Part shown: positions 1-64,000 of the stretch, one piece after another
Numbering within the stretch: position 1 is the first letter of the stretch
Layout of the letters: each line of letters starts with the position of its first letter
From: Owenweeksia hongkongensis DSM 17368
GTDB lineage: Bacteria; Bacteroidota; Bacteroidia; Flavobacteriales; Schleiferiaceae
Direction: 5' to 3'
Length of the DNA: 64,000 bases
Assembly (NCBI RefSeq): GCF_000236705.1
Contig: NC_016599.1
Coordinates: forward strand, 310,001 to 374,000
Notes under the pieces: generated by a model
Seen by the model: only the letters and a program-made list of their open reading frames with translations
What the model was told of the DNA's origin: nothing
The model's database searches: none
Position numbers and translations under genes: made by a program

Positions 1-70
1 TTGGCAAGTGAGAAATTTTGGCTTTTGGTAACGAGTTTACTTCTTTATGTGAAAATGCCCTTGGATAGGC

Positions 71-110
71 GTGTCCCCCGCTGGCGGGGGTGGTCGCAGA
101 CCGGGGGTGG
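71..110. repeat. GC-rich intergenic hairpin repeat
   Basis: A C-run and G-run (75-81 and 84-90) form a 7-bp perfect GC stem with a minimal loop, and a second G-rich stretch follows at about 101-109. It stands out from the AT-rich surroundings. From memory, very similar GC-rich intergenic elements are scattered through flavobacterial genomes. No second copy is visible in this window, so its repeat status is not shown here. Confidence 0.4.
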
Positions 111-142
111 ATATTATTTATTTGTGAAATAGCCTACGGCTT

Positions 143-1921
143 CTATTGAGCCTTCAACCACTCCTTGGGCGTCATTTCCACTTCCTTTTTAAAATAGGTG
201 TTAAAAACCGTTTTGGAATTAAAGCCACTTTCATAAGCTAAGCCAATTAAGGAAATATGAGAATTGGCTTCATCGATTGCTAAACTCTTGAAATGCTCTA
301 CGCGATAGTGATTTATAAACTGATTGAAATTTTTACCCAGTCTGTCATTTAGTAGCCATGAAAGTTGGTTGGGGTGAATTTCAATTCTTTCTGCTAAAGA
401 GCGGAGCGAGAGATCTGGGGAAAGATAGGGCTGTTCTTCAACCATGTAGGTAAGAAGTGAATTTGAATAATTGGTGGCGGTTTTGTCATCCAACAAAGCA
501 GTTTTTTCCTTCTCTGGCTTGGCTTTTGGCAACTGCCCATACAGTTTGGAATGAAACACTGGATAGCGCTCATCTTTACGAAGATTACTGTTGAGGGAGC
601 CTGAAAAACTTAATAAAAGTATGGGTGATTTCATGGCGATGGCTTTTTCTAACCATTCAAAAGCATTGTCATATTCTTCTTTTAAGGCGTAAGCCTGTAT
701 CAGGTAAGCGTGCTGCTGAAAAGCCATTGGGTTTTCAGCTTGCTTCAAAAGTTCTTCAAAACATAAGTCACTTTGAGTTTTATCCTTAGAGATAATGTGC
801 GCAAGACAGGGAATTCCCAAGGCATCTCCAGGAGGAACAAGTCCTTCGGGGGCTTGATCAAGGAAGGCTAAAGCCTCATCCTGACGATTAATATTTAGCA
901 GGCTATAACACTTAGTAATGAGTGCAGGTAAGTTTTGAGGATTTTTCTCAAGGCGCTGGTTCAGAATATCTAATGCCTCTTCAAACTCTCCTGCAGTATG
1001 ATGGTAATAGGCCTTGTAGAAAATGGTTTCCTCATTCAATGGATCAATTTCCAATGCCCGTTCAAGGTGTTCCCAAGCTTGCTTTTTATCTCCTGAAATA
1101 AGGTATAAAAAGGCCAAAAACTGCTGCGCCTCAGGATAATTGGGCTGTAGTGCAACCGATCGTTGAGCGTATTTGTAGGCTTCCTGAAAGTCTGCTTTTA
1201 CAAAGAATGAAATATTGGCAAGCTGGTAATGTGCCGGGGCGTTACCCGGGTCAAGCTCTAAAGCTTTGTTGGTATATTCCGAAGTTTTGGTCCAAGCCTC
1301 TTCATACGGCATATTTTGAGTAACTCCCAAAAAGCCATACGCATCTGCAATTCCCGTTAAAGAAGGAATATGATTGGGGTCTATAGCCAATGCTTTGCTC
1401 CATAGTTCTATAGCTTTTTTTACATCGTCTGGGTTCCATTTATTTAAAAGAAACTTGGCCTTGAGGGAGTATTCATAAGCATCGATGCTCTCCGTTTGTT
1501 TCTCTACAAGGTGTTCGGCTATTTCAAAGTGTCCGTACTGTTCCCTTAATTTTTCTGCTATGAGTAAGCTTATTTCATCCTGTATCTCAAAAATATTTTC
1601 CAGTTTTCGATCCCAGGTTTCTGACCAAAAATGAAAATCATCTTCAGCCTGAATAAGCTGGGCAGTAATGCGAACCATTTTGCCTGCCGAGCGTACGCTA
1701 CCTTCAAGAATCACGGACACATCAAGTGTTTCTGCAACTTCTTTTATAGGTGCTGCTTTACCTTTAAAAAAGAAAGATGAGGTACGGGAAGTTACCTGTA
1801 GGCTTTCGATTTTAGCTAGAGCATTGATGATTTCTTCTGTAATACCATCACTGAAATATTCATTTTCAGGATTGGAGCTCATATTTACAAAAGGCAGTAC
1901 GGCTATGGTAGTGGCAGGCAT
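143..1921 (-). CDS. AraC-family regulator with TolB-like N-terminal domain and TPR repeats
   Basis: A 592-residue probable transcription regulator. Residues 1-130 resemble the TolB-N/adenylate-cyclase-associated domain (AVLPFVNMSS then YFSDGITEEIINAL). Residues about 165-440 are TPR repeats (for example ALAIDPNH, ALELDPGNAPAHYQLA, ALEIDPLNEE). Residues about 490-592 form an AraC-type helix-turn-helix ending in LAYESGFNSKTVFNTYFKK and MTPKEW. There is no signal peptide or membrane segment, so it should be cytoplasmic. Such proteins are inferred to sense a ligand or partner through the TPR region and activate nearby genes; the hydrolase genes downstream are plausible targets but this is not shown. 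Residues 1-43 share 25 identities with a broken paralogue at 13662-13823. The ATG start is well placed before the conserved AVLPF motif. Confidence 0.85.
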   Translation of the reverse strand: MPATTIAVLPFVNMSSNPENEYFSDGITEEIINALAKIESLQVTSRTSSFFFKGKAAPIKEVAETLDVSVILEGSVRSAGKMVRITAQLIQAEDDFHFWSETWDRKLENIFEIQDEISLLIAEKLREQYGHFEIAEHLVEKQTESIDAYEYSLKAKFLLNKWNPDDVKKAIELWSKALAIDPNHIPSLTGIADAYGFLGVTQNMPYEEAWTKTSEYTNKALELDPGNAPAHYQLANISFFVKADFQEAYKYAQRSVALQPNYPEAQQFLAFLYLISGDKKQAWEHLERALEIDPLNEETIFYKAYYHHTAGEFEEALDILNQRLEKNPQNLPALITKCYSLLNINRQDEALAFLDQAPEGLVPPGDALGIPCLAHIISKDKTQSDLCFEELLKQAENPMAFQQHAYLIQAYALKEEYDNAFEWLEKAIAMKSPILLLSFSGSLNSNLRKDERYPVFHSKLYGQLPKAKPEKEKTALLDDKTATNYSNSLLTYMVEEQPYLSPDLSLRSLAERIEIHPNQLSWLLNDRLGKNFNQFINHYRVEHFKSLAIDEANSHISLIGLAYESGFNSKTVFNTYFKKEVEMTPKEWLKAQ

Positions 1922-2011
1922 GGCGGCAGTTTAAACCTGCAAGATAGTTTGCTCATTTTTAAAACTAAAAACTGTAGATTAAAAATTAGGTGTTGCCGTG
2001 GAGTTCGGGTT

Positions 2012-2923
2012 TTACTTTTTTATAAAAGTATCAATTGCGTTTATTGACTCTTCAGTTTTTTCTTCCTGAACAAAATGACCACACTCAAATTCCTTGGTTT
2101 TGTGATTTGGTAGTCTTTCTTGCCATTTACGTAGATTCTCCATAGTGATAAATTCGTCTTTAGTTCCCCAAAGTATCAACCATTCTTTTTCGGCTAATGG
2201 GTCAAGTTTTTCCCATTGACCTTGATACCAGTCTGAAGAACCAACTAAGGCCTTTCCAAGGTTCAATAAAGGAATTCTAGAGCCTTTATCCGGAAATGGT
2301 TTTATATACTGCTCATGTACTTCTTTCGATAGATTTTTCTTGTTGGCAAATCCTTTTTTCAATAATACCTTGGTAGAGAAATTCATATTTAGGTAGAGAA
2401 ATTTACCTAGACCACTGTTTAGTGCTTTGTCTATTTTTTGAGCTTGCTTCCCCTCGTTTGTTGCCCATAACCAAGAGTTAAATAATACAACCCTTTTGAT
2501 TCTCTCAGAATTTTCAATTCCGGCTGCTAATCCTATGGGGCCGCCAAAATCATGTACCACCAGTGTAATATCTTGCAGATCCAATTTTTTGATAAACTCA
2601 CTAAGGTTTTGAGCGTGCCATTCAGGTGTTCCCGATACGGAGTCTGGTTTTTCAGACAATCCAAACCCAAGATGGTCTATGGCAATGCAACGATGATCTT
2701 TTGAAAGATCCATTATAAAATCTCGGTATAAGAATGACCATGTAGGCGTGCCATGAATAAAAAGAATAAGGTCACCCTTGCCTTCATCTACATAATGCAT
2801 GTTGCCTGCTTCCAATCGCAGAAATTTATTTTCAAAAGGATAAAGCGAAGTGTCAACCCACGATTGGGAAAATGCTGTTGAACTCATGATGAATAAGATT
2901 AAAATGTTTAGTACCTGTTTCAT
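2012..2923 (-). CDS. Exported alpha/beta hydrolase of the haloalkane dehalogenase/epoxide hydrolase type
   Basis: A 303-residue protein with a signal peptide (cleavage likely after STAFSQ, residue 20), so periplasmic or secreted. The fold is shown by HGTPTWSFLYR (from residue 58) and by VVHDFGGPIG, where D125 is the nucleophile rather than Ser. This is the arrangement in haloalkane dehalogenases and epoxide hydrolases. D256 (GTKDEF) and H283 (CGHFVQEE) complete the triad. The Trp that normally follows the nucleophile in both families (HDW) is Phe here, and the halide-contacting Asn/Glu of the HG motif is Thr, so dehalogenase activity should not be assumed. It lies in a block of hydrolases on the same strand, 64 bp after a Crp-like regulator. 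Confidence 0.8.
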   Translation of the reverse strand: MKQVLNILILFIMSSTAFSQSWVDTSLYPFENKFLRLEAGNMHYVDEGKGDLILFIHGTPTWSFLYRDFIMDLSKDHRCIAIDHLGFGLSEKPDSVSGTPEWHAQNLSEFIKKLDLQDITLVVHDFGGPIGLAAGIENSERIKRVVLFNSWLWATNEGKQAQKIDKALNSGLGKFLYLNMNFSTKVLLKKGFANKKNLSKEVHEQYIKPFPDKGSRIPLLNLGKALVGSSDWYQGQWEKLDPLAEKEWLILWGTKDEFITMENLRKWQERLPNHKTKEFECGHFVQEEKTEESINAIDTFIKK

Positions 2924-2987
2924 TGTTTTTAATTTGAAACAAAGGTCAGGCAGGCATCACATTTTATTTTTGGTATAAACCAAGATT

Positions 2988-3548
2988 CTAAATCTTAATC
3001 GCGTTGAACAGCTTGCTGAAGTTTGTGGAATCAATACGCAAATAGGAAGCTAAATCTTTGTGGGCAACTAAATTGAACAGGTGAGGACTTCTTTGCGCAA
3101 AAGATGTAAAGCGCTGATTTATATCAAAAGCCATTAATTCATAGTGTCGTTCTACAATGCCTATTAGAAAGAGTTCAGTTGCCTTTCTAAACAAAGTCTC
3201 TAGTTCCCGATGTTCCTGCATCAATTGCTGATGCTTCTTGAAAGGAAGCCGAAGGAATGAACTTTCGGTGATTGTTTCCAGAAAATACTTTGAGGGTGTT
3301 TGAGTTAGAAATGATTCTGGAATTCCACTAAATGATGGGGGATAAGTAAAAGCAATGACGTGTTGCTTGTCTTCGTTTAGGTAATAGGATTTTTGAACCC
3401 CATCGAGCACAAAATACATGTAGCGCTCCGTTTCGCCTGGAGCCGTCATTATAGTCTTTTTGGGAGCAGTGTATTCTGTCCAATACGAAATGTACTTGTC
3501 AAGAATTGCTTGGTCTATTGTATGTATTTTATTCAGAAAGTCTTTCAT
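2988..3548 (-). CDS. Crp/Fnr-family cyclic-nucleotide-binding-like regulator
   Basis: A 186-residue protein. Residues about 20-115 fit the cNMP-binding jelly roll (YMYFVLDGVQKSYY; VIAFTYPPSF). The C-terminus has a helix-turn-helix-like segment (HKDLASYLRIDSTNFSKLF) that ends soon after the recognition helix. This compact form is common in Bacteroidota Crp relatives. Effector-binding residues of true CRP are not evident, so the ligand is unknown. It sits between two hydrolase genes on the same strand and may regulate them; that is inference. The next upstream gene ends 31 bp away. Confidence 0.75.
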   Translation of the reverse strand: MKDFLNKIHTIDQAILDKYISYWTEYTAPKKTIMTAPGETERYMYFVLDGVQKSYYLNEDKQHVIAFTYPPSFSGIPESFLTQTPSKYFLETITESSFLRLPFKKHQQLMQEHRELETLFRKATELFLIGIVERHYELMAFDINQRFTSFAQRSPHLFNLVAHKDLASYLRIDSTNFSKLFNAIKI

Positions 3549-3578
3549 CGGTTTGGCTAAACTGGTTTTTTATGCAGT

Positions 3579-4484
3579 TTAGTTATTGAGGTGATTTGTA
3601 TTTATTGTTCGGATTATTTTGTTCAAAGCGGTTTTCGCTTCTTTCATCACAGGTAGTAATGGCCATATGTGAGGCATATTTTCTCCTTCAATTATTTCAA
3701 TGTCTACATTGCTTTTCTTCATCTTTATTTCAGCTAGTTTACCGTCAGGGTACATGATGTCGTTTTGAGCAATAAACAAAAGCGTACCTGGAAATCCTTC
3801 GAAGTTCCCGTATAAAGGAGATATCATAGGGTCTTTTAAATCCTTATTTCCAGCGCACATTTTTTTTGCACTTAGCACTCCCTTTTTTGAAAGCATTGGG
3901 TCCAACTTATCAAAAGTTTCAATTTCTGGATTAGTCATACTTGAATCCATTACAGGAGTAATCAGAATCAATTTCTGGGGTAATTCTCCATTTTTCAAAA
4001 TCAATCGTTGAATGAGGGCGGTTGCCAAGGTACCACCAACAGAATCTCCAATTATAGAAATTTGATTTCCTTGGTAGCTCTTTAATGCTGACGAATATAT
4101 AGAGTCAATATTTTCAGAAATTAGGTTTATTTGATTCTCTGGTGACTTTGGATAATCACACATCCAAATTTTACAATTTGAGTTTTTTGCAATTTCTTTT
4201 ACACAACCCCAATGCAGGTTAGTAGGACCAGAAATGAAGGCTCCCCCGTGTATAAAAATCAAAAGGTTTTCGGAGTTTTCGTTTAACCCTACTTCTGATA
4301 TTATGGTCTCTGAAATTTTAAAAGTGCGAAGTACATGTTTTTTGAAAAAATTGCCGCTGGGCTGGTGAATGTCTTCTTTTCTAATTTTCAAATAATCTAT
4401 AGGGTCGCTGCTAAAATTTCTTTTAACTCCCTTTAATTTAATTACTAGTAGAGTAAAATAGTACGAAAGACTTGGTTTCATCAT
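3579..4484 (-). CDS. Alpha/beta hydrolase, HSL-like esterase/lipase
   Basis: A 301-residue esterase of the hormone-sensitive-lipase type. HGGAF (residues 79-83) gives the oxyanion hole, GDSVGG carries the nucleophile S148, and D242 (QNDIMYPD) and H272 (MPHIWP) are the likely remaining triad members. The family hydrolyses short- to medium-chain acyl esters; the substrate here is unknown. The first 20 residues are hydrophobic and basic but do not form a clear cleavable signal. A class-C beta-lactamase-like gene ends 22 bp upstream on the same strand, so the two are probably co-transcribed. Confidence 0.82.
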   Translation of the reverse strand: MMKPSLSYYFTLLVIKLKGVKRNFSSDPIDYLKIRKEDIHQPSGNFFKKHVLRTFKISETIISEVGLNENSENLLIFIHGGAFISGPTNLHWGCVKEIAKNSNCKIWMCDYPKSPENQINLISENIDSIYSSALKSYQGNQISIIGDSVGGTLATALIQRLILKNGELPQKLILITPVMDSSMTNPEIETFDKLDPMLSKKGVLSAKKMCAGNKDLKDPMISPLYGNFEGFPGTLLFIAQNDIMYPDGKLAEIKMKKSNVDIEIIEGENMPHIWPLLPVMKEAKTALNKIIRTINTNHLNN

Positions 4485-4506
4485 TTTAGTTAATCGTAGT
4501 GCCGCG

Positions 4507-5541
4507 TTATTGCCTTTTTTGTCTTTTCAGAATCTTGACAATTCTTTTATTTATGATTTCAGACAAGTTCCAATTGTACAGTTTAGGATCGGTGGTACTG
4601 TAGAATTCAACAATCACAGCATCAAGGTTGTCATGGTATTTTGCAAAACTTTGGTATCCCGGAACCCAGCCTGCATGCTCATATTTATAAATGGAGGAGT
4701 AAATCTCCTGTTCTCCTGGTTCAAACAATGATCCGTCATTTAAGGCACGTAGAAAAATGCCCACGTCTTCGGCAGTGGTTAACATGCCATGATCATCTTC
4801 CTTTAAATCATATGGATGCCCAACATGGTAGCCACTCATCACATCGTCCATATTTACGTCCTTAAGCGAACCAAATGTGTGTACAAGGTTTAGTGGGGTA
4901 AGAATTTCTTCCTGAATGAATTTGAAGTTGTCATACCCTAGTTCATTATCCATTATCTTATTGATCAACAAATAATTTGTGTTGCAGTATTCATACTTTT
5001 TGCCGGGTTCAAAGTTGGCTGGCTTGTCCAAAATCAGTGCAAGACTTTCTTCATAGGTCTGGGTGGGGGATGACCAAAAATCTGGAGCATCCGTAAAATT
5101 AGGAATCCCACTTCTATGCTGAATCATCATGCGTAAGGTAATTTTGTCTGCGTTTTCAATTCTTCCTTTAAGTTCAGGTAAGTAATCGGCTAAGGTTTTG
5201 TCGAGAAAAAGTCGTCCGTCACTTACCAATTTGGTTACAGCCACAGCATCATACAACTTACTGATACTGGCAATTTTGAATAAAGCATGAGGATTTGCCG
5301 GTATTTTGTTTTCACGATCATGCCAGCCACCAGCATAAAAAGCCGGAGGTTTACCACCTTCATCTATATAAACAACAATTCCATCAAACCCATGATCGAT
5401 AGCCTCATCCACTTGTTCTTGAACCGTATCAGGCAATGGAAGTATCCAGACTTTTACCAAAATCCAAGGAACAAAATACAGGGAAACCACGGTTGCTGCC
5501 AGTAAAGCTATTCTGATCATGCGTTTGATTGGTTTATTCAT
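4507..5541 (-). CDS. Serine hydrolase, class C beta-lactamase/DD-peptidase-like
   Basis: A 344-residue protein of the beta-lactamase/penicillin-binding protein family. An N-terminal membrane segment (residues about 9-30) suggests an anchored or exported protein facing the periplasm. The three family motifs are present: SxxK as SISK at 92-95, YxN as YCN at 185-187, and HxG as HAG at 289-291. Members include esterases, D-aminopeptidases and cell-wall carboxypeptidases; resistance function should not be assumed from the fold. It is 22 bp upstream of the HSL-like esterase, consistent with a small hydrolase operon. Confidence 0.82.
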   Translation of the reverse strand: MNKPIKRMIRIALLAATVVSLYFVPWILVKVWILPLPDTVQEQVDEAIDHGFDGIVVYIDEGGKPPAFYAGGWHDRENKIPANPHALFKIASISKLYDAVAVTKLVSDGRLFLDKTLADYLPELKGRIENADKITLRMMIQHRSGIPNFTDAPDFWSSPTQTYEESLALILDKPANFEPGKKYEYCNTNYLLINKIMDNELGYDNFKFIQEEILTPLNLVHTFGSLKDVNMDDVMSGYHVGHPYDLKEDDHGMLTTAEDVGIFLRALNDGSLFEPGEQEIYSSIYKYEHAGWVPGYQSFAKYHDNLDAVIVEFYSTTDPKLYNWNLSEIINKRIVKILKRQKRQ

Positions 5542-5640
5542 TTTAAAGGGCTTGGCGAAAATTATTCGATTAATACAATGCCTTATCCTGCACCATAACG
5601 TCTTGTTGCTGTCAGTTTTTAAAATAGATAGCTCTCGCTG

Positions 5641-7218
5641 TTACTGACTTTGAAATTTATAAATACCGTTGATATCTCCGGTAAGTTGTATGATATAACT
5701 ACCCTTCTTAAGGTTTAGATTGAGGCGATAGGCATCATAAGCTTGAATGTCCTTTTGAACTATGCACCTACCGCTTAAGTCAAGTATGCGAAGTTCTGCT
5801 GCCCAGTTTTTCTGAGTCGTAGCATCTATAATGATGTGATCTTGCACTGGATTTGGGTAGAGCTTATACTCCGTTTCTTTTACTAAATATTCAGGAGCGT
5901 AAAGACTAAGCGCCAGTTGAAAATCAGGAATACCGTATCCCATGGAATCGTTTGGAGTGGCATAAAGATGTGCCGATTCTCGAATATAATTGGCTATTTC
6001 TTCACTGTGCTTTGATGGATAAGCTTCAATTAAACAAGCTGCTAAGCCGGCTACTAGGGGAGCCGCATATGAGGTGCCAAAATCAGCGTTGAAATTCCCG
6101 GTACCGTCAATTAAAGTTGTGGGCGAGCCTTGTGCCATTACATCGGGTTTTACACGATTGTCAAAACTTGGGCCGATGCTTGAGAGCGAAGCATAGTCTC
6201 CTTGCCAGTTCACAGCACCAACGGTAAGCACCGAATCACCATCGGCAGGAGCTGCAATATGTGGCTGAGATGTGCCTCCTTCATTTCCTGCGCCAGCAAC
6301 TATCAAAATACCTTTTGAAGCAGCTATATCTGCTGCTCTGGTAATTACGGTAGTATTGCCATCCATGTCGCTGTAACTGTAATTATCTTGTGGATCATCA
6401 AATAATTGGTATGAAAGTGAAGTGTTGATAACCTGTGCTCCAACACTATCAGCAAATTCAGCTGCCATTACCCAATGATCCATTTCAAGGGGAGTTTCCT
6501 GATGGATGTTCTCGGTGGTGAACAGCCAATAGTTCGCATCAGGAGCGGTTCCTATCATGGTATCAGCCAGATTTGCAGCCATTATAGATAGCACACTTGT
6601 ACCATGGCTGCCCCAGCCAGAAAAAACATTTGAATCATTAGAAATATAGTTGAAAGTACCTAAAAGTCTTTGAGAAGTTCGCAGGCTATCAAAGGCTGAA
6701 CTTTGGATAAAGCCTTCATACCCGGCATCAATTACAGCAATGGTAATGCCTGTTCCTGTGTAACCTTCCTGATGAAGTAAATCGCCATTCAACATTTCAA
6801 TTTGGCCATTCGCAAATCCATAATCAAGGGTATCGCCAGAATTCACACCACACAAGAAACTTTGATGTCTTTTGGAAAACTCAATTCGCTCCACAAAAGG
6901 TAAGGAGGCTATTAATGCTGGTTGCGGGTGACTGACATAGACATAATTCAACCATTTGGAATGGGCCATGGGTATAGCCCCCAATTCATTCAGAGTTTGT
7001 TTGTATTCTTTGGCAATAGGTAAATCGCGATTATTTATAGGTATATTTTGTAAAGCTCTCCGGCTAAGCGCAGCAGTTGATAAGAATCTTTCAGGAGATT
7101 CGAGTAATTCCAGGCTGGAGCCCTTATCTTTTAGATAAACTCTAAATTCAGTTTGGCTTTGAGCTTTTAGGCTTAGGCAAAAGAGAAGCCCTGTTAATAC
7201 ATAGATACACTTGTTCAT
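5641..7218 (-). CDS. Secreted S8 subtilisin-like protease with T9SS sorting domain
   Basis: A 525-residue secreted peptidase. There is a signal peptide (cleavage near residue 20, LKAQ), a propeptide-like stretch, then the S8 triad: D164 in AVIDAGYEG, H205 in GSHGTSV, S383 in GTSYAAP, with the oxyanion Asn in AGAGNEGG near 312. The C-terminal about 75 residues (LYPNPVQDHI ... GSYIIQL) match the type A T9SS sorting domain, so the protein should cross the outer membrane and be attached or released by the T9SS. The role is probably extracellular protein degradation. No partner gene is adjacent. Confidence 0.9.
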   Translation of the reverse strand: MNKCIYVLTGLLFCLSLKAQSQTEFRVYLKDKGSSLELLESPERFLSTAALSRRALQNIPINNRDLPIAKEYKQTLNELGAIPMAHSKWLNYVYVSHPQPALIASLPFVERIEFSKRHQSFLCGVNSGDTLDYGFANGQIEMLNGDLLHQEGYTGTGITIAVIDAGYEGFIQSSAFDSLRTSQRLLGTFNYISNDSNVFSGWGSHGTSVLSIMAANLADTMIGTAPDANYWLFTTENIHQETPLEMDHWVMAAEFADSVGAQVINTSLSYQLFDDPQDNYSYSDMDGNTTVITRAADIAASKGILIVAGAGNEGGTSQPHIAAPADGDSVLTVGAVNWQGDYASLSSIGPSFDNRVKPDVMAQGSPTTLIDGTGNFNADFGTSYAAPLVAGLAACLIEAYPSKHSEEIANYIRESAHLYATPNDSMGYGIPDFQLALSLYAPEYLVKETEYKLYPNPVQDHIIIDATTQKNWAAELRILDLSGRCIVQKDIQAYDAYRLNLNLKKGSYIIQLTGDINGIYKFQSQ

Positions 7219-7424
7219 ATTATTTTTTTTGGCGGTTATTAGATTAGTGACTAGAATATTGTAATTGAGTTGTCTGGCTTAGTGTCTATTTATAGAGTCA
7301 AGTGTCTGAGCTATAAAGTTTGAGGGCAAGGCTTGCGAAGTTTTGAAAATCAAGAAGTTTACTGATGTAAATGACTGTTTTTCAAAATGAGCGTAACGCA
7401 GCTATCGGACTTTATAGACAGACA

Positions 7425-7589
7425 TTAGTTAGATTCTTTCTGTTGAAATGCATATCCAATTCCTGCACCAATGGATATCCCCAGAGAAATACCGATGGCA
7501 GGGTTATTCATAGCAACACCTATAGCAGCGCCAATGGCTGTTCCAAGAGCGATTCCTATGGCTATTTTATTTGCCTTTTTTTCTTTCAT
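7425..7589 (-). CDS. Small glycine-zipper membrane peptide (54 aa)
   Basis: A 54-codon reading frame from ATG at 7589 to TAA at 7425. It begins MKEKKANKIAIGIALGTAIG, then continues with GxxxG-spaced small residues (GAAIGVAM, GISLGISIGAGIGYAF) and a short polar tail. A lysine-rich N-terminus and two glycine-zipper hydrophobic halves point to an inner-membrane peptide. The amino-acid pattern is far from random, and the plus-strand frames over the same DNA lack any such pattern, so this frame is preferred. Function is unknown; small glycine-zipper proteins include stress peptides and toxin-like peptides, but nothing here decides. Confidence 0.6.
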   Translation of the reverse strand: MKEKKANKIAIGIALGTAIGAAIGVAMNNPAIGISLGISIGAGIGYAFQQKESN

Positions 7590-7722
7590 GGTCGTTTTGA
7601 TTTATCTAATATTTTCTGAATGCATTAAGTCTGTCTCTGCTTCAAGGTTTCTCTTTTGTGGCCTCTGTCAATGTGTATTTGCAAGTCATCACTGACCTCT
7701 TGGATTACCAAAGCCCATGTTC

Positions 7723-8973
7723 TCATTTCTTTTTTCCAAACGCTTCCATTCTTTCCTTGTGATAGTTGCTACCACTTAAAGCATACGCCTTAGAAACGGC
7801 CTTTAAAGCATTGGTATAATCTTTCTGGCTTTCGTAATAATCAGCTAGGGAGTCGAAAGCATTGCCACTGGTTGGATAGTACTCAGTGGCAAGTTCAAAG
7901 AACATCTTGGCCTTATCTGGTTGGCCCATGTCCAGGTTCATATATCCGCTCATATTCATCAGGTCTTCTGGATAAGGCGGAACGGGATAGCCGAAGTGCG
8001 TTTCGAGCTTTTTAGCGCGGTATTTTACAATTGCATACAACTCGTCTTTGGGCGTGGCTGGCGAATTGAACTTATCTGTTTGCTCCATTTGATACCAGTG
8101 AAAAAGGGCCAGCATTCCATCTAGCATGGAAGGCAGTGGAACCGTACCATGGATATCGTTCGGATAAAACTTCCAATAGGATTTCAGCCCTTTGCCTTTC
8201 TCCTTCAGCAAGTTTGAAAACTGCACAATGGAGCGCGAGAAAAGGGTGAAATCAGAAGTGTCCTGCATCAGATTGTCGATGGTAATAGTTGGATCTTGCA
8301 TATGCAATTGTCCACTCATTGAAATAAAAAGCGCCTTACCTTCGAGCTCAACTTGAAGGGGCTTCTGTGCCTGCTTCAGTAGTTGTTGATCATCCCAATC
8401 CAAGCTTGGATCAATGGCCAAATAGTTGGCAAAGAGCTTTGGATCATTGATAAGCTCATGACAAACAAAGAGACCGCCATACGAATGGCCCACTAATGTT
8501 CTGTACGAGGTAGCCCGATATTTATTCTCCACAAAAGGAATAAGTTCTTCTTTTAAAAATTGGGCAAACGTGGCGGCTTCACCATTCTCTTCCTTAAAAG
8601 GCATTCCATACTTGGTGGTGATGGTGGTTGGTGTCAGATTCTTGGTACGATCATGGTCGTTGGAAATACCAATGAGAATCATCTCGGGCATAAAGCCACC
8701 GTAGTAGTTCTCGTAAACGGAACTAAGTGCAGGCAGCAATACTTCGCCATCCAATAGATAAACCACAGGGTATTCTCGTTGGTTTTCAGGGTTGTAACCA
8801 CTTGGCAGTTGAACATAGATGGTTCGTGTTTCACTAAGTGTTTTTGAATAAAGACTATCCTTCAAGCCCAGTTGTTGCAAATAGGTGCTTTCTTTTTGTG
8901 CCACCGCACCTAAGTGAATGAGCAGACTCAAAACAATAAGATGTATGCTCCCAAATTTGATTGATGTATTCAT
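7723..8973 (-). CDS. Secreted esterase D/enterochelin-esterase-like hydrolase with TPR tail
   Basis: A 416-residue protein. Residues 1-26 are a signal peptide (LGAVAQ). The putative-esterase domain follows (YPVVYLLDGEVLL; nucleophile S164 in VGHSYGG; conserved YRT before it). Residues about 340-405 form one or two TPR-like repeats (AKMFFELATEYYP; ALKAVSKAYALSG). The family covers siderophore, feruloyl and S-formylglutathione esterases; no iron-transport gene is adjacent, so the substrate is open. It belongs to the minus-strand hydrolase block, with its own promoter region likely beyond 8973. Confidence 0.8.
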   Translation of the reverse strand: MNTSIKFGSIHLIVLSLLIHLGAVAQKESTYLQQLGLKDSLYSKTLSETRTIYVQLPSGYNPENQREYPVVYLLDGEVLLPALSSVYENYYGGFMPEMILIGISNDHDRTKNLTPTTITTKYGMPFKEENGEAATFAQFLKEELIPFVENKYRATSYRTLVGHSYGGLFVCHELINDPKLFANYLAIDPSLDWDDQQLLKQAQKPLQVELEGKALFISMSGQLHMQDPTITIDNLMQDTSDFTLFSRSIVQFSNLLKEKGKGLKSYWKFYPNDIHGTVPLPSMLDGMLALFHWYQMEQTDKFNSPATPKDELYAIVKYRAKKLETHFGYPVPPYPEDLMNMSGYMNLDMGQPDKAKMFFELATEYYPTSGNAFDSLADYYESQKDYTNALKAVSKAYALSGSNYHKERMEAFGKKK

Positions 8974-9077
8974 TTTACCGACTTTATTTTGTTCTAATTA
9001 TTCCTTCAATTTACCAAGTATCTGCTCTTTGTCCTTTCACTCCCTTTGATCGTCTTTTGCTTAAGACGGAAGCGCAC

Positions 9078-9947
9078 CTATGCTTCCAATATCAAGTTTT
9101 CAATAAATCGATTGTCTTGGGACGATTGCACGTGTTTGGAATTTTTGAGCAGCACACTTTCTTTTAAGGATGGAAATATCTGTGTTGCCCGCTTAATCAT
9201 TTTCTCGCCCGGAAACATAACATCGTGCTTTGCCGCAATCAACGTTATAGGGGTCTTGATGAGCTTTGCTTTTTCTTTATCAATAATGGGAACAGGCGTA
9301 AAATCCATCTTAAAGTGCATGAATACTTTTGAAAGGTATTTGATGCCAAATTCATCTCTATTGGTAAAGAGCTCTCTCAAAAAAGCCTCCACGAATTTGG
9401 GCTTACCCGACCTCATATACCTCCTCATGGGGATGAATATTTTAAATAAGGCCTTTAGCGGATTTCCATTTACAATGTAAGCTGGGGCTGACAGAAACAC
9501 TTCCTTGATTTTGCTTTCATCATTTTCCAGCGTTTTTAAAATAACCAATCCACCAAACGAAAACCCGGCAAGCGTTACACCTGTAATGTTGAGTTGATCA
9601 ATTACCTCATTCATCCATTTGCCATAGGCGTCATCTTTCATACTCGGTCTGGTTTCCGCACTCTTGTTGGGTTGGGCAATTACATCCACCGCGTAAACTC
9701 TAAAGCGCTTGCTCAAGTTAGGATACGTTTCTAATGCAATAGGTGCACAACCGTTAGAACCATGAATGAAAATTATGGGTGGGAGAGATGTATCTCCCGT
9801 AGCTATGATGTTTGTTATTCCAAAACTCGTTTCAACTTGTATGTACTCAAAGTCAATATTGAGCTCTTCCAGTTTTTGGTCGTACAGGCTTAAGACTTCC
9901 TGCTTGCCTTGGGCCGATTTGAATAATGATTTCACTGATTTCTCCAT
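9078..9947 (-). CDS. Cytoplasmic alpha/beta hydrolase
   Basis: A 289-residue hydrolase without a signal peptide. IHGSNG (61-66) precedes the oxyanion region; GFSFGG places nucleophile S130; D242 (AAKHDVMFPG) and H272 (NSKHVQSS) complete the triad. A cap region lies between about 155 and 225. Substrate unknown. On the minus strand a CACCTTTG sequence about 60 bp upstream of the ATG resembles the -7 box of Bacteroidota promoters (first base differs). It is the fourth alpha/beta hydrolase of this block. Confidence 0.78.
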   Translation of the reverse strand: MEKSVKSLFKSAQGKQEVLSLYDQKLEELNIDFEYIQVETSFGITNIIATGDTSLPPIIFIHGSNGCAPIALETYPNLSKRFRVYAVDVIAQPNKSAETRPSMKDDAYGKWMNEVIDQLNITGVTLAGFSFGGLVILKTLENDESKIKEVFLSAPAYIVNGNPLKALFKIFIPMRRYMRSGKPKFVEAFLRELFTNRDEFGIKYLSKVFMHFKMDFTPVPIIDKEKAKLIKTPITLIAAKHDVMFPGEKMIKRATQIFPSLKESVLLKNSKHVQSSQDNRFIENLILEA

Positions 9948-10118
9948 TTTAATGCTTTCCCATTCTTAGGTTGATTTTTAGCTATAAAAATCAAGTTTGG
10001 ACTAACTGAGGCAAAGGTGCGCGCTCGATTCTGCACACAGGTTCGTAATCTTAAGTGCAGGTTCGGAATTTCATATTCAAACCCAAAAAATGAATAGAAG
10101 TCGGGCTTCAACGTTTAG

Positions 10119-10132
10119 GAACCGATCGGTTC
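10119..10132. promoter_or_regulatory. 14-bp perfect palindrome
   Basis: GAACCGATCGGTTC is a perfect 14-bp palindrome in the spacer between the outer-membrane protein gene (stop at 10153) and the hydrolase gene (start at 9947), both on the minus strand. It has no T-run, so it is not a simple terminator. It lies about 170 bp upstream of the hydrolase start and could be an operator for a dimeric repressor; this is inference from symmetry alone. Confidence 0.3.
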
Positions 10133-10152
10133 AAGGTCCGTTTTTGGTTAGG

Positions 10153-10719
10153 CTAAAATTTATACCCTATTCGCAAGTGCATGTTTAATTCTATTCCACT
10201 TTCGTCTTTTGAATATCCTGCACGCTCAGCAAATGTGTAGCTATATCCTGCGCCAATACCGGCTTCAAAGTTGAAATGCTCCCCTATATTTCTTCTAATT
10301 CCATACGTAGGTATGATGGCGAAATCACTTACCACCGGAGCATCATCAGTATTGAAAAGAGCCCATTCTGGATGATAACTGGTTTTTAAGGCAATAAAAT
10401 TGCCACTATTGCCATCAATTCTTTTTGACTTTTGTAAACGTTTTTTGAGGTTGTGATAAAACCTAGGCTCAATAACTATAACCGGTGTGAGGATAAACGG
10501 AGAATTATAATCATCATAGTAAGTGGTTTCCCAAATACCTAAATCAAAACCAAGCTCTGTTCTTAGCGCTATGCTATTTGATAACCTTGCTTCATTGTAT
10601 GCCCAAAGCCCTAAAACTCCGGTTTGAATTCCGAATGTTGACTTTTCTACACTTGCGTTTTGAGATTTGCCGATCATAGTTAGTCCGCACAACGTCAAGA
10701 TGAATAATGCTTTTTTCAT
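10153..10719 (-). CDS. Outer-membrane beta-barrel-like protein
   Basis: About 188 residues when started at the ATG giving MKKALFILTL, which places a normal signal peptide (cleavage after GKSQ) at the N-terminus; an ATG 30 bp further upstream would put charged residues before it. The body alternates polar and aromatic residues and ends with IELNMHLRIGYKF, a terminal beta-strand with a final Phe typical of outer-membrane barrels. No specific family is recognised. A minus-strand CACCTTTG box about 125 bp upstream is a possible promoter element. The remains of an AraC/TPR regulator lie just upstream, which may once have controlled it. Confidence 0.65.
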   Translation of the reverse strand: MKKALFILTLCGLTMIGKSQNASVEKSTFGIQTGVLGLWAYNEARLSNSIALRTELGFDLGIWETTYYDDYNSPFILTPVIVIEPRFYHNLKKRLQKSKRIDGNSGNFIALKTSYHPEWALFNTDDAPVVSDFAIIPTYGIRRNIGEHFNFEAGIGAGYSYTFAERAGYSKDESGIELNMHLRIGYKF

Positions 10720-10903
10720 AATTGTTTTTTTAGAATTTCGATTGCACAAAGCCTTCCTTGTTATCGTTTGATTATTTAGTAAAGTAGAATGGAAGCATAA
10801 CCCAATGATTATTTACTCTGCTTTATCGTATTGACAGTGCAAAGGTGACGTGGAAAGGAAGGTGAATCGTCCTGAAATGTAATTCTGGACTTATGAGTAC
10901 GAT

Positions 10904-11050
10904 TTAATTTCTGATCAACAGATCTAACTTTGGATTAGATTTCACCCAAGATTGCGGAGTCATTCCTTCGTTTTATTAGAAGGAGGCACTGAATACCGAT
11001 TTAAAATTAAAGCCGCTCTCATATGCCAGGGGCGCAAGGGTAAAGTTGAT
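10904..11050 (-). pseudogene. C-terminal remnant of an AraC/TPR regulator
   Basis: On the minus strand, codons from 11050 down to 10979 read INFTLAP then LAYESGFNFKSVFSASF, matching the second helix-turn-helix of the intact AraC/TPR regulator at 143-1921 (LAYESGFNSKTVF). In-frame stops lie directly before (11053-11051) and after (10978-10976). After a frame change the next bases read EGMTPQSWVKSN, the conserved end of the same domain (MTPKEWLKAQ in the intact copy), reaching a stop at 10904-10906. It is therefore a truncated, frameshifted C-terminus. Its N-terminal counterpart is at 13662-13823, on the other side of the receptor gene. Confidence 0.75.
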
Positions 11051-11101
11051 TTAGTCTGATATGATTTGAATAGGTCTTCGGTATTTCACCGCTGGGTAAT
11101 C

Positions 11102-13651
11102 TCAGAAATAGACCTTATACATGAGATTAGGGAAAAGTCCGACCTGTGTGATATAGCTGATGTTACCAGGTTCGCTGTCATCGTAATACTCCGATATTCT
11201 TCCTTTTGCCTCAGTGATATCGTAGATGTTGAGGTAGAATTCGTGCGTAGTTTTTGGTCTATTCCACTTGTAGCTCATAGAAAAATCTATCTGATGCAGG
11301 TCGTCAAGAGACGATTCATAGGCTTTATCATAGTCCCAGTATTGATCATTGGCCGGATCTACATTCAGTTGGCCTTGATCATCTCTTCTAAGCGGGATTA
11401 TTTTTCTTCCTCCGCCCACAAAAACTTTTAGATTAATCGTGAGCGCTTGATTGTCCTTTCTTCCAAGATTAAGAAATTCCTTTCCAGCTAATATGTTGGC
11501 GATATACTCGCTGTTATATTGTGTATTTCGCCATTTGTTTTCCAGGGTTTTGTACTTCGATTGAAAGAGCGACATATTGACCAAAAAGTAATAGCTGTTG
11601 TTAAAGAATTTCTCGATGGTAAGCTCAACTCCATAATTCTTGCCTTCCCCCTCATTGACAAGATGTACGTATTCATAATCTATTCTTTCATTTATTGTGG
11701 CATAGTAGCTAGAGTCTTTGGCTACCGGTAAATCATACAGCCACTGGTAGTAGATTCCCAATTTTGCTTTTAAATCGGGCCTAAATCGTTTCTCTATCGC
11801 AAGCGTATAATGGTCGGCTTTTAGTAGTCCCAGATTGCGGTTGGGTTCTGTGAGTGTACCATTGTCATTTGGTACTTTGGCAAAATAGTTATGAGCACTT
11901 TCCATAGTGCTGTGTTTTCCGTATCCCAGAGTCAGATCAATGTTGGGGGTTAGCCTCCAATCCATGGCAAATCGTGGTTCTAATGTTCGGTTTTGATTGT
12001 AGAAGTCATTCATCTGATGAATGCCAGTAATAAATGTGACGTTGCTGAATGCCTGAAATTTCCAGCTGATGAAATTCCGAAGGGTGCTCATTTGCTCATC
12101 AAAATCAGCGAGTAATCTCGGGGTGGATAAAGTATCTTTCTGCAGCTGCTGAAAGTAGTCATAGCTGAAATATGCATATTTAAATCCTGCCTGTAGCTTA
12201 TGCCGATTGTTGAATTTGTAATTAAAGGTCATTGCTCCCCGGTAGGTTGATTTGTTCACGTCTCCCTCAAAATATTGGTAAGGTGAGTCCTCAGCTTGTG
12301 CAGGAGGATTGTATCTGGCTTGCACATTATCATTTATGCCATCAGTGGAGTATATTACAGAAGTATTGAGATAGCTTTTTTTTGATAAGTAAATCGAGTG
12401 ATTGATGCCGGTATTAAAAAGATAACTTCTCGTAGAATGGTCTTTTGACAGGGAGCTCAATTGACCGCTAAAGCCAGGCGACAACACAGCATCTATGCCT
12501 GATATATTCTCCAAGTCAAACCCACTAAAACCACCTAAACCAAAGATTGAGAAGGTACCTAGCTTATCGGAAGGCAGCATGATTTTGAATGCACCATCTT
12601 GAAAATTTGTAGCGCCACTTCGGTCCAACAATCCGAGGGTGCTCAACAAGGTGATAGTAGAGTAACGGTAGTTGATTAGGTAAGAACCAGCATAGCCCTT
12701 TTTGAGCGGGCCTTCCAGGGTAATATCTGTCCCCATAATTCCCACGCCAAATACCCCTTCAAAGCGTTCATTGTTTCCAGATCTTAATTTGATATCGTAC
12801 ACGCCAGACAATACATCACCATACTCAGCTGGGAATGCGGAGGTGTAAAAATCTGAAGTAGCCAGCATGTTGTTGTTGAGTGCACTGATGCCTCCCGTAC
12901 CGATCCCACTTTGATTGGCGAAGTGATTTGGGTTAGTGATTTGTACACCTTCCAATCTCCATTGCACGTATTTCGGTGAATTACCACGAACTATAATATC
13001 GTTGCTACCATCTTGAGTTGTGGCTATACCCGCATAGTTGGATAGGATTCGGGTAGGATCGTTAAAAGGTCCTGCATATCTGTTTGATTCCTCAGGAGAG
13101 ATTGATCTGGCGTCAACCAATGCCATGTCATTGATAGGACTTCCTTTGTCCATTTGTGCTACCACGGTCACCTCGTCCATTTTGGTAGTATACTCATGCA
13201 GGGTAAGGTTTAGTACCACTACCTTGGCCGAATTCACCACAATATTTGGAATTATTTTTTGCTCATAACCGATATATGAAAGTTGCAGGTTTACACGTCC
13301 AACCGGCACTTTTTCAATCCGGAAATTTCCATCAATATTGGTGGTGGCACCAATAGGAGGAGAGGAGTCTTCAATCATTACTGTCACTCCAATCAGTGGT
13401 AATTTGCTCTCCTCATCTATTACCTGTCCGCGAATGGTTTGCGTTAGAATTTTTTGTTTGGTTTCCTCAGAATCTTGTTTAGGCTTTGATGAGATGATTA
13501 TGGCATCATTCCTTTCCTGGTATATCAGGTTAGGATCTTTCAGAACATTAGCTAAGGCATTTTCATACGACAAGCATTGGCTAAAAATGAAAAAGACTAC
13601 TATCCAGAAAAATCTCGATCTTATATTCCACTTATTTAATAAATTCTTCAA
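11102..13651 (-). CDS. TonB-dependent outer-membrane receptor with CarboxypepD_reg-like domain
   Basis: About 849 residues. A hydrophobic N-terminal segment (RFFWIVVFFIF) acts as signal sequence; residues about 30-55 resemble the end of an STN domain; residues about 68-150 are a carboxypeptidase-regulatory-like domain (GQVIDEESKLPLIGVTV); a TonB-box-like DEVTVVA precedes the plug (IIVRGNSPKYVQWRLEGVQI), and the barrel ends with MYKVYF. It imports a substrate across the outer membrane, but the ligand is unknown and no SusD, hydrolase or metal gene is directly attached. There is no ATG near the signal sequence; the TTG at 13651 is the best start. The gene lies exactly between the two ends of a broken AraC/TPR regulator, 11 bp after the stop of the N-terminal remnant. 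Confidence 0.88.
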   Translation of the reverse strand: MKNLLNKWNIRSRFFWIVVFFIFSQCLSYENALANVLKDPNLIYQERNDAIIISSKPKQDSEETKQKILTQTIRGQVIDEESKLPLIGVTVMIEDSSPPIGATTNIDGNFRIEKVPVGRVNLQLSYIGYEQKIIPNIVVNSAKVVVLNLTLHEYTTKMDEVTVVAQMDKGSPINDMALVDARSISPEESNRYAGPFNDPTRILSNYAGIATTQDGSNDIIVRGNSPKYVQWRLEGVQITNPNHFANQSGIGTGGISALNNNMLATSDFYTSAFPAEYGDVLSGVYDIKLRSGNNERFEGVFGVGIMGTDITLEGPLKKGYAGSYLINYRYSTITLLSTLGLLDRSGATNFQDGAFKIMLPSDKLGTFSIFGLGGFSGFDLENISGIDAVLSPGFSGQLSSLSKDHSTRSYLFNTGINHSIYLSKKSYLNTSVIYSTDGINDNVQARYNPPAQAEDSPYQYFEGDVNKSTYRGAMTFNYKFNNRHKLQAGFKYAYFSYDYFQQLQKDTLSTPRLLADFDEQMSTLRNFISWKFQAFSNVTFITGIHQMNDFYNQNRTLEPRFAMDWRLTPNIDLTLGYGKHSTMESAHNYFAKVPNDNGTLTEPNRNLGLLKADHYTLAIEKRFRPDLKAKLGIYYQWLYDLPVAKDSSYYATINERIDYEYVHLVNEGEGKNYGVELTIEKFFNNSYYFLVNMSLFQSKYKTLENKWRNTQYNSEYIANILAGKEFLNLGRKDNQALTINLKVFVGGGRKIIPLRRDDQGQLNVDPANDQYWDYDKAYESSLDDLHQIDFSMSYKWNRPKTTHEFYLNIYDITEAKGRISEYYDDSEPGNISYITQVGLFPNLMYKVYF

Positions 13652-13661
13652 TTGTATCAGC

Positions 13662-13823
13662 TTATTCAGAAGCTTGTAAATTGGAGAACAACAGAACTTT
13701 CAGCCCATCAATCTTGACAAGGGCGTTTATGACTTCATCAGTACTACCATCACTGAAGTACTTATCCTCCGCTTCGTATTTCATGTTTACAAAAGGCAGG
13801 ACGGCCATAATATTGCTGGTCAT
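13662..13823 (-). pseudogene. N-terminal remnant of an AraC/TPR regulator
   Basis: ATG at 13823 opens a 53-codon frame whose first 43 residues match the start of the intact regulator at 143-1921 (25 of 43 identical), including AVLPFVNM and YFSDG followed by E-I/V-INAL. Homology stops abruptly after LKV; about ten unrelated codons follow to the TAA at 13662-13664. The matching C-terminus is found at 10904-11050. The small frame may still be translated and could couple to the receptor start 11 bp downstream. Confidence 0.75.
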
Positions 13824-13861
13824 CCTGGGGTTGAAATATCCTGCAAGATACTATTAGTGAT

Positions 13862-14368
13862 CTATTTTGTTCTAACCCCTTTGGTTGTAAAGCTCATGCC
13901 TTGCTGCCCGGAAGTTGAAATCATTACAGCTTCAAAAAATGGTTCATTGCCCTCATTCTGGGTAAGCCAATCAAAAACAAAATTGGCACCGGTACCACCT
14001 GATCCATCGGTTTCATTTATTACAATTTGAAGTGATTCCAGCGGCTTCACAAAAATTGGTTTGTTGATGTAATTTCGAATCAGTTCACCGTGTGTGTTGT
14101 AGTAATCGGCTTTGGTGATGAATATAGAATCCGAAAGTGAAGTGTTGTGGATGCTGACGGTGGCGGTTAGTGGAAAAGTAGTTTCGGGGGAGTAGCTATA
14201 AATTTGAGAGTAAACAGAAAGGTAGGAGCTATGCGGCATCAGGCTATCCAAACTATTTACCGAAACTTCTCTATTACTCCAGTCTAGAGTTGGGCTACTT
14301 GCTTGCTCTTCTGCTTGATTACAAGATGTGAAAATCACAAAAACCAAAAGTGGAATAATTCGGCACAT
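13862..14368 (-). CDS. DUF3124 family lipoprotein
   Basis: A 168-residue lipoprotein: hydrophobic N-terminus with lipobox FTSC, Cys at about residue 16. The body matches what I recall of DUF3124 (LTATVSIHNTS, ITKADYYNTHGELIRNY, GGTGANFVFDW, EAVMISTSGQQGMSF). It is a beta-rich extracytoplasmic domain of unknown function. It lies 38 bp upstream of the regulator remnant on the same strand and diverges from menI. Confidence 0.75.
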   Translation of the reverse strand: MCRIIPLLVFVIFTSCNQAEEQASSPTLDWSNREVSVNSLDSLMPHSSYLSVYSQIYSYSPETTFPLTATVSIHNTSLSDSIFITKADYYNTHGELIRNYINKPIFVKPLESLQIVINETDGSGGTGANFVFDWLTQNEGNEPFFEAVMISTSGQQGMSFTTKGVRTK

Positions 14369-14486
14369 AGATTCTACATTAAATTAATAGGGCTAAGTTA
14401 AAATGTTTTATTGGTGGATAAAGGATTTAATACTTTGGCTTTAGAAAGTATACACTGCTTACATTTACCGCTTCAAAATTTAGAAA

Positions 14487-14912
14487 ATGACCAAGGAAGA
14501 AATACTAAACGAGTTCAATAAATTTTGCAAAAATACGCTGATGGAAACTTTAGAAATGAAGTTTGTAGATGTGGACAAGGAAGCGGGGATGGTAAAGATG
14601 ACGATGCCAGTAAACTCGCGTGTACATCAGCCGATGGGGCTTTTGCATGGCGGTGCTTCTGCGGCTTTAGCCGAAAGTTTGGGTAGTGCTTCTAGTTTAC
14701 TCTATGCCGACCCAAAAGAATATGCTGTTTTAGGAATCGAAATTAGTTGCAATCATTTGCGCTCCAAGCGCGATGGTGTGATTACGGGCACCGCTAATAT
14801 CATTCATAAAGGGCGAAGTACTCACCTTTGGGAAATCGTAATTCGCGATGAAGAGGAGCGAATTATTTCGCATTGTAAACTTACCAACATGATTGTGCCG
14901 CATAAAAAGTAA
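14487..14912 (+). CDS. menI: Hotdog-fold thioesterase, probable DHNA-CoA thioesterase
   Basis: A 141-residue single hotdog domain. It contains the signature QPMGLLHGGASAALAESLGS, with catalytic Glu at residue 63, as in YdiI/MenI-type 1,4-dihydroxy-2-naphthoyl-CoA thioesterases. This enzyme releases DHNA from its CoA ester before MenA in menaquinone synthesis. The paired isochorismate synthase gene starts at the last base of its stop codon (TAATG), so the two are translationally coupled, which favours the MenI assignment over a generic PaaI-like role. A possible promoter (TTG at 14411, TACTTTGG at 14431, one base off consensus) lies about 50 bp upstream. Confidence 0.8.
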   Translation: MTKEEILNEFNKFCKNTLMETLEMKFVDVDKEAGMVKMTMPVNSRVHQPMGLLHGGASAALAESLGSASSLLYADPKEYAVLGIEISCNHLRSKRDGVITGTANIIHKGRSTHLWEIVIRDEEERIISHCKLTNMIVPHKK

Positions 14913-15865
14913 TGATGCAAAAGCTCTTTATCAGTTTACCGGGTAACTCAGATTATAAAGTATACACTTCAGATTCGGGCGGTGGTTTTGCCTTTCGCTT
15001 TTCATCCTTTGAAGGGCATGAAGAGGTGAACCTAAAAATGAATCAAACCAATGACGAAAGCTTTCTTTCTGAAAACCTTGGTGGGCAACACTTTAATATT
15101 CCCACTCATGAAGAATATGTAAAGCTGGTGGAAAATACAGTGGCTCATATTCGTAAAAATGATCTGGGTAAAATTGTGATGTCACGTCCTCAAAGATTTG
15201 ACAAGATAATTGAGCCTGTTCTTGTTTTTAAAAAATTAGTAGAAGCTTATCCCACAGCCTGTGTGTATCTTTTTACGCATCCGGAAGTAGGAACGTGGAT
15301 GGGCGCTACCCCGGAAACCTTGCTCAGTAAAAAAGGGGATGTGCTAAAAACTATGAGCCTTGCCGGAACACAAAAAAAAGGTGAAGAGGATAAATTTACT
15401 GGAAAGGAAAAAATAGAGCAGGAGCTGGTCACAGATTATATCACTGAAATTCTGAATTCTGAAAAGGGAGTGGAAGGAGTGAAGGCCGAAGGCCCAATTA
15501 TAGCGGAAGCTGGAAACGTAGTCCATCTAAAAACAGCAATCGAAGCCACAGTGCAGGGAAGCTTCAATCTTTCTTCTTTGATTAAAAAGCTTCATCCAAC
15601 TCCGGCCGTTGCTGGTTTCCCTAAAAAGGAAGCATTAGAATTTATAAAGAAAAATGAGCCGTACAAGCGTAGTTTTTACGCTGGTTACTTTGGACTAAAC
15701 CAAAGAACTGACGCGCATTATTTTGTAAACCTCCGCTGCATGCAAGTCTTTCATGATTCTGTAGTTTTATATGCTGGAGGTGGTATTACCAGAGATTCAA
15801 ACCCTGAGGCGGAGTGGGAGGAGACGGAGAATAAGATGCAGACCTTATTGCAGGTTTTGAAGTAG
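14912..15865 (+). CDS. menF: Isochorismate synthase
   Basis: A 317-residue chorismate-binding enzyme converting chorismate to isochorismate, the first step of menaquinone synthesis. Visible family features are LGKIVMSRP, MGATPETLL, the Glu-rich EKIEQELV, LHPTPAVAGFP, FYAGYFG and YAGGGITRDSNPEAEWEETENK. It is shorter than MenF/EntC of enterobacteria (about 390-430) because the N-terminal region is reduced, which seems usual for Bacteroidota copies. LHPTPA is followed by VAG where most relatives have a Gly (LGG). Overlaps menI by one base. Menaquinone use, rather than a catecholate siderophore, is inferred from menI and menD. Confidence 0.88.
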   Translation: MMQKLFISLPGNSDYKVYTSDSGGGFAFRFSSFEGHEEVNLKMNQTNDESFLSENLGGQHFNIPTHEEYVKLVENTVAHIRKNDLGKIVMSRPQRFDKIIEPVLVFKKLVEAYPTACVYLFTHPEVGTWMGATPETLLSKKGDVLKTMSLAGTQKKGEEDKFTGKEKIEQELVTDYITEILNSEKGVEGVKAEGPIIAEAGNVVHLKTAIEATVQGSFNLSSLIKKLHPTPAVAGFPKKEALEFIKKNEPYKRSFYAGYFGLNQRTDAHYFVNLRCMQVFHDSVVLYAGGGITRDSNPEAEWEETENKMQTLLQVLK

Positions 15866-15913
15866 AACTATTATCCAATAGGGCCCCAGAGTTACTAATC
15901 ACAATATGAACTT

Positions 15914-16247
15914 ATGAACTACGGAGTATAGAGAGTTCCACAGAGTAGCGATGCTGAAATATTGTGTTTTGCACAGTGTGGCTCAGTGTACCCAGAGGTA
16001 ATTAATTACAGCGCGGAGTTATGAAACACGGAGTAGAGAGTTCCACAGAGTAGTGATGCTGAAATATGGCGTTTTGCTCAGTGTGACTCATTGTATTCAG
16101 TGGTAATTAATCACAGTATGAATTTATGAACCACGGAGTATACAGAGTTAGACAGAGGAAAAATCCTGATAATGCACCTTGCCCAGTGTGCTTCAGTGGT
16201 AATATTATGCCTCACAGAGTACTCAGAGTTTCGTGAAGTACAGAGCA
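15914..16247 (+). repeat. Cluster of imperfect palindromic repeat units, left of the GxxExxY gene
   Basis: Three related units (about 15914-16002, 16021-16107, 16126-16204) and a fragment (16210-16247). Each starts ATGAA(C/A)(C/T)ACGGAGTA, runs through GAGTTCCACAGAG or a variant, has a variable middle of about 30 bases, then CTCAGTGTGACTCATTG-like sequence and CAGTGGTAATT. The right part is roughly the reverse complement of the left part, so each unit can fold into a hairpin with arms of about 28 bases. Together with the cluster at 16751-17013 they flank the GxxExxY gene. No coding potential is apparent in the 408-bp gap after menF. Confidence 0.8.
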
Positions 16248-16273
16248 ATAAATCCGAATCCTTTGCGCCTATT

Positions 16274-16651
16274 CTAGAGAACAATTCTCCTTATCCCAGC
16301 TTTCATAGATTTCACATTGAAATTTAGAAGTAAGCCTACTTTACATTCAGTCAATTTCAGATAAGTCATTATTTGAGCCATATGTATGTTTTGAAGTGCA
16401 CTTATAGATTTTACTTCAACAATCACCTTCTTTTCTACATATAGGTCGATTCTATATCCACAGTCAAGTCTCACATCTTTATAATCTAAAGGAAGGGCAA
16501 ACTGCTTGTCAACCAACAGTCCGGTTTGAAGTAATTCATAATAAAGGCATTCTTCGTAAGCATTTTCAAGTAAACCAGGTCCCAAATTGGTGTGCACTTC
16601 CATTGCGCATCTAATTATTTCACCAGTAAGGTTTGAGTGTATATAGTGCAT
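16274..16651 (-). CDS. GxxExxY family protein
   Basis: A 125-residue protein with the family-naming motif G-LL-E-NA-Y (GPGLLENAYEECLYYEL) near residues 24-40, then VDKQFALPLDY, CGYRIDLYVEKKVIVEVKS and a C-terminal LKLTECKVGLLLNFN. The spacing of D (RIDLYV) and EVK (VIVEVK) resembles a PD-(D/E)xK nuclease core, which makes a DNA-acting enzyme plausible; this is inference and no activity is established. It lies on the minus strand inside two clusters of palindromic repeats and separates menF from menD, suggesting a mobile or repeat-associated gene. The start codon is the ATG 16 bp before the hydrophobic-free N-terminus MHYIHSNLTGEII. Confidence 0.85.
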   Translation of the reverse strand: MHYIHSNLTGEIIRCAMEVHTNLGPGLLENAYEECLYYELLQTGLLVDKQFALPLDYKDVRLDCGYRIDLYVEKKVIVEVKSISALQNIHMAQIMTYLKLTECKVGLLLNFNVKSMKAGIRRIVL

Positions 16652-16750
16652 TATTGTTGAGTTTTGGTTGTTGAAAAGTTATAAAACTAATCTCAAGTGT
16701 TTTTTATCGGAGCTCTGCGCTCCAAGGTTTAGAGTGTATTACGGATAGTT

Positions 16751-17013
16751 ATGAACCACTGAGTATAAAGAGTTTCACAGAGGTGTGATGTTGAAATATT
16801 GTGCTTTGCTCGGTGTGACTCAGTGTACCCAGAGGTAATTAATAACAGCGCGGGGTTATGAACCACTGAGTATAGAGAGTTCCACAGAGGAGGAATGCTG
16901 ATTTTGTGTCTTTCTCAGTGTGACTCATTTCACTCAGTGGTAATTTGGGTATTGCGTATAGTTATGAACCACAGAGTTCAGAGAGTTTCACAGAGGTGCT
17001 GCACTATACTCAG
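16751..17013 (+). repeat. Cluster of imperfect palindromic repeat units, right of the GxxExxY gene
   Basis: Two full units (16751-16840 and 16858-16945) and one truncated unit (16964-17013) of the same family as 15914-16247, in the same orientation: ATGAACCACTGAGTATA, GAGTTTCACAGAGG, a variable middle, CTCAGTGTGACTCA, and GTGGTAATT. A decayed stretch with ACTCAGCG and GCACAGCGG continues to about 17100. These fill most of the 517-bp gap between the GxxExxY gene and menD. Confidence 0.8.
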
Positions 17014-17103
17014 GCAAACGTTGAGCATTCAGGGGTGTTTTTTATCAAAGGTCACTCAGCGTTATTTTTGTTTTAAAAGAGAAGCACAGCGGTGAATTTC
17101 CTC

Positions 17104-17137
17104 TTTTGATGAAAATCCATTTATCCGCTTACTTTTG
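17104..17137 (+). promoter_or_regulatory. Predicted promoter of menD
   Basis: TTTTG at 17104-17108 and TACTTTTG at 17130-17137, separated by 21 bp, match the Bacteroidota primary sigma-factor consensus (TTG, about 20 bp, TAnnTTTG). Transcription would start around 17143, leaving a leader of about 25 bases before the proposed menD start at 17169. Confidence 0.55.
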
Positions 17138-17168
17138 CTACTTATTGAAGAACTAAACTCCAGAAGAT

Positions 17169-18851
17169 ATTAAAACTTCAGATAAGCTCAATGCCCAGTA
17201 TCTAGGGCAACTTTTAAAGCAGCATAATTGTAAAACGGTGGTGATAGCGCCAGGTAGCCGTAATGCTCCTTTGATTATCACTTTTACAAACGATTCCGAT
17301 TATCGCTGTATTTCGGTGCCCGATGAGCGCGTGGCGGCATTCACGGCCATGGGACTTACATTAGAAAAACGCGAACCTGTTGCCGTGATTTGTAGTTCAG
17401 GCTCAGCAGCGGTTAATTTTTATCCAGCAGTGGTAGAGGCTTTTTATCAAAAGCTCCCATTAGTTGTAATCACTGCAGATAGACCGATTGAGTTGATAGA
17501 CCAAGGAATTGGCCAGGCGATTCGTCAGCCCAATGTGTTTACAACCCATATTGTTAAAGACTTTGATCTTATCCGTGAGCCGGCTGATGAGCTGGCCAAA
17601 AACTTCAATCAAAGAAGTATAAATGAAGCTTTGCTGGCTACTAAGCATGGCCCCGTTCATATCAATGTTCCTTTTGACGAACCCCTTTATGGAACAACTG
17701 AGGAGCAGGTGGAAGCTCAGTATATTGATGAAACTTTGGGGAATAGAACGCTTTCCAACACCAAGGTCGAGCAGCTTTCCTCCATTTGGAATGAAGCTCC
17801 TAAAATTTGGGTGCTAGCAGGACAAATGCTTCCTGATAGTGAGCTGGAAGAAATTCTAACTTCCCTAAACCAAAAAAGTCCTTTCCTTATATTTTCTGAA
17901 TCGCTGAGCAACCTGCACTGTGCGTGTAATATTCACTCTATTGACAGGTTGATTAATACAATTAGTGAGGAAGAAAAAGAAGCGCTTTGCCCTGACCTTC
18001 TGATAAGCATAGGTGGAGAGGTAGTGAGCAAAATGGTGAAGAAATTCTTACGCACTTTCAAGCCAAAACATCATTGGTATGTGAATGAAGCCACGGAATT
18101 TCAAGATACTTATGGAGCCTTGACGGATCACGTTCAGGTACATCCTGCTTTGTTTTTTAAAGATTTGATGGGTTTTACAAAGCCAAAATCGAGTGATTAT
18201 CGGGATGATTTTTTGGCAAAAGACCAGAAGAGAATGGCCAAGCATGCCGAGTTTGTGAATAAAGCGCAGTTTTCGGACATGGCTGCTTTTCGCGAAATAT
18301 TGAAGCACTTACCTAAAGATTCTATTTTGCACTGTGCCAATAGTACCTCTATTCGCTATTCACAGCTTTTTGACCATGAAGAGTCCATCTTGCATTATGC
18401 CAATCGTGGTACTAGTGGAATTGACGGTTGCACGTCTACAGCTATTGGCCATGCCATAACTACCGATAAAATGGTTACTCTGATTACCGGTGATGTTGCC
18501 TTTCTTTATGATTCCAATGCTTTTTGGAATGATGAGTTACCGGATAATTTACGAGTGATTGTTCTGAACAATAATGGTGGAAATATCTTCCGTATTATTG
18601 AAGGGCCGGATAAAAATGAAGACTTTGAGCGTTTTCAGGAGACTATTCACAATGTGAAGTTGCAGGGCGTGGCTACCACATTCGGGCTAAGCTTTACAAG
18701 TGTATCTGATGAAGGAAAACTGCAACAAGTTCTGTCAAGCTTTTTTGCCCCGGAAGGAGGCATAAAGGTTCTGGAAATACAAACGCCACGCATTGAAAGT
18801 CCCGAGGTGCTGAAAAACTACTGGGCATTTTTAAGAAATGGATTTAAGTAA
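17169..18851 (+). CDS. menD: SEPHCHC synthase (2-succinyl-5-enolpyruvyl-6-hydroxy-3-cyclohexene-1-carboxylate synthase)
   Basis: Thiamine-diphosphate enzyme joining isochorismate and 2-oxoglutarate in menaquinone synthesis. Family motifs: VIAPGSRNAPL, EREP-like KREPVAVICSSGSAA, PLVVITADRP, the Q-N-rich DQGIGQAIRQPNVF, GPVHINVPFDEPL, NRGTSGIDGCTSTAIGHA and the ThDP motif ITGDVAFLYD ... NNNGGNIF. Coding similarity begins at SDKLNAQYLGQLLKQH, upstream of the GTG codons at 17235 and 17238. No ATG, GTG or TTG lies between the in-frame stop (17154-17156) and that helix; the ATT at 17169 is the best available start and gives about 560 residues, the usual MenD length. The gene overlaps the next gene by 14 bases. 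Confidence 0.88.
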   Translation: MKTSDKLNAQYLGQLLKQHNCKTVVIAPGSRNAPLIITFTNDSDYRCISVPDERVAAFTAMGLTLEKREPVAVICSSGSAAVNFYPAVVEAFYQKLPLVVITADRPIELIDQGIGQAIRQPNVFTTHIVKDFDLIREPADELAKNFNQRSINEALLATKHGPVHINVPFDEPLYGTTEEQVEAQYIDETLGNRTLSNTKVEQLSSIWNEAPKIWVLAGQMLPDSELEEILTSLNQKSPFLIFSESLSNLHCACNIHSIDRLINTISEEEKEALCPDLLISIGGEVVSKMVKKFLRTFKPKHHWYVNEATEFQDTYGALTDHVQVHPALFFKDLMGFTKPKSSDYRDDFLAKDQKRMAKHAEFVNKAQFSDMAAFREILKHLPKDSILHCANSTSIRYSQLFDHEESILHYANRGTSGIDGCTSTAIGHAITTDKMVTLITGDVAFLYDSNAFWNDELPDNLRVIVLNNNGGNIFRIIEGPDKNEDFERFQETIHNVKLQGVATTFGLSFTSVSDEGKLQQVLSSFFAPEGGIKVLEIQTPRIESPEVLKNYWAFLRNGFK

Positions 18852-19359
18852 AAATATGCTACTCGAAAATCTTGACATAAACCCCGATGAGCTTCCGCAA
18901 ATGGAAGCGGTGGATTTTGAATCACTAGAATCGGATTACCTATACATGCGCCTTACCGCTTGGGCTTTGTTCTTTCTTATGGCAGCTGGTGTGCTCACCG
19001 TTTTACTTTTTACTACCGATGTAGCAGCTTGGATGTACTATACACCTTGGGCGGCTTTATTTGCGCTGGTGTTTATCTTCGAAATAATAGGCTTCAAAAT
19101 AAAGGGATATGCCATTCGCCAAAAAGATGTGAGTTATAAAAGTGGCCTTATTTGGTTTCACATGACCAGCGTTCCTTTCAACAGAATTCAGCATTGCGAG
19201 ATTAGCCAGGGGCCATTGGGTAGGTTATTCAATTTGGCATCGGTAAAAGTATACACGGCAGGGGGTAGCGGTAGCGACCTTAGCATTAGCGGACTTACCA
19301 AAGAGCGTGCACAGCGACTTCGTGATTTTATTACCAAGCTGAGCGCGGAGTATGAATAA
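18838..19359 (+). CDS. YdbS-like membrane protein with bacterial PH domain
   Basis: A 173-residue protein with two transmembrane segments (about 40-60 and 66-85) followed by a bacterial PH (DUF304/bPH2) domain containing VSYKSGLIWFHMTSVPFNRIQHCEI and LASVKVYTAGG. The first ATG overlaps menD by 14 bases; a second ATG at 18856 follows the menD stop. It overlaps the next gene by 8 bases. YdbS/YdbT pairs are common in bacteria; their role is not established. Inner-membrane location with a cytoplasmic PH domain is inferred. Confidence 0.8.
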   Translation: MDLSKNMLLENLDINPDELPQMEAVDFESLESDYLYMRLTAWALFFLMAAGVLTVLLFTTDVAAWMYYTPWAALFALVFIFEIIGFKIKGYAIRQKDVSYKSGLIWFHMTSVPFNRIQHCEISQGPLGRLFNLASVKVYTAGGSGSDLSISGLTKERAQRLRDFITKLSAEYE

Positions 19360-20872
19360 CCTAAACCTGAATGAGCCGCAAAGACAATCCCTTGTTGGTG
19401 TGGCGGTTATTTTTTTTAAAAATCTTAGAGTTGCTGCCAACATCTTCATCTCTGTGATTTTGGTGCAATTTGGTACCGAAATTTCCTTTTGGGGATTAGG
19501 TCTCAAAGAAGTTGGGTTCATCATTGCCGGGCTGTTTCTCATCATTTCTTATCTACAGTACCGCAGGTTTTATTTTTATGTGGTGGATGATAAATTCATC
19601 ATGGAAAAGGGCTTGCTGAGCCGCGACCGCATTACTATTCCCTTTGACAGAATCCAAACCGTAAACCTCAATCAAAATATTATTCAGCAGGTGCTTGGCG
19701 TGATGGCCGTAAAAGTGGACACGGCAGGAAGTACTGAAAAAGAGCTAGAAATTTCGGCTTTACCCAAAAGCTATGCTCGCGAACTGCAGAACTTTTTAAT
19801 AGAAAAGAAAGAGGAAACTAAGCAGGAGAAAGGAGAGCTTGAAACGGAAACTAGTGAGGACGAACGTGAAACAAACAAAACCTTAGACCTTAGTACAAAA
19901 CGCCCTTTGGTTACACTACCCATCAAAGATCTTTTGCTGGTAGGTCTTACGGAGAATCATTTGCGAACAGGGTTATTGGTTTTTGCGGTAATCAACGGTT
20001 ATGTATGGCAATTTGAAGAATATTTACTCAAACCTTTTGAGCCATTTTTAGAAGAGCAAGCCAATACTTTTATGGCTTCGTGGCTTATTTTATTGCCTAT
20101 TGCCGTTCTGGCTTTTCTATTTATTTCGGTTTTGATGTCAATGATTCAAAGCTTGCTGAAATACTTCAATCTTGAGTTTTTTGTAGATGCTAAAGGAGTG
20201 CAGTTGGTTTCGGGTTTGCTAAAACGGGCAGAGTATCAAATTCCAAACAATAAAATTCAATACCTAAAGTGGAAGAGCAACCCTTTGCGTAAGCTTATTG
20301 GCTTAAGAACTTTAGCTGTAAAGCAAGCCAGCCCTGAGGATGCTAGAGGCACAAAAGGTGTAGTACGTGTGCCTGGTTGCCGAGATGAACAGTTGGAAGT
20401 GGTGCTCGATACTTTTTACCCTCAAGCTCTTACAGGTACTTATACTCACTATTTGCCCAATCAGTTATTGCGTTTGCAGCACACTATTTATTTTGGAATA
20501 ATCCCTTCCATATTAATCACAGGCTTGGGATGGTTTGGTTGGATTTTTAGTTTGGGAGCTTTGCTGTACTTACCTATTTCTTTGTTTTTTATCAAGAAGT
20601 ATTTCTTCAGCGTATCTATGTTGGTTAGTTCCGAAATGTTGATTCTGAAGAAAGGATGGGTGTTTCCCTCAAGAGTAGCCCTGCCACTTTACAAATTGCA
20701 AAATGTGAAGCTCACCCAAAGCATTTTTCAAAAACAAAGAAATCTGGCTTCGGTAACTTTTTACACAGCAGCCGGAGTGGAAGGTTTTAAACACCTGCCT
20801 TTTGAGGAAGCTGTGGAGCTTTACGATTTTCTGCTTTATAAGATTGAAGTGGAAGATAGAGGGTGGATGTAG
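19352..20872 (+). CDS. YdbT-like membrane protein with repeated PH domains
   Basis: A 506-residue partner of the preceding gene. It contains three membrane-flanked PH (DUF304) modules: residues about 60-150 (FIMEKGLLSRDRITIPFDRIQTVNL), about 280-360 (GVQLVSGLLKRAEYQIPNNKIQYL) and about 420-500 (MLILKKGWVFPSRVALPLYKLQNVKL), with hydrophobic pairs before each. A charged Lys/Glu-rich linker lies at about 150-185. It probably forms an inner-membrane complex with the YdbS-like protein. Overlap of 8 bases shows translational coupling with that gene and, through it, with menD. Confidence 0.82.
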   Translation: MNNLNLNEPQRQSLVGVAVIFFKNLRVAANIFISVILVQFGTEISFWGLGLKEVGFIIAGLFLIISYLQYRRFYFYVVDDKFIMEKGLLSRDRITIPFDRIQTVNLNQNIIQQVLGVMAVKVDTAGSTEKELEISALPKSYARELQNFLIEKKEETKQEKGELETETSEDERETNKTLDLSTKRPLVTLPIKDLLLVGLTENHLRTGLLVFAVINGYVWQFEEYLLKPFEPFLEEQANTFMASWLILLPIAVLAFLFISVLMSMIQSLLKYFNLEFFVDAKGVQLVSGLLKRAEYQIPNNKIQYLKWKSNPLRKLIGLRTLAVKQASPEDARGTKGVVRVPGCRDEQLEVVLDTFYPQALTGTYTHYLPNQLLRLQHTIYFGIIPSILITGLGWFGWIFSLGALLYLPISLFFIKKYFFSVSMLVSSEMLILKKGWVFPSRVALPLYKLQNVKLTQSIFQKQRNLASVTFYTAAGVEGFKHLPFEEAVELYDFLLYKIEVEDRGWM

Positions 20873-20923
20873 GGACAAGGTTTGTAGTTTGATGTTTCTC
20901 TTGAAAGGAGAAAATGTTTGTAG

Positions 20924-21409
20924 ATGAAGTCAATATTGTTCTTCATCAAGGATATTAAAAAAAGAAAATTCTTTACTAGAATGACCATTTGGAGGAGTTT
21001 TAAATTTTGGAGATTTTTCATTCTGTTCGTGATTGCAGGAACAGGTGTTGGTTTGTTGGTAACAGTAATTTTAAAGGATTCGGGTGCTTTGGAAGTAGAA
21101 TCTTTGGATGAAAAATACATTTATCATTTTGACACTGTGCGGAGTCATGAATATGTAACCGTCATGGTTTCTGATAATCTGGCACGCGCAAAAGAAGTTA
21201 CCGACTTCTATTTAGGAAGATCTTCACAGATAATTGGTGGAGACAATTTATCCTATATTAAGAGCTTCGTGAAAGTAAAAGTAATGGAGTATTCTGCTGA
21301 TTCTAATTTTGTGAAAATATATGCTAAGTATAGATTTGGTGTAGGACCGAAAATTAAAATTATAGAAGGTTTTGTTCCAGTATATACTCTACACAACAAA
21401 TTACCTTGA
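20924..21409 (+). CDS. Hypothetical single-pass membrane protein
   Basis: A 161-residue protein not recognised. A basic N-terminus (IKKRKFFTR) precedes one hydrophobic helix (about 31-51, FFILFVIAGTGVGLLVTVIL); the rest (about 110 residues) is a soluble, probably periplasmic domain with beta-strand-like segments (YVTVMVSDN; SFVKVKVMEY; VKIYAKYRFG). It follows the PH pair by 51 bp on the same strand. A weakly conserved accessory protein is the safest description. Confidence 0.45.
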   Translation: MKSILFFIKDIKKRKFFTRMTIWRSFKFWRFFILFVIAGTGVGLLVTVILKDSGALEVESLDEKYIYHFDTVRSHEYVTVMVSDNLARAKEVTDFYLGRSSQIIGGDNLSYIKSFVKVKVMEYSADSNFVKIYAKYRFGVGPKIKIIEGFVPVYTLHNKLP

Positions 21410-21478
21410 CGTAAGACTAGGTTTTAAATCCAAGCGTACCTCATATAATTCTATATTTGGGCACAACCACACTTAGCT

Positions 21479-23080
21479 ATGCAGCACAAACGCTTTCAGC
21501 GGTTTTCTCCAGATATTGATTTTTCAGACGTTGACCACATTGTTATAGGCTCTGGCATTGGCGGTCTTACCGCTGCTACCTGGTTAGCCAAATGTGGACA
21601 GAAAGTAGTGGTTCTCGAGCGCCATTATGTTCCTGGTGGTTTCACTCATAGTTTCAAAAGAAAGCAAGGTTTTAATTGGGATGTAGGCGTTCACTATGTT
21701 GGCAATTTGGAAGAAGGCGGTTCTATGCGCGGCATGTTTGACTTGCTAAGCAACAAAAAGCTGGAATGGGAACCCATGGGTGAAGTGTATGATGTGGTTC
21801 AGATTGGCGATGACGTGTATGAGTTTAAAGCCGGTAAAGAGAATTTTAGGAAGCAAATGATTGGCTATTTTCCAAATGAGGAAAAGGCAATTGACGACTA
21901 TTTGGAGTTACTCAAAAAATCAAATAAATGGGGAAGTGCTTTCTTTTTTGAAAAGAGCTTCAAACCATTTTTGAGCAAGTCTTTGGGTTGGTTTATTCGC
22001 AAGTTTTATAAAAAGTATTCTCAGCAAACTACCCTGGAAGTACTGAGTAAAATCACTACGAACAAGAGGCTGATAGCAGTGCTTTGTGGCCAATGTGGTA
22101 ATTATGGTTTATCACCAAGGCACAGCAGCTTTGGTGCGCATGCTTTGGTAATCGGTCACTTTATGGAGGGCGGTTATTACCCAAAAGGCGGATCGGAGCA
22201 AATCGCATTGAAAACTATTGACACCTTACACGAGCTAGGAAGCGAAGTATATATAAATGCTGATGTTTCAGAAATTGTGACTAAGGGAAGCCGTGTGAAA
22301 GGTGTAATGGTGGGGGAAACTTTTATTCCCTGTAAAAGTGTGATAAGCGGAGTGGGAGTAAATAATACTTTCAATCACCTTTTGAAAAATGGAGCAAGCA
22401 AAACCTGTGATTTTAACCTTGAGACTGTAAAACCGGCTACCGGACATATTTGCTTGTATGTAGGCTTGGACAAATCCAGCGAAGAGCTTAATCTGCCAAA
22501 GCATAACTTGTGGTGGTATGCAAATGAAAATATTGATGCGACTTTTGACAATATGACTTTGAAAGATGCACCGGATAAGTTTGCTTACATATCTTTTCCG
22601 TCAGCCAAAGATCCTAAATGGGAAGAAACGAATGCGGGAACAGCCACTATTCAGGCAATTTCTAAAGCCAATTATGAATGGTTTGCAAAATATGAGGATC
22701 AACCTTGGATGAAAAGGGATGATGAGTACAAAAAGTTGAAGGAGGAATTCAAGGACGGAATGCTGGAGAGGCTATACAACCTATATCCACAAATCAAAGG
22801 ACATGTAGCTGTTACTGAGGTTTCATCACCTCTTTCTACCAAACATTTTTCCAATTATAAAAAAGGAGAGATTTATGGTTTGGATCATACCCCTGATCGT
22901 TTTGACCTTTCTTTTTTAAGACCTGAAACCAAAATAAAAGGTCTTCGACTCACAGGGCAGGATATTACTTTGGTGGGTGTAGCAGGGGCCATGCTTTCGG
23001 GTATGCTTGTCGCAATTACTATACTCAAATTTCGCGTGTGGCGAATTTTCAAGGAAATTGGCGAACTTCAAAAGAAATAG
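21479..23080 (+). CDS. Retinol saturase/phytoene desaturase-like FAD oxidoreductase
   Basis: A 533-residue flavoprotein. The FAD-binding Rossmann motif is VIGSGIGGLTAATWLAKCG (residues about 22-40), followed by VVLERHYVPGGFTHSF and GFNWDVGVHYVG, as in all-trans-retinol 13,14-reductases and CrtI-like enzymes. The C-terminus has the family glycine-rich FAD segment (LRLTGQDITLVGVAGAMLSG). It likely saturates or desaturates a polyene lipid such as a carotenoid or retinoid; the substrate is unknown and no carotenoid cluster is adjacent. A -7-like TATATTTG (21452-21459) lies 20 bp upstream of the ATG. Confidence 0.85.
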   Translation: MQHKRFQRFSPDIDFSDVDHIVIGSGIGGLTAATWLAKCGQKVVVLERHYVPGGFTHSFKRKQGFNWDVGVHYVGNLEEGGSMRGMFDLLSNKKLEWEPMGEVYDVVQIGDDVYEFKAGKENFRKQMIGYFPNEEKAIDDYLELLKKSNKWGSAFFFEKSFKPFLSKSLGWFIRKFYKKYSQQTTLEVLSKITTNKRLIAVLCGQCGNYGLSPRHSSFGAHALVIGHFMEGGYYPKGGSEQIALKTIDTLHELGSEVYINADVSEIVTKGSRVKGVMVGETFIPCKSVISGVGVNNTFNHLLKNGASKTCDFNLETVKPATGHICLYVGLDKSSEELNLPKHNLWWYANENIDATFDNMTLKDAPDKFAYISFPSAKDPKWEETNAGTATIQAISKANYEWFAKYEDQPWMKRDDEYKKLKEEFKDGMLERLYNLYPQIKGHVAVTEVSSPLSTKHFSNYKKGEIYGLDHTPDRFDLSFLRPETKIKGLRLTGQDITLVGVAGAMLSGMLVAITILKFRVWRIFKEIGELQKK

Positions 23081-23088
23081 GCGATCAC

Positions 23089-23679
23089 TTGAATTCAAAT
23101 TTTTACAAATACTTCCAATCACTCACCGAGTTACCTGCTTCTGAATTAGAAAAACTGACGGCTGATTTGCCAAGTCGAGAAGTGAAGAAGGGTGATTATG
23201 TACTAAAAAGTGGAGAAATCTGTCAGCATACCTTTTTTGTTGATAAAGGTTTACTTCGTATGTATTCTGTTAATGAAGATGGAAAAGAAAGCATTGTACA
23301 GTTCGCACCCGAAAATTGGATGATGAGTGATCGTGGTAGTGTGTATTTTAATGAGCCATCAGCCTATTTTATTGACGCAATAGAAGACACCAAGGCAGTT
23401 TTAATAGACTCCGATTTTATTCAAAAAATATCAGCGATCAGCGCTGAGTTTAGAGTAAATAATGAACGAATACTTCAAAACCATGTGCGCCATTTGCAAA
23501 ACAGAATAAGCTTGCTGATTGGTGCAAATGCTGAAACCCGTTATCTTGATTTCATAAAACTATATCCTGACCTGATGCTCCGGGTACCCCAATGGATGGT
23601 AGCTTCCTATTTGGGGATAACCCCAGAAAGCTTAAGCCGTGTAAGGCGCGATCTTGCCAAAAGGAATTTTAAAGGCTAG
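23089..23679 (+). CDS. Crp/Fnr-family transcriptional regulator
   Basis: About 196 residues. A cNMP-binding fold (KKGDYVLKSGEICQHTFFVDKGLLRMY; ESIVQFAPENWMM) is followed by a helical linker and a C-terminal winged helix-turn-helix (PQWMVASYLGITPESLSRVRRDLAKRNF). The TTG at 23089 (giving MNSNFYKYFQ) begins at the conserved N-terminus and lies 8 bp after the preceding stop; a GTG at 23038 would add 17 residues overlapping the oxidoreductase gene and is less likely. Close spacing suggests co-transcription with the oxidoreductase. Ligand and targets are unknown. Confidence 0.8.
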   Translation: MNSNFYKYFQSLTELPASELEKLTADLPSREVKKGDYVLKSGEICQHTFFVDKGLLRMYSVNEDGKESIVQFAPENWMMSDRGSVYFNEPSAYFIDAIEDTKAVLIDSDFIQKISAISAEFRVNNERILQNHVRHLQNRISLLIGANAETRYLDFIKLYPDLMLRVPQWMVASYLGITPESLSRVRRDLAKRNFKG

Positions 23680-23749
23680 TCGTCTTTCTTATCATACATC
23701 AATGCACAGCGTTTATACCTGAGCTACATTTGAAGTATTAAAAGATAAG

Positions 23750-24631
23750 ATGATGAATACAAAAAAGATAGAGGTGGTAATTCCACCAAGAGAGCCTCAC
23801 TACGTGGGCGATGGATTCAGAGTACATAATTTTATCCCGAGCGCTTATCATTTGGACATGAAGCGTATGGATCCATTTATAATGATGGATTATAATTCCA
23901 GATTTCATTTCCCCGCTACAGATACACCAAGAGGTGTGGGCGTACATCCCCACCGTGGTTTTGAAACCGTAACTATTGCCTATAAGGGAAAAGTAGCGCA
24001 TCACGATAGTGCTGGTGGTGGCGGTGTAATTGGCGAAGGAGATGTGCAGTGGATGACTGCCGCTTCTGGTGTTTTGCACAAAGAGTATCACGAAAAGGAG
24101 TTTGCCAAAAAAGGTGGCGATTTTCAGATGGTGCAGCTTTGGGTAAACCTTCCCGCTAAGGACAAAATGAGCACACCAAAATACCAGGGAATTACAAATG
24201 CAGAAATAGCTAAATACAACTTGCCCAATGGCGGTGGAGTAGTAGAGCTAATTGCCGGAGAATATAAAGATGAGCGCGGTGCAGCCTCCACTTTTACGCC
24301 ACTAAATATGCTCAATGCCAGAATTAAAAAGGGCGGTAAAGCAGACTTTTCATTCCCTGCAAGCTATAACACAGGATTGCTGGTAATTGAAGGCAGTATT
24401 ACTGTAAATGGCGAGGAGCAAGTACCTACGGATCATTTTGTGTTATTTGAAAATGAAGGCGAAGATTTCACCATTGAAGCGCTTGAAGATGCCGTGGTGC
24501 TAATACTTGGTGGAGAGCCCATCAATGAGCCGATTGCTGCCCAAGGGCCATTTGTAATGAACACACGTGAAGAATTGATGCAAGCCATCAATGACTTTAA
24601 CATGGGTAAATTCGGGTATTTGGAAGATTAA
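23750..24631 (+). CDS. Pirin family protein
   Basis: A 293-residue bicupin. The N-terminal cupin has the metal-binding region GVHPHRGFETVTIAYKG ... HHDSAGGGG ... DVQWMTAASGVLHKEYH, with the His pair and Glu usual for pirins. The C-terminal cupin begins around residue 175. Some family members have quercetinase activity, others act as redox-sensing cofactors; nothing here decides. A -7-like TACATTTG lies at 23725-23732, just upstream. Followed by a strong terminator. Confidence 0.88.
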   Translation: MMNTKKIEVVIPPREPHYVGDGFRVHNFIPSAYHLDMKRMDPFIMMDYNSRFHFPATDTPRGVGVHPHRGFETVTIAYKGKVAHHDSAGGGGVIGEGDVQWMTAASGVLHKEYHEKEFAKKGGDFQMVQLWVNLPAKDKMSTPKYQGITNAEIAKYNLPNGGGVVELIAGEYKDERGAASTFTPLNMLNARIKKGGKADFSFPASYNTGLLVIEGSITVNGEEQVPTDHFVLFENEGEDFTIEALEDAVVLILGGEPINEPIAAQGPFVMNTREELMQAINDFNMGKFGYLED

Positions 24632-24644
24632 AATTAGGAGAGTA

Positions 24645-24691
24645 AAAAAACGGGTAGGTTTGTAAGGTCATACTTACCCGTTTTTTATTTT
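24645..24691 (+). terminator. Rho-independent terminator after pirin gene
   Basis: Left arm 24645-24659 and right arm 24672-24686 pair over 15 bases with a single non-Watson-Crick (G-U type) position (AAAAAACGGGTAGGT with ACTTACCCGTTTTTT), a 12-base loop, and a following T-rich run. It lies 14 bp after the pirin stop codon. Confidence 0.85.
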
Positions 24692-24718
24692 TGAAGCAGA
24701 TCATATTCAAAATACTTT

Positions 24719-25384
24719 ATGTCTGATAAATTTTCGGAAGAAGACCTTAAATCACTAGCAAAGCAATTGAGCAACCCTACTGGAGAAGATGGGATTAAAG
24801 TAGGGCAGTTGATGAGTGAGGGCAACATTGAAATGATCAAAGCTGCCATTGAGGCTTTGCAGCTTAAGTTTGGGCAAAGTGTGTTGGAACTCGGTCCGGG
24901 CAATGCAGATCATTTAAAAACCATCTTAGATCAAGCGGAATATCTCAACTATTTTGGTGTAGACATTTCCGAAACCATGAAGGCGGAAGCCGAGCGCATT
25001 AACGCCAAGTTTATAGAGCTTAGAATAGCCTTCTTTACCCTGTATGACGGAACAAATCTTCCCTTTAAGGATAAAACTTTTGATGCTACTCTTACGGTAA
25101 ATACCATCTACTTTTGGGAGAAACCAGCAGAATTACTTAATGAAGTATATAGAGTGCTAAAGCCGGGAGGACGCTTTGCGATAGCTTATGGCCAAAAGGA
25201 TTTCATGAAAAACCTTCCTTTTGTGAAACATGGTTTTCAGCTTTATTCTGATGAAGACATTAAGGTTCTCGTTGCTCAATCAAGTTTTAAGATTGAAGAA
25301 ATTCAGCATAAGGAAGATAATGCTATTTCGAAAACAGGAGAGAAGGTAAGAAGGCAGTTTGGAGTTGCCGTATTGATGAAATAG
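24719..25384 (+). CDS. Class I SAM-dependent methyltransferase
   Basis: A 221-residue methyltransferase. Motif I is VLELGPGNADHL (about residues 59-70), followed by YFGVDISETM, DGTNLPFKDKTFDATLTVNTIYFWEK, and LKPGGRFAIAY. It resembles the UbiE/Methyltransf_11 group. Residues 1-40 form a helical N-terminus. The substrate is not evident. MenG (the last menaquinone step) is a possible reading given the nearby men genes but the typical MenG/UbiE signatures are not seen, so no symbol is given. Confidence 0.8.
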   Translation: MSDKFSEEDLKSLAKQLSNPTGEDGIKVGQLMSEGNIEMIKAAIEALQLKFGQSVLELGPGNADHLKTILDQAEYLNYFGVDISETMKAEAERINAKFIELRIAFFTLYDGTNLPFKDKTFDATLTVNTIYFWEKPAELLNEVYRVLKPGGRFAIAYGQKDFMKNLPFVKHGFQLYSDEDIKVLVAQSSFKIEEIQHKEDNAISKTGEKVRRQFGVAVLMK

Positions 25385-25424
25385 ATACTTTTTAGTAATT
25401 ATGCTAGGCGAAAACTACTAAACT

Positions 25425-26747
25425 ATGCTGATCAGAAAACTTCTCTTTATACTACTCACTTCTCTTTCATTTTGTACCGCTGCTCAAATGGTTGATGCCG
25501 GAAACGGCCATGCTATTGTACTTGACAAAGACGGGAAGGTGTTTACCATGGGAAGAAACAATTATGGTCAAATTGGAGATAGTACCTATGAAGATCACAA
25601 TACCCCTTATCACGTAGAGCGTTTGCCAAAAATCAAAATTATTGCCAGAGGATATGATCATTCTTTGGCTATTGATGAGCAAGGTAGAGTGTGGGCTTGG
25701 GGGCGAAATAATTATGGTCAGCTGGGCTCAGCAATTCCCATCGATTTTAACACTCCACAGTTGGTAGTGAATCATAGAGATTTTATAAGTGTCGAGGGTG
25801 GTCATTGGCATACAGTTGCCTTGAAAGAGGATGGGACAGTATGGACTTGGGGGCACAATTTTTATGGAGAATTAGGAGATGGTACCCGTGAACATAGCCA
25901 ATACCCGAGAAGTGTTGTAAAGAAAGATAAAACCACCTTGCAAGGGATAGTTAAAATTGTTAGTGTTGGATATCACACTTTGGCTTTAGATAAAAATGGA
26001 GAGGTATATTCATGGGGTTCAAATGACTTTGGCGAGTTGGGACACTTTCACAATGTTATTCAACATTATGCGGAGAAAGTAGAAGGTTTGCAAAACATAA
26101 AATCCATAGCCGTTGGTTGGCATCACTCTGTAGCTATAAATGAAAATGGTGAGTTGTTCATGTGGGGGTCTGATCCTTCCACACAAGTACGAGAATCAAC
26201 ATCCGATCATTTTAATTCAATAGTGAAAATTGACTCATTGCCACCAATGGTGAAAATTGCTTGTGGAAGCTGGCATTCCTTAGCAATTGATGAAACTGGC
26301 CAAGTGTGGGGGTGGGGGAACAATCGTTATGGAATGCTCGGAACGAAGGACACAATCAGCTACACTTACCCCAAAAAGATTCCAGGTTTTAAAGGAATAG
26401 AGGAAATAGGTGGTGGGTGTTTCCAATCATTAGCAATTGACAAGAAGGGTGATTTTTACACCTTTGGCGGTAATGCCAGCGGACAGCAGGGGCAAGGCGA
26501 TTTTGCTTATATATTTGTGCCTACTAAACTAGACCTTAGCTTGGAGCCTAAGGGGGAAGTTGCCCAAGCTGAAATGGGTAAAGAAAATGACGCGATTGCT
26601 TCCGAAAGCAACATAACTGGCAAACAAATAATAGAAGTGCCAAAAATCATCATGTATTCGGTTCTCTTTCTTAGTTTACTGTTCAACGTTGTGTTTTTTA
26701 TAAAGTATCGTAAAGCACAGAGAAAAGATAAGTTGACAAACTTATAG
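25425..26747 (+). CDS. Exported RCC1-repeat propeller protein with C-terminal membrane anchor
   Basis: A 440-residue protein: signal peptide (cleavage near CTAAQ, residue 20), then seven RCC1-type repeats with the pattern H-ALA-DEGQVWAWG-NNYGQLG (for example VFTMGRNNYGQIGD, VWAWGRNNYGQLG, VWTWGHNFYGELGD, VWGWGNNRYGMLG), spanning about residues 22-370 and probably closing a beta-propeller. A polar linker is followed by a transmembrane helix (about 405-427) and a Lys/Arg-rich cytoplasmic tail. The propeller should face the periplasm. RCC1 propellers mediate protein-protein contacts; no partner is evident. Confidence 0.85.
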   Translation: MLIRKLLFILLTSLSFCTAAQMVDAGNGHAIVLDKDGKVFTMGRNNYGQIGDSTYEDHNTPYHVERLPKIKIIARGYDHSLAIDEQGRVWAWGRNNYGQLGSAIPIDFNTPQLVVNHRDFISVEGGHWHTVALKEDGTVWTWGHNFYGELGDGTREHSQYPRSVVKKDKTTLQGIVKIVSVGYHTLALDKNGEVYSWGSNDFGELGHFHNVIQHYAEKVEGLQNIKSIAVGWHHSVAINENGELFMWGSDPSTQVRESTSDHFNSIVKIDSLPPMVKIACGSWHSLAIDETGQVWGWGNNRYGMLGTKDTISYTYPKKIPGFKGIEEIGGGCFQSLAIDKKGDFYTFGGNASGQQGQGDFAYIFVPTKLDLSLEPKGEVAQAEMGKENDAIASESNITGKQIIEVPKIIMYSVLFLSLLFNVVFFIKYRKAQRKDKLTNL

Positions 26748-26830
26748 GTGAACGAAAAAAAACCGCATTTCTATGCCTACCTTGGTCAATAATTTCAGGT
26801 AAAATTTCCTGTATTTATCAAAACAAACCT

Positions 26831-27586
26831 ATGGACTTGAAGCTGGCAGTACTTATTGATGGTGACAATATCCCATCCGCTTATGTGCGAGAGATGATGG
26901 AAGAGATTGCAAAATATGGCAACCCCACCATCAAGCGTATCTATGGCGATTGGACAAAGCCACATTTGAGCAAATGGAAAAATGTGTTGCTGGAAAATGC
27001 CATAACGCCTATTCAGCAATACGGCTATACTCAAGGTAAAAATGCAACTGACTCTGCCATGATAATTGATGCCATGGATATCCTTTATTCTCAGAAGGTA
27101 GATGGGTTTTGCTTAGTTTCTAGCGACAGCGACTTTACGCGATTAGCAACACGTTTGCGTGAAGCGGGAATGACGGTATTTGGGATAGGGGAGAAGAAAA
27201 CTCCGAATCCTTTTATTGTGGCCTGCGATAGGTTTATTTATATAGAGATTTTGAAAAACACATCTTCAGAATCAGAGGAGAGTAAGCCAGAGCAGAAAAC
27301 CGAGGTAGATAAAATTACCGCTAAGGATATTAAACTAATTGCCAGCACTATTTCAGATTTGGGAGATGATGATGGTTGGGCATTTTTGGGAGACGTAGGT
27401 AATCTTCTTCAAAAAAAGCAACCAAACTTTGACTCCCGAAACTATGGTTTTCAAAAACTAACTCCGCTCATCAAGTCTATTAAAGAATTTGAAATTGAAG
27501 AACGCGAAAGCCCAAAGGGACGCTTTAAATTGGTGTATGTCCGAAAAAAACAGAGGCGAAATTCTCGATCTTCTAGCAAGTCTTAA
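26831..27586 (+). CDS. NYN-domain ribonuclease-like protein with OST-HTH/LOTUS domain
   Basis: A 251-residue protein. Residues 1-145 form a NYN/PIN-like domain: LIDGDNIPSAY at the start, then GKNATDSAMIIDAMD and LVSSDSDFTRLATRLREAG, giving the acidic residues that hold the metal in such nucleases. Residues about 160-250 match the OST-HTH/LOTUS fold (DIKLIASTIS ... GWAFLGDVGNLLQKKQPNFDSRNYG ... KGRFKLVYVRKK), a putative RNA-binding module. A role in RNA processing or decay is inferred from the domains. Confidence 0.88.
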   Translation: MDLKLAVLIDGDNIPSAYVREMMEEIAKYGNPTIKRIYGDWTKPHLSKWKNVLLENAITPIQQYGYTQGKNATDSAMIIDAMDILYSQKVDGFCLVSSDSDFTRLATRLREAGMTVFGIGEKKTPNPFIVACDRFIYIEILKNTSSESEESKPEQKTEVDKITAKDIKLIASTISDLGDDDGWAFLGDVGNLLQKKQPNFDSRNYGFQKLTPLIKSIKEFEIEERESPKGRFKLVYVRKKQRRNSRSSSKS

Positions 27587-27691
27587 GTATTCTTTTTATT
27601 CTTAGAATACTCCATTTTCAGCTGTTTTCTATCAGCACTTCTCATTACAAATTCCATGTTAAGGCTTTGTAAACCAATCACAAATAAACTT

Positions 27692-27785
27692 TATTTTAAA
27701 TTAATCTAAATAAGCTTGTTTGAGTAAATTCTGACATATACATTTGCGCCATTCTTAGAATCTATTTTAAACCAATCTAAATAAG
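27692..27785 (+). promoter_or_regulatory. Promoter of the heme operon bracketed by two direct repeats
   Basis: A TTG at 27716-27718 and TACATTTG at 27739-27746 (20-bp spacing) fit the Bacteroidota promoter consensus. A 23-bp sequence (TATTTTAAA, two variable bases, AATCTAAATAAG) occurs at 27692-27714 and again at 27763-27785, identical except TT versus CC. The first copy ends next to the -33 element; the second lies in the leader, 6 bp before the GTG start. The core TTTAaattaatcTAAA is an imperfect inverted repeat, as expected for a dimeric metalloregulator site. The regulator is inferred, not known. Confidence 0.6.
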
Positions 27786-27791
27786 AATAAG

Positions 27792-28739
27792 GTGAAAAAA
27801 TTACTTACACTTTCGTTGGCGCTTTCCTTAGGAATGGCATTTGGTCAAAACAAAAAGGAGAACGATAAGAACAATATCAAAGAAATGTGCGGCTGCTACG
27901 AGGTAGAGTTTGACTATGCCGAAACGTTTTCTGATGCAAAGGATTATGAGTTTCGCGATCGCTACACTGCACATGCTTTGGAGTGGGTTTTAGCAGATGA
28001 GGAAACTGAAGATATGGTAATGCTTCAGCATCTTTTGGTGATAAATGATTCGATGATCATTAAGCACTGGCGCCAGGATTGGTATTATGAAAACACTGAG
28101 CTTTTTGTATATAACAGAAATCTAGAGTGGAAGAAGGAGGAAATTTCTGCTGATAAAGCAAAAGGAACCTGGACTCAAAAAGTATATCAGGTGGATGATA
28201 GCCCGCGTTACCAAGGCTACGCTACTTGGATTGATGTAGATGGAAAAAGCTACTGGGAGTCAGAAACTTTTGCTCCACTTCCAAGAAGAGAATATACAAC
28301 CCGTTCTGACTACAATGTATTGATGCGCACCAACCGTCATCAAATTACCGACTATGGTCACCTTCATGATTTGGATGATGCAAAGATCATTCGCACAGAA
28401 GCTAAGGACAGCATATTAGTATGGGAGAAAGGTAGAAACAAGTATACCAAAGTAGATGATAGTCGCTGTGCCGCAGCTGTAAGCTGGTGGGAAACAAACC
28501 GCGAGTACTGGGTTGATGTGCGTGCCGTTTGGGATGATGTGATGGAAGAAAACGACTATATCAATATTGCTCAAAAAGCAGATAACAAAGTTCTTTATGA
28601 GCGTTTGTTCAGATTGGGTGATGAGCTTATAGCTGAGAAGAAATACAACTCTAAGAAAGCACAAAAGCAAATCCGTGAGCAAATAGACATACATCTTTCT
28701 AGTGTTGCTACCCCTTGGGATACGGCAACAGCTGAATAA
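27792..28739 (+). CDS. DUF6607 family protein, first gene of the heme-uptake operon
   Basis: A 315-residue exported protein (signal peptide ending near GMAFGQ). It contains EMCGCYEVEFDYAETF, HALEWV, IKHWRQDWYYEN, GTWTQKVYQVDDSPRYQG and NRHQITDYGHLHD, recognisable as the DUF6607 family found beside heme-uptake genes in Bacteroidota. The several His, Trp and Tyr residues would suit heme or lipid binding but the function is not established. The start is GTG, immediately after a candidate operator copy. It is followed 59 bp later by a HmuY-like gene. Confidence 0.75.
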   Translation: MKKLLTLSLALSLGMAFGQNKKENDKNNIKEMCGCYEVEFDYAETFSDAKDYEFRDRYTAHALEWVLADEETEDMVMLQHLLVINDSMIIKHWRQDWYYENTELFVYNRNLEWKKEEISADKAKGTWTQKVYQVDDSPRYQGYATWIDVDGKSYWESETFAPLPRREYTTRSDYNVLMRTNRHQITDYGHLHDLDDAKIIRTEAKDSILVWEKGRNKYTKVDDSRCAAAVSWWETNREYWVDVRAVWDDVMEENDYINIAQKADNKVLYERLFRLGDELIAEKKYNSKKAQKQIREQIDIHLSSVATPWDTATAE

Positions 28740-28798
28740 TTAAAACCAGTCAATTCACCAAACCTTAATCTTTTTTAACCTAATAATTTTTTATACAA

Positions 28799-30040
28799 AT
28801 GAAAAAAATAACTATACTCTGTGCCTTATTGGCAACGGCTTTTGGAGCCAAATCACAATTTGATACTACTGGAATAGGTAGTTGGAATAGTCTAAACAAC
28901 TCTTACGAAACTTGGTTGCAAGGTGCATTTGATGCAAATCGTGATCCTAACGATGCTACTGATTTTGGTTGGGGAAACTATGATATGAGTACTCACATTA
29001 TTGGAGGTGATAGTATCTATATCATCAAAACAATGGCTGGTGATTTTAAAGCCATTTCTATTGATCAGATTTCTGGTGGTGTTTATACAATCACATATAG
29101 TAATCTTGATTTTTCAAATAAAGTAACCAAGACTTTGGATCGAAGCAGTTACTCTACCAAAAACTATTTCTTTTATAGTTTAGACAATGAAGTAGAGAAG
29201 GATTTGGAGCCAGCTACAGCAGATTGGGATATTGTATTTACTAAGTTTCTTACATTCTTCCCTGGCTTTGGAGCTTATCCTGTTGCGGGTGTTTTACACA
29301 ATGATGGTGTAAAGGTTTCGGAAGTAGAATTTATGACTAACGGTTCATTCTCAGCAGCCGATACCGTTGCTTTCCCGCTTAGCGAAAACATTTCTACCAT
29401 TGGGTATGAATGGAAAGATGCTTTTGCAGGCATCGTTTATGACACCCTAGGGTATGTTGTGAAAGATCAAATGGGGAACATCAATGACCTACAATTTACT
29501 GGATACGGTGGTTCGGCTACTGGTAAAATGGTATTTGAGGTAAATGGTGTTGCAGATTCTGTAATCCTTGGTTCTGGAAACGATGCTCAGGTTTACTATT
29601 CTTTAGAAAACATGGCAGAAGTAAAGACAAATACTGATCACGATTGGGATATCGCTCTTTATGCACAGTCTAGCTTTAGCAATATTCCGGTAAGAATTAA
29701 CGATAGCCGTGGTGTTGAACTTTACGTTTATCCATCTAGTGATATTACATTCTGGAATACAGTAGGTTTGGAAGAAGAGCGTACTGTAAATGTACTTTCA
29801 GTTTATCCAAATCCAGCAAGTGACTTTATAAATGTTGCTCTTCAGGCTGACATGCCAAATAGCGTGATGGTAAACATTATTGATGCTGCAGGTCGTGTGG
29901 TTCAGTCACAAAATATAAATACAACTCAAGGTATTAGCGAAAGCAGAATTTCTACTGCTTACTTAAGCGCTGGTATCTACACAGTACAATTATCAGGAGA
30001 AGGCTTTGTAGCTAGCTCACGTGTGGCTGTAAGGCCATAG
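28799..30040 (+). CDS. HmuY-like heme-binding protein with T9SS sorting domain
   Basis: A 413-residue secreted protein: signal peptide (to about GAKSQ), a HmuY-like region with the signature DWDIVFTKF (near residue 145) and a second HDWDIALYAQ near 280, then a C-terminal type A T9SS sorting domain (VYPNPASDFINV ... YLSAGIYTVQL). HmuY proteins bind heme at the surface and pass it to a HmuR-type receptor. Here the T9SS tail replaces the usual lipobox, so the protein would be exported and anchored by the T9SS. It lies between DUF6607 and the receptor gene, the position expected for a hemophore. Confidence 0.82.
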   Translation: MKKITILCALLATAFGAKSQFDTTGIGSWNSLNNSYETWLQGAFDANRDPNDATDFGWGNYDMSTHIIGGDSIYIIKTMAGDFKAISIDQISGGVYTITYSNLDFSNKVTKTLDRSSYSTKNYFFYSLDNEVEKDLEPATADWDIVFTKFLTFFPGFGAYPVAGVLHNDGVKVSEVEFMTNGSFSAADTVAFPLSENISTIGYEWKDAFAGIVYDTLGYVVKDQMGNINDLQFTGYGGSATGKMVFEVNGVADSVILGSGNDAQVYYSLENMAEVKTNTDHDWDIALYAQSSFSNIPVRINDSRGVELYVYPSSDITFWNTVGLEEERTVNVLSVYPNPASDFINVALQADMPNSVMVNIIDAAGRVVQSQNINTTQGISESRISTAYLSAGIYTVQLSGEGFVASSRVAVRP

Positions 30041-30079
30041 TTTTTTCATTATTGAGGTTTAATAATCATAGGGAAACTG

Positions 30080-30109
30080 AAGCTAAGCGGATTTAATTCC
30101 GCTTAGCTT
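30080..30109 (+). promoter_or_regulatory. Intercistronic hairpin before the heme receptor gene
   Basis: AAGCTAAGCGGA (30080-30091) and TCCGCTTAGCTT (30098-30109) form a perfect 12-bp stem with a six-base loop, ending 10 bp before the receptor ATG. There is no T-run, so it is unlikely to be a simple terminator. It may stabilise the upstream mRNA end or control receptor translation. Confidence 0.65.
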
Positions 30110-30119
30110 TCACTACATT

Positions 30120-32387
30120 ATGAAGTACTTTTCACTACTATACCTATTTCTTTTCTCAGCTGTGTCTTTTGCACAGCTTTCACTTCAGGTGAATGATGAG
30201 CACACCGACAACCCTGTAGAAGGTGCTCATGTAAGTTTTATAAGTGCATCAGATTCTACTTATGCAGTAACAGATGCCAAGGGTAAGATTACTTTCAAAG
30301 CAGCCGGTTCCGGTGAAGTGAGAATCACTCACATTTCATACCTGCCCATTTCAAAAAATATTAGTGCTGGAAAATCCAACACCATCTATTTGTCGCCATT
30401 GCAAACTGGCCTGGATGAGGTAGTGGTAACGGGGCACGCCCGCCCGGTAATGGCAAGTCAATCGGTTAGAAATATCAGGGTTATTGATGCTCAGCGAATA
30501 GATCAGCAAGGAGCTGTAAACTTGGGCGAATTACTTTCAAATGATCTTAACTTTCGCGTGAGCGAAGATGCCGTGCTTGGTTCGCAGCTTAGCTTGCAAG
30601 GCCTTAGCGGAAGCAAAATAAAAATACTTGTAGATGGTGTGCCGATCATTGGCCGCCTTGACGGAAATATTGATCTCAACCAAATCAACCTGAATGATAT
30701 AGAAAGGGTAGAAGTGGTAGAGGGGCCAATGGCCGTGCAATACGGAACTGATGCGGTTGCTGGAACCATCAATCTTATCACTAAAAGAAAAGCTACCAAC
30801 GAAGTTGATGTAAACCTAAACGGATATTATGAAACCGTTGGGCGGTATAACTTTGATGGATCAGTTGGTATTCCATTGGGGAAGTTTCAGGGAAACATTG
30901 GTTTAGGAAGAAATTACTTTGACGGCTATTCGCCAAACGAAGAAAGCCGTGATTTTCAGTGGAACCCCAAAGAGCAATATTTTGCTAATGCCTCACTCCA
31001 AAGACGTTTCAACAAAGTAATGGCACGTTACAGGTTTGATTTTTTTGATGAAAATATTGTAAACCGTGGCGCAGTGGGAAGTATGAGTGATAATGTAGTA
31101 CCTGTAGATACGGGCGGGGCATGGTACTATCCTCAGGCTTTGGATGATACTTACAGAACCATCCGTGTAAACAATGCCTTGTATGCTGATTATTACCCGC
31201 GTGAAGACATGAAAGTGAAGGCTTTTGTGGCATATAATTATTACCAGCGTCAAAAGGAAACCACAATAAAAAATCTAAATACAGGAGATGAGTCCATTTT
31301 CCCAGGAACGGATGCACAGGACACAACTACATTTGCGATGCTCAGTTCAAGAATGTTTTATCAGCATGATTGGATTCCAAACAAGCTAAATTATCAGTTG
31401 GGTTATGATTTTAGCTATGAAGAAAATATTGGTCAGCGAATAGAAGGAGACTTTAAGGATATTACCGATTTGGCCCTTTTTGCTACAGCGGAATACAAAC
31501 CGATAAAGTCGATAAACATACAGCCTGGTTTGCGATATGCCTATAACAGCCGTTTTGATGCTCCACTTATTTCATCGTTAGCATTGCGCTATCAAATTAG
31601 TGAAAAGTACATTTTACGCGCTTCTTTTGGACAGGGTTTTAGAGCACCTTCTTTGAAGGAAATGTATTTCTTGTTTGTAGATGAAAATCACAATATACTT
31701 GGGAATGAAGGTCTACAAGCTGAAACTTCCAATAACTATCAATTGAGTCTTAATTATTCAAGGTCTTATTCTAATGCCAATGTGGAGGCAAGTGTGAGCG
31801 GGTTTTTTAATGATATCAGAAATGAAATTCGCTTGGTTTCGGTTATCACACCAGATAGCACTGATAATCGTGGTTTATACCGAAATGAAAATATTGCACG
31901 CACACAAACAACAGGAGGGACAGTTACAATCAAAACCACGTTGTATAATTTCCAAATTGAAACAGGAGCTACCTTTATTGGTATGAAAAACTACCTGGCT
32001 TTTAATGATGTAGCCACGGCCACAGGAAATGAAGGTTTTAATTTTTACCCGCAGCTAAGGTTCAATATTAACTACAACTTTAAGAAGATAGGCCTGCGCC
32101 CAGCTTTGTTTATGAACTATACCGGCAAGCGCAGCGATCTGGCATTGAACATTGATGGTGATTTGATTACTACCACTTATGATAATTACACCATGGCTGA
32201 GTTTACCATTCAAAAAAGCTTTTTGAAAGAAAAACTAATATTGACTGTAGGTTCAAAAAATCTTTTTGATGTAACTCAAATCAATGCCAATAATACAGTG
32301 TCAGGCGGTGCACACACTACTGGGGGCGGATCTATTCCCTTGAGTTATGGTAGAACATATTTTACAAGATTACAATGGAGCTTTTAA
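30120..32387 (+). CDS. TonB-dependent heme/hemoglobin receptor (HmuR-like)
   Basis: A 755-residue outer-membrane receptor. Signal peptide (to about SFAQ), CarboxypepD_reg-like domain (about 20-105), TonB-box-like DEVVVTG, plug with INLITKRK, and a 22-strand-type barrel ending in RLQWSF. Residues about 505-530 contain FRAPSLKEMYF followed by LGNEGL, corresponding to the FRAP and NPNL boxes that mark heme/hemoglobin receptors. It imports heme into the periplasm with energy from TonB. The neighbouring HmuY-like genes support this. It overlaps the following lipoprotein gene by 13 bases. Confidence 0.87.
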   Translation: MKYFSLLYLFLFSAVSFAQLSLQVNDEHTDNPVEGAHVSFISASDSTYAVTDAKGKITFKAAGSGEVRITHISYLPISKNISAGKSNTIYLSPLQTGLDEVVVTGHARPVMASQSVRNIRVIDAQRIDQQGAVNLGELLSNDLNFRVSEDAVLGSQLSLQGLSGSKIKILVDGVPIIGRLDGNIDLNQINLNDIERVEVVEGPMAVQYGTDAVAGTINLITKRKATNEVDVNLNGYYETVGRYNFDGSVGIPLGKFQGNIGLGRNYFDGYSPNEESRDFQWNPKEQYFANASLQRRFNKVMARYRFDFFDENIVNRGAVGSMSDNVVPVDTGGAWYYPQALDDTYRTIRVNNALYADYYPREDMKVKAFVAYNYYQRQKETTIKNLNTGDESIFPGTDAQDTTTFAMLSSRMFYQHDWIPNKLNYQLGYDFSYEENIGQRIEGDFKDITDLALFATAEYKPIKSINIQPGLRYAYNSRFDAPLISSLALRYQISEKYILRASFGQGFRAPSLKEMYFLFVDENHNILGNEGLQAETSNNYQLSLNYSRSYSNANVEASVSGFFNDIRNEIRLVSVITPDSTDNRGLYRNENIARTQTTGGTVTIKTTLYNFQIETGATFIGMKNYLAFNDVATATGNEGFNFYPQLRFNINYNFKKIGLRPALFMNYTGKRSDLALNIDGDLITTTYDNYTMAEFTIQKSFLKEKLILTVGSKNLFDVTQINANNTVSGGAHTTGGGSIPLSYGRTYFTRLQWSF

Positions 32388-33397
32388 TTAGAAATTTAGC
32401 TTTTGCCTTTTTGGCTATACTCGTATTTTCTTCATGTGAAAAGGAAGAAGATCTCTTACCAGGTGAGTACCGATCAGATGTTCCTGGGCAGGTAAACATG
32501 GTTTCTGAGGGGGGAGTAGATTATCAAATGCAAATTTATTTTGACTTAAGCTCTGGTGAGAATAAAGGTGAAAATAAGCGTGATGTTTGGGATTTGGCTT
32601 TGGGTTGTGATGCTTCAAACCCAAATCTATTTATCAATCCATCTATGTTGCAACGGGTGGCAGCTACTGGTAGTACAGATTTTAGCGCAAGCTATGACCC
32701 AGCAAATTTTGCTTTTGACTACGAGCGGGCAAAGACCTTTTACCGTAAGGGTAGAATGATGAAGGACTGGAACGGAACTACCTCAGATGAGCAGGTTTAT
32801 ATTGTGGATATGGGTAAAACTATGACTAATCAATCTCGTGGTTATAAGTTATTTCAGGCTGTTAGTTTTAATGGGCAAGCCTACACTGTTAAGATTTCCA
32901 ATCTGGATCATTCCGATCTTCAGGAGTTGCTAATACCCGTAAATTCTGATTATACACATGTGTATATTTCCTTTTCAAATCCTAGTGATATTTTAGAGTT
33001 AGAGCCACCAAAAGAGGAATGGGACATCCTTTTTACCAAATATATGGAGCGACTATTTGATGGAGTTGATACGCTGGATTATTCGGTTACCGGAGCGTTG
33101 CTCAATCCCTATAAGTCGGTTGGGTATTTTCACGAGGAAAGCTATTTGGACAGTACCTGGAATTATTCAGATTTATCATACGAAGACATTGAAGAATCAC
33201 GTTATTCTACTCGATCTGATGTGGTAGGTCACGATTGGAAATATTATGATTTGGATGCTGGGGCATATTCAGCAATCCCTTCCAAGCACTACTTTATTAA
33301 AGATGCAGAAGAGCAAAACTATCGCCTTCACTTTACCGGTTTTTATGATGAACAAGGCAGGAAAGGTGGTGTTAGCTTTGAGTATTTACCATTGTGA
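32375..33397 (+). CDS. HmuY-like heme-binding lipoprotein
   Basis: A 340-residue lipoprotein with lipobox FSSC (Cys about residue 21). The body has the HmuY pattern: GGVDYQMQIYFDLSSGE, VWDLALGCD near the N-terminus, the central EEWDILFTKYME, and DVVGHDWKYYDLDAG. HmuY lipoproteins capture heme at the outer surface. This is the second HmuY-like gene in the operon, and unlike the first it carries the usual lipid anchor. It overlaps the receptor gene by 13 bases, indicating translational coupling. Confidence 0.82.
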   Translation: MELLIRNLAFAFLAILVFSSCEKEEDLLPGEYRSDVPGQVNMVSEGGVDYQMQIYFDLSSGENKGENKRDVWDLALGCDASNPNLFINPSMLQRVAATGSTDFSASYDPANFAFDYERAKTFYRKGRMMKDWNGTTSDEQVYIVDMGKTMTNQSRGYKLFQAVSFNGQAYTVKISNLDHSDLQELLIPVNSDYTHVYISFSNPSDILELEPPKEEWDILFTKYMERLFDGVDTLDYSVTGALLNPYKSVGYFHEESYLDSTWNYSDLSYEDIEESRYSTRSDVVGHDWKYYDLDAGAYSAIPSKHYFIKDAEEQNYRLHFTGFYDEQGRKGGVSFEYLPL

Positions 33398-33435
33398 TAA
33401 AGCAATTTTTGAGACATTATAAAATTGCTATAAGT

Positions 33436-33473
33436 CCTCTGCTGATTTAGGTTTATCCTAAGTCAGCTGGAGG
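33436..33473 (+). promoter_or_regulatory. Long hairpin at the end of the heme operon
   Basis: CCTCTGCTGATTTAGG (33436-33451) pairs with CCTAAGTCAGCTGGAGG (33457-33473) over 16 pairs with one bulged base and a five-base loop. Two U-G pairs hold only for RNA made from the plus strand (the opposite strand would have A-C mismatches). It ends 18 bp before the next start codon and has no T-run. It may protect the 3' end of the heme mRNA or set expression of the small downstream gene. Confidence 0.55.
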
Positions 33474-33491
33474 CACCACAAAAAGAAGTGT

Positions 33492-33812
33492 ATGTGTGAA
33501 CCCATAGTTTTATATCGAGAGTCGAATGCAGTGGTAATGCGCTGCCCGGATTGTGGCATCACACAATTGGCGTTTGGCACTGGTCATCATATTTTTGATG
33601 AAAAGGAGTTTGCTCAACTTCGTGAAAAACTAGCCGAAGAATCTAAAAATGCACGGCTCTCGCTAAGCCCTTCTCAAAAGAAATTCAGCGTTCCCATTAA
33701 AGATCATTATTCACGTTTGTGGCTTTCGGCCAATGAAGTGCTGGAACTACGAAATGTAGTGGAACAGGCCGCGTGGATAGGAATGGTAAAAGGAATACTG
33801 GAATCAGAGTAG
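33492..33812 (+). CDS. Small CPDC-motif protein, DUF6686-like
   Basis: A 106-residue cytoplasmic protein. Residues about 14-30 contain MRCPDCGITQLAFG, a Cys pair, with CEPI near the N-terminus and a His pair (TGHHIF) that could hold a metal. The rest is helical and ends in WIGMVKGILESE. From memory this resembles DUF6686, which I associate with heme-uptake clusters of Bacteroidota; I am not certain. It lies 95 bp downstream of the HmuY lipoprotein, after a hairpin, so it is likely the last gene of the operon or its own unit. Confidence 0.6.
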   Translation: MCEPIVLYRESNAVVMRCPDCGITQLAFGTGHHIFDEKEFAQLREKLAEESKNARLSLSPSQKKFSVPIKDHYSRLWLSANEVLELRNVVEQAAWIGMVKGILESE

Positions 33813-33846
33813 ACTTTTTTTTGAAACTCCAATTCCAGTATTTTAA
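33794..33846. terminator. Bidirectional terminator between convergent genes
   Basis: Left arm 33794-33810 and right arm 33826-33842 pair at 15 of 17 positions (AATACTGGAATCAGAGT with ACTCCAATTCCAGTATT), with T-rich sequence in the loop and after it. It lies at the 3' end of the CPDC gene (overlapping its last codons) and before the stop of the convergent peroxiredoxin gene. Confidence 0.7.
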
Positions 33847-33890
33847 TATCAATCAACAGATTTACCCTTTAAGGACTGATGATTTTAAGG

Positions 33891-34469
33891 CTATTTCAGG
33901 GCTTCTAAAATTTGTTTTGAAGTAGCTCTGTTTTTATAATTGCGATCAAAATGCCTCCAAATAATGGTGCCGTCAGTGTCAATCACGTAGGTTGCCGGCA
34001 CGGGTATTGGTTTTGCATCAGGTTTACTTGGCATGTATAACACATCAAAATCGGTGCTTATCTTTTCGCCTTCATCGTGTAGCAATTCAAATTTAGCTCC
34101 GCTCTTTTCTGCAGTTACTTTTAGGTCTTCTGGTTTTTCTGGTGAGATAGCTACCATTGTAGCTCCCGCATCACTTATTAGTTGAAGGCTATCCTGTAGG
34201 TTGCTCAAGTTTCTATTACAAATAGGACACCATTGACCGCGATAGAATACCACTACCACAGGTCCTTTTTTTAAGCTCTTATTGAGGTCGAAGGTTTTTC
34301 CATTTTGATCTACGGCTTTAAAGTTTTTCACTTTAGTGCCTACGGCCAAACCCTCTACTTCGTCTACTGTTTTATAATCATTTTGAGCTAGCAGGCTACT
34401 GGCAGAAAATAGGAATGTAAACGCTAAAAGGGCGAATACTTTTTTTGTAGAATTCATGTACTTCATCAT
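33891..34469 (-). CDS. Exported peroxiredoxin-like thiol protein (AhpC/TSA fold)
   Basis: A 192-residue protein with a signal peptide (cleavage after LLAQ, about residue 29). The thioredoxin-like fold shows VVVFYRGQWCPICNRNLSNL (CPIC near residue 82-85), TMVAISPEKPEDL and VPATYVIDTDGTIIWRHF. The F-RG-WCP-C motif is typical of peroxiredoxin-like group 2 proteins; a role in removing peroxides in the periplasm is inferred. It is preceded on the same strand by a flavodoxin-like reductase gene 29 bp upstream, suggesting a small redox operon. Confidence 0.82.
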   Translation of the reverse strand: MMKYMNSTKKVFALLAFTFLFSASSLLAQNDYKTVDEVEGLAVGTKVKNFKAVDQNGKTFDLNKSLKKGPVVVVFYRGQWCPICNRNLSNLQDSLQLISDAGATMVAISPEKPEDLKVTAEKSGAKFELLHDEGEKISTDFDVLYMPSKPDAKPIPVPATYVIDTDGTIIWRHFDRNYKNRATSKQILEALK

Positions 34470-34498
34470 TTATTTATAGTGAATTATTAATTACTGTT

Positions 34499-35248
34499 TT
34501 AGGTTCTATACTCAGGATTGGGGTGATCTGTATCGGTACCAGCCTCCCATTTAGACCTTTGATTTCCGTAAGCCGGAATTCCTTTTGAACGTTCCATCAT
34601 TTTAGCAAGGTGCATCAAATTCCAAGTCATAAAGGTGGTGTTTCGATTTGTAAAATCATTTTCAGGACCGCCCGAATTTTTATCAAGGTAAGAGGGGCCA
34701 GGCCCAGCTTCGCCAATCCAGCCGGCATCAGCTTGTGGGGGTATAGTGTAGCCCAAGTGCTGAAGCGAGTACAGCAAATTCATTGAGCAATGTTTTATGC
34801 CGTCTTCATTCCCGGTAATAAGGCAACCTCCAATTTTGCCATAGTAGGCATACTGACCATCATCATTTAATTCCGAGGAATATCCATACAAACGCTCGAT
34901 TACCATAGAAGCGATAGACGATTTTTCACCAAGCCAAATGGGAGTTCCAATAACTAAAATATCCGCATCCATCACCTTTTTTTGAATGGAGGGCCATGCA
35001 TCGGTGTCATATCCGTGCTCAGTCATATCGGGGTATACCCCAAAAGCGATGTCCTGATCTGCTGCTCTGATTAATTCAGTTTTGATGCCATTGGCTTCCA
35101 TAATGGTTTTGCTCATTTGCATCAGCCCATCTGTATGTGATATTTCTGGTGATTTCTTAAGTGTACAATTGATGAATAAAGCTTTTAGACCCGAAAAGTC
35201 ATAAGTGCTTTCATCGTTTAGCTTTCGCTGAAAATTACTTAACGCCAT
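34499..35248 (-). CDS. NAD(P)H-dependent FMN reductase/flavodoxin-like protein
   Basis: A 249-residue cytoplasmic flavoprotein. It has a Rossmann-like start (ALFINCTLKKSPEISHTDGLM) matching the NADPH-dependent FMN reductase family, TPIWLGEKSSIASMVIERLYG for FMN binding and GGCLITGNEDGIKHCSMNLLYSLQHLGYTIPP. It probably reduces quinones or other small electrophiles using NAD(P)H. The operon with the exported peroxiredoxin suggests an oxidative or electrophile stress role. Confidence 0.8.
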   Translation of the reverse strand: MALSNFQRKLNDESTYDFSGLKALFINCTLKKSPEISHTDGLMQMSKTIMEANGIKTELIRAADQDIAFGVYPDMTEHGYDTDAWPSIQKKVMDADILVIGTPIWLGEKSSIASMVIERLYGYSSELNDDGQYAYYGKIGGCLITGNEDGIKHCSMNLLYSLQHLGYTIPPQADAGWIGEAGPGPSYLDKNSGGPENDFTNRNTTFMTWNLMHLAKMMERSKGIPAYGNQRSKWEAGTDTDHPNPEYRT

Positions 35249-35419
35249 AATTTATTGGTTTTTGTAATCAGCTAACCTCTATCGGCTCACCAATGTTCTC
35301 GATAGAAGTTTCTACTGGGTTAAACCTCTTCAATCAAGACTCAAAGATTAGGATATAGAAAGATTCAGTTTGTAATGGAAGCGACATTTATGGACTTTAG
35401 CTAAGTGTCCATTGCATAT

Positions 35420-35965
35420 TTACAAGCCAGACAGGTATCCTAATATCTTAAATAAGAGATAAATTCCAGGAAGACAAATAATTATTAGGAGGAACTGGTT
35501 CAAGTTATCACCTCGATATTTTTCATCAAGCTTTACTTTTTTCTGCAAACGTGCTTTTAAGTTTTTCCTTAGTTGCTTGTATTCTGGTTCGTTGAGGGAT
35601 GTTGTTCGGATTTTTTGACTCTTTGTTTTTATCGTAAGAAAATAACCCTCATATAAATTTGATGTTGGACTTGATCCTCTATATCTAAAGGTTCCTTCTT
35701 TTATATTTTCAATTTCAGAGAAGTGAAACTTTCTGTCAGCTCTATAAAGTCGCTTTAAGATAATATTATCCTGCTCAATTTTTATAGTTCTAAAATTCCT
35801 AACAAATGACCCAATCGAAACCACTACAAAGGAGAGACTAACTGCGGACATCCAATAAGGGAAGTTAGAATCTGATAACTGAAGCATCAGAACAAAGACA
35901 GCAAATGCTAATGTTGAAAAAATTAAAATCGAATAGATCAGAATATAGGTTCGTGATATTTTCAT
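35420..35965 (-). CDS. Membrane protein with PH-like domain
   Basis: A 181-residue protein, family not recognised with certainty. Two hydrophobic helices (about 8-30 and 36-55) precede a beta-rich segment resembling a bacterial PH fold (IKIEQDNIILKRLYRADRKFHFSEIENIKEG ... GYFLTIKTKSQKIRTT), a basic helix, and a last hydrophobic helix (about 157-178). It follows the DUF3037 gene by 16 bp on the same strand and appears to be the last gene of a four-gene operon with the HipA-like kinase. Confidence 0.55.
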   Translation of the reverse strand: MKISRTYILIYSILIFSTLAFAVFVLMLQLSDSNFPYWMSAVSLSFVVVSIGSFVRNFRTIKIEQDNIILKRLYRADRKFHFSEIENIKEGTFRYRGSSPTSNLYEGYFLTIKTKSQKIRTTSLNEPEYKQLRKNLKARLQKKVKLDEKYRGDNLNQFLLIIICLPGIYLLFKILGYLSGL

Positions 35966-35981
35966 GCCAGACTCTAGTCTA

Positions 35982-36365
35982 TTACATCACCAACTCTTCA
36001 AACAGCCTTTCCAAAGTTTTTTCCAAATCAGTAGAAAAACCATGATGTGGCCTTGAAGTTTGAATAGAAGAACTGCGCTCAGCAGTAAGCCAGCGAAATC
36101 GCGAAACATGATCTTCCTGAGCCATTGGCCCACCTGGTTTGCCACCAATGCATATTTTGTGAAAAGCTTCGAGGTTCCTTTCTATATCAGCCAATTCTAG
36201 CTCATGCTCAAATTGTGAAAGCTTGGCTGTGTTTATATGGTGTTTAGCTTTTAAAAAACATGGGCGTTTGCAAAACATAATTATGCCTACATTCAAAAAC
36301 TCCTCACGCTCTACGCGTGGTACCAAGCGGATTACCGCATATTCATAAAAGTAACTTTCGGACAT
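35982..36365 (-). CDS. DUF3037 family protein, partner of HipA-like kinase
   Basis: A 127-residue protein starting MSESYFYEYAVIRLVPRVEREEFLNVGIIMFC, the recognisable DUF3037 opening. Later segments include LELADIERNLEAFHKIC and GPMAQEDHVSRFRWLTAERSSSIQTSRPH. DUF3037 genes commonly sit next to a HipA-like kinase gene; here they overlap by 23 bases. The pair looks like a toxin-antitoxin-type or kinase-regulator module, but no function has been shown to my knowledge. Confidence 0.8.
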   Translation of the reverse strand: MSESYFYEYAVIRLVPRVEREEFLNVGIIMFCKRPCFLKAKHHINTAKLSQFEHELELADIERNLEAFHKICIGGKPGGPMAQEDHVSRFRWLTAERSSSIQTSRPHHGFSTDLEKTLERLFEELVM

Positions 36366-37137
36366 CTTCAGCTTCTTTTATAAAGGTTTGTGAATGGGCT
36401 TTTCTGCGGCTCAAAAATTGGAAATATACTTCTTTGATTTCTTCAGGGTTTAGATCAACATCATCCCAATGGAGCCAATCTTCTGGAATCAAGTTTACAA
36501 TTTCACGTAGTTTTTCGTCCGGCAGTAAAGCTTTTAGCTTTTCATCCACTTCAGCAAGTTTACTGGCTTGGGGTAGTAATACATGACTTTTAATTAGGGA
36601 AAAGGGGCTCAGCGCATGCTTTTCCCAATTATCCCATGAATGGTGAAAATAGAAGGTGGCACCATGGTCAATCAACCAAAGTTCTTTGTGCCACATCAGC
36701 ATGTTAGTATTTTTAAAAGTGCGATCAATATTGGTGGTAAAGGCATCTAACCACACAATTTTTGAAGCCAACTCAGCATCAATTTCCGTGACAACGGGGT
36801 CATAGGTAATGGCTCCGGAAAGGAAGTGTAGAGCAAGGTTTAAGCCTTGGCTGAATTTTAGCAAATCCTGAATTTCTTCGTCACCTTCACTACGGCCAAA
36901 GGCTTCATCTAAAGTGGCAAACACCAGTTCAGGAACTCTCAAGCCGAGGGTTCGAGCAATTTCTCCACCAAGGAGTTCGGCAATAAGAGCTTTCACACCA
37001 TGACCCGCTCCACGAAATTTTAAGACATACTTAAAATCATCATCCGCCTCAGCAAGTGCTGGCAGCGAACCACCTTCTCGCAAAGGAGTGATGTAGCGCG
37101 TTACGGCTACGGTTCTAAGTTCAATTGTTTTGTTCAT
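36343..37137 (-). CDS. HipA-like kinase
   Basis: A 264-residue protein with HipA kinase features: FKYVLKFRGAGHGVKALIAELLGGEIARTLGLRVPE in the N-lobe (Lys and Glu of the ATP site), WLDAFTTNIDRTFKNTNML with catalytic Asp and metal-binding Asn, and LIDHGATFYFHH in place of DFG. It is much shorter than E. coli HipA (about 440) because the N-terminal subdomain is absent, and no HipB-like helix-turn-helix gene is adjacent. Overlaps DUF3037 by 23 bases. It probably phosphorylates an unknown protein. Confidence 0.82.
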   Translation of the reverse strand: MNKTIELRTVAVTRYITPLREGGSLPALAEADDDFKYVLKFRGAGHGVKALIAELLGGEIARTLGLRVPELVFATLDEAFGRSEGDEEIQDLLKFSQGLNLALHFLSGAITYDPVVTEIDAELASKIVWLDAFTTNIDRTFKNTNMLMWHKELWLIDHGATFYFHHSWDNWEKHALSPFSLIKSHVLLPQASKLAEVDEKLKALLPDEKLREIVNLIPEDWLHWDDVDLNPEEIKEVYFQFLSRRKAHSQTFIKEAEDVRKLLL

Positions 37138-37161
37138 GCTTCCGCAAAAGTAGAGACAATC

Positions 37162-37671
37162 CTAGGATTGTGGAGCATCTGGTTTTGAGACGTATCCTTT
37201 CAAGGCTTCAATAAATTCTGGTTGGTCGGGGCTGATACCTATTTTTTCTTTCCCAAAGTCGAGGATATAAAAGTCTTTTCCTTTGGTAGAGTACATTTTG
37301 AAACGTCCAATCTTGTCGTTGTTGAAATATCCGAAATACCCAAATATCCCACCATTGCCAAAGGTGCGGATGGTGAAACCGTTTTCAATTTTCTTGTAAT
37401 CATAAATACCGAGTAGATTTTCCAGCGGAAGAATTTTTTTACCAATGGGGCGCTCTACGATAAGATTTCCGTTGTAGATATTGTATCCTTTGGTGGAGTA
37501 TAAATAGCAAAAGGCAATCACAAAAAACAAGAGTAAATCAAAGAATCCCGAAATGATGCTTGCTATTTCCTTGTTGCCTTTTAGGATAGGGTATAGTATT
37601 ACCACCATGAGTAGAAGTACAAATACGGTTACTATCTTCGCGGTCTTGTCGAGGGTGGCCTTGGAGTGCAT
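37162..37671 (-). CDS. Membrane protein with PH-like domain
   Basis: A 169-residue protein, family uncertain. Two hydrophobic helices (about 12-30 and 38-58) are followed by a PH-like beta domain (YNIYNGNLIVERPIGKKILPLENLLGIYDYKKI ... KMYSTKGKDFYILDFGKEKIGISPDQPEFIEAL), the last part resembling the typical PH ending in which residues of a phosphoinositide-like fold are followed by a C-terminal helix. It lies 24 bp upstream of the HipA-like gene on the same strand, so it is the first gene of that operon. Confidence 0.55.
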   Translation of the reverse strand: MHSKATLDKTAKIVTVFVLLLMVVILYPILKGNKEIASIISGFFDLLLFFVIAFCYLYSTKGYNIYNGNLIVERPIGKKILPLENLLGIYDYKKIENGFTIRTFGNGGIFGYFGYFNNDKIGRFKMYSTKGKDFYILDFGKEKIGISPDQPEFIEALKGYVSKPDAPQS

Positions 37672-37721
37672 TTATATGCTAGTTTTGCCACCAAATATAT
37701 TATTTATTTGAACTTTTTTTG

Positions 37722-38618
37722 ATGGATATCAAACCCTGGATTGCAGCAGCGCGCCTGCGTACTTTACCACTTGCTTTTTCGAGTATTATTTTGGGCACTT
37801 GCCTGGCAGCTTCTATGGGATCGTACAGTATTACTGTATTTGTGCTTTGCTTGCTTACCACACTTTGCTATCAGGTACTTAGTAATTATGCCAATGATTA
37901 TGGCGATGGAGTAAAAGGAACAGATGCCGATAGAGTGGGCGAAAAAAGAGCAGTAGCAAGTGGCGAGATTTCAGCGGCTTCTATGAAAAAAGCTGTCTGG
38001 TTATTTTCCATTCTTTCTTTTGTTTTTGGCACTTGGTTGAGCATTGTTGCTACACAAGGTTTACCAATGATTGTCACCATAGGATTTGTGGTTCTTGGAT
38101 TATTGGCAATTGTGGCTGCTATTACATATACCGTTGGTCGAAGAGCTTATGGCTACAGCGGTTTAGGAGATATTTCAGTACTTATCTTTTTTGGAATTGT
38201 AGGGGTGGTAGGTTCTTATTTTCTTCAAACCAATATGCTAAACTGGGAAGTTTTTCTTCCGGCAACTTCTGTGGGTTTATTAGCAGTAGGGGTTCTTAAC
38301 CTGAACAACATGCGCGACATTGAGAACGACAGAGCTGCTGGAAAGCGCACTTTGGTGGTGATGATGGGTTTGAAAGGTGCCAAAATTTATCATGGAGTTT
38401 TAATCATTTTGGCTTTCGATTGTGTATTTCTATACAATGCCCTTATGGACAATAGCTTTTGGAGCAATCTTTACTTTATAAGTATTCCGTTTTTGGTAGC
38501 CAATTTGTTTAGTGTGATGCGCTCATTTGATGCGGAAGACTTTGACCCACTTTTGAAAAGGCTGGCCATTACAACACTTCTCTTCGCCTTGACTTTTGGG
38601 ATAGGGCAGGTGCTTTAA
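37722..38618 (+). CDS. menA: 1,4-dihydroxy-2-naphthoate polyprenyltransferase
   Basis: A 298-residue integral membrane prenyltransferase of the UbiA superfamily that attaches the polyprenyl tail to DHNA. The first Asp-rich motif is NYANDYGDGVKGTDADR (about residues 52-68), the second NLNNMRDIENDRAAGKRTL (about 190-208), with about eight membrane helices. The ATG at 37722 gives MDIKPW; a TTG just upstream is not preferred. It ends 4 bases inside the convergent OsmC gene. The other men genes lie 19 kb upstream and 3 kb downstream on the same strand. Confidence 0.92.
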   Translation: MDIKPWIAAARLRTLPLAFSSIILGTCLAASMGSYSITVFVLCLLTTLCYQVLSNYANDYGDGVKGTDADRVGEKRAVASGEISAASMKKAVWLFSILSFVFGTWLSIVATQGLPMIVTIGFVVLGLLAIVAAITYTVGRRAYGYSGLGDISVLIFFGIVGVVGSYFLQTNMLNWEVFLPATSVGLLAVGVLNLNNMRDIENDRAAGKRTLVVMMGLKGAKIYHGVLIILAFDCVFLYNALMDNSFWSNLYFISIPFLVANLFSVMRSFDAEDFDPLLKRLAITTLLFALTFGIGQVL

Positions 38619-39031
38619 TTTTCAATACTGAAGTTGTGGGTCACTTTTATTTGTGGGTCGAGCGAAGAAGCTACTGAGCAATACTTTTCTACCGCCAGTT
38701 CCACAGCCCTCGCAACTTTACTTTCATCAGGTGTTCCTGTCAATTTAAAATGTAGATGAATAGTTTTAAAAGGTTTTACCTGACCTTCTTCAGGCCGTGT
38801 TCCGCTGGCATCTACTTTTAGTGATTTTACCTCCTGTCTTTGTTTTTTTAGAATTAGACTTATGTCAAAACTAGCGCAAGCCGCCACAGCGGTGAGCAAT
38901 AATTCCATAGGGCTCATACCAGCATCATCGCCACCATTAGCCGGTGCACCGTCAATGGTTACTGTATTTCCAGTTTCACTTTTTCCTTCAAATAGTAGGT
39001 GGTCATTTTTACGCTCCAGCGAAATCTTCAT
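38615..39031 (-). CDS. OsmC family peroxiredoxin-like protein
   Basis: A 138-residue OsmC/Ohr-family protein. The two redox Cys are in AVAACASFDISLIL (about residue 54) and AVEKYCSVASSL (about residue 117), and GMSPMELLLTAVAA is typical. These proteins reduce organic hydroperoxides. The YhfA subgroup is the closest impression. Its 3' end overlaps the menA stop by 4 bases in convergent arrangement. Confidence 0.85.
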   Translation of the reverse strand: MKISLERKNDHLLFEGKSETGNTVTIDGAPANGGDDAGMSPMELLLTAVAACASFDISLILKKQRQEVKSLKVDASGTRPEEGQVKPFKTIHLHFKLTGTPDESKVARAVELAVEKYCSVASSLDPQIKVTHNFSIEN

Positions 39032-39063
39032 AAATCAAATTTTAGGTTTCAAATATAAACAGG

Positions 39064-39093
39064 AAAGACTGCCCCGAAATAAGGACAGCCTTT
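39064..39093 (-). terminator. Terminator-like hairpin after nitroreductase gene
   Basis: On the minus strand AAAGGCTGTCCT (39093-39082) pairs with GGGGCAGTCTTT (39075-39064) through 12 pairs, three of them G-U, with a six-base loop. The G-U pairs favour a minus-strand RNA. It lies 26 bp after the nitroreductase stop; the downstream sequence is only moderately T-rich. Confidence 0.5.
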
Positions 39094-39118
39094 ATGAGTA
39101 GAGTTTAAACTTTTTGGC

Positions 39119-39745
39119 TTAAACTAAATCCAGTACAAGTTCCTTGCGACTTCTGCGTACTTTTTTAGCTTTACTCAGCATATCTTTTTCTTCATCTCTA
39201 TAGCCTAATGGCAAAAGGACAACGCTCTTTAAGCCTTGAGCTTTCAAGCCAAGAATTTCGTCTATCATTTCTCCATTAAAGCCTTCCATTGGGGTAGCGT
39301 CTACTTCTTGTTCAGCGGCTGCTATTAGGGCGGTACCCAGAGCTATGTAGGCTTGTTTGGCGGTCCATACGGAGTGATCACCAGGCATGTTTGCTACACC
39401 CATGGCCATTTGTTTAAAACCTGCCAGGTCATTCACTTTAATACCTCGAGTTACCGCAATATCACTCATGTACTTATCCACTTTTTCTTCTGTAACTTCT
39501 GTCCAGGCGGCAAATACCAATAGGTTTGAGCTTTGGGTAATCTGTGGCTGATTATTGGCCGCTACTTGTAGCTTCTCACGGAGTTCAGGGTTTTCAATGT
39601 TCAAAATGGTGTATGGTTGCAGACCTATCGAAGAGGCAGAAAGGCGAATTGCTTCAAGTATATTATCTAGTTTATCCTGCGGTACTTTATTACCATTCAT
39701 TTGTTTGGCAGCATAGCGCCAGTTTAGTGCTTCTATTACGTTCAT
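39119..39745 (-). CDS. Nitroreductase family NAD(P)H-dependent oxidoreductase
   Basis: A 208-residue FMN enzyme of the nitroreductase family: LNWRYAAKQMNGNKVP at the N-terminus (RYAxK FMN-phosphate contacts), ASSIGLQPYTIL, DHSVWTAKQAYIALGTALIAAAEQEVDATPMEGFN and VLLPLGYRDEEKD. This resembles NfsB-like/NAD(P)H oxidoreductases that reduce nitroaromatics and quinones. The following OsmC gene on the same strand is separated by a hairpin. Confidence 0.87.
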   Translation of the reverse strand: MNVIEALNWRYAAKQMNGNKVPQDKLDNILEAIRLSASSIGLQPYTILNIENPELREKLQVAANNQPQITQSSNLLVFAAWTEVTEEKVDKYMSDIAVTRGIKVNDLAGFKQMAMGVANMPGDHSVWTAKQAYIALGTALIAAAEQEVDATPMEGFNGEMIDEILGLKAQGLKSVVLLPLGYRDEEKDMLSKAKKVRRSRKELVLDLV

Positions 39746-39902
39746 AGCGTGTTTTTATTTTGATGAGAGCGTATAAACAATAGTAATGCCAAAACAATGT
39801 TTAAACATTGATTAAGACAAGATGACGTGACAAGGAGGGGGTAAGTGCTTTTGTTATGTAGTTTCAAATGTGCGATTAGATTATCAATGTGTTTATTGTT
39901 CA

Positions 39903-40261
39903 TTTTTGGCTTGACCCAAAAAGAACCAAAAAAGTCAAGGCTTCTTATAAATTTCTGAAAAGCTATGGCTTACTTACCCTTCGAAGCCCTGGCCGTTTCA
40001 CTTTGCTTCACTTCGGCACTTCTCTGGGGCAAGTTTCACCTTGCTTTTGTGGGAAATTGATAATAGGCCGATCTCAAATACAAACCTGCTGAATTGTCCG
40101 AGCATTTTTCAGAACTAGCTGAACAGCAAGCGTAATTGCATTCCGAAGAATGAGGAATAAGCATGAAGCGAAGATGTAACAGCGGTTTGTGCAGCGGAGC
40201 AAGCAAAAGTTCCTTAAAATGCTCTAGATTTTTGCTTCCTTTTTATCAATGAAAAAGGAAG
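39903..40261. repeat. Non-coding intergenic repeat-like element
   Basis: The 611-bp gap 39746-40357 has no credible gene. It begins with TTTTGGCTTGACCCAAAAAG and AAAGTCAAGG, giving a small CTTGAC/GTCAAG stem (39910-39915 with 39934-39939), and ends with a hairpin CTTCCTTTTT/AAAAAGGAAG (40235-40244 with 40252-40261, seven-base loop). From memory, closely similar sequences recur in intergenic regions of many Bacteroidota genomes. No second copy lies in the window, so the repeat call rests on recall and structure. Confidence 0.45.
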
Positions 40262-40357
40262 AGCCATGCGGCTTGAGGAAAGGTTAATTATTATTACTTC
40301 CATAAAATATAGTGATTATCATTAGAGTTGGATGGATTTACATAGCTTATCAAAAGC

Positions 40358-41395
40358 TCAAATCTGATTCTCTCCTGCAAAATCAGCATTGAGCTTCTGA
40401 TAAGCTTTCTGCAAAAGAGTTGCTCTATCATAACTATTTAGTTCACGAACTATCTTACTGTCTTCCAAAAGAATTTTGTCATACATTCCAAAAGGAGAGA
40501 AGGTTTTGAAGTTTACGGGCAGTGTATCTACAAGTATAAATAAGAGCATTAAAAAGGCTTGTGTCATACCAACGATAGCGTGTTCCTCCTTCATTTGCTC
40601 AAGTGCAAGCTCCCGTCTTAAGTAATCAAAAGACACATTGTAAGCCGAAATACTGCTGTCAGCTTCATCTTTTAGTTGTGTGATTTCAGCGTAAAGTGAA
40701 CTTTTAACTACACTATCATTAGCACGAAGCAAAGCTAATTCAGCATCCAGCTGTTTAAGGTGTAGAATCTTATTTTCGGCTGAGGGACCTTTGCCGTAAA
40801 TGCCAGTAGTCACAATTTCGCCCTTGGCATTTTTTAAAACTTCACCATCAATTTCGCGAGCAACAAGACGTGCCTGTATGTCGCGGGCTTTTTCCTTAGC
40901 GGAATAATTACTGTCTAGCACGGCAAGCTGGTTTTCAATTTTTTGAATTCGTCTGTCATATTCAGTCTGAATCGTCTTTTGGTGTTCTACTTTATTCTGT
41001 TTTATAGTGTCAGTAATGCTTCCATCAAAGTAGAGGAGAACAATAGGGTGGGAGATTACAATCCCCAAAATAAGGGCGAAGAAAAAGCGGAGGTAAAAAG
41101 CTGGACTTTTGAACTCATCTTTGTTTTCAAGCTTTCTACGATGAGTAGAAACAATGTATCGGTCAAAGCTAAAAATGATGAGCGCCCACACTATTCCGCC
41201 AAGGAGCGCTAACCAAAAATGCTCTTGCAACTGCCCCACAGTGCTGAGGGCGTAAGTCATACTTACGAATGCTAGTATGGCAGGAATGAGTACTAAAGTG
41301 CCAAATCCCATGTGTTTTATGCGTTCGGAACGAGGGCAGCGCTTGAGGATTGAAGTATCGCTTCCGGCACACCAAATAAAGAAATCACCTATCAT
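40358..41395 (-). CDS. DUF4407 membrane protein
   Basis: A 345-residue protein recognisable as DUF4407: FFIWCAGSDTSILKRCP at the N-terminus, three membrane helices (about 30-50, 60-80, 103-125), a long periplasmic coiled-coil (about 130-275), and a final helix (about 285-305, MTQAFLMLLFILVDTLPV) followed by a cytoplasmic tail. The Asp in FDRYIVS is conserved in the family. The function is unknown. Confidence 0.82.
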   Translation of the reverse strand: MIGDFFIWCAGSDTSILKRCPRSERIKHMGFGTLVLIPAILAFVSMTYALSTVGQLQEHFWLALLGGIVWALIIFSFDRYIVSTHRRKLENKDEFKSPAFYLRFFFALILGIVISHPIVLLYFDGSITDTIKQNKVEHQKTIQTEYDRRIQKIENQLAVLDSNYSAKEKARDIQARLVAREIDGEVLKNAKGEIVTTGIYGKGPSAENKILHLKQLDAELALLRANDSVVKSSLYAEITQLKDEADSSISAYNVSFDYLRRELALEQMKEEHAIVGMTQAFLMLLFILVDTLPVNFKTFSPFGMYDKILLEDSKIVRELNSYDRATLLQKAYQKLNADFAGENQI

Positions 41396-41511
41396 GACGT
41401 ATATTTTTTAATAAACGCAGATAGGGCTAATCGGGTAGGGTCGAAGGTAGTAAAACCTTGGAGATGGAATGAATCAAAGCCTTAGTTTTGCTGCTATATA
41501 TTTAAGAAGTC

Positions 41512-42552
41512 ATGAAAGCCACCTGGAAGAAATATACACTCAACTTTAAGCAAGCCAGCGGCACTAGCCGTGGAATATTGCGAACTAAAGATTCATACTT
41601 CATCTTTTTGGAGAAAGATGGAAAACAAGGAATTGGTGAGTGTGGAATTTTGAAAGGGCTGAGCGCAGATGACCGGCCAGATTATGAGCCTAAGCTTAAT
41701 TGGTTGATGGAAAATATACATTTAGCTGAGGCAGAATTGTATGCTGAGGTGATAGAATATCCTTCCATACAGGCAGGTTTAGAGATGGCTTTGCTGGATT
41801 TGAAAAGTGAAAATCACATTCTTTTTCCTTCAGATTTTACTCAAGGAAAAGCCATGCAGCCCATTAATGGACTGATTTGGATGGGCGATGTGGATTTTAT
41901 GAAAGAGCAAGTTGCGCAAAAGCTAAAGGACGGTTTTGCAGTTTTGAAGATGAAAATTGGCGCCATCAACTTTGAGGATGAGTTGGCCATTTTAAAGTCT
42001 ATCCGTTCGGAATTTGGTGCGGATGAGCTCGAGCTTCGTGTGGATGCCAATGGTGCATTTTTCCCAAGCGAAGCTATGGATGTGCTAAACCGATTGGCGG
42101 ATTTGAAAATTCACTCCATTGAGCAACCTATAAAAAAAGGACAGTGGCAGGAGTTGGCCGCACTATGCGAAGTTCCACCAATTGCTATCGCTTTGGATGA
42201 AGAACTTATAGGGGTTTTTACTCAGGCTAAGAAGCGCGAACTTTTGCGAACCATCCGTCCACAACATATTATTTTAAAGCCCAGTTTTGTTGGCGGTTTT
42301 CGCGGAAGCGAAGAATGGATAGCGCTGGCAAAAGAAATGTACATGGGCTGGTGGGCAACAAGCGCGCTGGAAAGTAACATCGGCTTGAGTGCCATTGCCC
42401 AGTGGAATTTTACTCAAGAAAATAAAGTTCCTTCTGGTTTGGGTACAGGAAGTTTGTACACCAATAATTTTGAAAGTCCACTTTACGTGAAAGGTGGAGG
42501 TATAGGTTATAATCCTGAACAGTCCTGGGATATCTCGGCTTTGGCTAAATAA
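41512..42552 (+). CDS. menC: o-Succinylbenzoate synthase
   Basis: A 346-residue enolase-superfamily enzyme that dehydrates SHCHC to o-succinylbenzoate. Catalytic and metal residues are visible: the KxK motif in AVLKMKIG (about residues 144-148), LRVDANGAF, SIEQPI, IALDEEL and HIILKPSFVGGF. A weak hairpin (42554-42581) follows the stop; menE begins 146 bp downstream on the same strand. Confidence 0.9.
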   Translation: MKATWKKYTLNFKQASGTSRGILRTKDSYFIFLEKDGKQGIGECGILKGLSADDRPDYEPKLNWLMENIHLAEAELYAEVIEYPSIQAGLEMALLDLKSENHILFPSDFTQGKAMQPINGLIWMGDVDFMKEQVAQKLKDGFAVLKMKIGAINFEDELAILKSIRSEFGADELELRVDANGAFFPSEAMDVLNRLADLKIHSIEQPIKKGQWQELAALCEVPPIAIALDEELIGVFTQAKKRELLRTIRPQHIILKPSFVGGFRGSEEWIALAKEMYMGWWATSALESNIGLSAIAQWNFTQENKVPSGLGTGSLYTNNFESPLYVKGGGIGYNPEQSWDISALAK

Positions 42553-42553
42553 A

Positions 42554-42581
42554 GAAAGGTTCCACTTGCGCGAAACCTTTC
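42554..42581 (+). terminator. Weak hairpin after menC
   Basis: GAAAGGTT (42554-42561) and AACCTTTC (42574-42581) form an 8-bp stem with a 12-base loop just after the menC stop. There is no T-run, so attenuation rather than full termination between menC and menE is more likely; support is limited to the inverted repeat. Confidence 0.35.
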
Positions 42582-42698
42582 CGGGAAATAGAATTAGCCA
42601 TCGAGGCTTATTCAACTAAAAAAAATTGGGAACTGTACTATATTAACGTTGAGACATTGAAAAGGGTTGGGTACAGATGAAAATATTTTTGAAATAAT

Positions 42699-43655
42699 AT
42701 GAAGTCAATAGGCGTAGAGCGGATTTTAAGAGAGTTTAAAGACCAAAATAATTTTATGGAAGTGCAAACTTCCGGCTCTACAGGTGTGCCTAAAATCATA
42801 AAAATAGAGAAGAGCCACATGCGGGCTTCCGCCCAAATGACTTTGGATTTTTTAGGATTGCAAAAAGGTAACAAAGCCTTGCTCTGTATGTCTCCAGCTC
42901 ATATAGGGGGAATCATGATGATGGTACGCGCGGAGCTTGGTGATTTGAATCTTACCATAGTAGAGCCATCAGCGAAACCATTGGAAAATCTTGTGGGTAA
43001 TTTTGATTTTGTTGCTATGGTACCTTATCAAGTAGCAGCTTCTATTGACGATTTACATCGAATAAAAAAACTCATTATTGGTGGAGGGCCAATAAGTTCA
43101 GACTTAGAAGACCAGCTGAGAAATTTACCGAACGAGATTTACCATACGTATGGAATGACGGAAACCATTTCTCACATTGCCATGCGAAGGGTGAACGGTA
43201 GCGATAATGAGACTTTTAAAACTCTTCCGGGAATTGAAATTCACTTTGATGAGCGCGGTTGTTTGGTGATAAATGCTCCGGCACTTGGTGTGAAAGATTT
43301 GGCAACTAATGACCTGGTAGAATTAAAAAACGCTGACACTTTTGTTTGGCTTGGCCGCCACGATAATGTGGTAAACTCAGCAGGAGTGAAGCTGCACCCT
43401 GAGAGTATCGAAAGGAAAATTGGGGACATCGGTTACCCTTACTTTTTGACGGGAATCCAGGATACCAAATTTGGCGAAAGCCTGGTAATGGTGGTAGAAA
43501 GTGATGAGTCAATGGAATTTGAAACATTCAAAAACCACTTTCAAGCTTTAGGAAAATATGAAATTCCAAAGCAAATCTTTACCGTGCCTAAATTTGTAAT
43601 TACCGAAAGTGGAAAGCTGAATCGCAAAGAAACTTTGAACCGTATGGCTCAATAG
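42699..43655 (+). CDS. menE: o-Succinylbenzoate-CoA ligase (short form)
   Basis: A 318-residue AMP-forming acyl-CoA synthetase. The P-loop TSGSTGVPKIIKI (about residues 24-36), YHTYGMTETISHIAMR, the Asp/Arg-bearing FVWLGRHDNVVNSAGVKLHPE and GKLNRKETL are all present. It is shorter than E. coli MenE (about 450) because the N-terminal part before the P-loop is reduced, as is common in Bacteroidota. It activates o-succinylbenzoate for MenB, whose gene is not in the window. Confidence 0.88.
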   Translation: MKSIGVERILREFKDQNNFMEVQTSGSTGVPKIIKIEKSHMRASAQMTLDFLGLQKGNKALLCMSPAHIGGIMMMVRAELGDLNLTIVEPSAKPLENLVGNFDFVAMVPYQVAASIDDLHRIKKLIIGGGPISSDLEDQLRNLPNEIYHTYGMTETISHIAMRRVNGSDNETFKTLPGIEIHFDERGCLVINAPALGVKDLATNDLVELKNADTFVWLGRHDNVVNSAGVKLHPESIERKIGDIGYPYFLTGIQDTKFGESLVMVVESDESMEFETFKNHFQALGKYEIPKQIFTVPKFVITESGKLNRKETLNRMAQ

Positions 43656-43686
43656 TATAAATTAGTAGCGAACCAAGGCCGCTGCT

Positions 43687-44505
43687 ATGTCTCAAGAACT
43701 TGCTACCACCCAATCCTGTAAAAATTGTACTACTGAATACGCTGGTGTGTTTTGTCCGGCATGCGGGCAAAAGTTAATTACCGAGCGTTTTACAATAAAG
43801 GAAGGAATTTCGAATGTAATGGGGGTGGTTTTTAATTTTGACAGAGGACTTTGGCCAACTATATATGGCTTGTTGGTGTGTCCTGGCGAGGTGCTTAGAG
43901 AGTACACTTCAGGTATTACAGTTAAATATTTTCATCCGTTTCGTTTTCTCTTTTTGATGCTCACTATATCAGTATTGTTGATGGCTGCTCTAGGCATCAA
44001 TGATTACCTGCAAGGTGAATATGCCACCAAAATATCTGGCCATCCTCTTTCTGATCCCGTGAAAGAAATGATGACTATTATTAATAGTTATAATCACTTG
44101 ATGATTGCTTCAAGTATGCCTGTATTGGCTTTAGCATCATGGTTGTTTTTCAAAAGTAAGGACTATAACTATGCTGAGCATCTTATTATAGTTAGCTATG
44201 CATTTGGGGTAACCGTGTTTTTAGGGTTACTTATAATGCCAATTTACTTTATCAATAAAGAAGCTTATGCATGGCTTAGTTCTTCGAGTCTTTTAATTAC
44301 CATAATCTACTTCACCTACGTATACCTCTCTTTATTTAAGGGAGGGCGTGTTGCGGTATTTTTTAAGTCCCTTGGTGTTTATCTACTTTATGCAGTTTTC
44401 TTCGGAATATTATCCTTTAGTATTGTAGCCGCCTATATTGCTTATAAAACGTCCACAGACCCTGAATTCAAGGAAAAGTTTAGGAATGAAAAGAAAGCCG
44501 AGTAG
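43687..44505 (+). CDS. DUF3667 membrane protein with zinc ribbon
   Basis: A 272-residue protein. An N-terminal zinc-ribbon (CKNCTTEYAGVFCPACGQ, residues about 11-28) and ERFTIKEGISNVMGVVFNFDRGLWPTIYGL are typical of DUF3667, followed by about five membrane helices beginning near residue 85. Function unknown. The last 26 bases overlap the 3' end of the convergent acyltransferase gene. Confidence 0.85.
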   Translation: MSQELATTQSCKNCTTEYAGVFCPACGQKLITERFTIKEGISNVMGVVFNFDRGLWPTIYGLLVCPGEVLREYTSGITVKYFHPFRFLFLMLTISVLLMAALGINDYLQGEYATKISGHPLSDPVKEMMTIINSYNHLMIASSMPVLALASWLFFKSKDYNYAEHLIIVSYAFGVTVFLGLLIMPIYFINKEAYAWLSSSSLLITIIYFTYVYLSLFKGGRVAVFFKSLGVYLLYAVFFGILSFSIVAAYIAYKTSTDPEFKEKFRNEKKAE

Positions 44506-45556
44506 CACTTTGCCCGATTCTCAAAGAATGAACGGTGACCATGGATAAAAAGAGGTAGATAAGTCCCCATATCCAGCCAGCAAATAGGGTTACAAGTATG
44601 GTTTGAAGAATATACATAAGGGGAGCCACGGTAAGGCCTAATGCATACTTAATAGGCCCATGCCAAGCAGGGTCTTTGAATGTGGGTTTTATCTTTTTCC
44701 AAATGAGAACCGCTGCCCAATTGTTGATTAATGCAAAAGGGAAGATGATTTTATTGATAATACCAGGGCCCTTAATCTTACGAATAAGTTTAGGGTTTTC
44801 TCCGTTTTCAATTTCTTGAATAATTGGATTACATTCTTCAGGATTGCTTAAATCTGCACCTGTAGCAATTAGCTTTTTTAGGATTTCATCATAATTTTCT
44901 TCATCATCGATGTTGGTTACTAATGGAAGTAGGGCTTGATGTGAATCTTTTGTGAGCTCCTGTGCAGCCTTGTTTTGATCGGCCATTTTATAATATGGGC
45001 GTACATCTATAGGTTTTCCGTAGTGTATACTAACTTTGCTACCAAACTCTGTTGGGTTATCATAGTTAATCCCCACTGGTACAATATCTATTTCTTTATC
45101 AGGGAAGCGGTCGAGGTAGCCAAAAGCCAAACGTGTAAACCCTTTTTTAAAATTACGAAGTCTAAAATCGAGGCTGTGTGTTCCTTCGGGATGGATGGTT
45201 ACACACTCGCCCTGTTTCATGAAATCTTGTAACTGGGTAAATACCTGCTCATTTTTCCCAACGGCATCTTTTCCATCCCTAATACGGTAAATCGGACGGA
45301 GGTTTACCGTGGCCATTAGCCAAATGAGCTTCGGGTTTTTAAAGACATCAGCCCGCGCCATGTGATGTGACATTCTTGTTTGTGCGGTAGCCACAATCAC
45401 TGCATCCATAAAGGTGTTTACATGATTTGGAACAAAAATAACAGCCCGCTTACGCGGAACATTTTCCTTTCCAACTACCGTAAATTTTCGATAAAAAAAT
45501 TGAGCTGTGATTTTTAAATAAAACCACATATAGAAATACCAAATCTTTCTCCTCAT
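44480..45556 (-). CDS. 1-acylglycerol-3-phosphate acyltransferase-like protein (PlsC family)
   Basis: About 358 residues. The start is set at the ATG overlapping the preceding gene's stop by four bases (ATGA), giving MRRKIWYFYMWFYLK; an upstream start would run deep into that gene. The acyltransferase block has NHVNTFMDA (H-x5-D in place of the usual H-x4-D, as seen in some family branches), IHPEGTHSLDFRLRNFKKG and VPVGINY. Two or three membrane helices follow near the C-terminus. It acylates a glycerophospholipid precursor or related lipid. Confidence 0.8.
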   Translation of the reverse strand: MRRKIWYFYMWFYLKITAQFFYRKFTVVGKENVPRKRAVIFVPNHVNTFMDAVIVATAQTRMSHHMARADVFKNPKLIWLMATVNLRPIYRIRDGKDAVGKNEQVFTQLQDFMKQGECVTIHPEGTHSLDFRLRNFKKGFTRLAFGYLDRFPDKEIDIVPVGINYDNPTEFGSKVSIHYGKPIDVRPYYKMADQNKAAQELTKDSHQALLPLVTNIDDEENYDEILKKLIATGADLSNPEECNPIIQEIENGENPKLIRKIKGPGIINKIIFPFALINNWAAVLIWKKIKPTFKDPAWHGPIKYALGLTVAPLMYILQTILVTLFAGWIWGLIYLFLSMVTVHSLRIGQSATRLSFHS

Positions 45557-46470
45557 GCCTTGATCGGAACTTTTACTTTTTTGCGGTTCCAAATATAGGC
45601 AAGACTTAGTCCTGAAACGATATGCCAGATTCCCCACCAGCCAGCAACAATGGCCATTCCACCCAAGCCATTGAAAAAGCTGAAAATCAGTAATAAACCA
45701 AGTCCAGAGTTTTGAATTCCGGTTTCTACCCCTAAAGTCCTTCTGTCTTCCCGACTCAGTCCAAAGATCTTTCCAAGGTGATATCCGCTTAAAATGGCGA
45801 TAGCATTATGAAGAAATACCAAGAAAATAACCTGATCAATGTACTTATTGAATAAATCCATATTATTCAAAAAAGCCACGGCAACAAGAGCTATAAAAAT
45901 AAGAATAGACAAAGGCTTCAGTATTTTACTCAGAATCTCAGATATTCTAGGAATCAGAGCCCTTACCAACATTCCGATAACTAAAGGAAACCCAAGAATA
46001 AGAACTATAGTTTGAAATACATCAATCGGACTAATACTCACTTCTTTAAGGATTTCATTGGTAGGAGGGTACAAACTACCCCATAACTGAAGATTAAAAG
46101 GAGTGAAAAAAATGGATAGAACTGTGGCAAAGGATGTAAGCGTTACCGATAGAGCTGAGTTGCCGCCAGCAATTTGTGTCATAAAGTTGCTGATGTTTCC
46201 TCCTGGACAAGCAGCGATCATGATCATGCCTAAAGCTATGCTTGCATGCGGTTTCATGATGTAGATGAGTGCAAACGTAAGCACGGGTAATAAGATGAAC
46301 TGAGAAATGAGACCTAGGATGACAGGTTTGGGGGCTTTTAGGACATTCTGAAAATCAGATATTTTAAGACCGAGAGCAACTCCAAACATTACTACTGCAA
46401 GAATAATGTTCAACACCCAGAGATTGTCGTTATTAAAATTTAACTGCGCGTTATCTATTGAAGTATCCAT
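45553..46470 (-). CDS. BASS family sodium-dependent transporter
   Basis: A 305-residue membrane protein of the bile acid:sodium symporter family: about nine to ten helices, GMIMIAACPGGNISNFMTQIAGGNSALSVTLTSF (unwound helix/Na site region) and GVETGIQNSGLGLLL, both signature regions. Members carry bile acids, pantoate, pyruvate and other organic anions. The downstream acyltransferase start overlaps its stop by four bases. A conserved-looking RNA structure lies in the leader at 46537-46607. Confidence 0.85.
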   Translation of the reverse strand: MDTSIDNAQLNFNNDNLWVLNIILAVVMFGVALGLKISDFQNVLKAPKPVILGLISQFILLPVLTFALIYIMKPHASIALGMIMIAACPGGNISNFMTQIAGGNSALSVTLTSFATVLSIFFTPFNLQLWGSLYPPTNEILKEVSISPIDVFQTIVLILGFPLVIGMLVRALIPRISEILSKILKPLSILIFIALVAVAFLNNMDLFNKYIDQVIFLVFLHNAIAILSGYHLGKIFGLSREDRRTLGVETGIQNSGLGLLLIFSFFNGLGGMAIVAGWWGIWHIVSGLSLAYIWNRKKVKVPIKA

Positions 46471-46536
46471 ACTGTGAGGCTTGAGCTAATAAAGGCCAAT
46501 GTAGGATTTTTATAAATATGGAGGGGGATGGGGAGA

Positions 46537-46607
46537 AAAAGGGAACCCATTTGTATTTTCCCTCGTGGAAGGAATTTAGCTGCTAACCCATTGCTGGGCT
46601 CCCTTTT
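46537..46607 (-). ncRNA. Candidate structured leader RNA upstream of the BASS transporter gene
   Basis: On the minus strand AAAAGGGAGCCCA (46607-46595) pairs with TGGGTTCCCTTTT (46549-46537) over 13 pairs, enclosing two small hairpins: TTAGCAGCTAA (46586-46576) and TTCCTTCCACGAGGGAA (46574-46558). The outer stem and second hairpin each contain one G-U pair that would be an A-C mismatch on the plus strand, which supports minus-strand RNA. It ends 66 bp before the BASS start. It could be a riboswitch or a terminator of the upstream unit with an unusual interior; no known class was recognised. Confidence 0.5.
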
Positions 46608-46713
46608 AAAAATTATCTCAAAAAAAACAACTGTTCTATTGACTTTACTGAAAATGAGTAGATAAAGATATGATTTTTTCTGATAAGTGGTTTGTAGTTA
46701 AATACTACAATTC

Positions 46714-47931
46714 TTACTTTCTGGATTTTACCCTATCAAGCCCAAAGTAAGTGGAAATGATATGGGCCTTCAATCCGTCTTCTCTTTGATAGTAAGAGTA
46801 TCGAAGCGATAGTTTTTGAACCTGCCATTTGTTTGTTTCGGGTTTTCCAAACCAAAAGTTAAAACTAAGCCCTGGATTGATGGACCAAAAAGAGGAAAGG
46901 TCATGATCAGAAGTGTAGTATTCTTCGCTAGATTGGTGTTCACGATAAGGTTTAAAATAATCACTTGCGGTTTGATTTGCATACCTGATAGAAGGAGCAA
47001 TAGAAAGCTTTGGTTTCAGTTTTAAGGGTGTTTCTAGTTTTATTGAGGTGCTGGTCAAGCCAAAATCATCCATGTAATACTGAGCATAGGAGCGAAGAAT
47101 GAATTTCCCACCAATAAAGGAATTGAGTTGAATACCTAAAACACCCATGTGCTTTGTCCTTGGTAGGTTTTCCACTTCTGGTAACACTTTGTCTGCAAAG
47201 TACATTCTATGAAAAGGAGTAGATAAAAGCCCCTCTTGATAACTGTACGAAGGGAAAATACTCAGACTCATTCTCTTATTCAAATCGTAGCGGTAGCTTC
47301 CTGATATATTATAAGAATTCCGGTGGTGAATGTCGAACCACGCGCTATCTCTAAGCTCACCCGGGTAAATAAGGTTTCGAGCTTCGATAATATAGGGAGG
47401 CTGCAAACGCCCCCAACGTAGGTCGTCAAAATAGGCGCTAAGGTTTAGGCTAGCTGCTGCTCTCTGGTCTTTTCGGAGATAATCAAACCAAACTTCACCA
47501 CCTCTTGAAAAATAATCAGATTCCAGCGAAAGCGAAAAAATAGCACCTACGCTCAATTGCTTATTCAGCTGCCGAGAATAGCCGATATTTAAACTTGTAT
47601 GCTGATCAACCCGCGAAGCTGATGAAACTATAAAGTCAATACTATCCGTTGATGCTGAGCTGATAATGTCCACTCCAGCACTTAGATAAAAAGTATTTAC
47701 CGAATCGATTTTATGGGTGCCGCTAATTTTTACACTATACACCTGTAGGTTTTCGTTGCCTTTGCCACCGGTCACTGCCGAATGTTTTCCATCTTGTCCA
47801 TAAAATGAAAACAAAGCGTCTAACTTAGATTGTCGCGGAGTTTTTGCTGTGTCGGCATCCATTTGGGCTGAAGCCCCCAAAGTGCTTATAACCAAAATTG
47901 CCAAAAAGATTATTTGTCTAGTTACACCCAC
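46714..47931 (-). CDS. DUF3570 outer-membrane-like protein
   Basis: About 405 residues from the GTG at 47931, which gives a signal peptide (VTRQIIFLAILVISTLGASAQ); longer starts would add sequence overlapping the upstream gene. The body has DALFSFYGQDGKHSAVTGGKGNENLQVYSVKISGTHKI, characteristic of DUF3570, followed by many amphipathic beta-strands and a final strand (KAHIISTYFGL), suggesting an outer-membrane barrel. It overlaps the DUF4266 gene by 14 bases, in the ApbE-containing operon. Confidence 0.82.
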   Translation of the reverse strand: MGVTRQIIFLAILVISTLGASAQMDADTAKTPRQSKLDALFSFYGQDGKHSAVTGGKGNENLQVYSVKISGTHKIDSVNTFYLSAGVDIISSASTDSIDFIVSSASRVDQHTSLNIGYSRQLNKQLSVGAIFSLSLESDYFSRGGEVWFDYLRKDQRAAASLNLSAYFDDLRWGRLQPPYIIEARNLIYPGELRDSAWFDIHHRNSYNISGSYRYDLNKRMSLSIFPSYSYQEGLLSTPFHRMYFADKVLPEVENLPRTKHMGVLGIQLNSFIGGKFILRSYAQYYMDDFGLTSTSIKLETPLKLKPKLSIAPSIRYANQTASDYFKPYREHQSSEEYYTSDHDLSSFWSINPGLSFNFWFGKPETNKWQVQKLSLRYSYYQREDGLKAHIISTYFGLDRVKSRK

Positions 47932-48142
47932 AGCCGCCTTTTCCTTTTTTGGTGCCACTGCCCATTGCGCCCTCTCTATAATTGAAAACACCTTGCTCAA
48001 AAGTCTCTATTTCTAAATTTCCTGATTGCATACTCGCATCATTTAGATAGGAGCGCTGGTAGGGCTTTACGCTTGTGCAAGCTGCACTTAGAAGCGTAAG
48101 GATGATAAGCAGTATAGGTGCAAGTTTATTCAATGAGTTCAA
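47918..48142 (-). CDS. DUF4266 small lipoprotein
   Basis: About 70-75 residues. A lipobox (LLSAAC) follows the hydrophobic segment LAPILLIILTLL; the mature part has SVKPYQRSYLNDASMQ, NLEIETFEQGVFNYREGAMG, typical of DUF4266, and a Gly/Lys tail ending GCGCN. No ATG is available; TTG codons at 48142 or 48133, overlapping the end of the ApbE gene, are the likely starts. It is between the thioredoxin-ApbE gene and DUF3570, overlapping both. Confidence 0.75.
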   Translation of the reverse strand: MNSLNKLAPILLIILTLLSAACTSVKPYQRSYLNDASMQSGNLEIETFEQGVFNYREGAMGSGTKKGKGGCGCN

Positions 48143-49439
48143 GCTTTTTGGAGTGATGTACTTTCCCTTCGGAATCAATAATAATGGCCGTCACTTGAGG
48201 AAGGCTTTCTAAAAGTTGAAGGCCTTTATTTATAGGCATTACAAAAAGCGCAGTAGCCATGGCATCTGAAAGTTCTGCACTTTGGCTAAAAACGGATACA
48301 CTTTTTTTATCCGTTACCGGAAAACCCGTGTGTGGATTAATGATGTGTGCGTATCTTTTTCCTTTGTAGGTAAAGTACTTTTCATAGCTCCCGGATGTGG
48401 CTACAGCTGAATTTTCAATAGGTAACCAGTAAAGCACTTTTGTAGAATTATCTGGGTCGGTGATGCCAACACGCCAGGGCTCTCCATTTGGACGGCTTCC
48501 CCAAGTACAAAGGTCTCCGCTGGCATTTATCACACCAGCACTTATGCCTTCTTGTTGCAGCATTTGCTTCACTTTGTCAGCTGCATAGCCTTTTCCGGAA
48601 GCACCAAAACCAACAGCCATTCCCTTTTGCGTAAGCATAATTTTGCCTTGAGGTCTGAGGCTAATATTTTTATAGTTTACACTTTTTATCGCTTCAGCAA
48701 TGGAAACGCTATCGGGGAAAGTAGAATGCTCTTTTTTGTCAAAATCATAAAGATGGATTCCTCTAAAGGAAATGTCAAAGGCGCCATGCGTAAGTTCACT
48801 CAGAGTGCGACTTCGGTCAAAAAGCTGGTACACTTCTTCGCTTACGGCTACTGGCGAAATACCGCTTTGTCTGTTTATTTCAGAAACAACAGACGTAGAG
48901 TCCCATTCCGAAATAAGGGCTTCAATTCTCTTTACTTCATCAATGGATGCATTCAGCAAGTACTCTGCTCTGTTTTCATCTTCACACACTATCGTAAATT
49001 CAAAGCTACTACCCATTAACAATACTTTCTTGCTGTATTCTTTAAGGGTAACTTTTGGCAAAGCTGCTTCAATTTGCTTTATCAATTCTTGAGGGGAAGT
49101 AATATGGGTTTTAATGTGAGAAATGATTTTTCCATTTTCATCAAGGAGCAGAGCTAAAGGGAAAACTCCGTTAGGATTGTATTTATCCGCCAGCTCTTCA
49201 TTTTTAGAAACCAGCTCCTTGTCTTGTTTTTTATGTTGAGGGAAATCCGCTTTTACGATTTCTAGATTTTCCTTTCCATAAACTATAAAAGCCTCTTTGC
49301 TAAGCACATTTTTTTCAAAATTAATGCAGGGAATGCACCAATCACTGCCTGAAAATATGAGTAGGGTGGGCTTGGAGCTATTATTGGCGAAGCCTAATAG
49401 AAATGTGAGTTGTAAGATTATAAACCAGTACAGGCGCAT
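48126..49439 (-). CDS. Thioredoxin-like domain fused to FAD:protein FMN transferase (ApbE)
   Basis: A 437-residue exported fusion. Signal peptide, then a thioredoxin-like domain (about 25-130) with SGSDWCIPCINFEKNV (CIPC) and FPLALLLDENG; residues about 135-437 are ApbE-like: MGSSFEFTIVC, SEWDSTSVVSEINRQSG, HGAFDISF, VGFGASGKGYAADKVKQML, NASGDLCTWG and YAHIINPHTGFPV, with later Asp/Ala metal-site residues. ApbE attaches FMN to flavoproteins at Ser/Thr outside the cytoplasm. In many relatives these are separate genes next to DUF4266/DUF3570; here they are one. Confidence 0.87.
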   Translation of the reverse strand: MRLYWFIILQLTFLLGFANNSSKPTLLIFSGSDWCIPCINFEKNVLSKEAFIVYGKENLEIVKADFPQHKKQDKELVSKNEELADKYNPNGVFPLALLLDENGKIISHIKTHITSPQELIKQIEAALPKVTLKEYSKKVLLMGSSFEFTIVCEDENRAEYLLNASIDEVKRIEALISEWDSTSVVSEINRQSGISPVAVSEEVYQLFDRSRTLSELTHGAFDISFRGIHLYDFDKKEHSTFPDSVSIAEAIKSVNYKNISLRPQGKIMLTQKGMAVGFGASGKGYAADKVKQMLQQEGISAGVINASGDLCTWGSRPNGEPWRVGITDPDNSTKVLYWLPIENSAVATSGSYEKYFTYKGKRYAHIINPHTGFPVTDKKSVSVFSQSAELSDAMATALFVMPINKGLQLLESLPQVTAIIIDSEGKVHHSKKLELIE

Positions 49440-49535
49440 TACAGGAAATTAGATTATTCAAAAGTATCATTTAAGGCCAAGCAATGAAATGCAAGGTCGT
49501 ATTAGTAATACGAAAATAATGTGGTAGGGTTTGGC

Positions 49536-50462
49536 TCAGACTTCTAAATTGTAATCATCAGGCTCAATGTGCACTAGTACATCGGCAAGTTCCGGCAACT
49601 CATGCATCAATTTATCTTTTAAGAGATGAGATATGTGATGCCCTTCAGCAACCGTAATTTGAGCATCTACAATGGCGTGAAGATCTACATGGTAGGTCAT
49701 TCCGGTTTTGCGAACAAAACATTTTTCAGTATTTCGCACTCCCTCCACAGTAGCAGATAAAGTCCTGATTTTTTCTACCAAATCATCATAAAGTTGTTCG
49801 TCCATTATTTCGCCCAAAGCGGGACGAAGAATGAGGTAGGCATTGAATAGAATAATTCCGGAAGCCAGCAAAGCAGCCCAATCATCAGCAGTTTCATAGC
49901 CGGGGCCAAAAATAAGCGCAATGCTAATTCCTATAAAAGCCATAAGAGAAGTGATGGCATCGCTACGGTGGTGCCAGGCATCAGCTTTGAGAGAAGAGCT
50001 GTGCGACTTTTTACTTTGATTATTTACAATTCTATAAAAGACTTCTTTGAGAATAATAACCACAGCAAGCACAATCAGCGTGTATGGCTCTGGTGCCAAA
50101 TGTGGTGTTCTTATGTTTTCGATACTTTCATAAGCAATGATGGTTGCAGATGCTACCAAAAATCCGACTACTAAAAATGTAATAAGCGGTTCAGCACGGC
50201 CATGTCCATAAGGGTGGTTTTCATCCGGTGGGCGGTTAGCATACTTTATTCCAAACAAAACCATGATGGATGAAAACACATCGGCAGAGGATTCAATTGC
50301 ATCCGCAATAAGCGCATAAGAATTGCCAAAATAACCGGTAATACCCTTTACCAAAGCTAAAGCTGCATTTCCTGCAATACTGAGATAAGCAGTTTTTTCG
50401 GCTTTTTTGTTTGGGAGCTTTTCAGGCAAGACTTTCGATTTATAAGTTTGCAAATCTCTCAA
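49536..50462 (-). CDS. Cation diffusion facilitator (CDF) metal exporter
   Basis: A 308-residue CDF protein with six membrane helices. Metal-site sequences are visible: ADAIESSADVFSS in helix II, HPYGHGRAEPL (His/Asp-rich loop) and DAWHHRSDAITSL in helix V. The C-terminal cytoplasmic domain (about 215-308) contains VDLHAIVDAQITVAEGHHISHLLKDKL. It exports Zn, Fe, Co or Mn from the cytoplasm in exchange for protons; which metal is not clear. Confidence 0.88.
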   Translation of the reverse strand: MRDLQTYKSKVLPEKLPNKKAEKTAYLSIAGNAALALVKGITGYFGNSYALIADAIESSADVFSSIMVLFGIKYANRPPDENHPYGHGRAEPLITFLVVGFLVASATIIAYESIENIRTPHLAPEPYTLIVLAVVIILKEVFYRIVNNQSKKSHSSSLKADAWHHRSDAITSLMAFIGISIALIFGPGYETADDWAALLASGIILFNAYLILRPALGEIMDEQLYDDLVEKIRTLSATVEGVRNTEKCFVRKTGMTYHVDLHAIVDAQITVAEGHHISHLLKDKLMHELPELADVLVHIEPDDYNLEV

Positions 50463-50544
50463 TTTTTGAAGTACTAAAGGAAGGCAAAGCCTATATTGGA
50501 ATTGCTAATTTTGAACAATTAGCAACTCATTGGTTAATACCCTT

Positions 50545-51975
50545 ATGAAAACTCCTTTTGCTCTTCTCTGTTCCAAGATGCTCCTATGGTGCTTGGCATT
50601 GGTTTTTATGCTCAGCTGCCGAACCACAATCACTATTGACTATCCTGAATTAATTGATGATATCCGGGAGGACACTTTGTTGGTAATTAGAAATGTAGAT
50701 GTATTTACAGGCGAGGGAGAGGAGCTCCTACGAGGTTATGATGTTTTTATAGACGGTGAGCGCATTGCTAAAATGCAGCCTAGCTCAAGTTTAGAGACCG
50801 GAAATTATAAAGTGATAGACGGCACGGGAAAAACTTTGCTTCCGGGCTTTATTGATACACATGTACATGTAATGTCTGGTGGAAGTTCGCCTTGGGCAAA
50901 AATTGGCCCCAGTCCGGTTCACAATTTGCACGCTTGGCTTTTTTCAGGTATTACTACAATTTATGATTTGGGAGGCGCAGCCGAAATTACCAAACCACTA
51001 CAGGAAGGAGTAAGGGATAACACCATTTATGGCCCAGACATTTACTTTACCGCAGCTCCCGTTACCGTAAAAGGTAGCCATCCCATACCAGCGCTTAAAG
51101 AGTTGAACCCTTGGCCGGCAAGAAGTTTTATTACAAGCAATCTCAATATTATTAAGAAACCGGAAGATGCTAAGAAAATCATTGAAGGTTTGGTGGAACA
51201 GAACGTAGATTACATAAAATTGATTTGTGATGAACTTCCTCCTGGTTCGCCCTTTATGGCTGAAGAGCTTATGAAACCTTTAATGGAGGAGGCTCATAAT
51301 CAAGGGCTAAAAGTACTGGTTCATATAGGTTCGGTAGAAAATGCCTTGGCTGCTGCCAGAGCTGGGGCAGACGTCCTAGCCCACGCGGTGTATCGCGATA
51401 AACTTAGTGATGCAGATGTGAAGTTTTTAAAGGAGAAAGGAGTGAAAATGATTTTTACTATTTCTGGTTTTGAAAATATTGACGCTATGTATACTCAAAA
51501 ATACAAGCCAAAACCTTTTGATACATTGACTACCCCAGAGCCAATTCTTGGCCCTGTAACTGGAGACAATGCCTCTGAGATGAAAGAAGCACCTGTGATG
51601 TTTGGTTTGGCCAAAGCTATTCATCATTATATTGGTGATTATGAGCAAAATTTTGATTTGCTACAGAAGTATAAAATCCCCTTTTTGGTGGGAACGGATA
51701 GTCCAAACTATGGGGCTTACCCAGGAAGTAGTTTACATCAGGAAATGCAAACTTTGGTAAAATACGGCTACACCGAAGCTGAAGTTTTACGAGCAGCTAC
51801 ATCAGATGCTGCTCTTATGTTTTTGGATAAACCTGACTTTGGAATTATCAAAGAAGGGAATTTGGCCAATGTGGTTTTATTGGATGCCAATCCTTTGGAA
51901 GATATTGAGAATACTCAAAAGATAAATTTGGTGATAAAGCGGGGGCAAGTGGTGGATAGGACTTTTGAGAAATAG
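50545..51975 (+). CDS. Exported amidohydrolase-family lipoprotein
   Basis: About 476 residues from the ATG at 50545 (a TTG 15 bp earlier is not preferred). Lipobox MLSC near residue 25. Metal-dependent hydrolase motifs: FIDTHVHVMSGG, a Lys in YIKLICDE, VLVHIGS, VLAHAVY and GTDSPNYGAYPG, typical of imidazolonepropionase-like/prolidase-like enzymes. A C-terminal LGIIKEGNLANVVLLDANP closes the fold. Substrate unknown; possibly peptides or amides in the periplasm. Confidence 0.83.
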   Translation: MKTPFALLCSKMLLWCLALVFMLSCRTTITIDYPELIDDIREDTLLVIRNVDVFTGEGEELLRGYDVFIDGERIAKMQPSSSLETGNYKVIDGTGKTLLPGFIDTHVHVMSGGSSPWAKIGPSPVHNLHAWLFSGITTIYDLGGAAEITKPLQEGVRDNTIYGPDIYFTAAPVTVKGSHPIPALKELNPWPARSFITSNLNIIKKPEDAKKIIEGLVEQNVDYIKLICDELPPGSPFMAEELMKPLMEEAHNQGLKVLVHIGSVENALAAARAGADVLAHAVYRDKLSDADVKFLKEKGVKMIFTISGFENIDAMYTQKYKPKPFDTLTTPEPILGPVTGDNASEMKEAPVMFGLAKAIHHYIGDYEQNFDLLQKYKIPFLVGTDSPNYGAYPGSSLHQEMQTLVKYGYTEAEVLRAATSDAALMFLDKPDFGIIKEGNLANVVLLDANPLEDIENTQKINLVIKRGQVVDRTFEK

Positions 51976-52006
51976 CAAATCATTGCCACGCCAAAATGAT
52001 ACTCAA

Positions 52007-52037
52007 CAAAAAGGAAGCTTCGCGGCTTTTGTTTTTT
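52007..52037. terminator. Probable terminator after the amidohydrolase gene
   Basis: CAAAA at 52007 and TTTTG at 52027 bracket a short GC-rich segment (GAAGC, GCGGC) followed by seven T, lying between convergent genes. The pairing is imperfect and several foldings are possible. Confidence 0.4.
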
Positions 52038-52050
52038 TGGGTGAGTAGAT

Positions 52051-53265
52051 TTACTCAGACTTGTTTTCCTTCTCCAACTCTTTGGTAATCATTTTTTGCA
52101 AGCTGTTCGCTTTGCGAATATTATTGGCATTGTCTGTTTTCGTTTCTGCCAATTTCACCAGTTCCAAGGCTTCCGCGTAATCTTTCATCAGGTAAGCCAT
52201 GTAGCCTTCCAGCATTTTGTAGCGGTAGTCTTCGCGCAAGGTGTAAGATTCTTTGGCAAGTTTACGAGCAGTTTCTTGGGCATCCTCAGTGTTAAAGTTG
52301 TCAGCAATTTCAAAAGCTTCTTCAAATATGAACTCAGCTTTTGTGCTATCATCACCAAGAGAAGCCGCTCGTTCTATTGCCGCTTTTTCCCAAACATTAA
52401 AAAGGCGTGTCTCAGATGAAAATACCTTTCTGGTTTCAAATACCAGTTCCTTGGTATCGGCCTCATCCTTAGGACGGTTTGGAATTAAAACAGAGACTAT
52501 TTTTTCGAGTAAAACAGTGTCTTTATTTACTTCAGCACGGTCAAAATTATAGTCATAGGTGCTGCTGTAAAAAGCTTTGTAATCAAAGCTGGAAGGAAGG
52601 CTTGCTTTGTTTTTAATAATAAGTTCTGGATACGCGCTTTCCAGATCAATGCCATATTTTACAAGTAGTTCCGCATTTTCAGGCTTTAGTAGTTCTGCTT
52701 TGGATTGGCTATTAAAAAACTCCAATGCCAAACTTTGTGTTTGTATAAAATCATTATTGAGAGCATAGGTCTCTAAAAGTGTACGCCACTCAGCTTGAGT
52801 TAAGGTTCCATCACCATATTTATCAGTAAGCTTGCTGTAGTTTGTATTAATGCTTTGTGCTTTTTTAAGAGCTTCAATAAGATTTGAAACCGATTGATAT
52901 CCTTCCTTTACTACAAGCAGCACTTCTTCATTATTGAAATAATAAAAAGACGGGAAGCTATCTACACCAATGGACTCAGCCAATCTGGAGCCCATTTCGC
53001 TGGTAATAGAAACCGCCATAGGGTTAGTTTTGGCGTAAGCTGCGGCTAATTCTGCATTGGCATAAATGTTGTCTTTCTGCATTTGATAAAAGGCATCACC
53101 ATCCTGATAAAACACGATGAACATCATTTTTTCATCCTGAATGGTTTGAAGCAACACTTTTTGATAATCGTCCAAAGTGCGGACATCATAAAAACGAACC
53201 TTTACGTCCTGTGCTTTCGCGAAAAGCGAGAAGGTGAAAATGAAGAGAAGTAGGAGCTTTTTCAT
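52051..53265 (-). CDS. Exported thioredoxin-fold protein lacking redox cysteines
   Basis: About 404 residues from the ATG giving MKKLLLLFIFTFSLFAKAQ, a clear signal peptide. The N-terminal 130 residues fold like thioredoxin (MMFIVFYQDGDAF in place of a WCxxC motif; VDSFPSFYYFNNEEVLLVV with the cis-Pro), but both redox Cys are absent. The remainder is helical, TPR-like (ALELVKLAE; TKAEFIFEEAFEIA). The start lies 4 bp after the CAP-protein stop, so the two are in one operon, possibly with the OstA-like gene. A scaffold role outside the cytoplasm is inferred. Confidence 0.7.
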   Translation of the reverse strand: MKKLLLLFIFTFSLFAKAQDVKVRFYDVRTLDDYQKVLLQTIQDEKMMFIVFYQDGDAFYQMQKDNIYANAELAAAYAKTNPMAVSITSEMGSRLAESIGVDSFPSFYYFNNEEVLLVVKEGYQSVSNLIEALKKAQSINTNYSKLTDKYGDGTLTQAEWRTLLETYALNNDFIQTQSLALEFFNSQSKAELLKPENAELLVKYGIDLESAYPELIIKNKASLPSSFDYKAFYSSTYDYNFDRAEVNKDTVLLEKIVSVLIPNRPKDEADTKELVFETRKVFSSETRLFNVWEKAAIERAASLGDDSTKAEFIFEEAFEIADNFNTEDAQETARKLAKESYTLREDYRYKMLEGYMAYLMKDYAEALELVKLAETKTDNANNIRKANSLQKMITKELEKENKSE

Positions 53266-53269
53266 AAGC

Positions 53270-53920
53270 TTATTTTTTGCCAAAATTTTGTGTAAAGTAT
53301 ATCTCAGGTACACCGTCAGTTATTTTTACAATGGATGACACACCACAACCCAAATAGTTGTAATCGCCCATCAGGTTTTGTCGATGCCCTTTGCTATGCA
53401 TCCATCCATCTACCACTTTTCGTGCCAACGAAGCATAAGTGTGCATGGGAATGGGCTTGTTGTTTTTATCCAGAAATACGCCTCCTTTATCAATAAGATA
53501 GGATTGATCTTTACCAAAATCAATTACAGCCAACCTTGCGAGGTTTTCAGCAGAAGCGTTAAAATTTCCACCAAAAGCATCAATACGCATCATGGGCGTT
53601 TTATACTTTTTGTCTTTGTTGTTGAGATGGTTCAGCGTGCCTAAATTCAAAAGATAATCTGAATGAAATCTTGAGCTTTGCTGGAGTATAGGAGAGTGAG
53701 AGAATATAGATTTTCGTTTATCATCTCTTGCTTCATTTGAAGCAAAAAACACTGCAGCTTCCAGTAATTCCTTGTCTAATTTTTGGGGATCTATGGTTTG
53801 TTGAGTTTCTGCCAAAGCAAAAAACTCTTCAGCAGTCAAGTCATAATACTTCTCATTAGCAGGTGTTTCTACCTGGGGTAGAAATAGGGTTGAAAATGCT
53901 AATAGAAGAATGTTTACCAT
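53270..53920 (-). CDS. CAP-domain (SCP/PR-1-like) secreted protein
   Basis: A 216-residue protein with a short hydrophobic N-terminal signal (LLLAFSTLFLP). CAP motifs are visible: SSRFHSDYLL, AENLARL, WMHSKGHRQNLMGDYNYLGCGV and IYFTQNFG. It is therefore an SCP/YkwD-like protein; function of bacterial members is not settled. It overlaps the OstA-like gene by 7 bases, indicating translational coupling, and is followed by the thioredoxin-fold gene 4 bp later. Confidence 0.83.
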   Translation of the reverse strand: MVNILLLAFSTLFLPQVETPANEKYYDLTAEEFFALAETQQTIDPQKLDKELLEAAVFFASNEARDDKRKSIFSHSPILQQSSRFHSDYLLNLGTLNHLNNKDKKYKTPMMRIDAFGGNFNASAENLARLAVIDFGKDQSYLIDKGGVFLDKNNKPIPMHTYASLARKVVDGWMHSKGHRQNLMGDYNYLGCGVSSIVKITDGVPEIYFTQNFGKK

Positions 53921-55527
53921 ATTAAAATTTCAGCTTTGCTATTTGGGCGCTCATCATAGCGCGGCCTAAAGCCCTCAAGTTTACTTTCTGCTCCGGTGGC
54001 TTCCCGCATGGGGTGTAACTTAGCCTCGGGCTTAGTAAGAAACGTAATGGCGCTCACATCATTATCTTTAAACTTGATAATGATATTGCTACAGACGGCC
54101 TTATTCATACCAATAAACCCTTCGTTTTTATCCTTGGGGAAATACAAGGTTTGCCCGTTTCCATTAACAAATACGCGGTGTATTTTGTTGTTGGAAAATT
54201 TCCCAAACATCTTTCTACCCTTAATTTGATTATACTTTACATCATCAATTTGATTAATGATAAAAGCATTGGAGTAGACTTTGAGACTGTCAAGCTTGTC
54301 GTTTTTTAAAGTGAGATAAATAGTGTCACCTGAAATTTGGCTGCTATCACTCCATATTAGAGGATCCACATACATCCTAATTGTAGAATCTAGCGTGGCG
54401 TAAGTTAGGGAGTCGCACTTTCCTTGAATATCGGATTTGAAAAACTTTACCTTATGGTAAGCCTTTATAAGGCGAAATTCTTCCAGGCTGTCGCCAATCA
54501 CTTTAGTGGAAAAGAGTGTATCACCATGAATATGCAAAGTGTCCTTTTCCTGCTTTACGCTGTAGATTGGCTCATAGGTTACAAAGGTGCTATCGGTGCG
54601 TCCTAAATACTGTGCATAACCTCCTGTGATCGTGTAGTCATCAATGGTGTCGTGCACCAATACATTTTCGAATGCTTCACCAAACTCATTTTGCTTTTCG
54701 TAGTAAAGGCTATCACCCGTAAGGTATTTATTGTCATTGTACAGATAGGCGTTTTTCTCAAACTGAGCGATGTCGGTTACTGTGTTATAACGTCCATTTT
54801 CGCAATAAATAAAGCTGCTATCACTGGTGATGGTGGTGGGACCAATAAAGAATGCTTTGCGCGAATTACTGTTGTAATGCATAGTGTCCGACTCAATCAC
54901 ATAATCAGGATTATTGAGTACTACGCTGTCTTTAAATTGAAAAAGCTTGCTCTTGGAATTGTAATAACCTTGTGTACTGGTAAGGATATTTTCATCACTG
55001 GTAATCTCGCCACCAGTGTAGTAATATGCTTGATTATTAGCACGGTCATACTTTAGCCTATCAGTGATGAGCTTCATCTTTTTGTCTTTAAGACGAACTT
55101 CTTCACCGGTAACGGTAGCTACTTTGGTGTTACCAGAATATTCAAGATAATCACCCCACAGTTCTATCGTATCACCTTGGTTGATGTATACATTTTCAAA
55201 AGACTTTATCTCATTGCTTTCTGAAAACAACCAAGCACTATCGCAATACATCAATGCACCTTCATGCTCAAAAATTACATTTCCGAGCAGGCGGTTTTTT
55301 CCTAAGCCTTTTTGGTAAATACCCTTATCCGCATTTTTGATGTTAATGCGTTTACCTTTTTTCTCTTGAGCGAGGGCAGGGGAGCTTAATCCAAGAATAA
55401 AGAAAACTACAACCAGTGCGTTAAACGCTGGCTGCAGTTTCTTCCAATACGATGGTTTGTTTTCTATCTGGTCCCACTGAAACAATGGTAATAGGAACGC
55501 CAAGTTCTTCCTGAAGGTATGCCACAT
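53914..55527 (-). CDS. OstA-like/LptA-domain protein
   Basis: A large protein with a signal region (ALVVVFFILGLSSPALAQ) and a beta-jellyroll OstA/LptA-type N-terminal domain (INIKNADKGI; NRLLGNVIFEHEGALMYCDSAWLF; VYINQGDTIELWGDYLEYSGN; KLITDRLKYDRANNQAYYYTGG). It probably takes part in outer-membrane lipid or LPS transport, as do LptA/LptD relatives; which role is unclear. All plausible starts lie inside purA: ATG at 55527 or TTG at 55503/55485 give overlaps of about 65-107 bases; none is clearly preferred, so the start is uncertain. It ends 7 bases inside the CAP gene. Confidence 0.78.
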   Translation of the reverse strand: MWHTFRKNLAFLLPLFQWDQIENKPSYWKKLQPAFNALVVVFFILGLSSPALAQEKKGKRINIKNADKGIYQKGLGKNRLLGNVIFEHEGALMYCDSAWLFSESNEIKSFENVYINQGDTIELWGDYLEYSGNTKVATVTGEEVRLKDKKMKLITDRLKYDRANNQAYYYTGGEITSDENILTSTQGYYNSKSKLFQFKDSVVLNNPDYVIESDTMHYNSNSRKAFFIGPTTITSDSSFIYCENGRYNTVTDIAQFEKNAYLYNDNKYLTGDSLYYEKQNEFGEAFENVLVHDTIDDYTITGGYAQYLGRTDSTFVTYEPIYSVKQEKDTLHIHGDTLFSTKVIGDSLEEFRLIKAYHKVKFFKSDIQGKCDSLTYATLDSTIRMYVDPLIWSDSSQISGDTIYLTLKNDKLDSLKVYSNAFIINQIDDVKYNQIKGRKMFGKFSNNKIHRVFVNGNGQTLYFPKDKNEGFIGMNKAVCSNIIIKFKDNDVSAITFLTKPEAKLHPMREATGAESKLEGFRPRYDERPNSKAEILIW

Positions 55528-56710
55528 AATCTTTAAGGTTTTGTGGAGCATCATCAAAATTCTCCAACTTGGTGATGTCTTCATTCCAGCCAGGTAGTTC
55601 TGTATAAATGGGTTCAACGAGGTTTTCATCAGTGCGGTACGGCAAGTAATCAATTTCTGTGCCCTTGTAACGGTAAGCAGTACATACCTTGATGGTTGGG
55701 AAACCGCTCAACACATCTGATTTCATCATAATCAGATTAGTCACCCCGTTTACATCAATTGCGTATTTCAATGCAGGAAGGTCAAGCCAGCCGCATCTTC
55801 TTTCACGACCAGTAGTTGCACCAAACTCGTTTCCTTTTGCTCTAAGCTCTTTGCCTGTTTCATCAAATAGCTCAGTAGGGAAGGGGCCACTACCTACACG
55901 GGTGCAGTAAGCTTTGAAAATACCGAATACCTTTCTAATCTTATTTGGGGCAATACCGAGGCCTGTGCAGCTCCCTGCGCAAGTAGTGGTAGAAGAAGTT
56001 ACAAATGGATAGCTTCCAAAGTCAATGTCCAAAAGTGAACCTTGTGCACCTTCGGCCAAGATGGTTTTACCTTCTCTAAGTGACTTGTGCATAAAATGCT
56101 CAGAATCGATAAGTGTAAGGCTACGAAGGAAATCTATCGCTGCAAACCACTCGTCTTCTATAGATTTTAAGTCATACTCAAAATCGGTATAATGCATAAG
56201 GATTTGCTCATGCTTAGCGACAAGAGCATCATACCTTTCCTTAAAATCATCTTGCTCGATATCGCCTACACGAAGACCGTTTCTTCCGGTTTTGTCCATG
56301 TAAGTTGGACCGATACCTTTTAGGGTAGAGCCAATCTTGTTTTTTCCTTTTGCAGCTTCAGAAGCGGCATCCAAAAGGCGGTGCGAAGGAAGAATAAGGT
56401 GCGCTTTGCGCGAAATCTTCAATACTTTATTTACATCAACATTGTGAACCTTCAGATTGTCAATTTCTTTTTTGAAAATCACAGGGTCAATCACAACACC
56501 GTTTCCAATTACATTTGAACTTTCAGGGTGAAAAACACCTGAAGGAATAGTGTGCAATACGTGCTTGTGACCTTCAAATTCTAGGGTGTGTCCTGCATTG
56601 GGTCCTCCCTGAAAGCGAGCAATTATATCGTAATTGCGAGTAAGAACGTCTACAATCTTACCCTTGCCTTCATCTCCCCATTGTAAACCCAATAATACAT
56701 CTACTGCCAT
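55421..56710 (-). CDS. purA: Adenylosuccinate synthetase
   Basis: A 429-residue enzyme making adenylosuccinate from IMP, Asp and GTP. Motifs: LLGLQWGDEGKGKIVD (GTP/IMP site), GGPNAGHT, GNGVVIDP, GIGPTYMDK, LAEGAQGSLLDIDFGSYPFVTSS, ATTGRERRCGWLD and GVTNLIMMKSDVLSG. Length is typical. Its 3' end overlaps the OstA-like gene. The Fur-family gene is 40 bp upstream on the same strand, so co-transcription is plausible. Confidence 0.95.
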   Translation of the reverse strand: MAVDVLLGLQWGDEGKGKIVDVLTRNYDIIARFQGGPNAGHTLEFEGHKHVLHTIPSGVFHPESSNVIGNGVVIDPVIFKKEIDNLKVHNVDVNKVLKISRKAHLILPSHRLLDAASEAAKGKNKIGSTLKGIGPTYMDKTGRNGLRVGDIEQDDFKERYDALVAKHEQILMHYTDFEYDLKSIEDEWFAAIDFLRSLTLIDSEHFMHKSLREGKTILAEGAQGSLLDIDFGSYPFVTSSTTTCAGSCTGLGIAPNKIRKVFGIFKAYCTRVGSGPFPTELFDETGKELRAKGNEFGATTGRERRCGWLDLPALKYAIDVNGVTNLIMMKSDVLSGFPTIKVCTAYRYKGTEIDYLPYRTDENLVEPIYTELPGWNEDITKLENFDDAPQNLKDYVAYLQEELGVPITIVSVGPDRKQTIVLEETAASV

Positions 56711-56750
56711 TTGTATAGCGGTTTTTTAAAAAATGTTGATTATAATATTT

Positions 56751-57203
56751 TTAAGACTTGTCCTCAGCTTTTTTAGAGCGTGTACCGTACAAATACAGCG
56801 AATGCGTATTTATATCTATTCCAAAAACTTCGGCTACTGTATCTTTTATCTGTTGAATGCGCGGATCACAAAACTCTAAAACTTCACCGGTATCGGTAAG
56901 AATGATGTGGTCGTGCTGTTTATTGTAAAATGATTTTTCGTAGTACGACTGGTTTTGCCCAAACTGATGTCTGCGCACCAATTTACAATCTAGCAAAAGC
57001 TCTATTGTGTTGTACAATGTAGCGCGACTTACACGGTAGTTTTTATTCTTCATCAATATGTAAAGAGACTCAATGTCGAAGTGCTCGTCATGCTCGTATA
57101 TCTCTTGCAGAATAGCGTAACGCTCAGGCGTTTTACGCTGCTTATTATGCTCCAGATACTCGGTAAAAGTCTGCTTTACTATTTCAAATCCGTTATCGTT
57201 CAT
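56751..57203 (-). CDS. Fur-family transcriptional regulator
   Basis: A 150-residue Fur family protein. The N-terminal helix-turn-helix includes [27 protein letters not shown] and [25 protein letters not shown]; the dimerisation domain has [22 protein letters not shown], with His residues of the regulatory metal site. The CxxC pairs of a structural zinc site are absent, as only isolated Cys occur. Whether it is Fur, PerR or Zur cannot be decided. A 16-bp palindrome lies 26 bp upstream of the ATG, possibly its own operator. Confidence 0.87.
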
Positions 57204-57228
57204 GCTGTATTTACGAAAAGTGGCGAAG

Positions 57229-57244
57229 GTACAAATATTTGTAC
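57229..57244. promoter_or_regulatory. 16-bp perfect palindrome upstream of the Fur-family gene
   Basis: GTACAAATATTTGTAC is a perfect 16-bp palindrome between the relA/spoT stop (57248) and the Fur-family start (57203). It is of the size bound by Fur-type dimers and is well placed for autoregulation. It is unlike the classical Fur box. Inference from symmetry and position only. Confidence 0.5.
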
Positions 57245-57247
57245 TGT

Positions 57248-59455
57248 TTACCTCCTGTCAACTGAGCTTACTCCTTCTATTAATTTTAGCTTTTCAATAA
57301 CCTTGCTCAGGTGGATTTTATCTTTCACCACCACAGTGATTAATCCTTCAAACACACCCTCATCTCCAGCAATGTTTATACTTCGGATATTTACATTCAA
57401 ATCATTGGAAATAATCTGAGTAACCTTATTTACCAAACCTACAGTATCAATTCCTCGGATTACTAAAACAGTGGTATATTCAGACTGCTCTGTGCTAATC
57501 CATTTGGCTTTGATTAATCTCCCAGCATGATTGGATTGCAAGTAAATAGCATTTGGACATGTATGGCGGTGAACTTTAATTCCTTCATTAGAAGTTATGT
57601 AGCCAAACACATCATCACCAGGAATGGGACTACAGCACTTACCTAACTTATAGTCGAGTTCAGTTTCTTCATTTCCAAAAACAAGAATTTTCTTCTCAGT
57701 CTTTTCTTTTTGAACCGCTTTTGAGGTGTCCTTTTTAGCCTTACCAAGTATGCGATTTTTAAGGTAAGAATAAAAGCCCTGCGATTGATCTCGCATAAAC
57801 TCTTTAATTTGAGCATTGCCAATAATACCAATGCTTACACGATAGTATAGTTCGGATGGATTTTTTAGCCCAAAGTACTTTACCATCTCATTTATGAGGT
57901 TTTCACTCGGCTTTACCTTTACATAATTTAGCTTTCGCTGAAGTATCGCTTTCCCTTCATCAGCTTGTTCTTTCTTCTCACTTTTCAGTGCCGATTTTAT
58001 GTTTGACTTGGCTTTTGCCGAAACAACATAATTCAGCCAATCTTCTTTCGGTTTTTGCTTTAGTGAAGTCAATATTTCAATTTGATCACCACTTCGAAGC
58101 TTATAATTAAGAGGTACCAAGCGTCCATTCACTTTTGCCCCAAGTGTTTTTAGGCCAACATCGGTGTGTATACCAAATGAAAAATCAAGGGGAGAGGCAC
58201 CGGCTGGCAAAATTCGAAGATCACCTTTTGGCGTAAACACGTAAATCTCTTCACCAAAAAGATTGAGCTTAAAATCATTAACAAACTCTAATGCAGAGCC
58301 GTCATTGTTTTCCAGCATTTCACGGATTTGGTTGATCCAAATGTCGAGCTTGTTAGCACCACTTGCATCTTCCTTATATTTCCAGTGGGCAGCATATCCT
58401 TTTTCCGCAACTTCATCCATTCGTTCACTACGAATTTGTACTTCTACCCAGTGACCTTCAGGTCCCATTACGGTGGTGTGCAGTGATTCATAGCCATTGG
58501 ATTTTGGTGCTGAAATCCAGTCGCGCAGTCGCTCAGGATTGGGGCGATAAAAGTCCGTTACTACTGAATAAACCCTCCATGCATCAGCCTTTTCGGTCTC
58601 TGGAGGTGAGTCCAATATTATTCTTATTGCAAACTTGTCGTAGATTTCATCAAAGCTAATCCCTTGATTAATCATCTTTTTGCGAATACTATAAATTGAC
58701 TTTGTTCTTTCTTTTATAGTAAAGTTGAAATTTTCCTTTTTAAGCTCTTCCCTAATTTTGGTGGTAAAGCGTTTAAGGTATTTTATTTCATCGGCCTTGC
58801 TACTTTTTAGTTTTAGAACAATGTCGCGATAAACTTCAGGTTCTGTGTAGCGAAGACTCAAATCTTCAAGCTCAGTCTTTATGTTATAAAGACCTAAACG
58901 GTGGGCAAGGGGAGCATATAGGTAAAGCGTTTCTGAGGCAATCTTTACTTGCTTGTGTGCAGGCATAGATTCCATGGTTCGCATATTATGAAGCCTGTCA
59001 GCAAGCTTGATAATAATTACACGAATGTCATCAGAAATGGTAAGGAGCATTTTGCGGAAGTTTTCCGCTTGCATAGAAATGTCTTGGTCAAACACTCCTG
59101 AAATTTTAGTGAGGCCATCAATGATGCGGGCTATTTCCTCTCCAAAAAGGCAGTCAATATCTTCTAGTGTATAGTCGCTATCTTCTACTACATCATGAAT
59201 AAGTGCGGCTGCAACTGATACCGGACCAAGCCCAATTTCTTTGGCCACAATCTGGGCCACTTCAAGTGGATGAAAGATATAGGGTTCACCAGACTTACGT
59301 CTTACATCAGCATGCGCATCTTGCGCCAGCTTAAATGCTTTGCGAATAAGTTTACGATCGTCATTATCAGCTCTATCTTGCATTGCCCGCAAAAGGGCTC
59401 TGTATCGATTGGTGATTTCCCGGTTTTCTAATTGCTCTTGTGTTTCTGTACTCAT
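57248..59455 (-). CDS. Bifunctional (p)ppGpp synthetase/hydrolase
   Basis: A 735-residue RelA/SpoT homologue. The hydrolase HD domain has [18 protein letters not shown] and [14 protein letters not shown]; the synthetase domain has [13 protein letters not shown] ... [28 protein letters not shown] starts at [27 protein letters not shown]; an ACT domain lies at the end ([23 protein letters not shown]). The ATG at 59455 is chosen because an upstream start (59503) would fall within the predicted promoter. It makes and degrades the stringent-response alarmone in the cytoplasm. Confidence 0.93.
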
Positions 59456-59472
59456 ACCTAATATTGCATGAT

Positions 59473-59503
59473 TAAAGGTAGAATAGCCAATTTTGTTTTG
59501 CAA
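59473..59503 (-). promoter_or_regulatory. Predicted promoter of the relA/spoT gene
   Basis: On the minus strand a TTG (59503-59501) and TACCTTTA (59480-59473) are spaced by 20 bp, one base off the TAnnTTTG consensus. The start codon at 59455 lies about 18 bp downstream, so the leader would be very short. Confidence 0.45.
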
Positions 59504-59702
59504 GCCTAAAACCGCTCAAAGCCTTATTTACCCTATAAAAAATGCCTACTGTATGAAGGTGAACACATTACAGGAATTAGCGTTTAAACTTTTCAGCTTA
59601 ACTGATAAGAAATCTCCCACAAGTAGCTAACTGTGCCTTGTTTGAATGGGTTTATTTTTCTTAAGAAATCATCGAATTTAGATGACTTAAGTAGAGCCAA
59701 TA

Positions 59703-60410
59703 TTACTTAAGGTAGGGTAGGATTTGATGAATAGATTCTAGATATAGATAAAACTCGCCTTCCTCATTATATACGGCAGTGGCAATACCAATAGCTTCTC
59801 CATTTTCATTTATCGCAGGAGTTCCGCTAAACCCGGCTGCCTTGAATTTAGATTCTGGTTCCACTATAATTTGACTATCTACAATCCATCGTACTTTGGA
59901 CTTGTATACATTTTGCTTACAAGTAGTATCGCTGCGCTCACACCCCAATATATAGATGACATCACTTTCATGGACACTGTCCAATGCAGGCTTAAGGGCG
60001 GTAATACTAGCGCTCTTTGTTTTTGCTTCAAGCACTAAAAAGTCGAGAGGTGAGGGCGAAGTGTTTCTGAGTTTGGTGATTTTAATTGAGTCAAAATCAG
60101 GAGTGGCTCGTGGAAACAGTTTCCAATCCTTTAATAGAATATTCACAGAATCTTGAGGAACCGATGGTACGATGCCTATTGGTTTTTCTACCACGTGACG
60201 TGCAGTGCAAACTACGGTATCATTATTATGATAAAGTAAGAATGCGCTTGCCCCAGAAACTGATGGTCGGTTTTTAAATTCAATAGAATTCGAAAGTAAA
60301 ATTTGTGGCCACTCGTTTTGTGGTTTATTCCACCAGTTTTCAGTTTTAGGTGAAGCGCAAGAAAGTATAAAGACGGCCAGCACCGAGTATAAGAGAACTG
60401 GCCACTTCAT
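59703..60410 (-). CDS. Trypsin-like serine protease lipoprotein
   Basis: A 235-residue lipoprotein (lipobox LSC near residue 18). The chymotrypsin-fold triad is visible: H72 in CTARHVV, D123 in PLDFLVLEA and S195 in AAGFSGTPAINENGEAIGIATA. No PDZ domain is present. It is a periplasmic-side or outer-membrane-anchored protease. The DoxX gene ends just 2 bases upstream of its start on the same strand, implying an operon. Confidence 0.83.
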   Translation of the reverse strand: MKWPVLLYSVLAVFILSCASPKTENWWNKPQNEWPQILLSNSIEFKNRPSVSGASAFLLYHNNDTVVCTARHVVEKPIGIVPSVPQDSVNILLKDWKLFPRATPDFDSIKITKLRNTSPSPLDFLVLEAKTKSASITALKPALDSVHESDVIYILGCERSDTTCKQNVYKSKVRWIVDSQIIVEPESKFKAAGFSGTPAINENGEAIGIATAVYNEEGEFYLYLESIHQILPYLK

Positions 60411-60411
60411 T

Positions 60412-60780
60412 TTATGAGTTTTTATTTACGGCAAAACTTCCGGAGCCAACTAAGGCAATTGCAGTATAGCCAATTAAATAAAGTAGAGCCATCTCCTTTT
60501 TACCCCAAGGGTCTCCACCGTGGATTACAAAAGCAGCAACCGCCATTGTAATTACTACAGGTATTGAAACCAACCTGGTTTTGATTCCTAAAATAACGAG
60601 GATAGGACAAACGAGTTCGGATAGGATAGCCAAAATTAGGCTCGGGATTTCACCTATTCCAAAAACGTTGGCAAACTGCGGGCTGCCACTTAATAGGTTT
60701 TGAAGTTTAGAAACGCCATGAGGAATCATAAGCCCTCCAAATCCCAGCCTGAGTAATAGTTTTCCTAAGTCGATGTTCAT
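60412..60780 (-). CDS. DoxX family membrane protein
   Basis: A 122-residue protein with four membrane helices: LLLRLGFGGLMIPHGVSKL at the start, ILAILSELVCPILVILGIKTRL, VITMAVAAFVIHGGDPWGKKEMALLYLIGYTAIAL. The LRLGFG...HG signature is typical of DoxX. Members form part of thiosulfate or quinone-linked redox proteins in other organisms; here the role is unknown. It is closely followed by a serine protease gene. Confidence 0.87.
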   Translation of the reverse strand: MNIDLGKLLLRLGFGGLMIPHGVSKLQNLLSGSPQFANVFGIGEIPSLILAILSELVCPILVILGIKTRLVSIPVVITMAVAAFVIHGGDPWGKKEMALLYLIGYTAIALVGSGSFAVNKNS

Positions 60781-60822
60781 GAGTAGTAGAAAATTATGTG
60801 ATAAAATAGAAAGGCGGCAAAT

Positions 60823-62046
60823 TTAGCATTCTGCATAAATATGTTGCTTCATAATAGAAAACTTGAAAGTTGCTCCCTGATTTATTTCAGATTCAACTTC
60901 TATAGTGCCTTCCATTTTTTCGATTAAGCGCTTTATTACAGATAATCCTATTCCGTGTCCTTTTTGGCTATTTGCATCTTCCTGGTTAAGTACTTCAAAC
61001 ATTTTAAAAAGACGTTTATGGTCTTCCTTACCTATGCCGGGGCCATTATCAGAAACTGAAAATAAATAATGGGTTTCATTTTCGCTGGCGGTGATATCAA
61101 TCTTTGCAACGGCCTTGTCATTGTACTTGTGTGCGTTAGAAATGAGATTTACGAATATTCGCTGCAAAGCCGATTTATTTATAGAAACATCCTGAAGGCT
61201 TGTATTTATGCTGATTTCGCATTTTTTATTGTAGCAAAAGGGCTTGCGAATGGTCTCAATAAATGAGGGTAAATCAAATATCTCTTTTTCTTCTTGAGCT
61301 AACTTATCACTTAAGCTGTATTCTAAAAGCCCGTCTACTAGATTATTAAGAGAAGAAGCCGAGTCTTGCATGATTTTTAAAAGCGATAATCCCTCATCAT
61401 CCAGTTTAGCCGAATAGAGATCTGAAAACAGATCAGCTACTCCTGAAATTTGACTAAGGGGCGTTTTAAGGTCATGTGCGGCCAAGCTTGCAAAGCTTTG
61501 AATTTCCTCGTTTTTATTGCGTAGTTCTTGTTGTAGCTCTTCCAGTTCCTGGTTCCTTCTTTTTAGCTCCAATAATTGCATTGTTTGATTGGCGAGCACC
61601 TTTAGTGCATCTATTTGGGCTATGGTGAGTTTGCGAGGTTCTAAGTCAATTACACAAATAGAGCCCACAGGAAGTCCATTTCTACCAATAAGCTTTGCAC
61701 CGGCATAAAATACCGCATGAGGATTGTTTGCCACAAATGGGTTTTGGGCAAAACGGGAGTCAAGGCGCATATCTTCTACTATAAGCACATCATCCACAGC
61801 ATTTATTGTGTGAGCACAAAATGCTATTTCTCGTGGGGAGCCCGTAGAGTCATCATTATTGTTTGACTTATACCATTGTCTATCCTTATCAATAAGGGCA
61901 ATCATGGAAACCGGAGCATTGCATATTTGAGATGCAAGCGCAGTTAGGTTATCATATTCCTTTTCAGGAGCTGTGTCGAGTATTGAATATGAGTAGAGTT
62001 CTGCAAGTCTTTCCCTTTCTCTGGGATGCATTTCGGGTTTTGTCAT
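60823..62046 (-). CDS. GAF-domain sensor histidine kinase
   Basis: About 407 residues without membrane segments. GAF-like domain (about 15-165) with SILDTAPEKEYDNLTALASQIC, VSMIALIDKDRQWYKS, REIAFCAHTI, SICVIDLEPRKLT. A coiled-coil (about 160-190) leads to the H-box SLAAHDLKTPLSQISGV (His about residue 187) and a catalytic domain with LISNAHKYNDKAV, SVSDNGPGIGKEDHKRLF and KGHGIGLSVIKRL. No receiver domain follows and no response regulator is adjacent. The shorter of two ATG choices is used (a second lies 36 bp upstream). Confidence 0.85.
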   Translation of the reverse strand: MTKPEMHPRERERLAELYSYSILDTAPEKEYDNLTALASQICNAPVSMIALIDKDRQWYKSNNNDDSTGSPREIAFCAHTINAVDDVLIVEDMRLDSRFAQNPFVANNPHAVFYAGAKLIGRNGLPVGSICVIDLEPRKLTIAQIDALKVLANQTMQLLELKRRNQELEELQQELRNKNEEIQSFASLAAHDLKTPLSQISGVADLFSDLYSAKLDDEGLSLLKIMQDSASSLNNLVDGLLEYSLSDKLAQEEKEIFDLPSFIETIRKPFCYNKKCEISINTSLQDVSINKSALQRIFVNLISNAHKYNDKAVAKIDITASENETHYLFSVSDNGPGIGKEDHKRLFKMFEVLNQEDANSQKGHGIGLSVIKRLIEKMEGTIEVESEINQGATFKFSIMKQHIYAEC

Positions 62047-62326
62047 AGCTGGTTTTATAAAGCCAAATTGACTCAAATCCAATATTCATCCTCAACAGAA
62101 ATATAATATTATAGTCTGTTTGATGGATATGGATTGAACCAAGATATCAATGGCTAAGTACGGAAAAAAACAAGCTTGGGTTGATAAAGGCCATTCTTGC
62201 TAAAAACCAACTGTTTGCGCTTTGAAGAATTTAGAAGATTCTAATACACTCTTAAATAAGTGCTATAGATCTATAGTTGTAAATAATTGCAACAAGCCTT
62301 TTTTTAGCAGAATTGATTAAAGCTAC

Positions 62327-62782
62327 TTAGGAAGGCCAAATGATTTCTTCTCCTTGCGCGTCATATTCTGGAAAAATGGTGATTGAGTCCAAAACTCCTT
62401 GCTGAACCCAAAATGCCAAGCCCAACTTTTCGGAGGCGTAATCTTTGGCTTCTAGCTCCTCAAAGTCATCATCTAAAAACAAATCGTCAATTCCTTTTTC
62501 TTTAGCAGTTTCCAAAAGGAACTCTTCACTTTTTCCAATAAATGGCTCTCCCATAAGGGTTGCGTCAGAAGTATAAAAAGTAACGGAGCTCAGCTTAAAG
62601 TCATCTTCAGAAGAAAATACGAGGGTAACCCCAAGCTCGTTGTACACCATGGCAATATCGCTTGAGCCATCTTCAAAGTTGGAAGTATCTTCACTATCAG
62701 GTTCCCCCAAAACATCAATAATCTGAGATTTTGATAGACCAAATTTGATATCCTTAAATCCTACGTGTGGCTTAATTTCCAT
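62327..62782 (-). CDS. Hypothetical acidic protein
   Basis: A 151-residue protein, not recognised. It begins EIKPHVGFKDIKFGLSKSQIIDVLGEPDSED and is rich in Asp/Glu (DDLFLDDDFEELEAKDYASEK), with a hydrophobic-free profile; it is likely cytoplasmic. The first 50 residues loosely resemble SmpA/OmlA-like or DUF-type domains that pair a Gly-Glu-Pro turn with a beta-sheet. Nothing in the neighbourhood suggests a role. Confidence 0.55.
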   Translation of the reverse strand: MEIKPHVGFKDIKFGLSKSQIIDVLGEPDSEDTSNFEDGSSDIAMVYNELGVTLVFSSEDDFKLSSVTFYTSDATLMGEPFIGKSEEFLLETAKEKGIDDLFLDDDFEELEAKDYASEKLGLAFWVQQGVLDSITIFPEYDAQGEEIIWPS

Positions 62783-62860
62783 GGTAATATTTTTACAGCT
62801 TGAAAGGTAGTTTATTGCTGAGAGCTATTCTAAAAAATAGTCCCAGCAATTTATCGGTGA

Positions 62861-63316
62861 CTAGGCTTGAGCTTCCTGTGCTTCTTTCTTTGCCTTGCGG
62901 TAAGGGAATGATTGAAAAATATTTCTCTTACCAAAGCGCATCTGTTTGTCAGAGTTATTGAATTTGAGGAACAAACCTCTGTTTACACCAAAGTACTCAT
63001 AGGTGTTGCCATCCATAAATGTTACGGTCAATAAAAGGCCTTTGTGGTCATAGTCTGCAATACCTGATTCGTTGATGGTAGCAGTATATTCCGGTAGATT
63101 AGCCTCAATGGTTTCTTGAGCCATGCTTACCAAAAAATGATAGCCATCAATTATTTTGCGGCTTATAAGTTCAGCTTCAGCTGCTTTTTCATCCCCTTCC
63201 TGAAATTTGTCAGGGTGCCATTCTTTTACCAAATTTCTGTAGCTAGTCTTTAGTTCTTTAAGGGTTGGTTCTCCCTCCACATTGAACAACTTCTTGTATT
63301 CTTTGATACGTTTCAT
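62861..63316 (-). CDS. J-domain/KTSC-domain protein
   Basis: A 151-residue protein. Residues 1-60 are a J-domain (KELKTSYRNLVKEWHPDKFQEGDEKAAEAELISRKIIDGY) with the HPD motif that stimulates DnaK. Residues about 75-140 resemble a KTSC domain (INESGIADYDHKGLLLTVTFMDGNTYEYFGV). The DnaK-recruiting motif suggests a specialised cochaperone. Neighbours give no further hint. Confidence 0.78.
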   Translation of the reverse strand: MKRIKEYKKLFNVEGEPTLKELKTSYRNLVKEWHPDKFQEGDEKAAEAELISRKIIDGYHFLVSMAQETIEANLPEYTATINESGIADYDHKGLLLTVTFMDGNTYEYFGVNRGLFLKFNNSDKQMRFGKRNIFQSFPYRKAKKEAQEAQA

Positions 63317-63472
63317 GGCAACTTTGATTTCTGTTATTATTTAAAAATCAGGATTTTTCATTTGCTGAAAGCATGATTTTTAGCGGGCGCGAAGGTAGTG
63401 CTAATAGGTATAGCTAGCTTCGTTTTATAAATAATAAAACAAAACCTGCCTTAGCGGTAATAATTGGTGTGT

Positions 63473-64000
63473 TTAAGTTAACTTTTCAAGTGCGTGCTCT
63501 AGTTGGGTAAAGCAGGCAGCAATTGAATCTAAAGTAGATGTACCAACAGAGAGCCTAAACCATGGAGAAGTTTGGCTTGCACCAAAAGCATAAAATGGCA
63601 CTACAGCAAGTTTGGCTTCATTAAGTAAATAAGCGCAAACATCTTCTACAGTTTCCAATACGTGACCATCAGTAGTAGTTTGGCCTTGTATGTCAAATTT
63701 CACCGTAAGGTAAATAGCGGCTTGCGGGTGAATAGCATCTACATTATACCCCTTGTCTTTAAGATTTTGAATACCATCATAAAAGGCAAGCAAGCGGTCA
63801 TTCAAGTCAGACTTGAAACCTGTAAGGTAATTTTCCACCTCTCCATTCAGGTTAAGGTATGTAGCGGTTGCAACCTGCTCCGCTTTTGGAGACCAAGCAC
63901 CTATATGGCCTAAAATAGATTTCATGGCATTGATTATTTTTTTAGGACCAAAAGCCCAACCTACACGAACTCCGGTGGCTGCAAATGCTTTAGAAAGGCC
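63473..64000 (-). CDS. Class I/II PLP-dependent aminotransferase, partial
   Basis: The C-terminal 175 codons of an aminotransferase that runs off the right end of the window; the N-terminal part is not present. The visible reading frame upstream of the internal Met begins GLSKAFAATGVRVGWAFGP, with the PLP-binding Lys in SKAF, then continues to FRLSVGTSTLDSIAACFTQLEHAL. It is consistent with an aspartate/aromatic-type aminotransferase of fold type I; substrate not determined. Confidence 0.82.
   Translation of the reverse strand, partial: GLSKAFAATGVRVGWAFGPKKIINAMKSILGHIGAWSPKAEQVATATYLNLNGEVENYLTGFKSDLNDRLLAFYDGIQNLKDKGYNVDAIHPQAAIYLTVKFDIQGQTTTDGHVLETVEDVCAYLLNEAKLAVVPFYAFGASQTSPWFRLSVGTSTLDSIAACFTQLEHALEKLT

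Follow-up and report, generated by a model that had tools for sequence, protein, structure and literature searches.

The window, the 64,000-nt stretch of Owenweeksia hongkongensis DSM 17368 that we analyzed (positions 310001–374000 of a 4,000,057-base genome in one contig, over which the genome-wide searches were run), contains a gene for a GxxExxY protein of 125 aa on the minus strand (16274..16651; PF13366, E = 3e-42; TIGR04256, E = 4.5e-44). Its upstream neighbor is a menF-like gene for a chorismate-binding enzyme (14912..15865, plus strand; PF00425, E = 3e-61) and its downstream neighbor a menD-like gene for a TPP enzyme (17238..18851, plus strand, start codon uncertain; PF02776/PF02775), and the GxxExxY gene is antisense to both. 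It sits in a 625-nt step that separates two triplets of a 50-nt core, which recurs in six copies at a spacing of 105–107 nt, three on each side, and tandem-repeat scores reach 326 on one side and 285 on the other. A 29-nt pattern derived from the window's own repeat copies matched five times in the window at up to three mismatches, compared with no match in 100 shuffles.

A full unit is a palindrome of ~81–91 nt with CAC.GAG-type words on one arm and CTC.GTG-type words on the inverted arm, and all units are annotated on the plus strand. Three units and a single arm occupy one side of the gene: unit 1 (15915..16005; arm ~15917–15945, inverted arm ~15972–16003), unit 2 (16022..16110; arm ~16024–16050, inverted arm ~16077–16108), unit 3 (16127..16207; arm 16129–16157, shorter inverted arm ~16182–16205), and, near the 3′ end of the gene and thus downstream in gene orientation, the single arm (16209..16245), whose words at 16213–16245 read CACAGAG, CTCAGAG, CGTGAAG, and TACAGAG, three of them with one mismatch. 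On the other side lie unit 4 (16752..16842; repeat core and arm words), unit 5 (16859..16947), and an incomplete unit (16965..17034; arm 16967–16995, second arm degenerate); a clear adjacent upstream arm is absent at this gene. The locus is a cluster of units of the gene-less type described below, together with a resident gene that is unusually antisense to its neighbors. Elsewhere in the window, an imperfect short tandem repeat of 20 nt lies at 23039–23084, close to where a reading frame ends.

A sequence-only reading had reported, within 15914–17013, six to seven imperfect copies of a unit of about 80–90 bases in the same orientation on both sides of the gene, each able to fold into a hairpin. 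The flanking by equally oriented imperfect repeats is borne out by the six core copies, and the palindrome length was close, whereas the period is longer than the unit, the copies resolve into five two-armed units and two single or partial arms, and the feature extends more widely, over about 15885–17034. The hairpins did not hold up. When the seven stretches were folded as single-stranded DNA, only unit 5 clearly beat its shuffles (z = −2.2, 5 of 200 shuffles), with the other six at z = −1.3 to +0.6, so that “hairpin” is the wrong description of these units, and we rejected a strong hairpin as the functional unit. No Rfam family reached its gathering score within the window. The palindromy instead resides in short words: A degenerate word recurs in steps of ~10 nt, in arrays that are inverted relative to each other.

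We compared the men loci of relatives and found that presence varies at this junction. MenD was detected in all 20 relatives searched, and the upstream junction was inspected in 17 of them. A menF-like end directly precedes menD in 15 of these, namely in two other species of the genus (G002 and G003, whose MenD is only 55–61% identical to that of the window genome) and in 13 others of the family; a different gene lies upstream of menD in one, and in the remaining one, G001 (MenD 97% identical), the array and the gene are present at the menF-menD junction. The inserted state proposed earlier is thus supported, with the junction occupied in the window genome and one sister species and empty in 15 relatives.

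A predicted minimal Cas4-like nuclease

The window protein scored 149.5 bits against TIGR04256 (cut-off 35) and 144.1 bits against PF13366 (PDDEXK_3; cut-off 22). PDDEXK_3 was the sole domain found, and the search returned no HUH tyrosine transposase (IS200/IS605 type) or other transposase domain. Across 201 proteins, D69 and E79 are conserved at 100%, K81 at 99.5%, Q93 at 99%, and Y97 at 98.5%, yielding a D...ExK...QxxxY motif that is presumably the one of Cas4 and RecB-like nucleases. An AlphaFold model of 117 residues (pLDDT 96.7) had its best structural match in SSO0001 (Z 9.8, rmsd 3.2, 96 residues), which we take to be a Cas4 protein, followed by matches of intermediate score, the Hjc resolvase (Z 7.3) among them; restriction-endonuclease-like matches were returned as well. 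Foldseek alone gave no structural match with E below 0.001, a sequence search of the PDB gave no relative at E 1, and Cas4 profiles were weakly similar, with E from about 1e-4. The near-invariant D, ExK, and QxxxY columns and the SSO0001 match support the prediction, made earlier from a D...EVK pattern, of a PD-(D/E)xK-type nuclease, which on sequence and model grounds would be a minimal, Cas4-like member of that superfamily. Cas4 proteins hold an Fe-S cluster with four cysteines, whereas the GxxExxY protein is only ~125 aa long and lacks conserved cysteines of this kind: None was found among the invariant or near-invariant columns of 29 proteins or among the columns conserved at ≥97% in the 201. 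Of the 296 genomes sampled from the window's phylum, 151 had at least one GxxExxY gene; a plasmid search with the window protein matched 8 of 72,556 records, and a phage search gave no match.

Inverted word arrays beside GxxExxY genes

The window genome has exactly one other GxxExxY gene. The window unit has no match elsewhere in the genome, this second locus included, so the expectation that the same unit recurs at other GxxExxY loci did not stand in its literal form; the second locus nevertheless has arms of the same pattern, made of another word, CGCAAAG. In its general form, an arm consists of CRCNRAK words (C, A/G, C, any base, A/G, A, G/T), usually two to four per arm, that read on the sense strand upstream of the gene and on the antisense strand downstream. 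This motif was written after inspection of 29 loci of the window genome (two loci) and its relatives, from which the partial matches L025 and L026 were excluded, and was then tested on two hold-out sets, namely 60 further loci of the phylum (chosen among the top scores, with one locus per genome) and 80 loci from named genomes (the best 80 of at least 574 confirmed matches), both of which lean towards high-scoring proteins. Among the 169 loci in total, L068 and L191 are identical and probably one record twice, and one gene was used at each of the two-gene loci L084, L109, and L112.

Defining a chain as at least two words 8–12 nt apart within 200 nt of the gene, we found chains on the upstream sense strand at 111 of 169 loci and on the downstream antisense strand at 108, compared with 37 and 26 of 169 on the opposite strands and with 10 of 1014 per strand (1%) in control windows from the same loci. 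The hold-outs showed a chain on the expected strand on either side at 50/60 and 66/80 loci (116/140), and on both sides at 33/60 and 37/80. The association between gene and array is thus general and reaches beyond the window. Palindromic intergenic repeats are common in bacteria, and ordinary terminator- or REP-type palindromes could lie near a common small gene by chance, as might fit the arrays that have no gene nearby. Yet, the ~65-fold excess over control windows on the expected strands, as well as the word-protein covariation and genome-level co-occurrence described below, contradict such a coincidence, which we consider very improbable.

CRCNRAK ranked first (score 186) among 400 sampled letter permutations, ahead of the overlapping CNCRRAK (160) and then a score of 62, with a median of 1. 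Inverted similarity of the two flanks (score ≥34) was found at 85 of 169 loci, compared with 54 of 1690 pairs from different loci and, for shifted positions, 2 of 840, and the order of the words matches between the arms, with a best register shift of 0 in 54 of 93 loci. Among the 80 named-genome loci, a chain on at least one side was present at 44 of 58 Bacteroidota loci and at all 22 non-Bacteroidota loci, the latter including Chloroflexota (6), Ignavibacteriota (5), Pseudomonadota (4), one unplaced locus, and one each from Acidobacteriota, Spirochaetota, Cyanobacteriota, Verrucomicrobiota, Planctomycetota, and Balneolota. A chain within 300 nt was absent on both sides at 29 of 169 loci, a good part of which have visible arms made of variant words. 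By eye, the clade of L017, L019, and L023 (GNGFQE) has apparent inverted TGATT-type arms with GTCTGAA-like ends replacing CRCNRAK, and restriction- or helicase-type genes apparently lie alongside L017 and L019 at least.

The word also changes with the type of protein. On the protein tree (n = 169), the majority base at word position 7 required 6 changes, compared with 16.3 after shuffling (0 of 1000 shuffles as good; 139 loci), position 2 required 19 compared with 37.1 (0 of 1000; 126 loci), and position 5 required 20 compared with 35.0 (0 of 1000; 117 loci), whereas position 4 did not track the tree (31 changes compared with 33.5; 50 of 1000 shuffles as good). Among the 139 labeled loci, GxGL proteins had G-words in 119 of 125 cases and GxGF proteins had T-words in 11 of 12. 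The protein probably recognizes the words of its arms.

Adjacent words are mostly 9–10 nt apart, two steps span 21 nt, and three steps 31 nt, with a phase fit of 10.9 (bootstrap 10.75–11.1), i.e., a step near the helical turn that by itself does not set B-DNA apart from other explanations. Inverted arms on both sides of a codirectionally inserted gene would also suit a role at the RNA level, with the arms pairing in the operon mRNA and thereby insulating or processing the inserted gene. Mismatches between arms, however, showed no G-U bias (200 wobble-compatible compared with 205 incompatible transitions, 102 loci), on which ground RNA-type pairing was rejected as a candidate, and the single fold above shuffles and the Rfam result in the window, where units were folded as DNA strands, point the same way; we regard this explanation as highly improbable. 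The missing G-U bias and the near-helical step together favor, without proving, recognition of double-stranded DNA.

Gene-less arrays and turnover of insertion sites

A strict three-word pattern matched 11 times in the window genome, always away from both GxxExxY genes, and its reversed form matched 0 times. Two overlapping matches (L226/L227, C1:1737555–1737594) fall in an apparently coding short tandem repeat, CACCAATATTT; by eye, the remaining ones are gene-less, either paired or single arms. Such gene-less units consist of an arm and an inverted arm, often near 90 bp in total, and share genomes with GxxExxY genes. Across 295 genomes besides G000, the 150 gene-positive ones had a median of 8 array matches (mean 19.8), compared with a median of 0 (mean 1.5) in the 145 gene-negative ones, and at least five matches occurred in 91/150 and 8/145 genomes, respectively. 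The units are thus not equally common in genomes without the gene, a comparison that the sequence-only reading had proposed as a test. Matches next to the genes are part of these totals, and overlapping matches enter them as separate matches. The gene-adjacent share was estimated at ~1.1 matches per gene (60 loci, 300 nt), which, with 521 gene copies, places most of the 2971 matches elsewhere; after subtracting this share, gene-positive genomes retained a median of 3.7 and a mean of 15.9, with at least five matches in 69 of 150. When gene presence was shuffled within 20 families, the observed rank sum of the raw counts was reached in 1 of 1000 shuffles. We read 12 array stretches in other genomes, and 10 of them had no GxxExxY match. 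A strict match was absent in 27 of the 150 gene-positive genomes, and the gene-negative G213 and G204 are rich in array matches. Three stretches of G213 (L306–L308) hold arrays of two to three words in one orientation, repeated at ~131 nt (L306) or wider spacing, in which we found neither an inverted partner nor a GxxExxY match.

We followed the insertion at L117 through the genus g21, which we take for Flavobacterium because the neighbors of the named Flavobacterium locus L180 are 93–94% identical to those of L117. The upstream flank of this insertion was present in 249 of 249 g21 genomes. Among the best 70 of the matching places (69 genomes), 17 held one version of the gene (type I), 22 an unrelated version (type II; 33–41% identical to type I in 12 aligned cases), and 31 no gene. 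G-type words accompanied type I in 17/17 cases and T-type words accompanied type II in 22/22. Among 16 aligned type I arm sequences, variation is almost confined to positions 2, 4, and 5 in most words, with the fourth left word as an exception; among 21 aligned type II arms, it lies mainly at positions 4 and 5. At 20 of the 31 gene-less loci, the gap is at most 30 nt, with a word-like relic in one (L300), and several of the other 11 retain relics of arms. The empty site contains, by eye, at best one imperfect word, CCCGAAT. At L237, L264, L287, and L289, the left type I arm is kept in whole or in part, with no GxxExxY gene and other sequence next to it, and an unrelated reading frame starts soon after the arm at L237 and L264. 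The intergenic stretches of L270 and L278 contain arm relics and, at the place of the gene, a different long palindrome of the CTGCAAGGTTTTCAAAACCTTG type.

The three states required 27 changes on the tree of the adjacent gene, compared with a shuffled mean of 28.0, and the nearest neighbor (median difference 8%) had the same state in 17 of 59 cases, compared with a shuffled mean of 19.0, even though the two flanking genes are concordant in their distances (r = 0.81, 66 loci). No link was thus detected between the state of the site (empty, type I, or type II) and the phylogeny of the adjacent gene: With adjacent genes differing by only ~8%, species have the site empty or occupied, or hold different, unrelated versions. 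Within a type, the distances of element and flank correlate (r = 0.73 and 0.62), meaning that much of the descent is vertical and that frequent loss could take the place of homing.

Other sites show related patterns. A second site, which we take to lie between thiG and thiH, was detected in 62 of 120 genomes; among the best 30 of these, inspected by eye, 17 have the gene together with words of the CGCAGAT type, 11 carry arrays of the CGCAAAG or CACAAAG type in the same position but no gene, one has a relic, and one is apparently empty. A third site is occupied in two species of the window's genus by genes whose proteins share only 36% identity and whose words differ (L002 and L012). Some sites have a GxxExxY gene at the same junction in several genera. 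Protein pairs with at least 85% identity shared at least one neighboring gene in 20 of 20 cases, which overlap in membership and are not all independent; below 85%, including the range of 72–85%, many pairs lie at different sites. Among directed same-site pairs, the best-matching protein lay at another site in 25 of 68. The longest direct repeats outside the arms average 5.3 nt, compared with 4.8 nt in mismatched pairs (43 loci), giving no clear target-site duplication, with L198 (a 16-nt direct repeat) as an exception.

Where both neighbors are codirectional (taking the longest frame within 1300 nt on each side), the GxxExxY gene runs with them at 119 of 128 loci and against them at 9, of which the window gene is one. 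Median dN/dS of open-frame genes was 0.07 for type I (32 pairs) and 0.05 for type II (86 pairs), and the genes are thus under strong purifying selection, with dN/dS of about 0.06. Open frames of at least 100 residues were found in 13 of the 17 type I genes and 19 of the 22 type II genes; some copies carry stop codons. A nuclease that serves the host in repair or defense, with the arms as its operators and the scattered arrays as a regulon or as chromosomal marks, would fit the strong selection, the sense orientation, the weak similarity to Cas4 profiles, and the shared junctions across genera. Downstream arms are, however, as frequent as upstream ones (108 compared with 111) and would be needless for an operator; the shuffled-like occupancy between close species fits a stable host function poorly, as do the stop codons of some copies and the presence of more than one version at a single site. 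We judge a host-serving role to be improbable.

A proposed homing-like element with two parts

We propose, with about an even chance of being right, that the GxxExxY gene and its iteron arms form a two-part, homing-like selfish element with gene-less derivatives. This proposal builds on the observed association, word-protein coupling, genome-level co-occurrence, site turnover, and purifying selection. A typical element has an arm of usually two to four words, a nuclease gene of ~125 codons, and an arm of the same kind in inverted orientation. The protein would bind double-stranded DNA at its words, which would form helically phased sites, and would cut there, nearby, or at a target that resembles a word, upon which host recombination via the flanking genes would fill empty alleles in a homing-like manner. 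Rarer jumps would carry the element to new sites, and gene-less units may persist or spread in trans and then degenerate. The selfish or mobile unit suggested by the sequence-only reading is in this respect partly supported, as we infer recognition and movement from sequence comparison. Several observations run against the proposal: A homing enzyme should recognize the empty allele, yet the words lie mainly inside the element; site fidelity is incomplete, as the 25 of 68 same-site pairs illustrate; and array-rich genomes without the gene (8/145) and gene-positive genomes without a strict match (27/150) both exist. The loci that lack a chain (29 of 169), the independence of word position 4 from the protein tree, the vertical share of descent within each type, and the antisense window gene with no clear upstream arm also count against it.

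The element might instead behave like a transposon, with the nuclease excising or nicking at the arms as terminal inverted repeats and reinserting the DNA, and with the gene-less units being MITE-like, comparable to REPIN/RAYT. The bracketing of the gene by inverted arms, their corresponding word order (shift 0 in 54/93), the dispersed gene-less arrays (10 of the 12 stretches), their co-occurrence with the gene at the level of genomes, and the many protein pairs of 72–85% identity at different sites all agree with this. Against it stand the lack of a clear target-site duplication and the retention of the site by close relatives (20/20 pairs at ≥85% identity), and we know of no strand-transfer chemistry for a lone PD-(D/E)xK nuclease. 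We consider transposon-like movement unlikely.

Several known systems resemble the element in part. In REPIN/RAYT systems, dispersed extragenic palindromic units flank an enzyme gene and are described as nonautonomous mobile DNA, as far as covered in the accessible parts of PMC3116915 and PMC3733652. The GxxExxY system likewise ties dispersed palindromic units to an enzyme gene, with gene-less units linked to gene presence, but it has a PD-(D/E)xK nuclease rather than an HUH tyrosine transposase and arrays of ~10-nt degenerate words rather than GTAG-tagged hairpins; several word/protein types exist, and close relatives keep the insertion site. The free-standing homing genes of phage T4 (seg and mob) are lone endonuclease genes in intergenic positions between conserved genes (PMC2988022, in the part accessible). 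Like them, the GxxExxY gene has empty as well as occupied junctions among relatives, as at the 70 loci of the g21 site, and some of its copies carry stop codons, whereas inverted iteron arms and gene-less derivatives are absent from the accessible part of that description, and the T4 enzymes are of the GIY-YIG and HNH types, unlike the PD-(D/E)xK protein here. With insertion sequences and MITEs, the element has in common a gene between inverted ends and short gene-less relatives, but it has no transposase domain or clear target-site duplication, and its ends are degenerate word arrays instead of a fixed sequence. The GxxExxY element thus resembles REPIN/RAYT systems in its layout and free-standing homing genes in its use of sites, but it lacks features that define three known kinds: the HUH transposase of REPtrons, the transposase and target duplication of insertion sequences, and the cysteines of Cas4.

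In the literature searched, which lay mostly outside subscription journals and includes the accessible parts of PMC8934634, PMC12085832, and PMC9756366, GxxExxY proteins are named for their motif, their role is not described, and neither is the gene-array association. We tentatively raise the possibility of a novel class of selfish DNA spread over many phyla, in which the sole gene of an autonomous element encodes a minimal Cas4-like nuclease and the ends are inverted CRCNRAK arrays, with helically spaced words, that this nuclease reads, with different types reading different words, with gene-less elements moved in trans, and with unrelated types that compete for the same intergenic docking sites. 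If true, a very common, uncharacterized small nuclease would be the engine of a mobile element, and its cognate sequences could be read from the genome beside each gene. The many natural protein/word pairs would make such a protein-DNA code testable at once, and would provide a compact nuclease-site pair for study. The element may also explain a large set of intergenic repeats.
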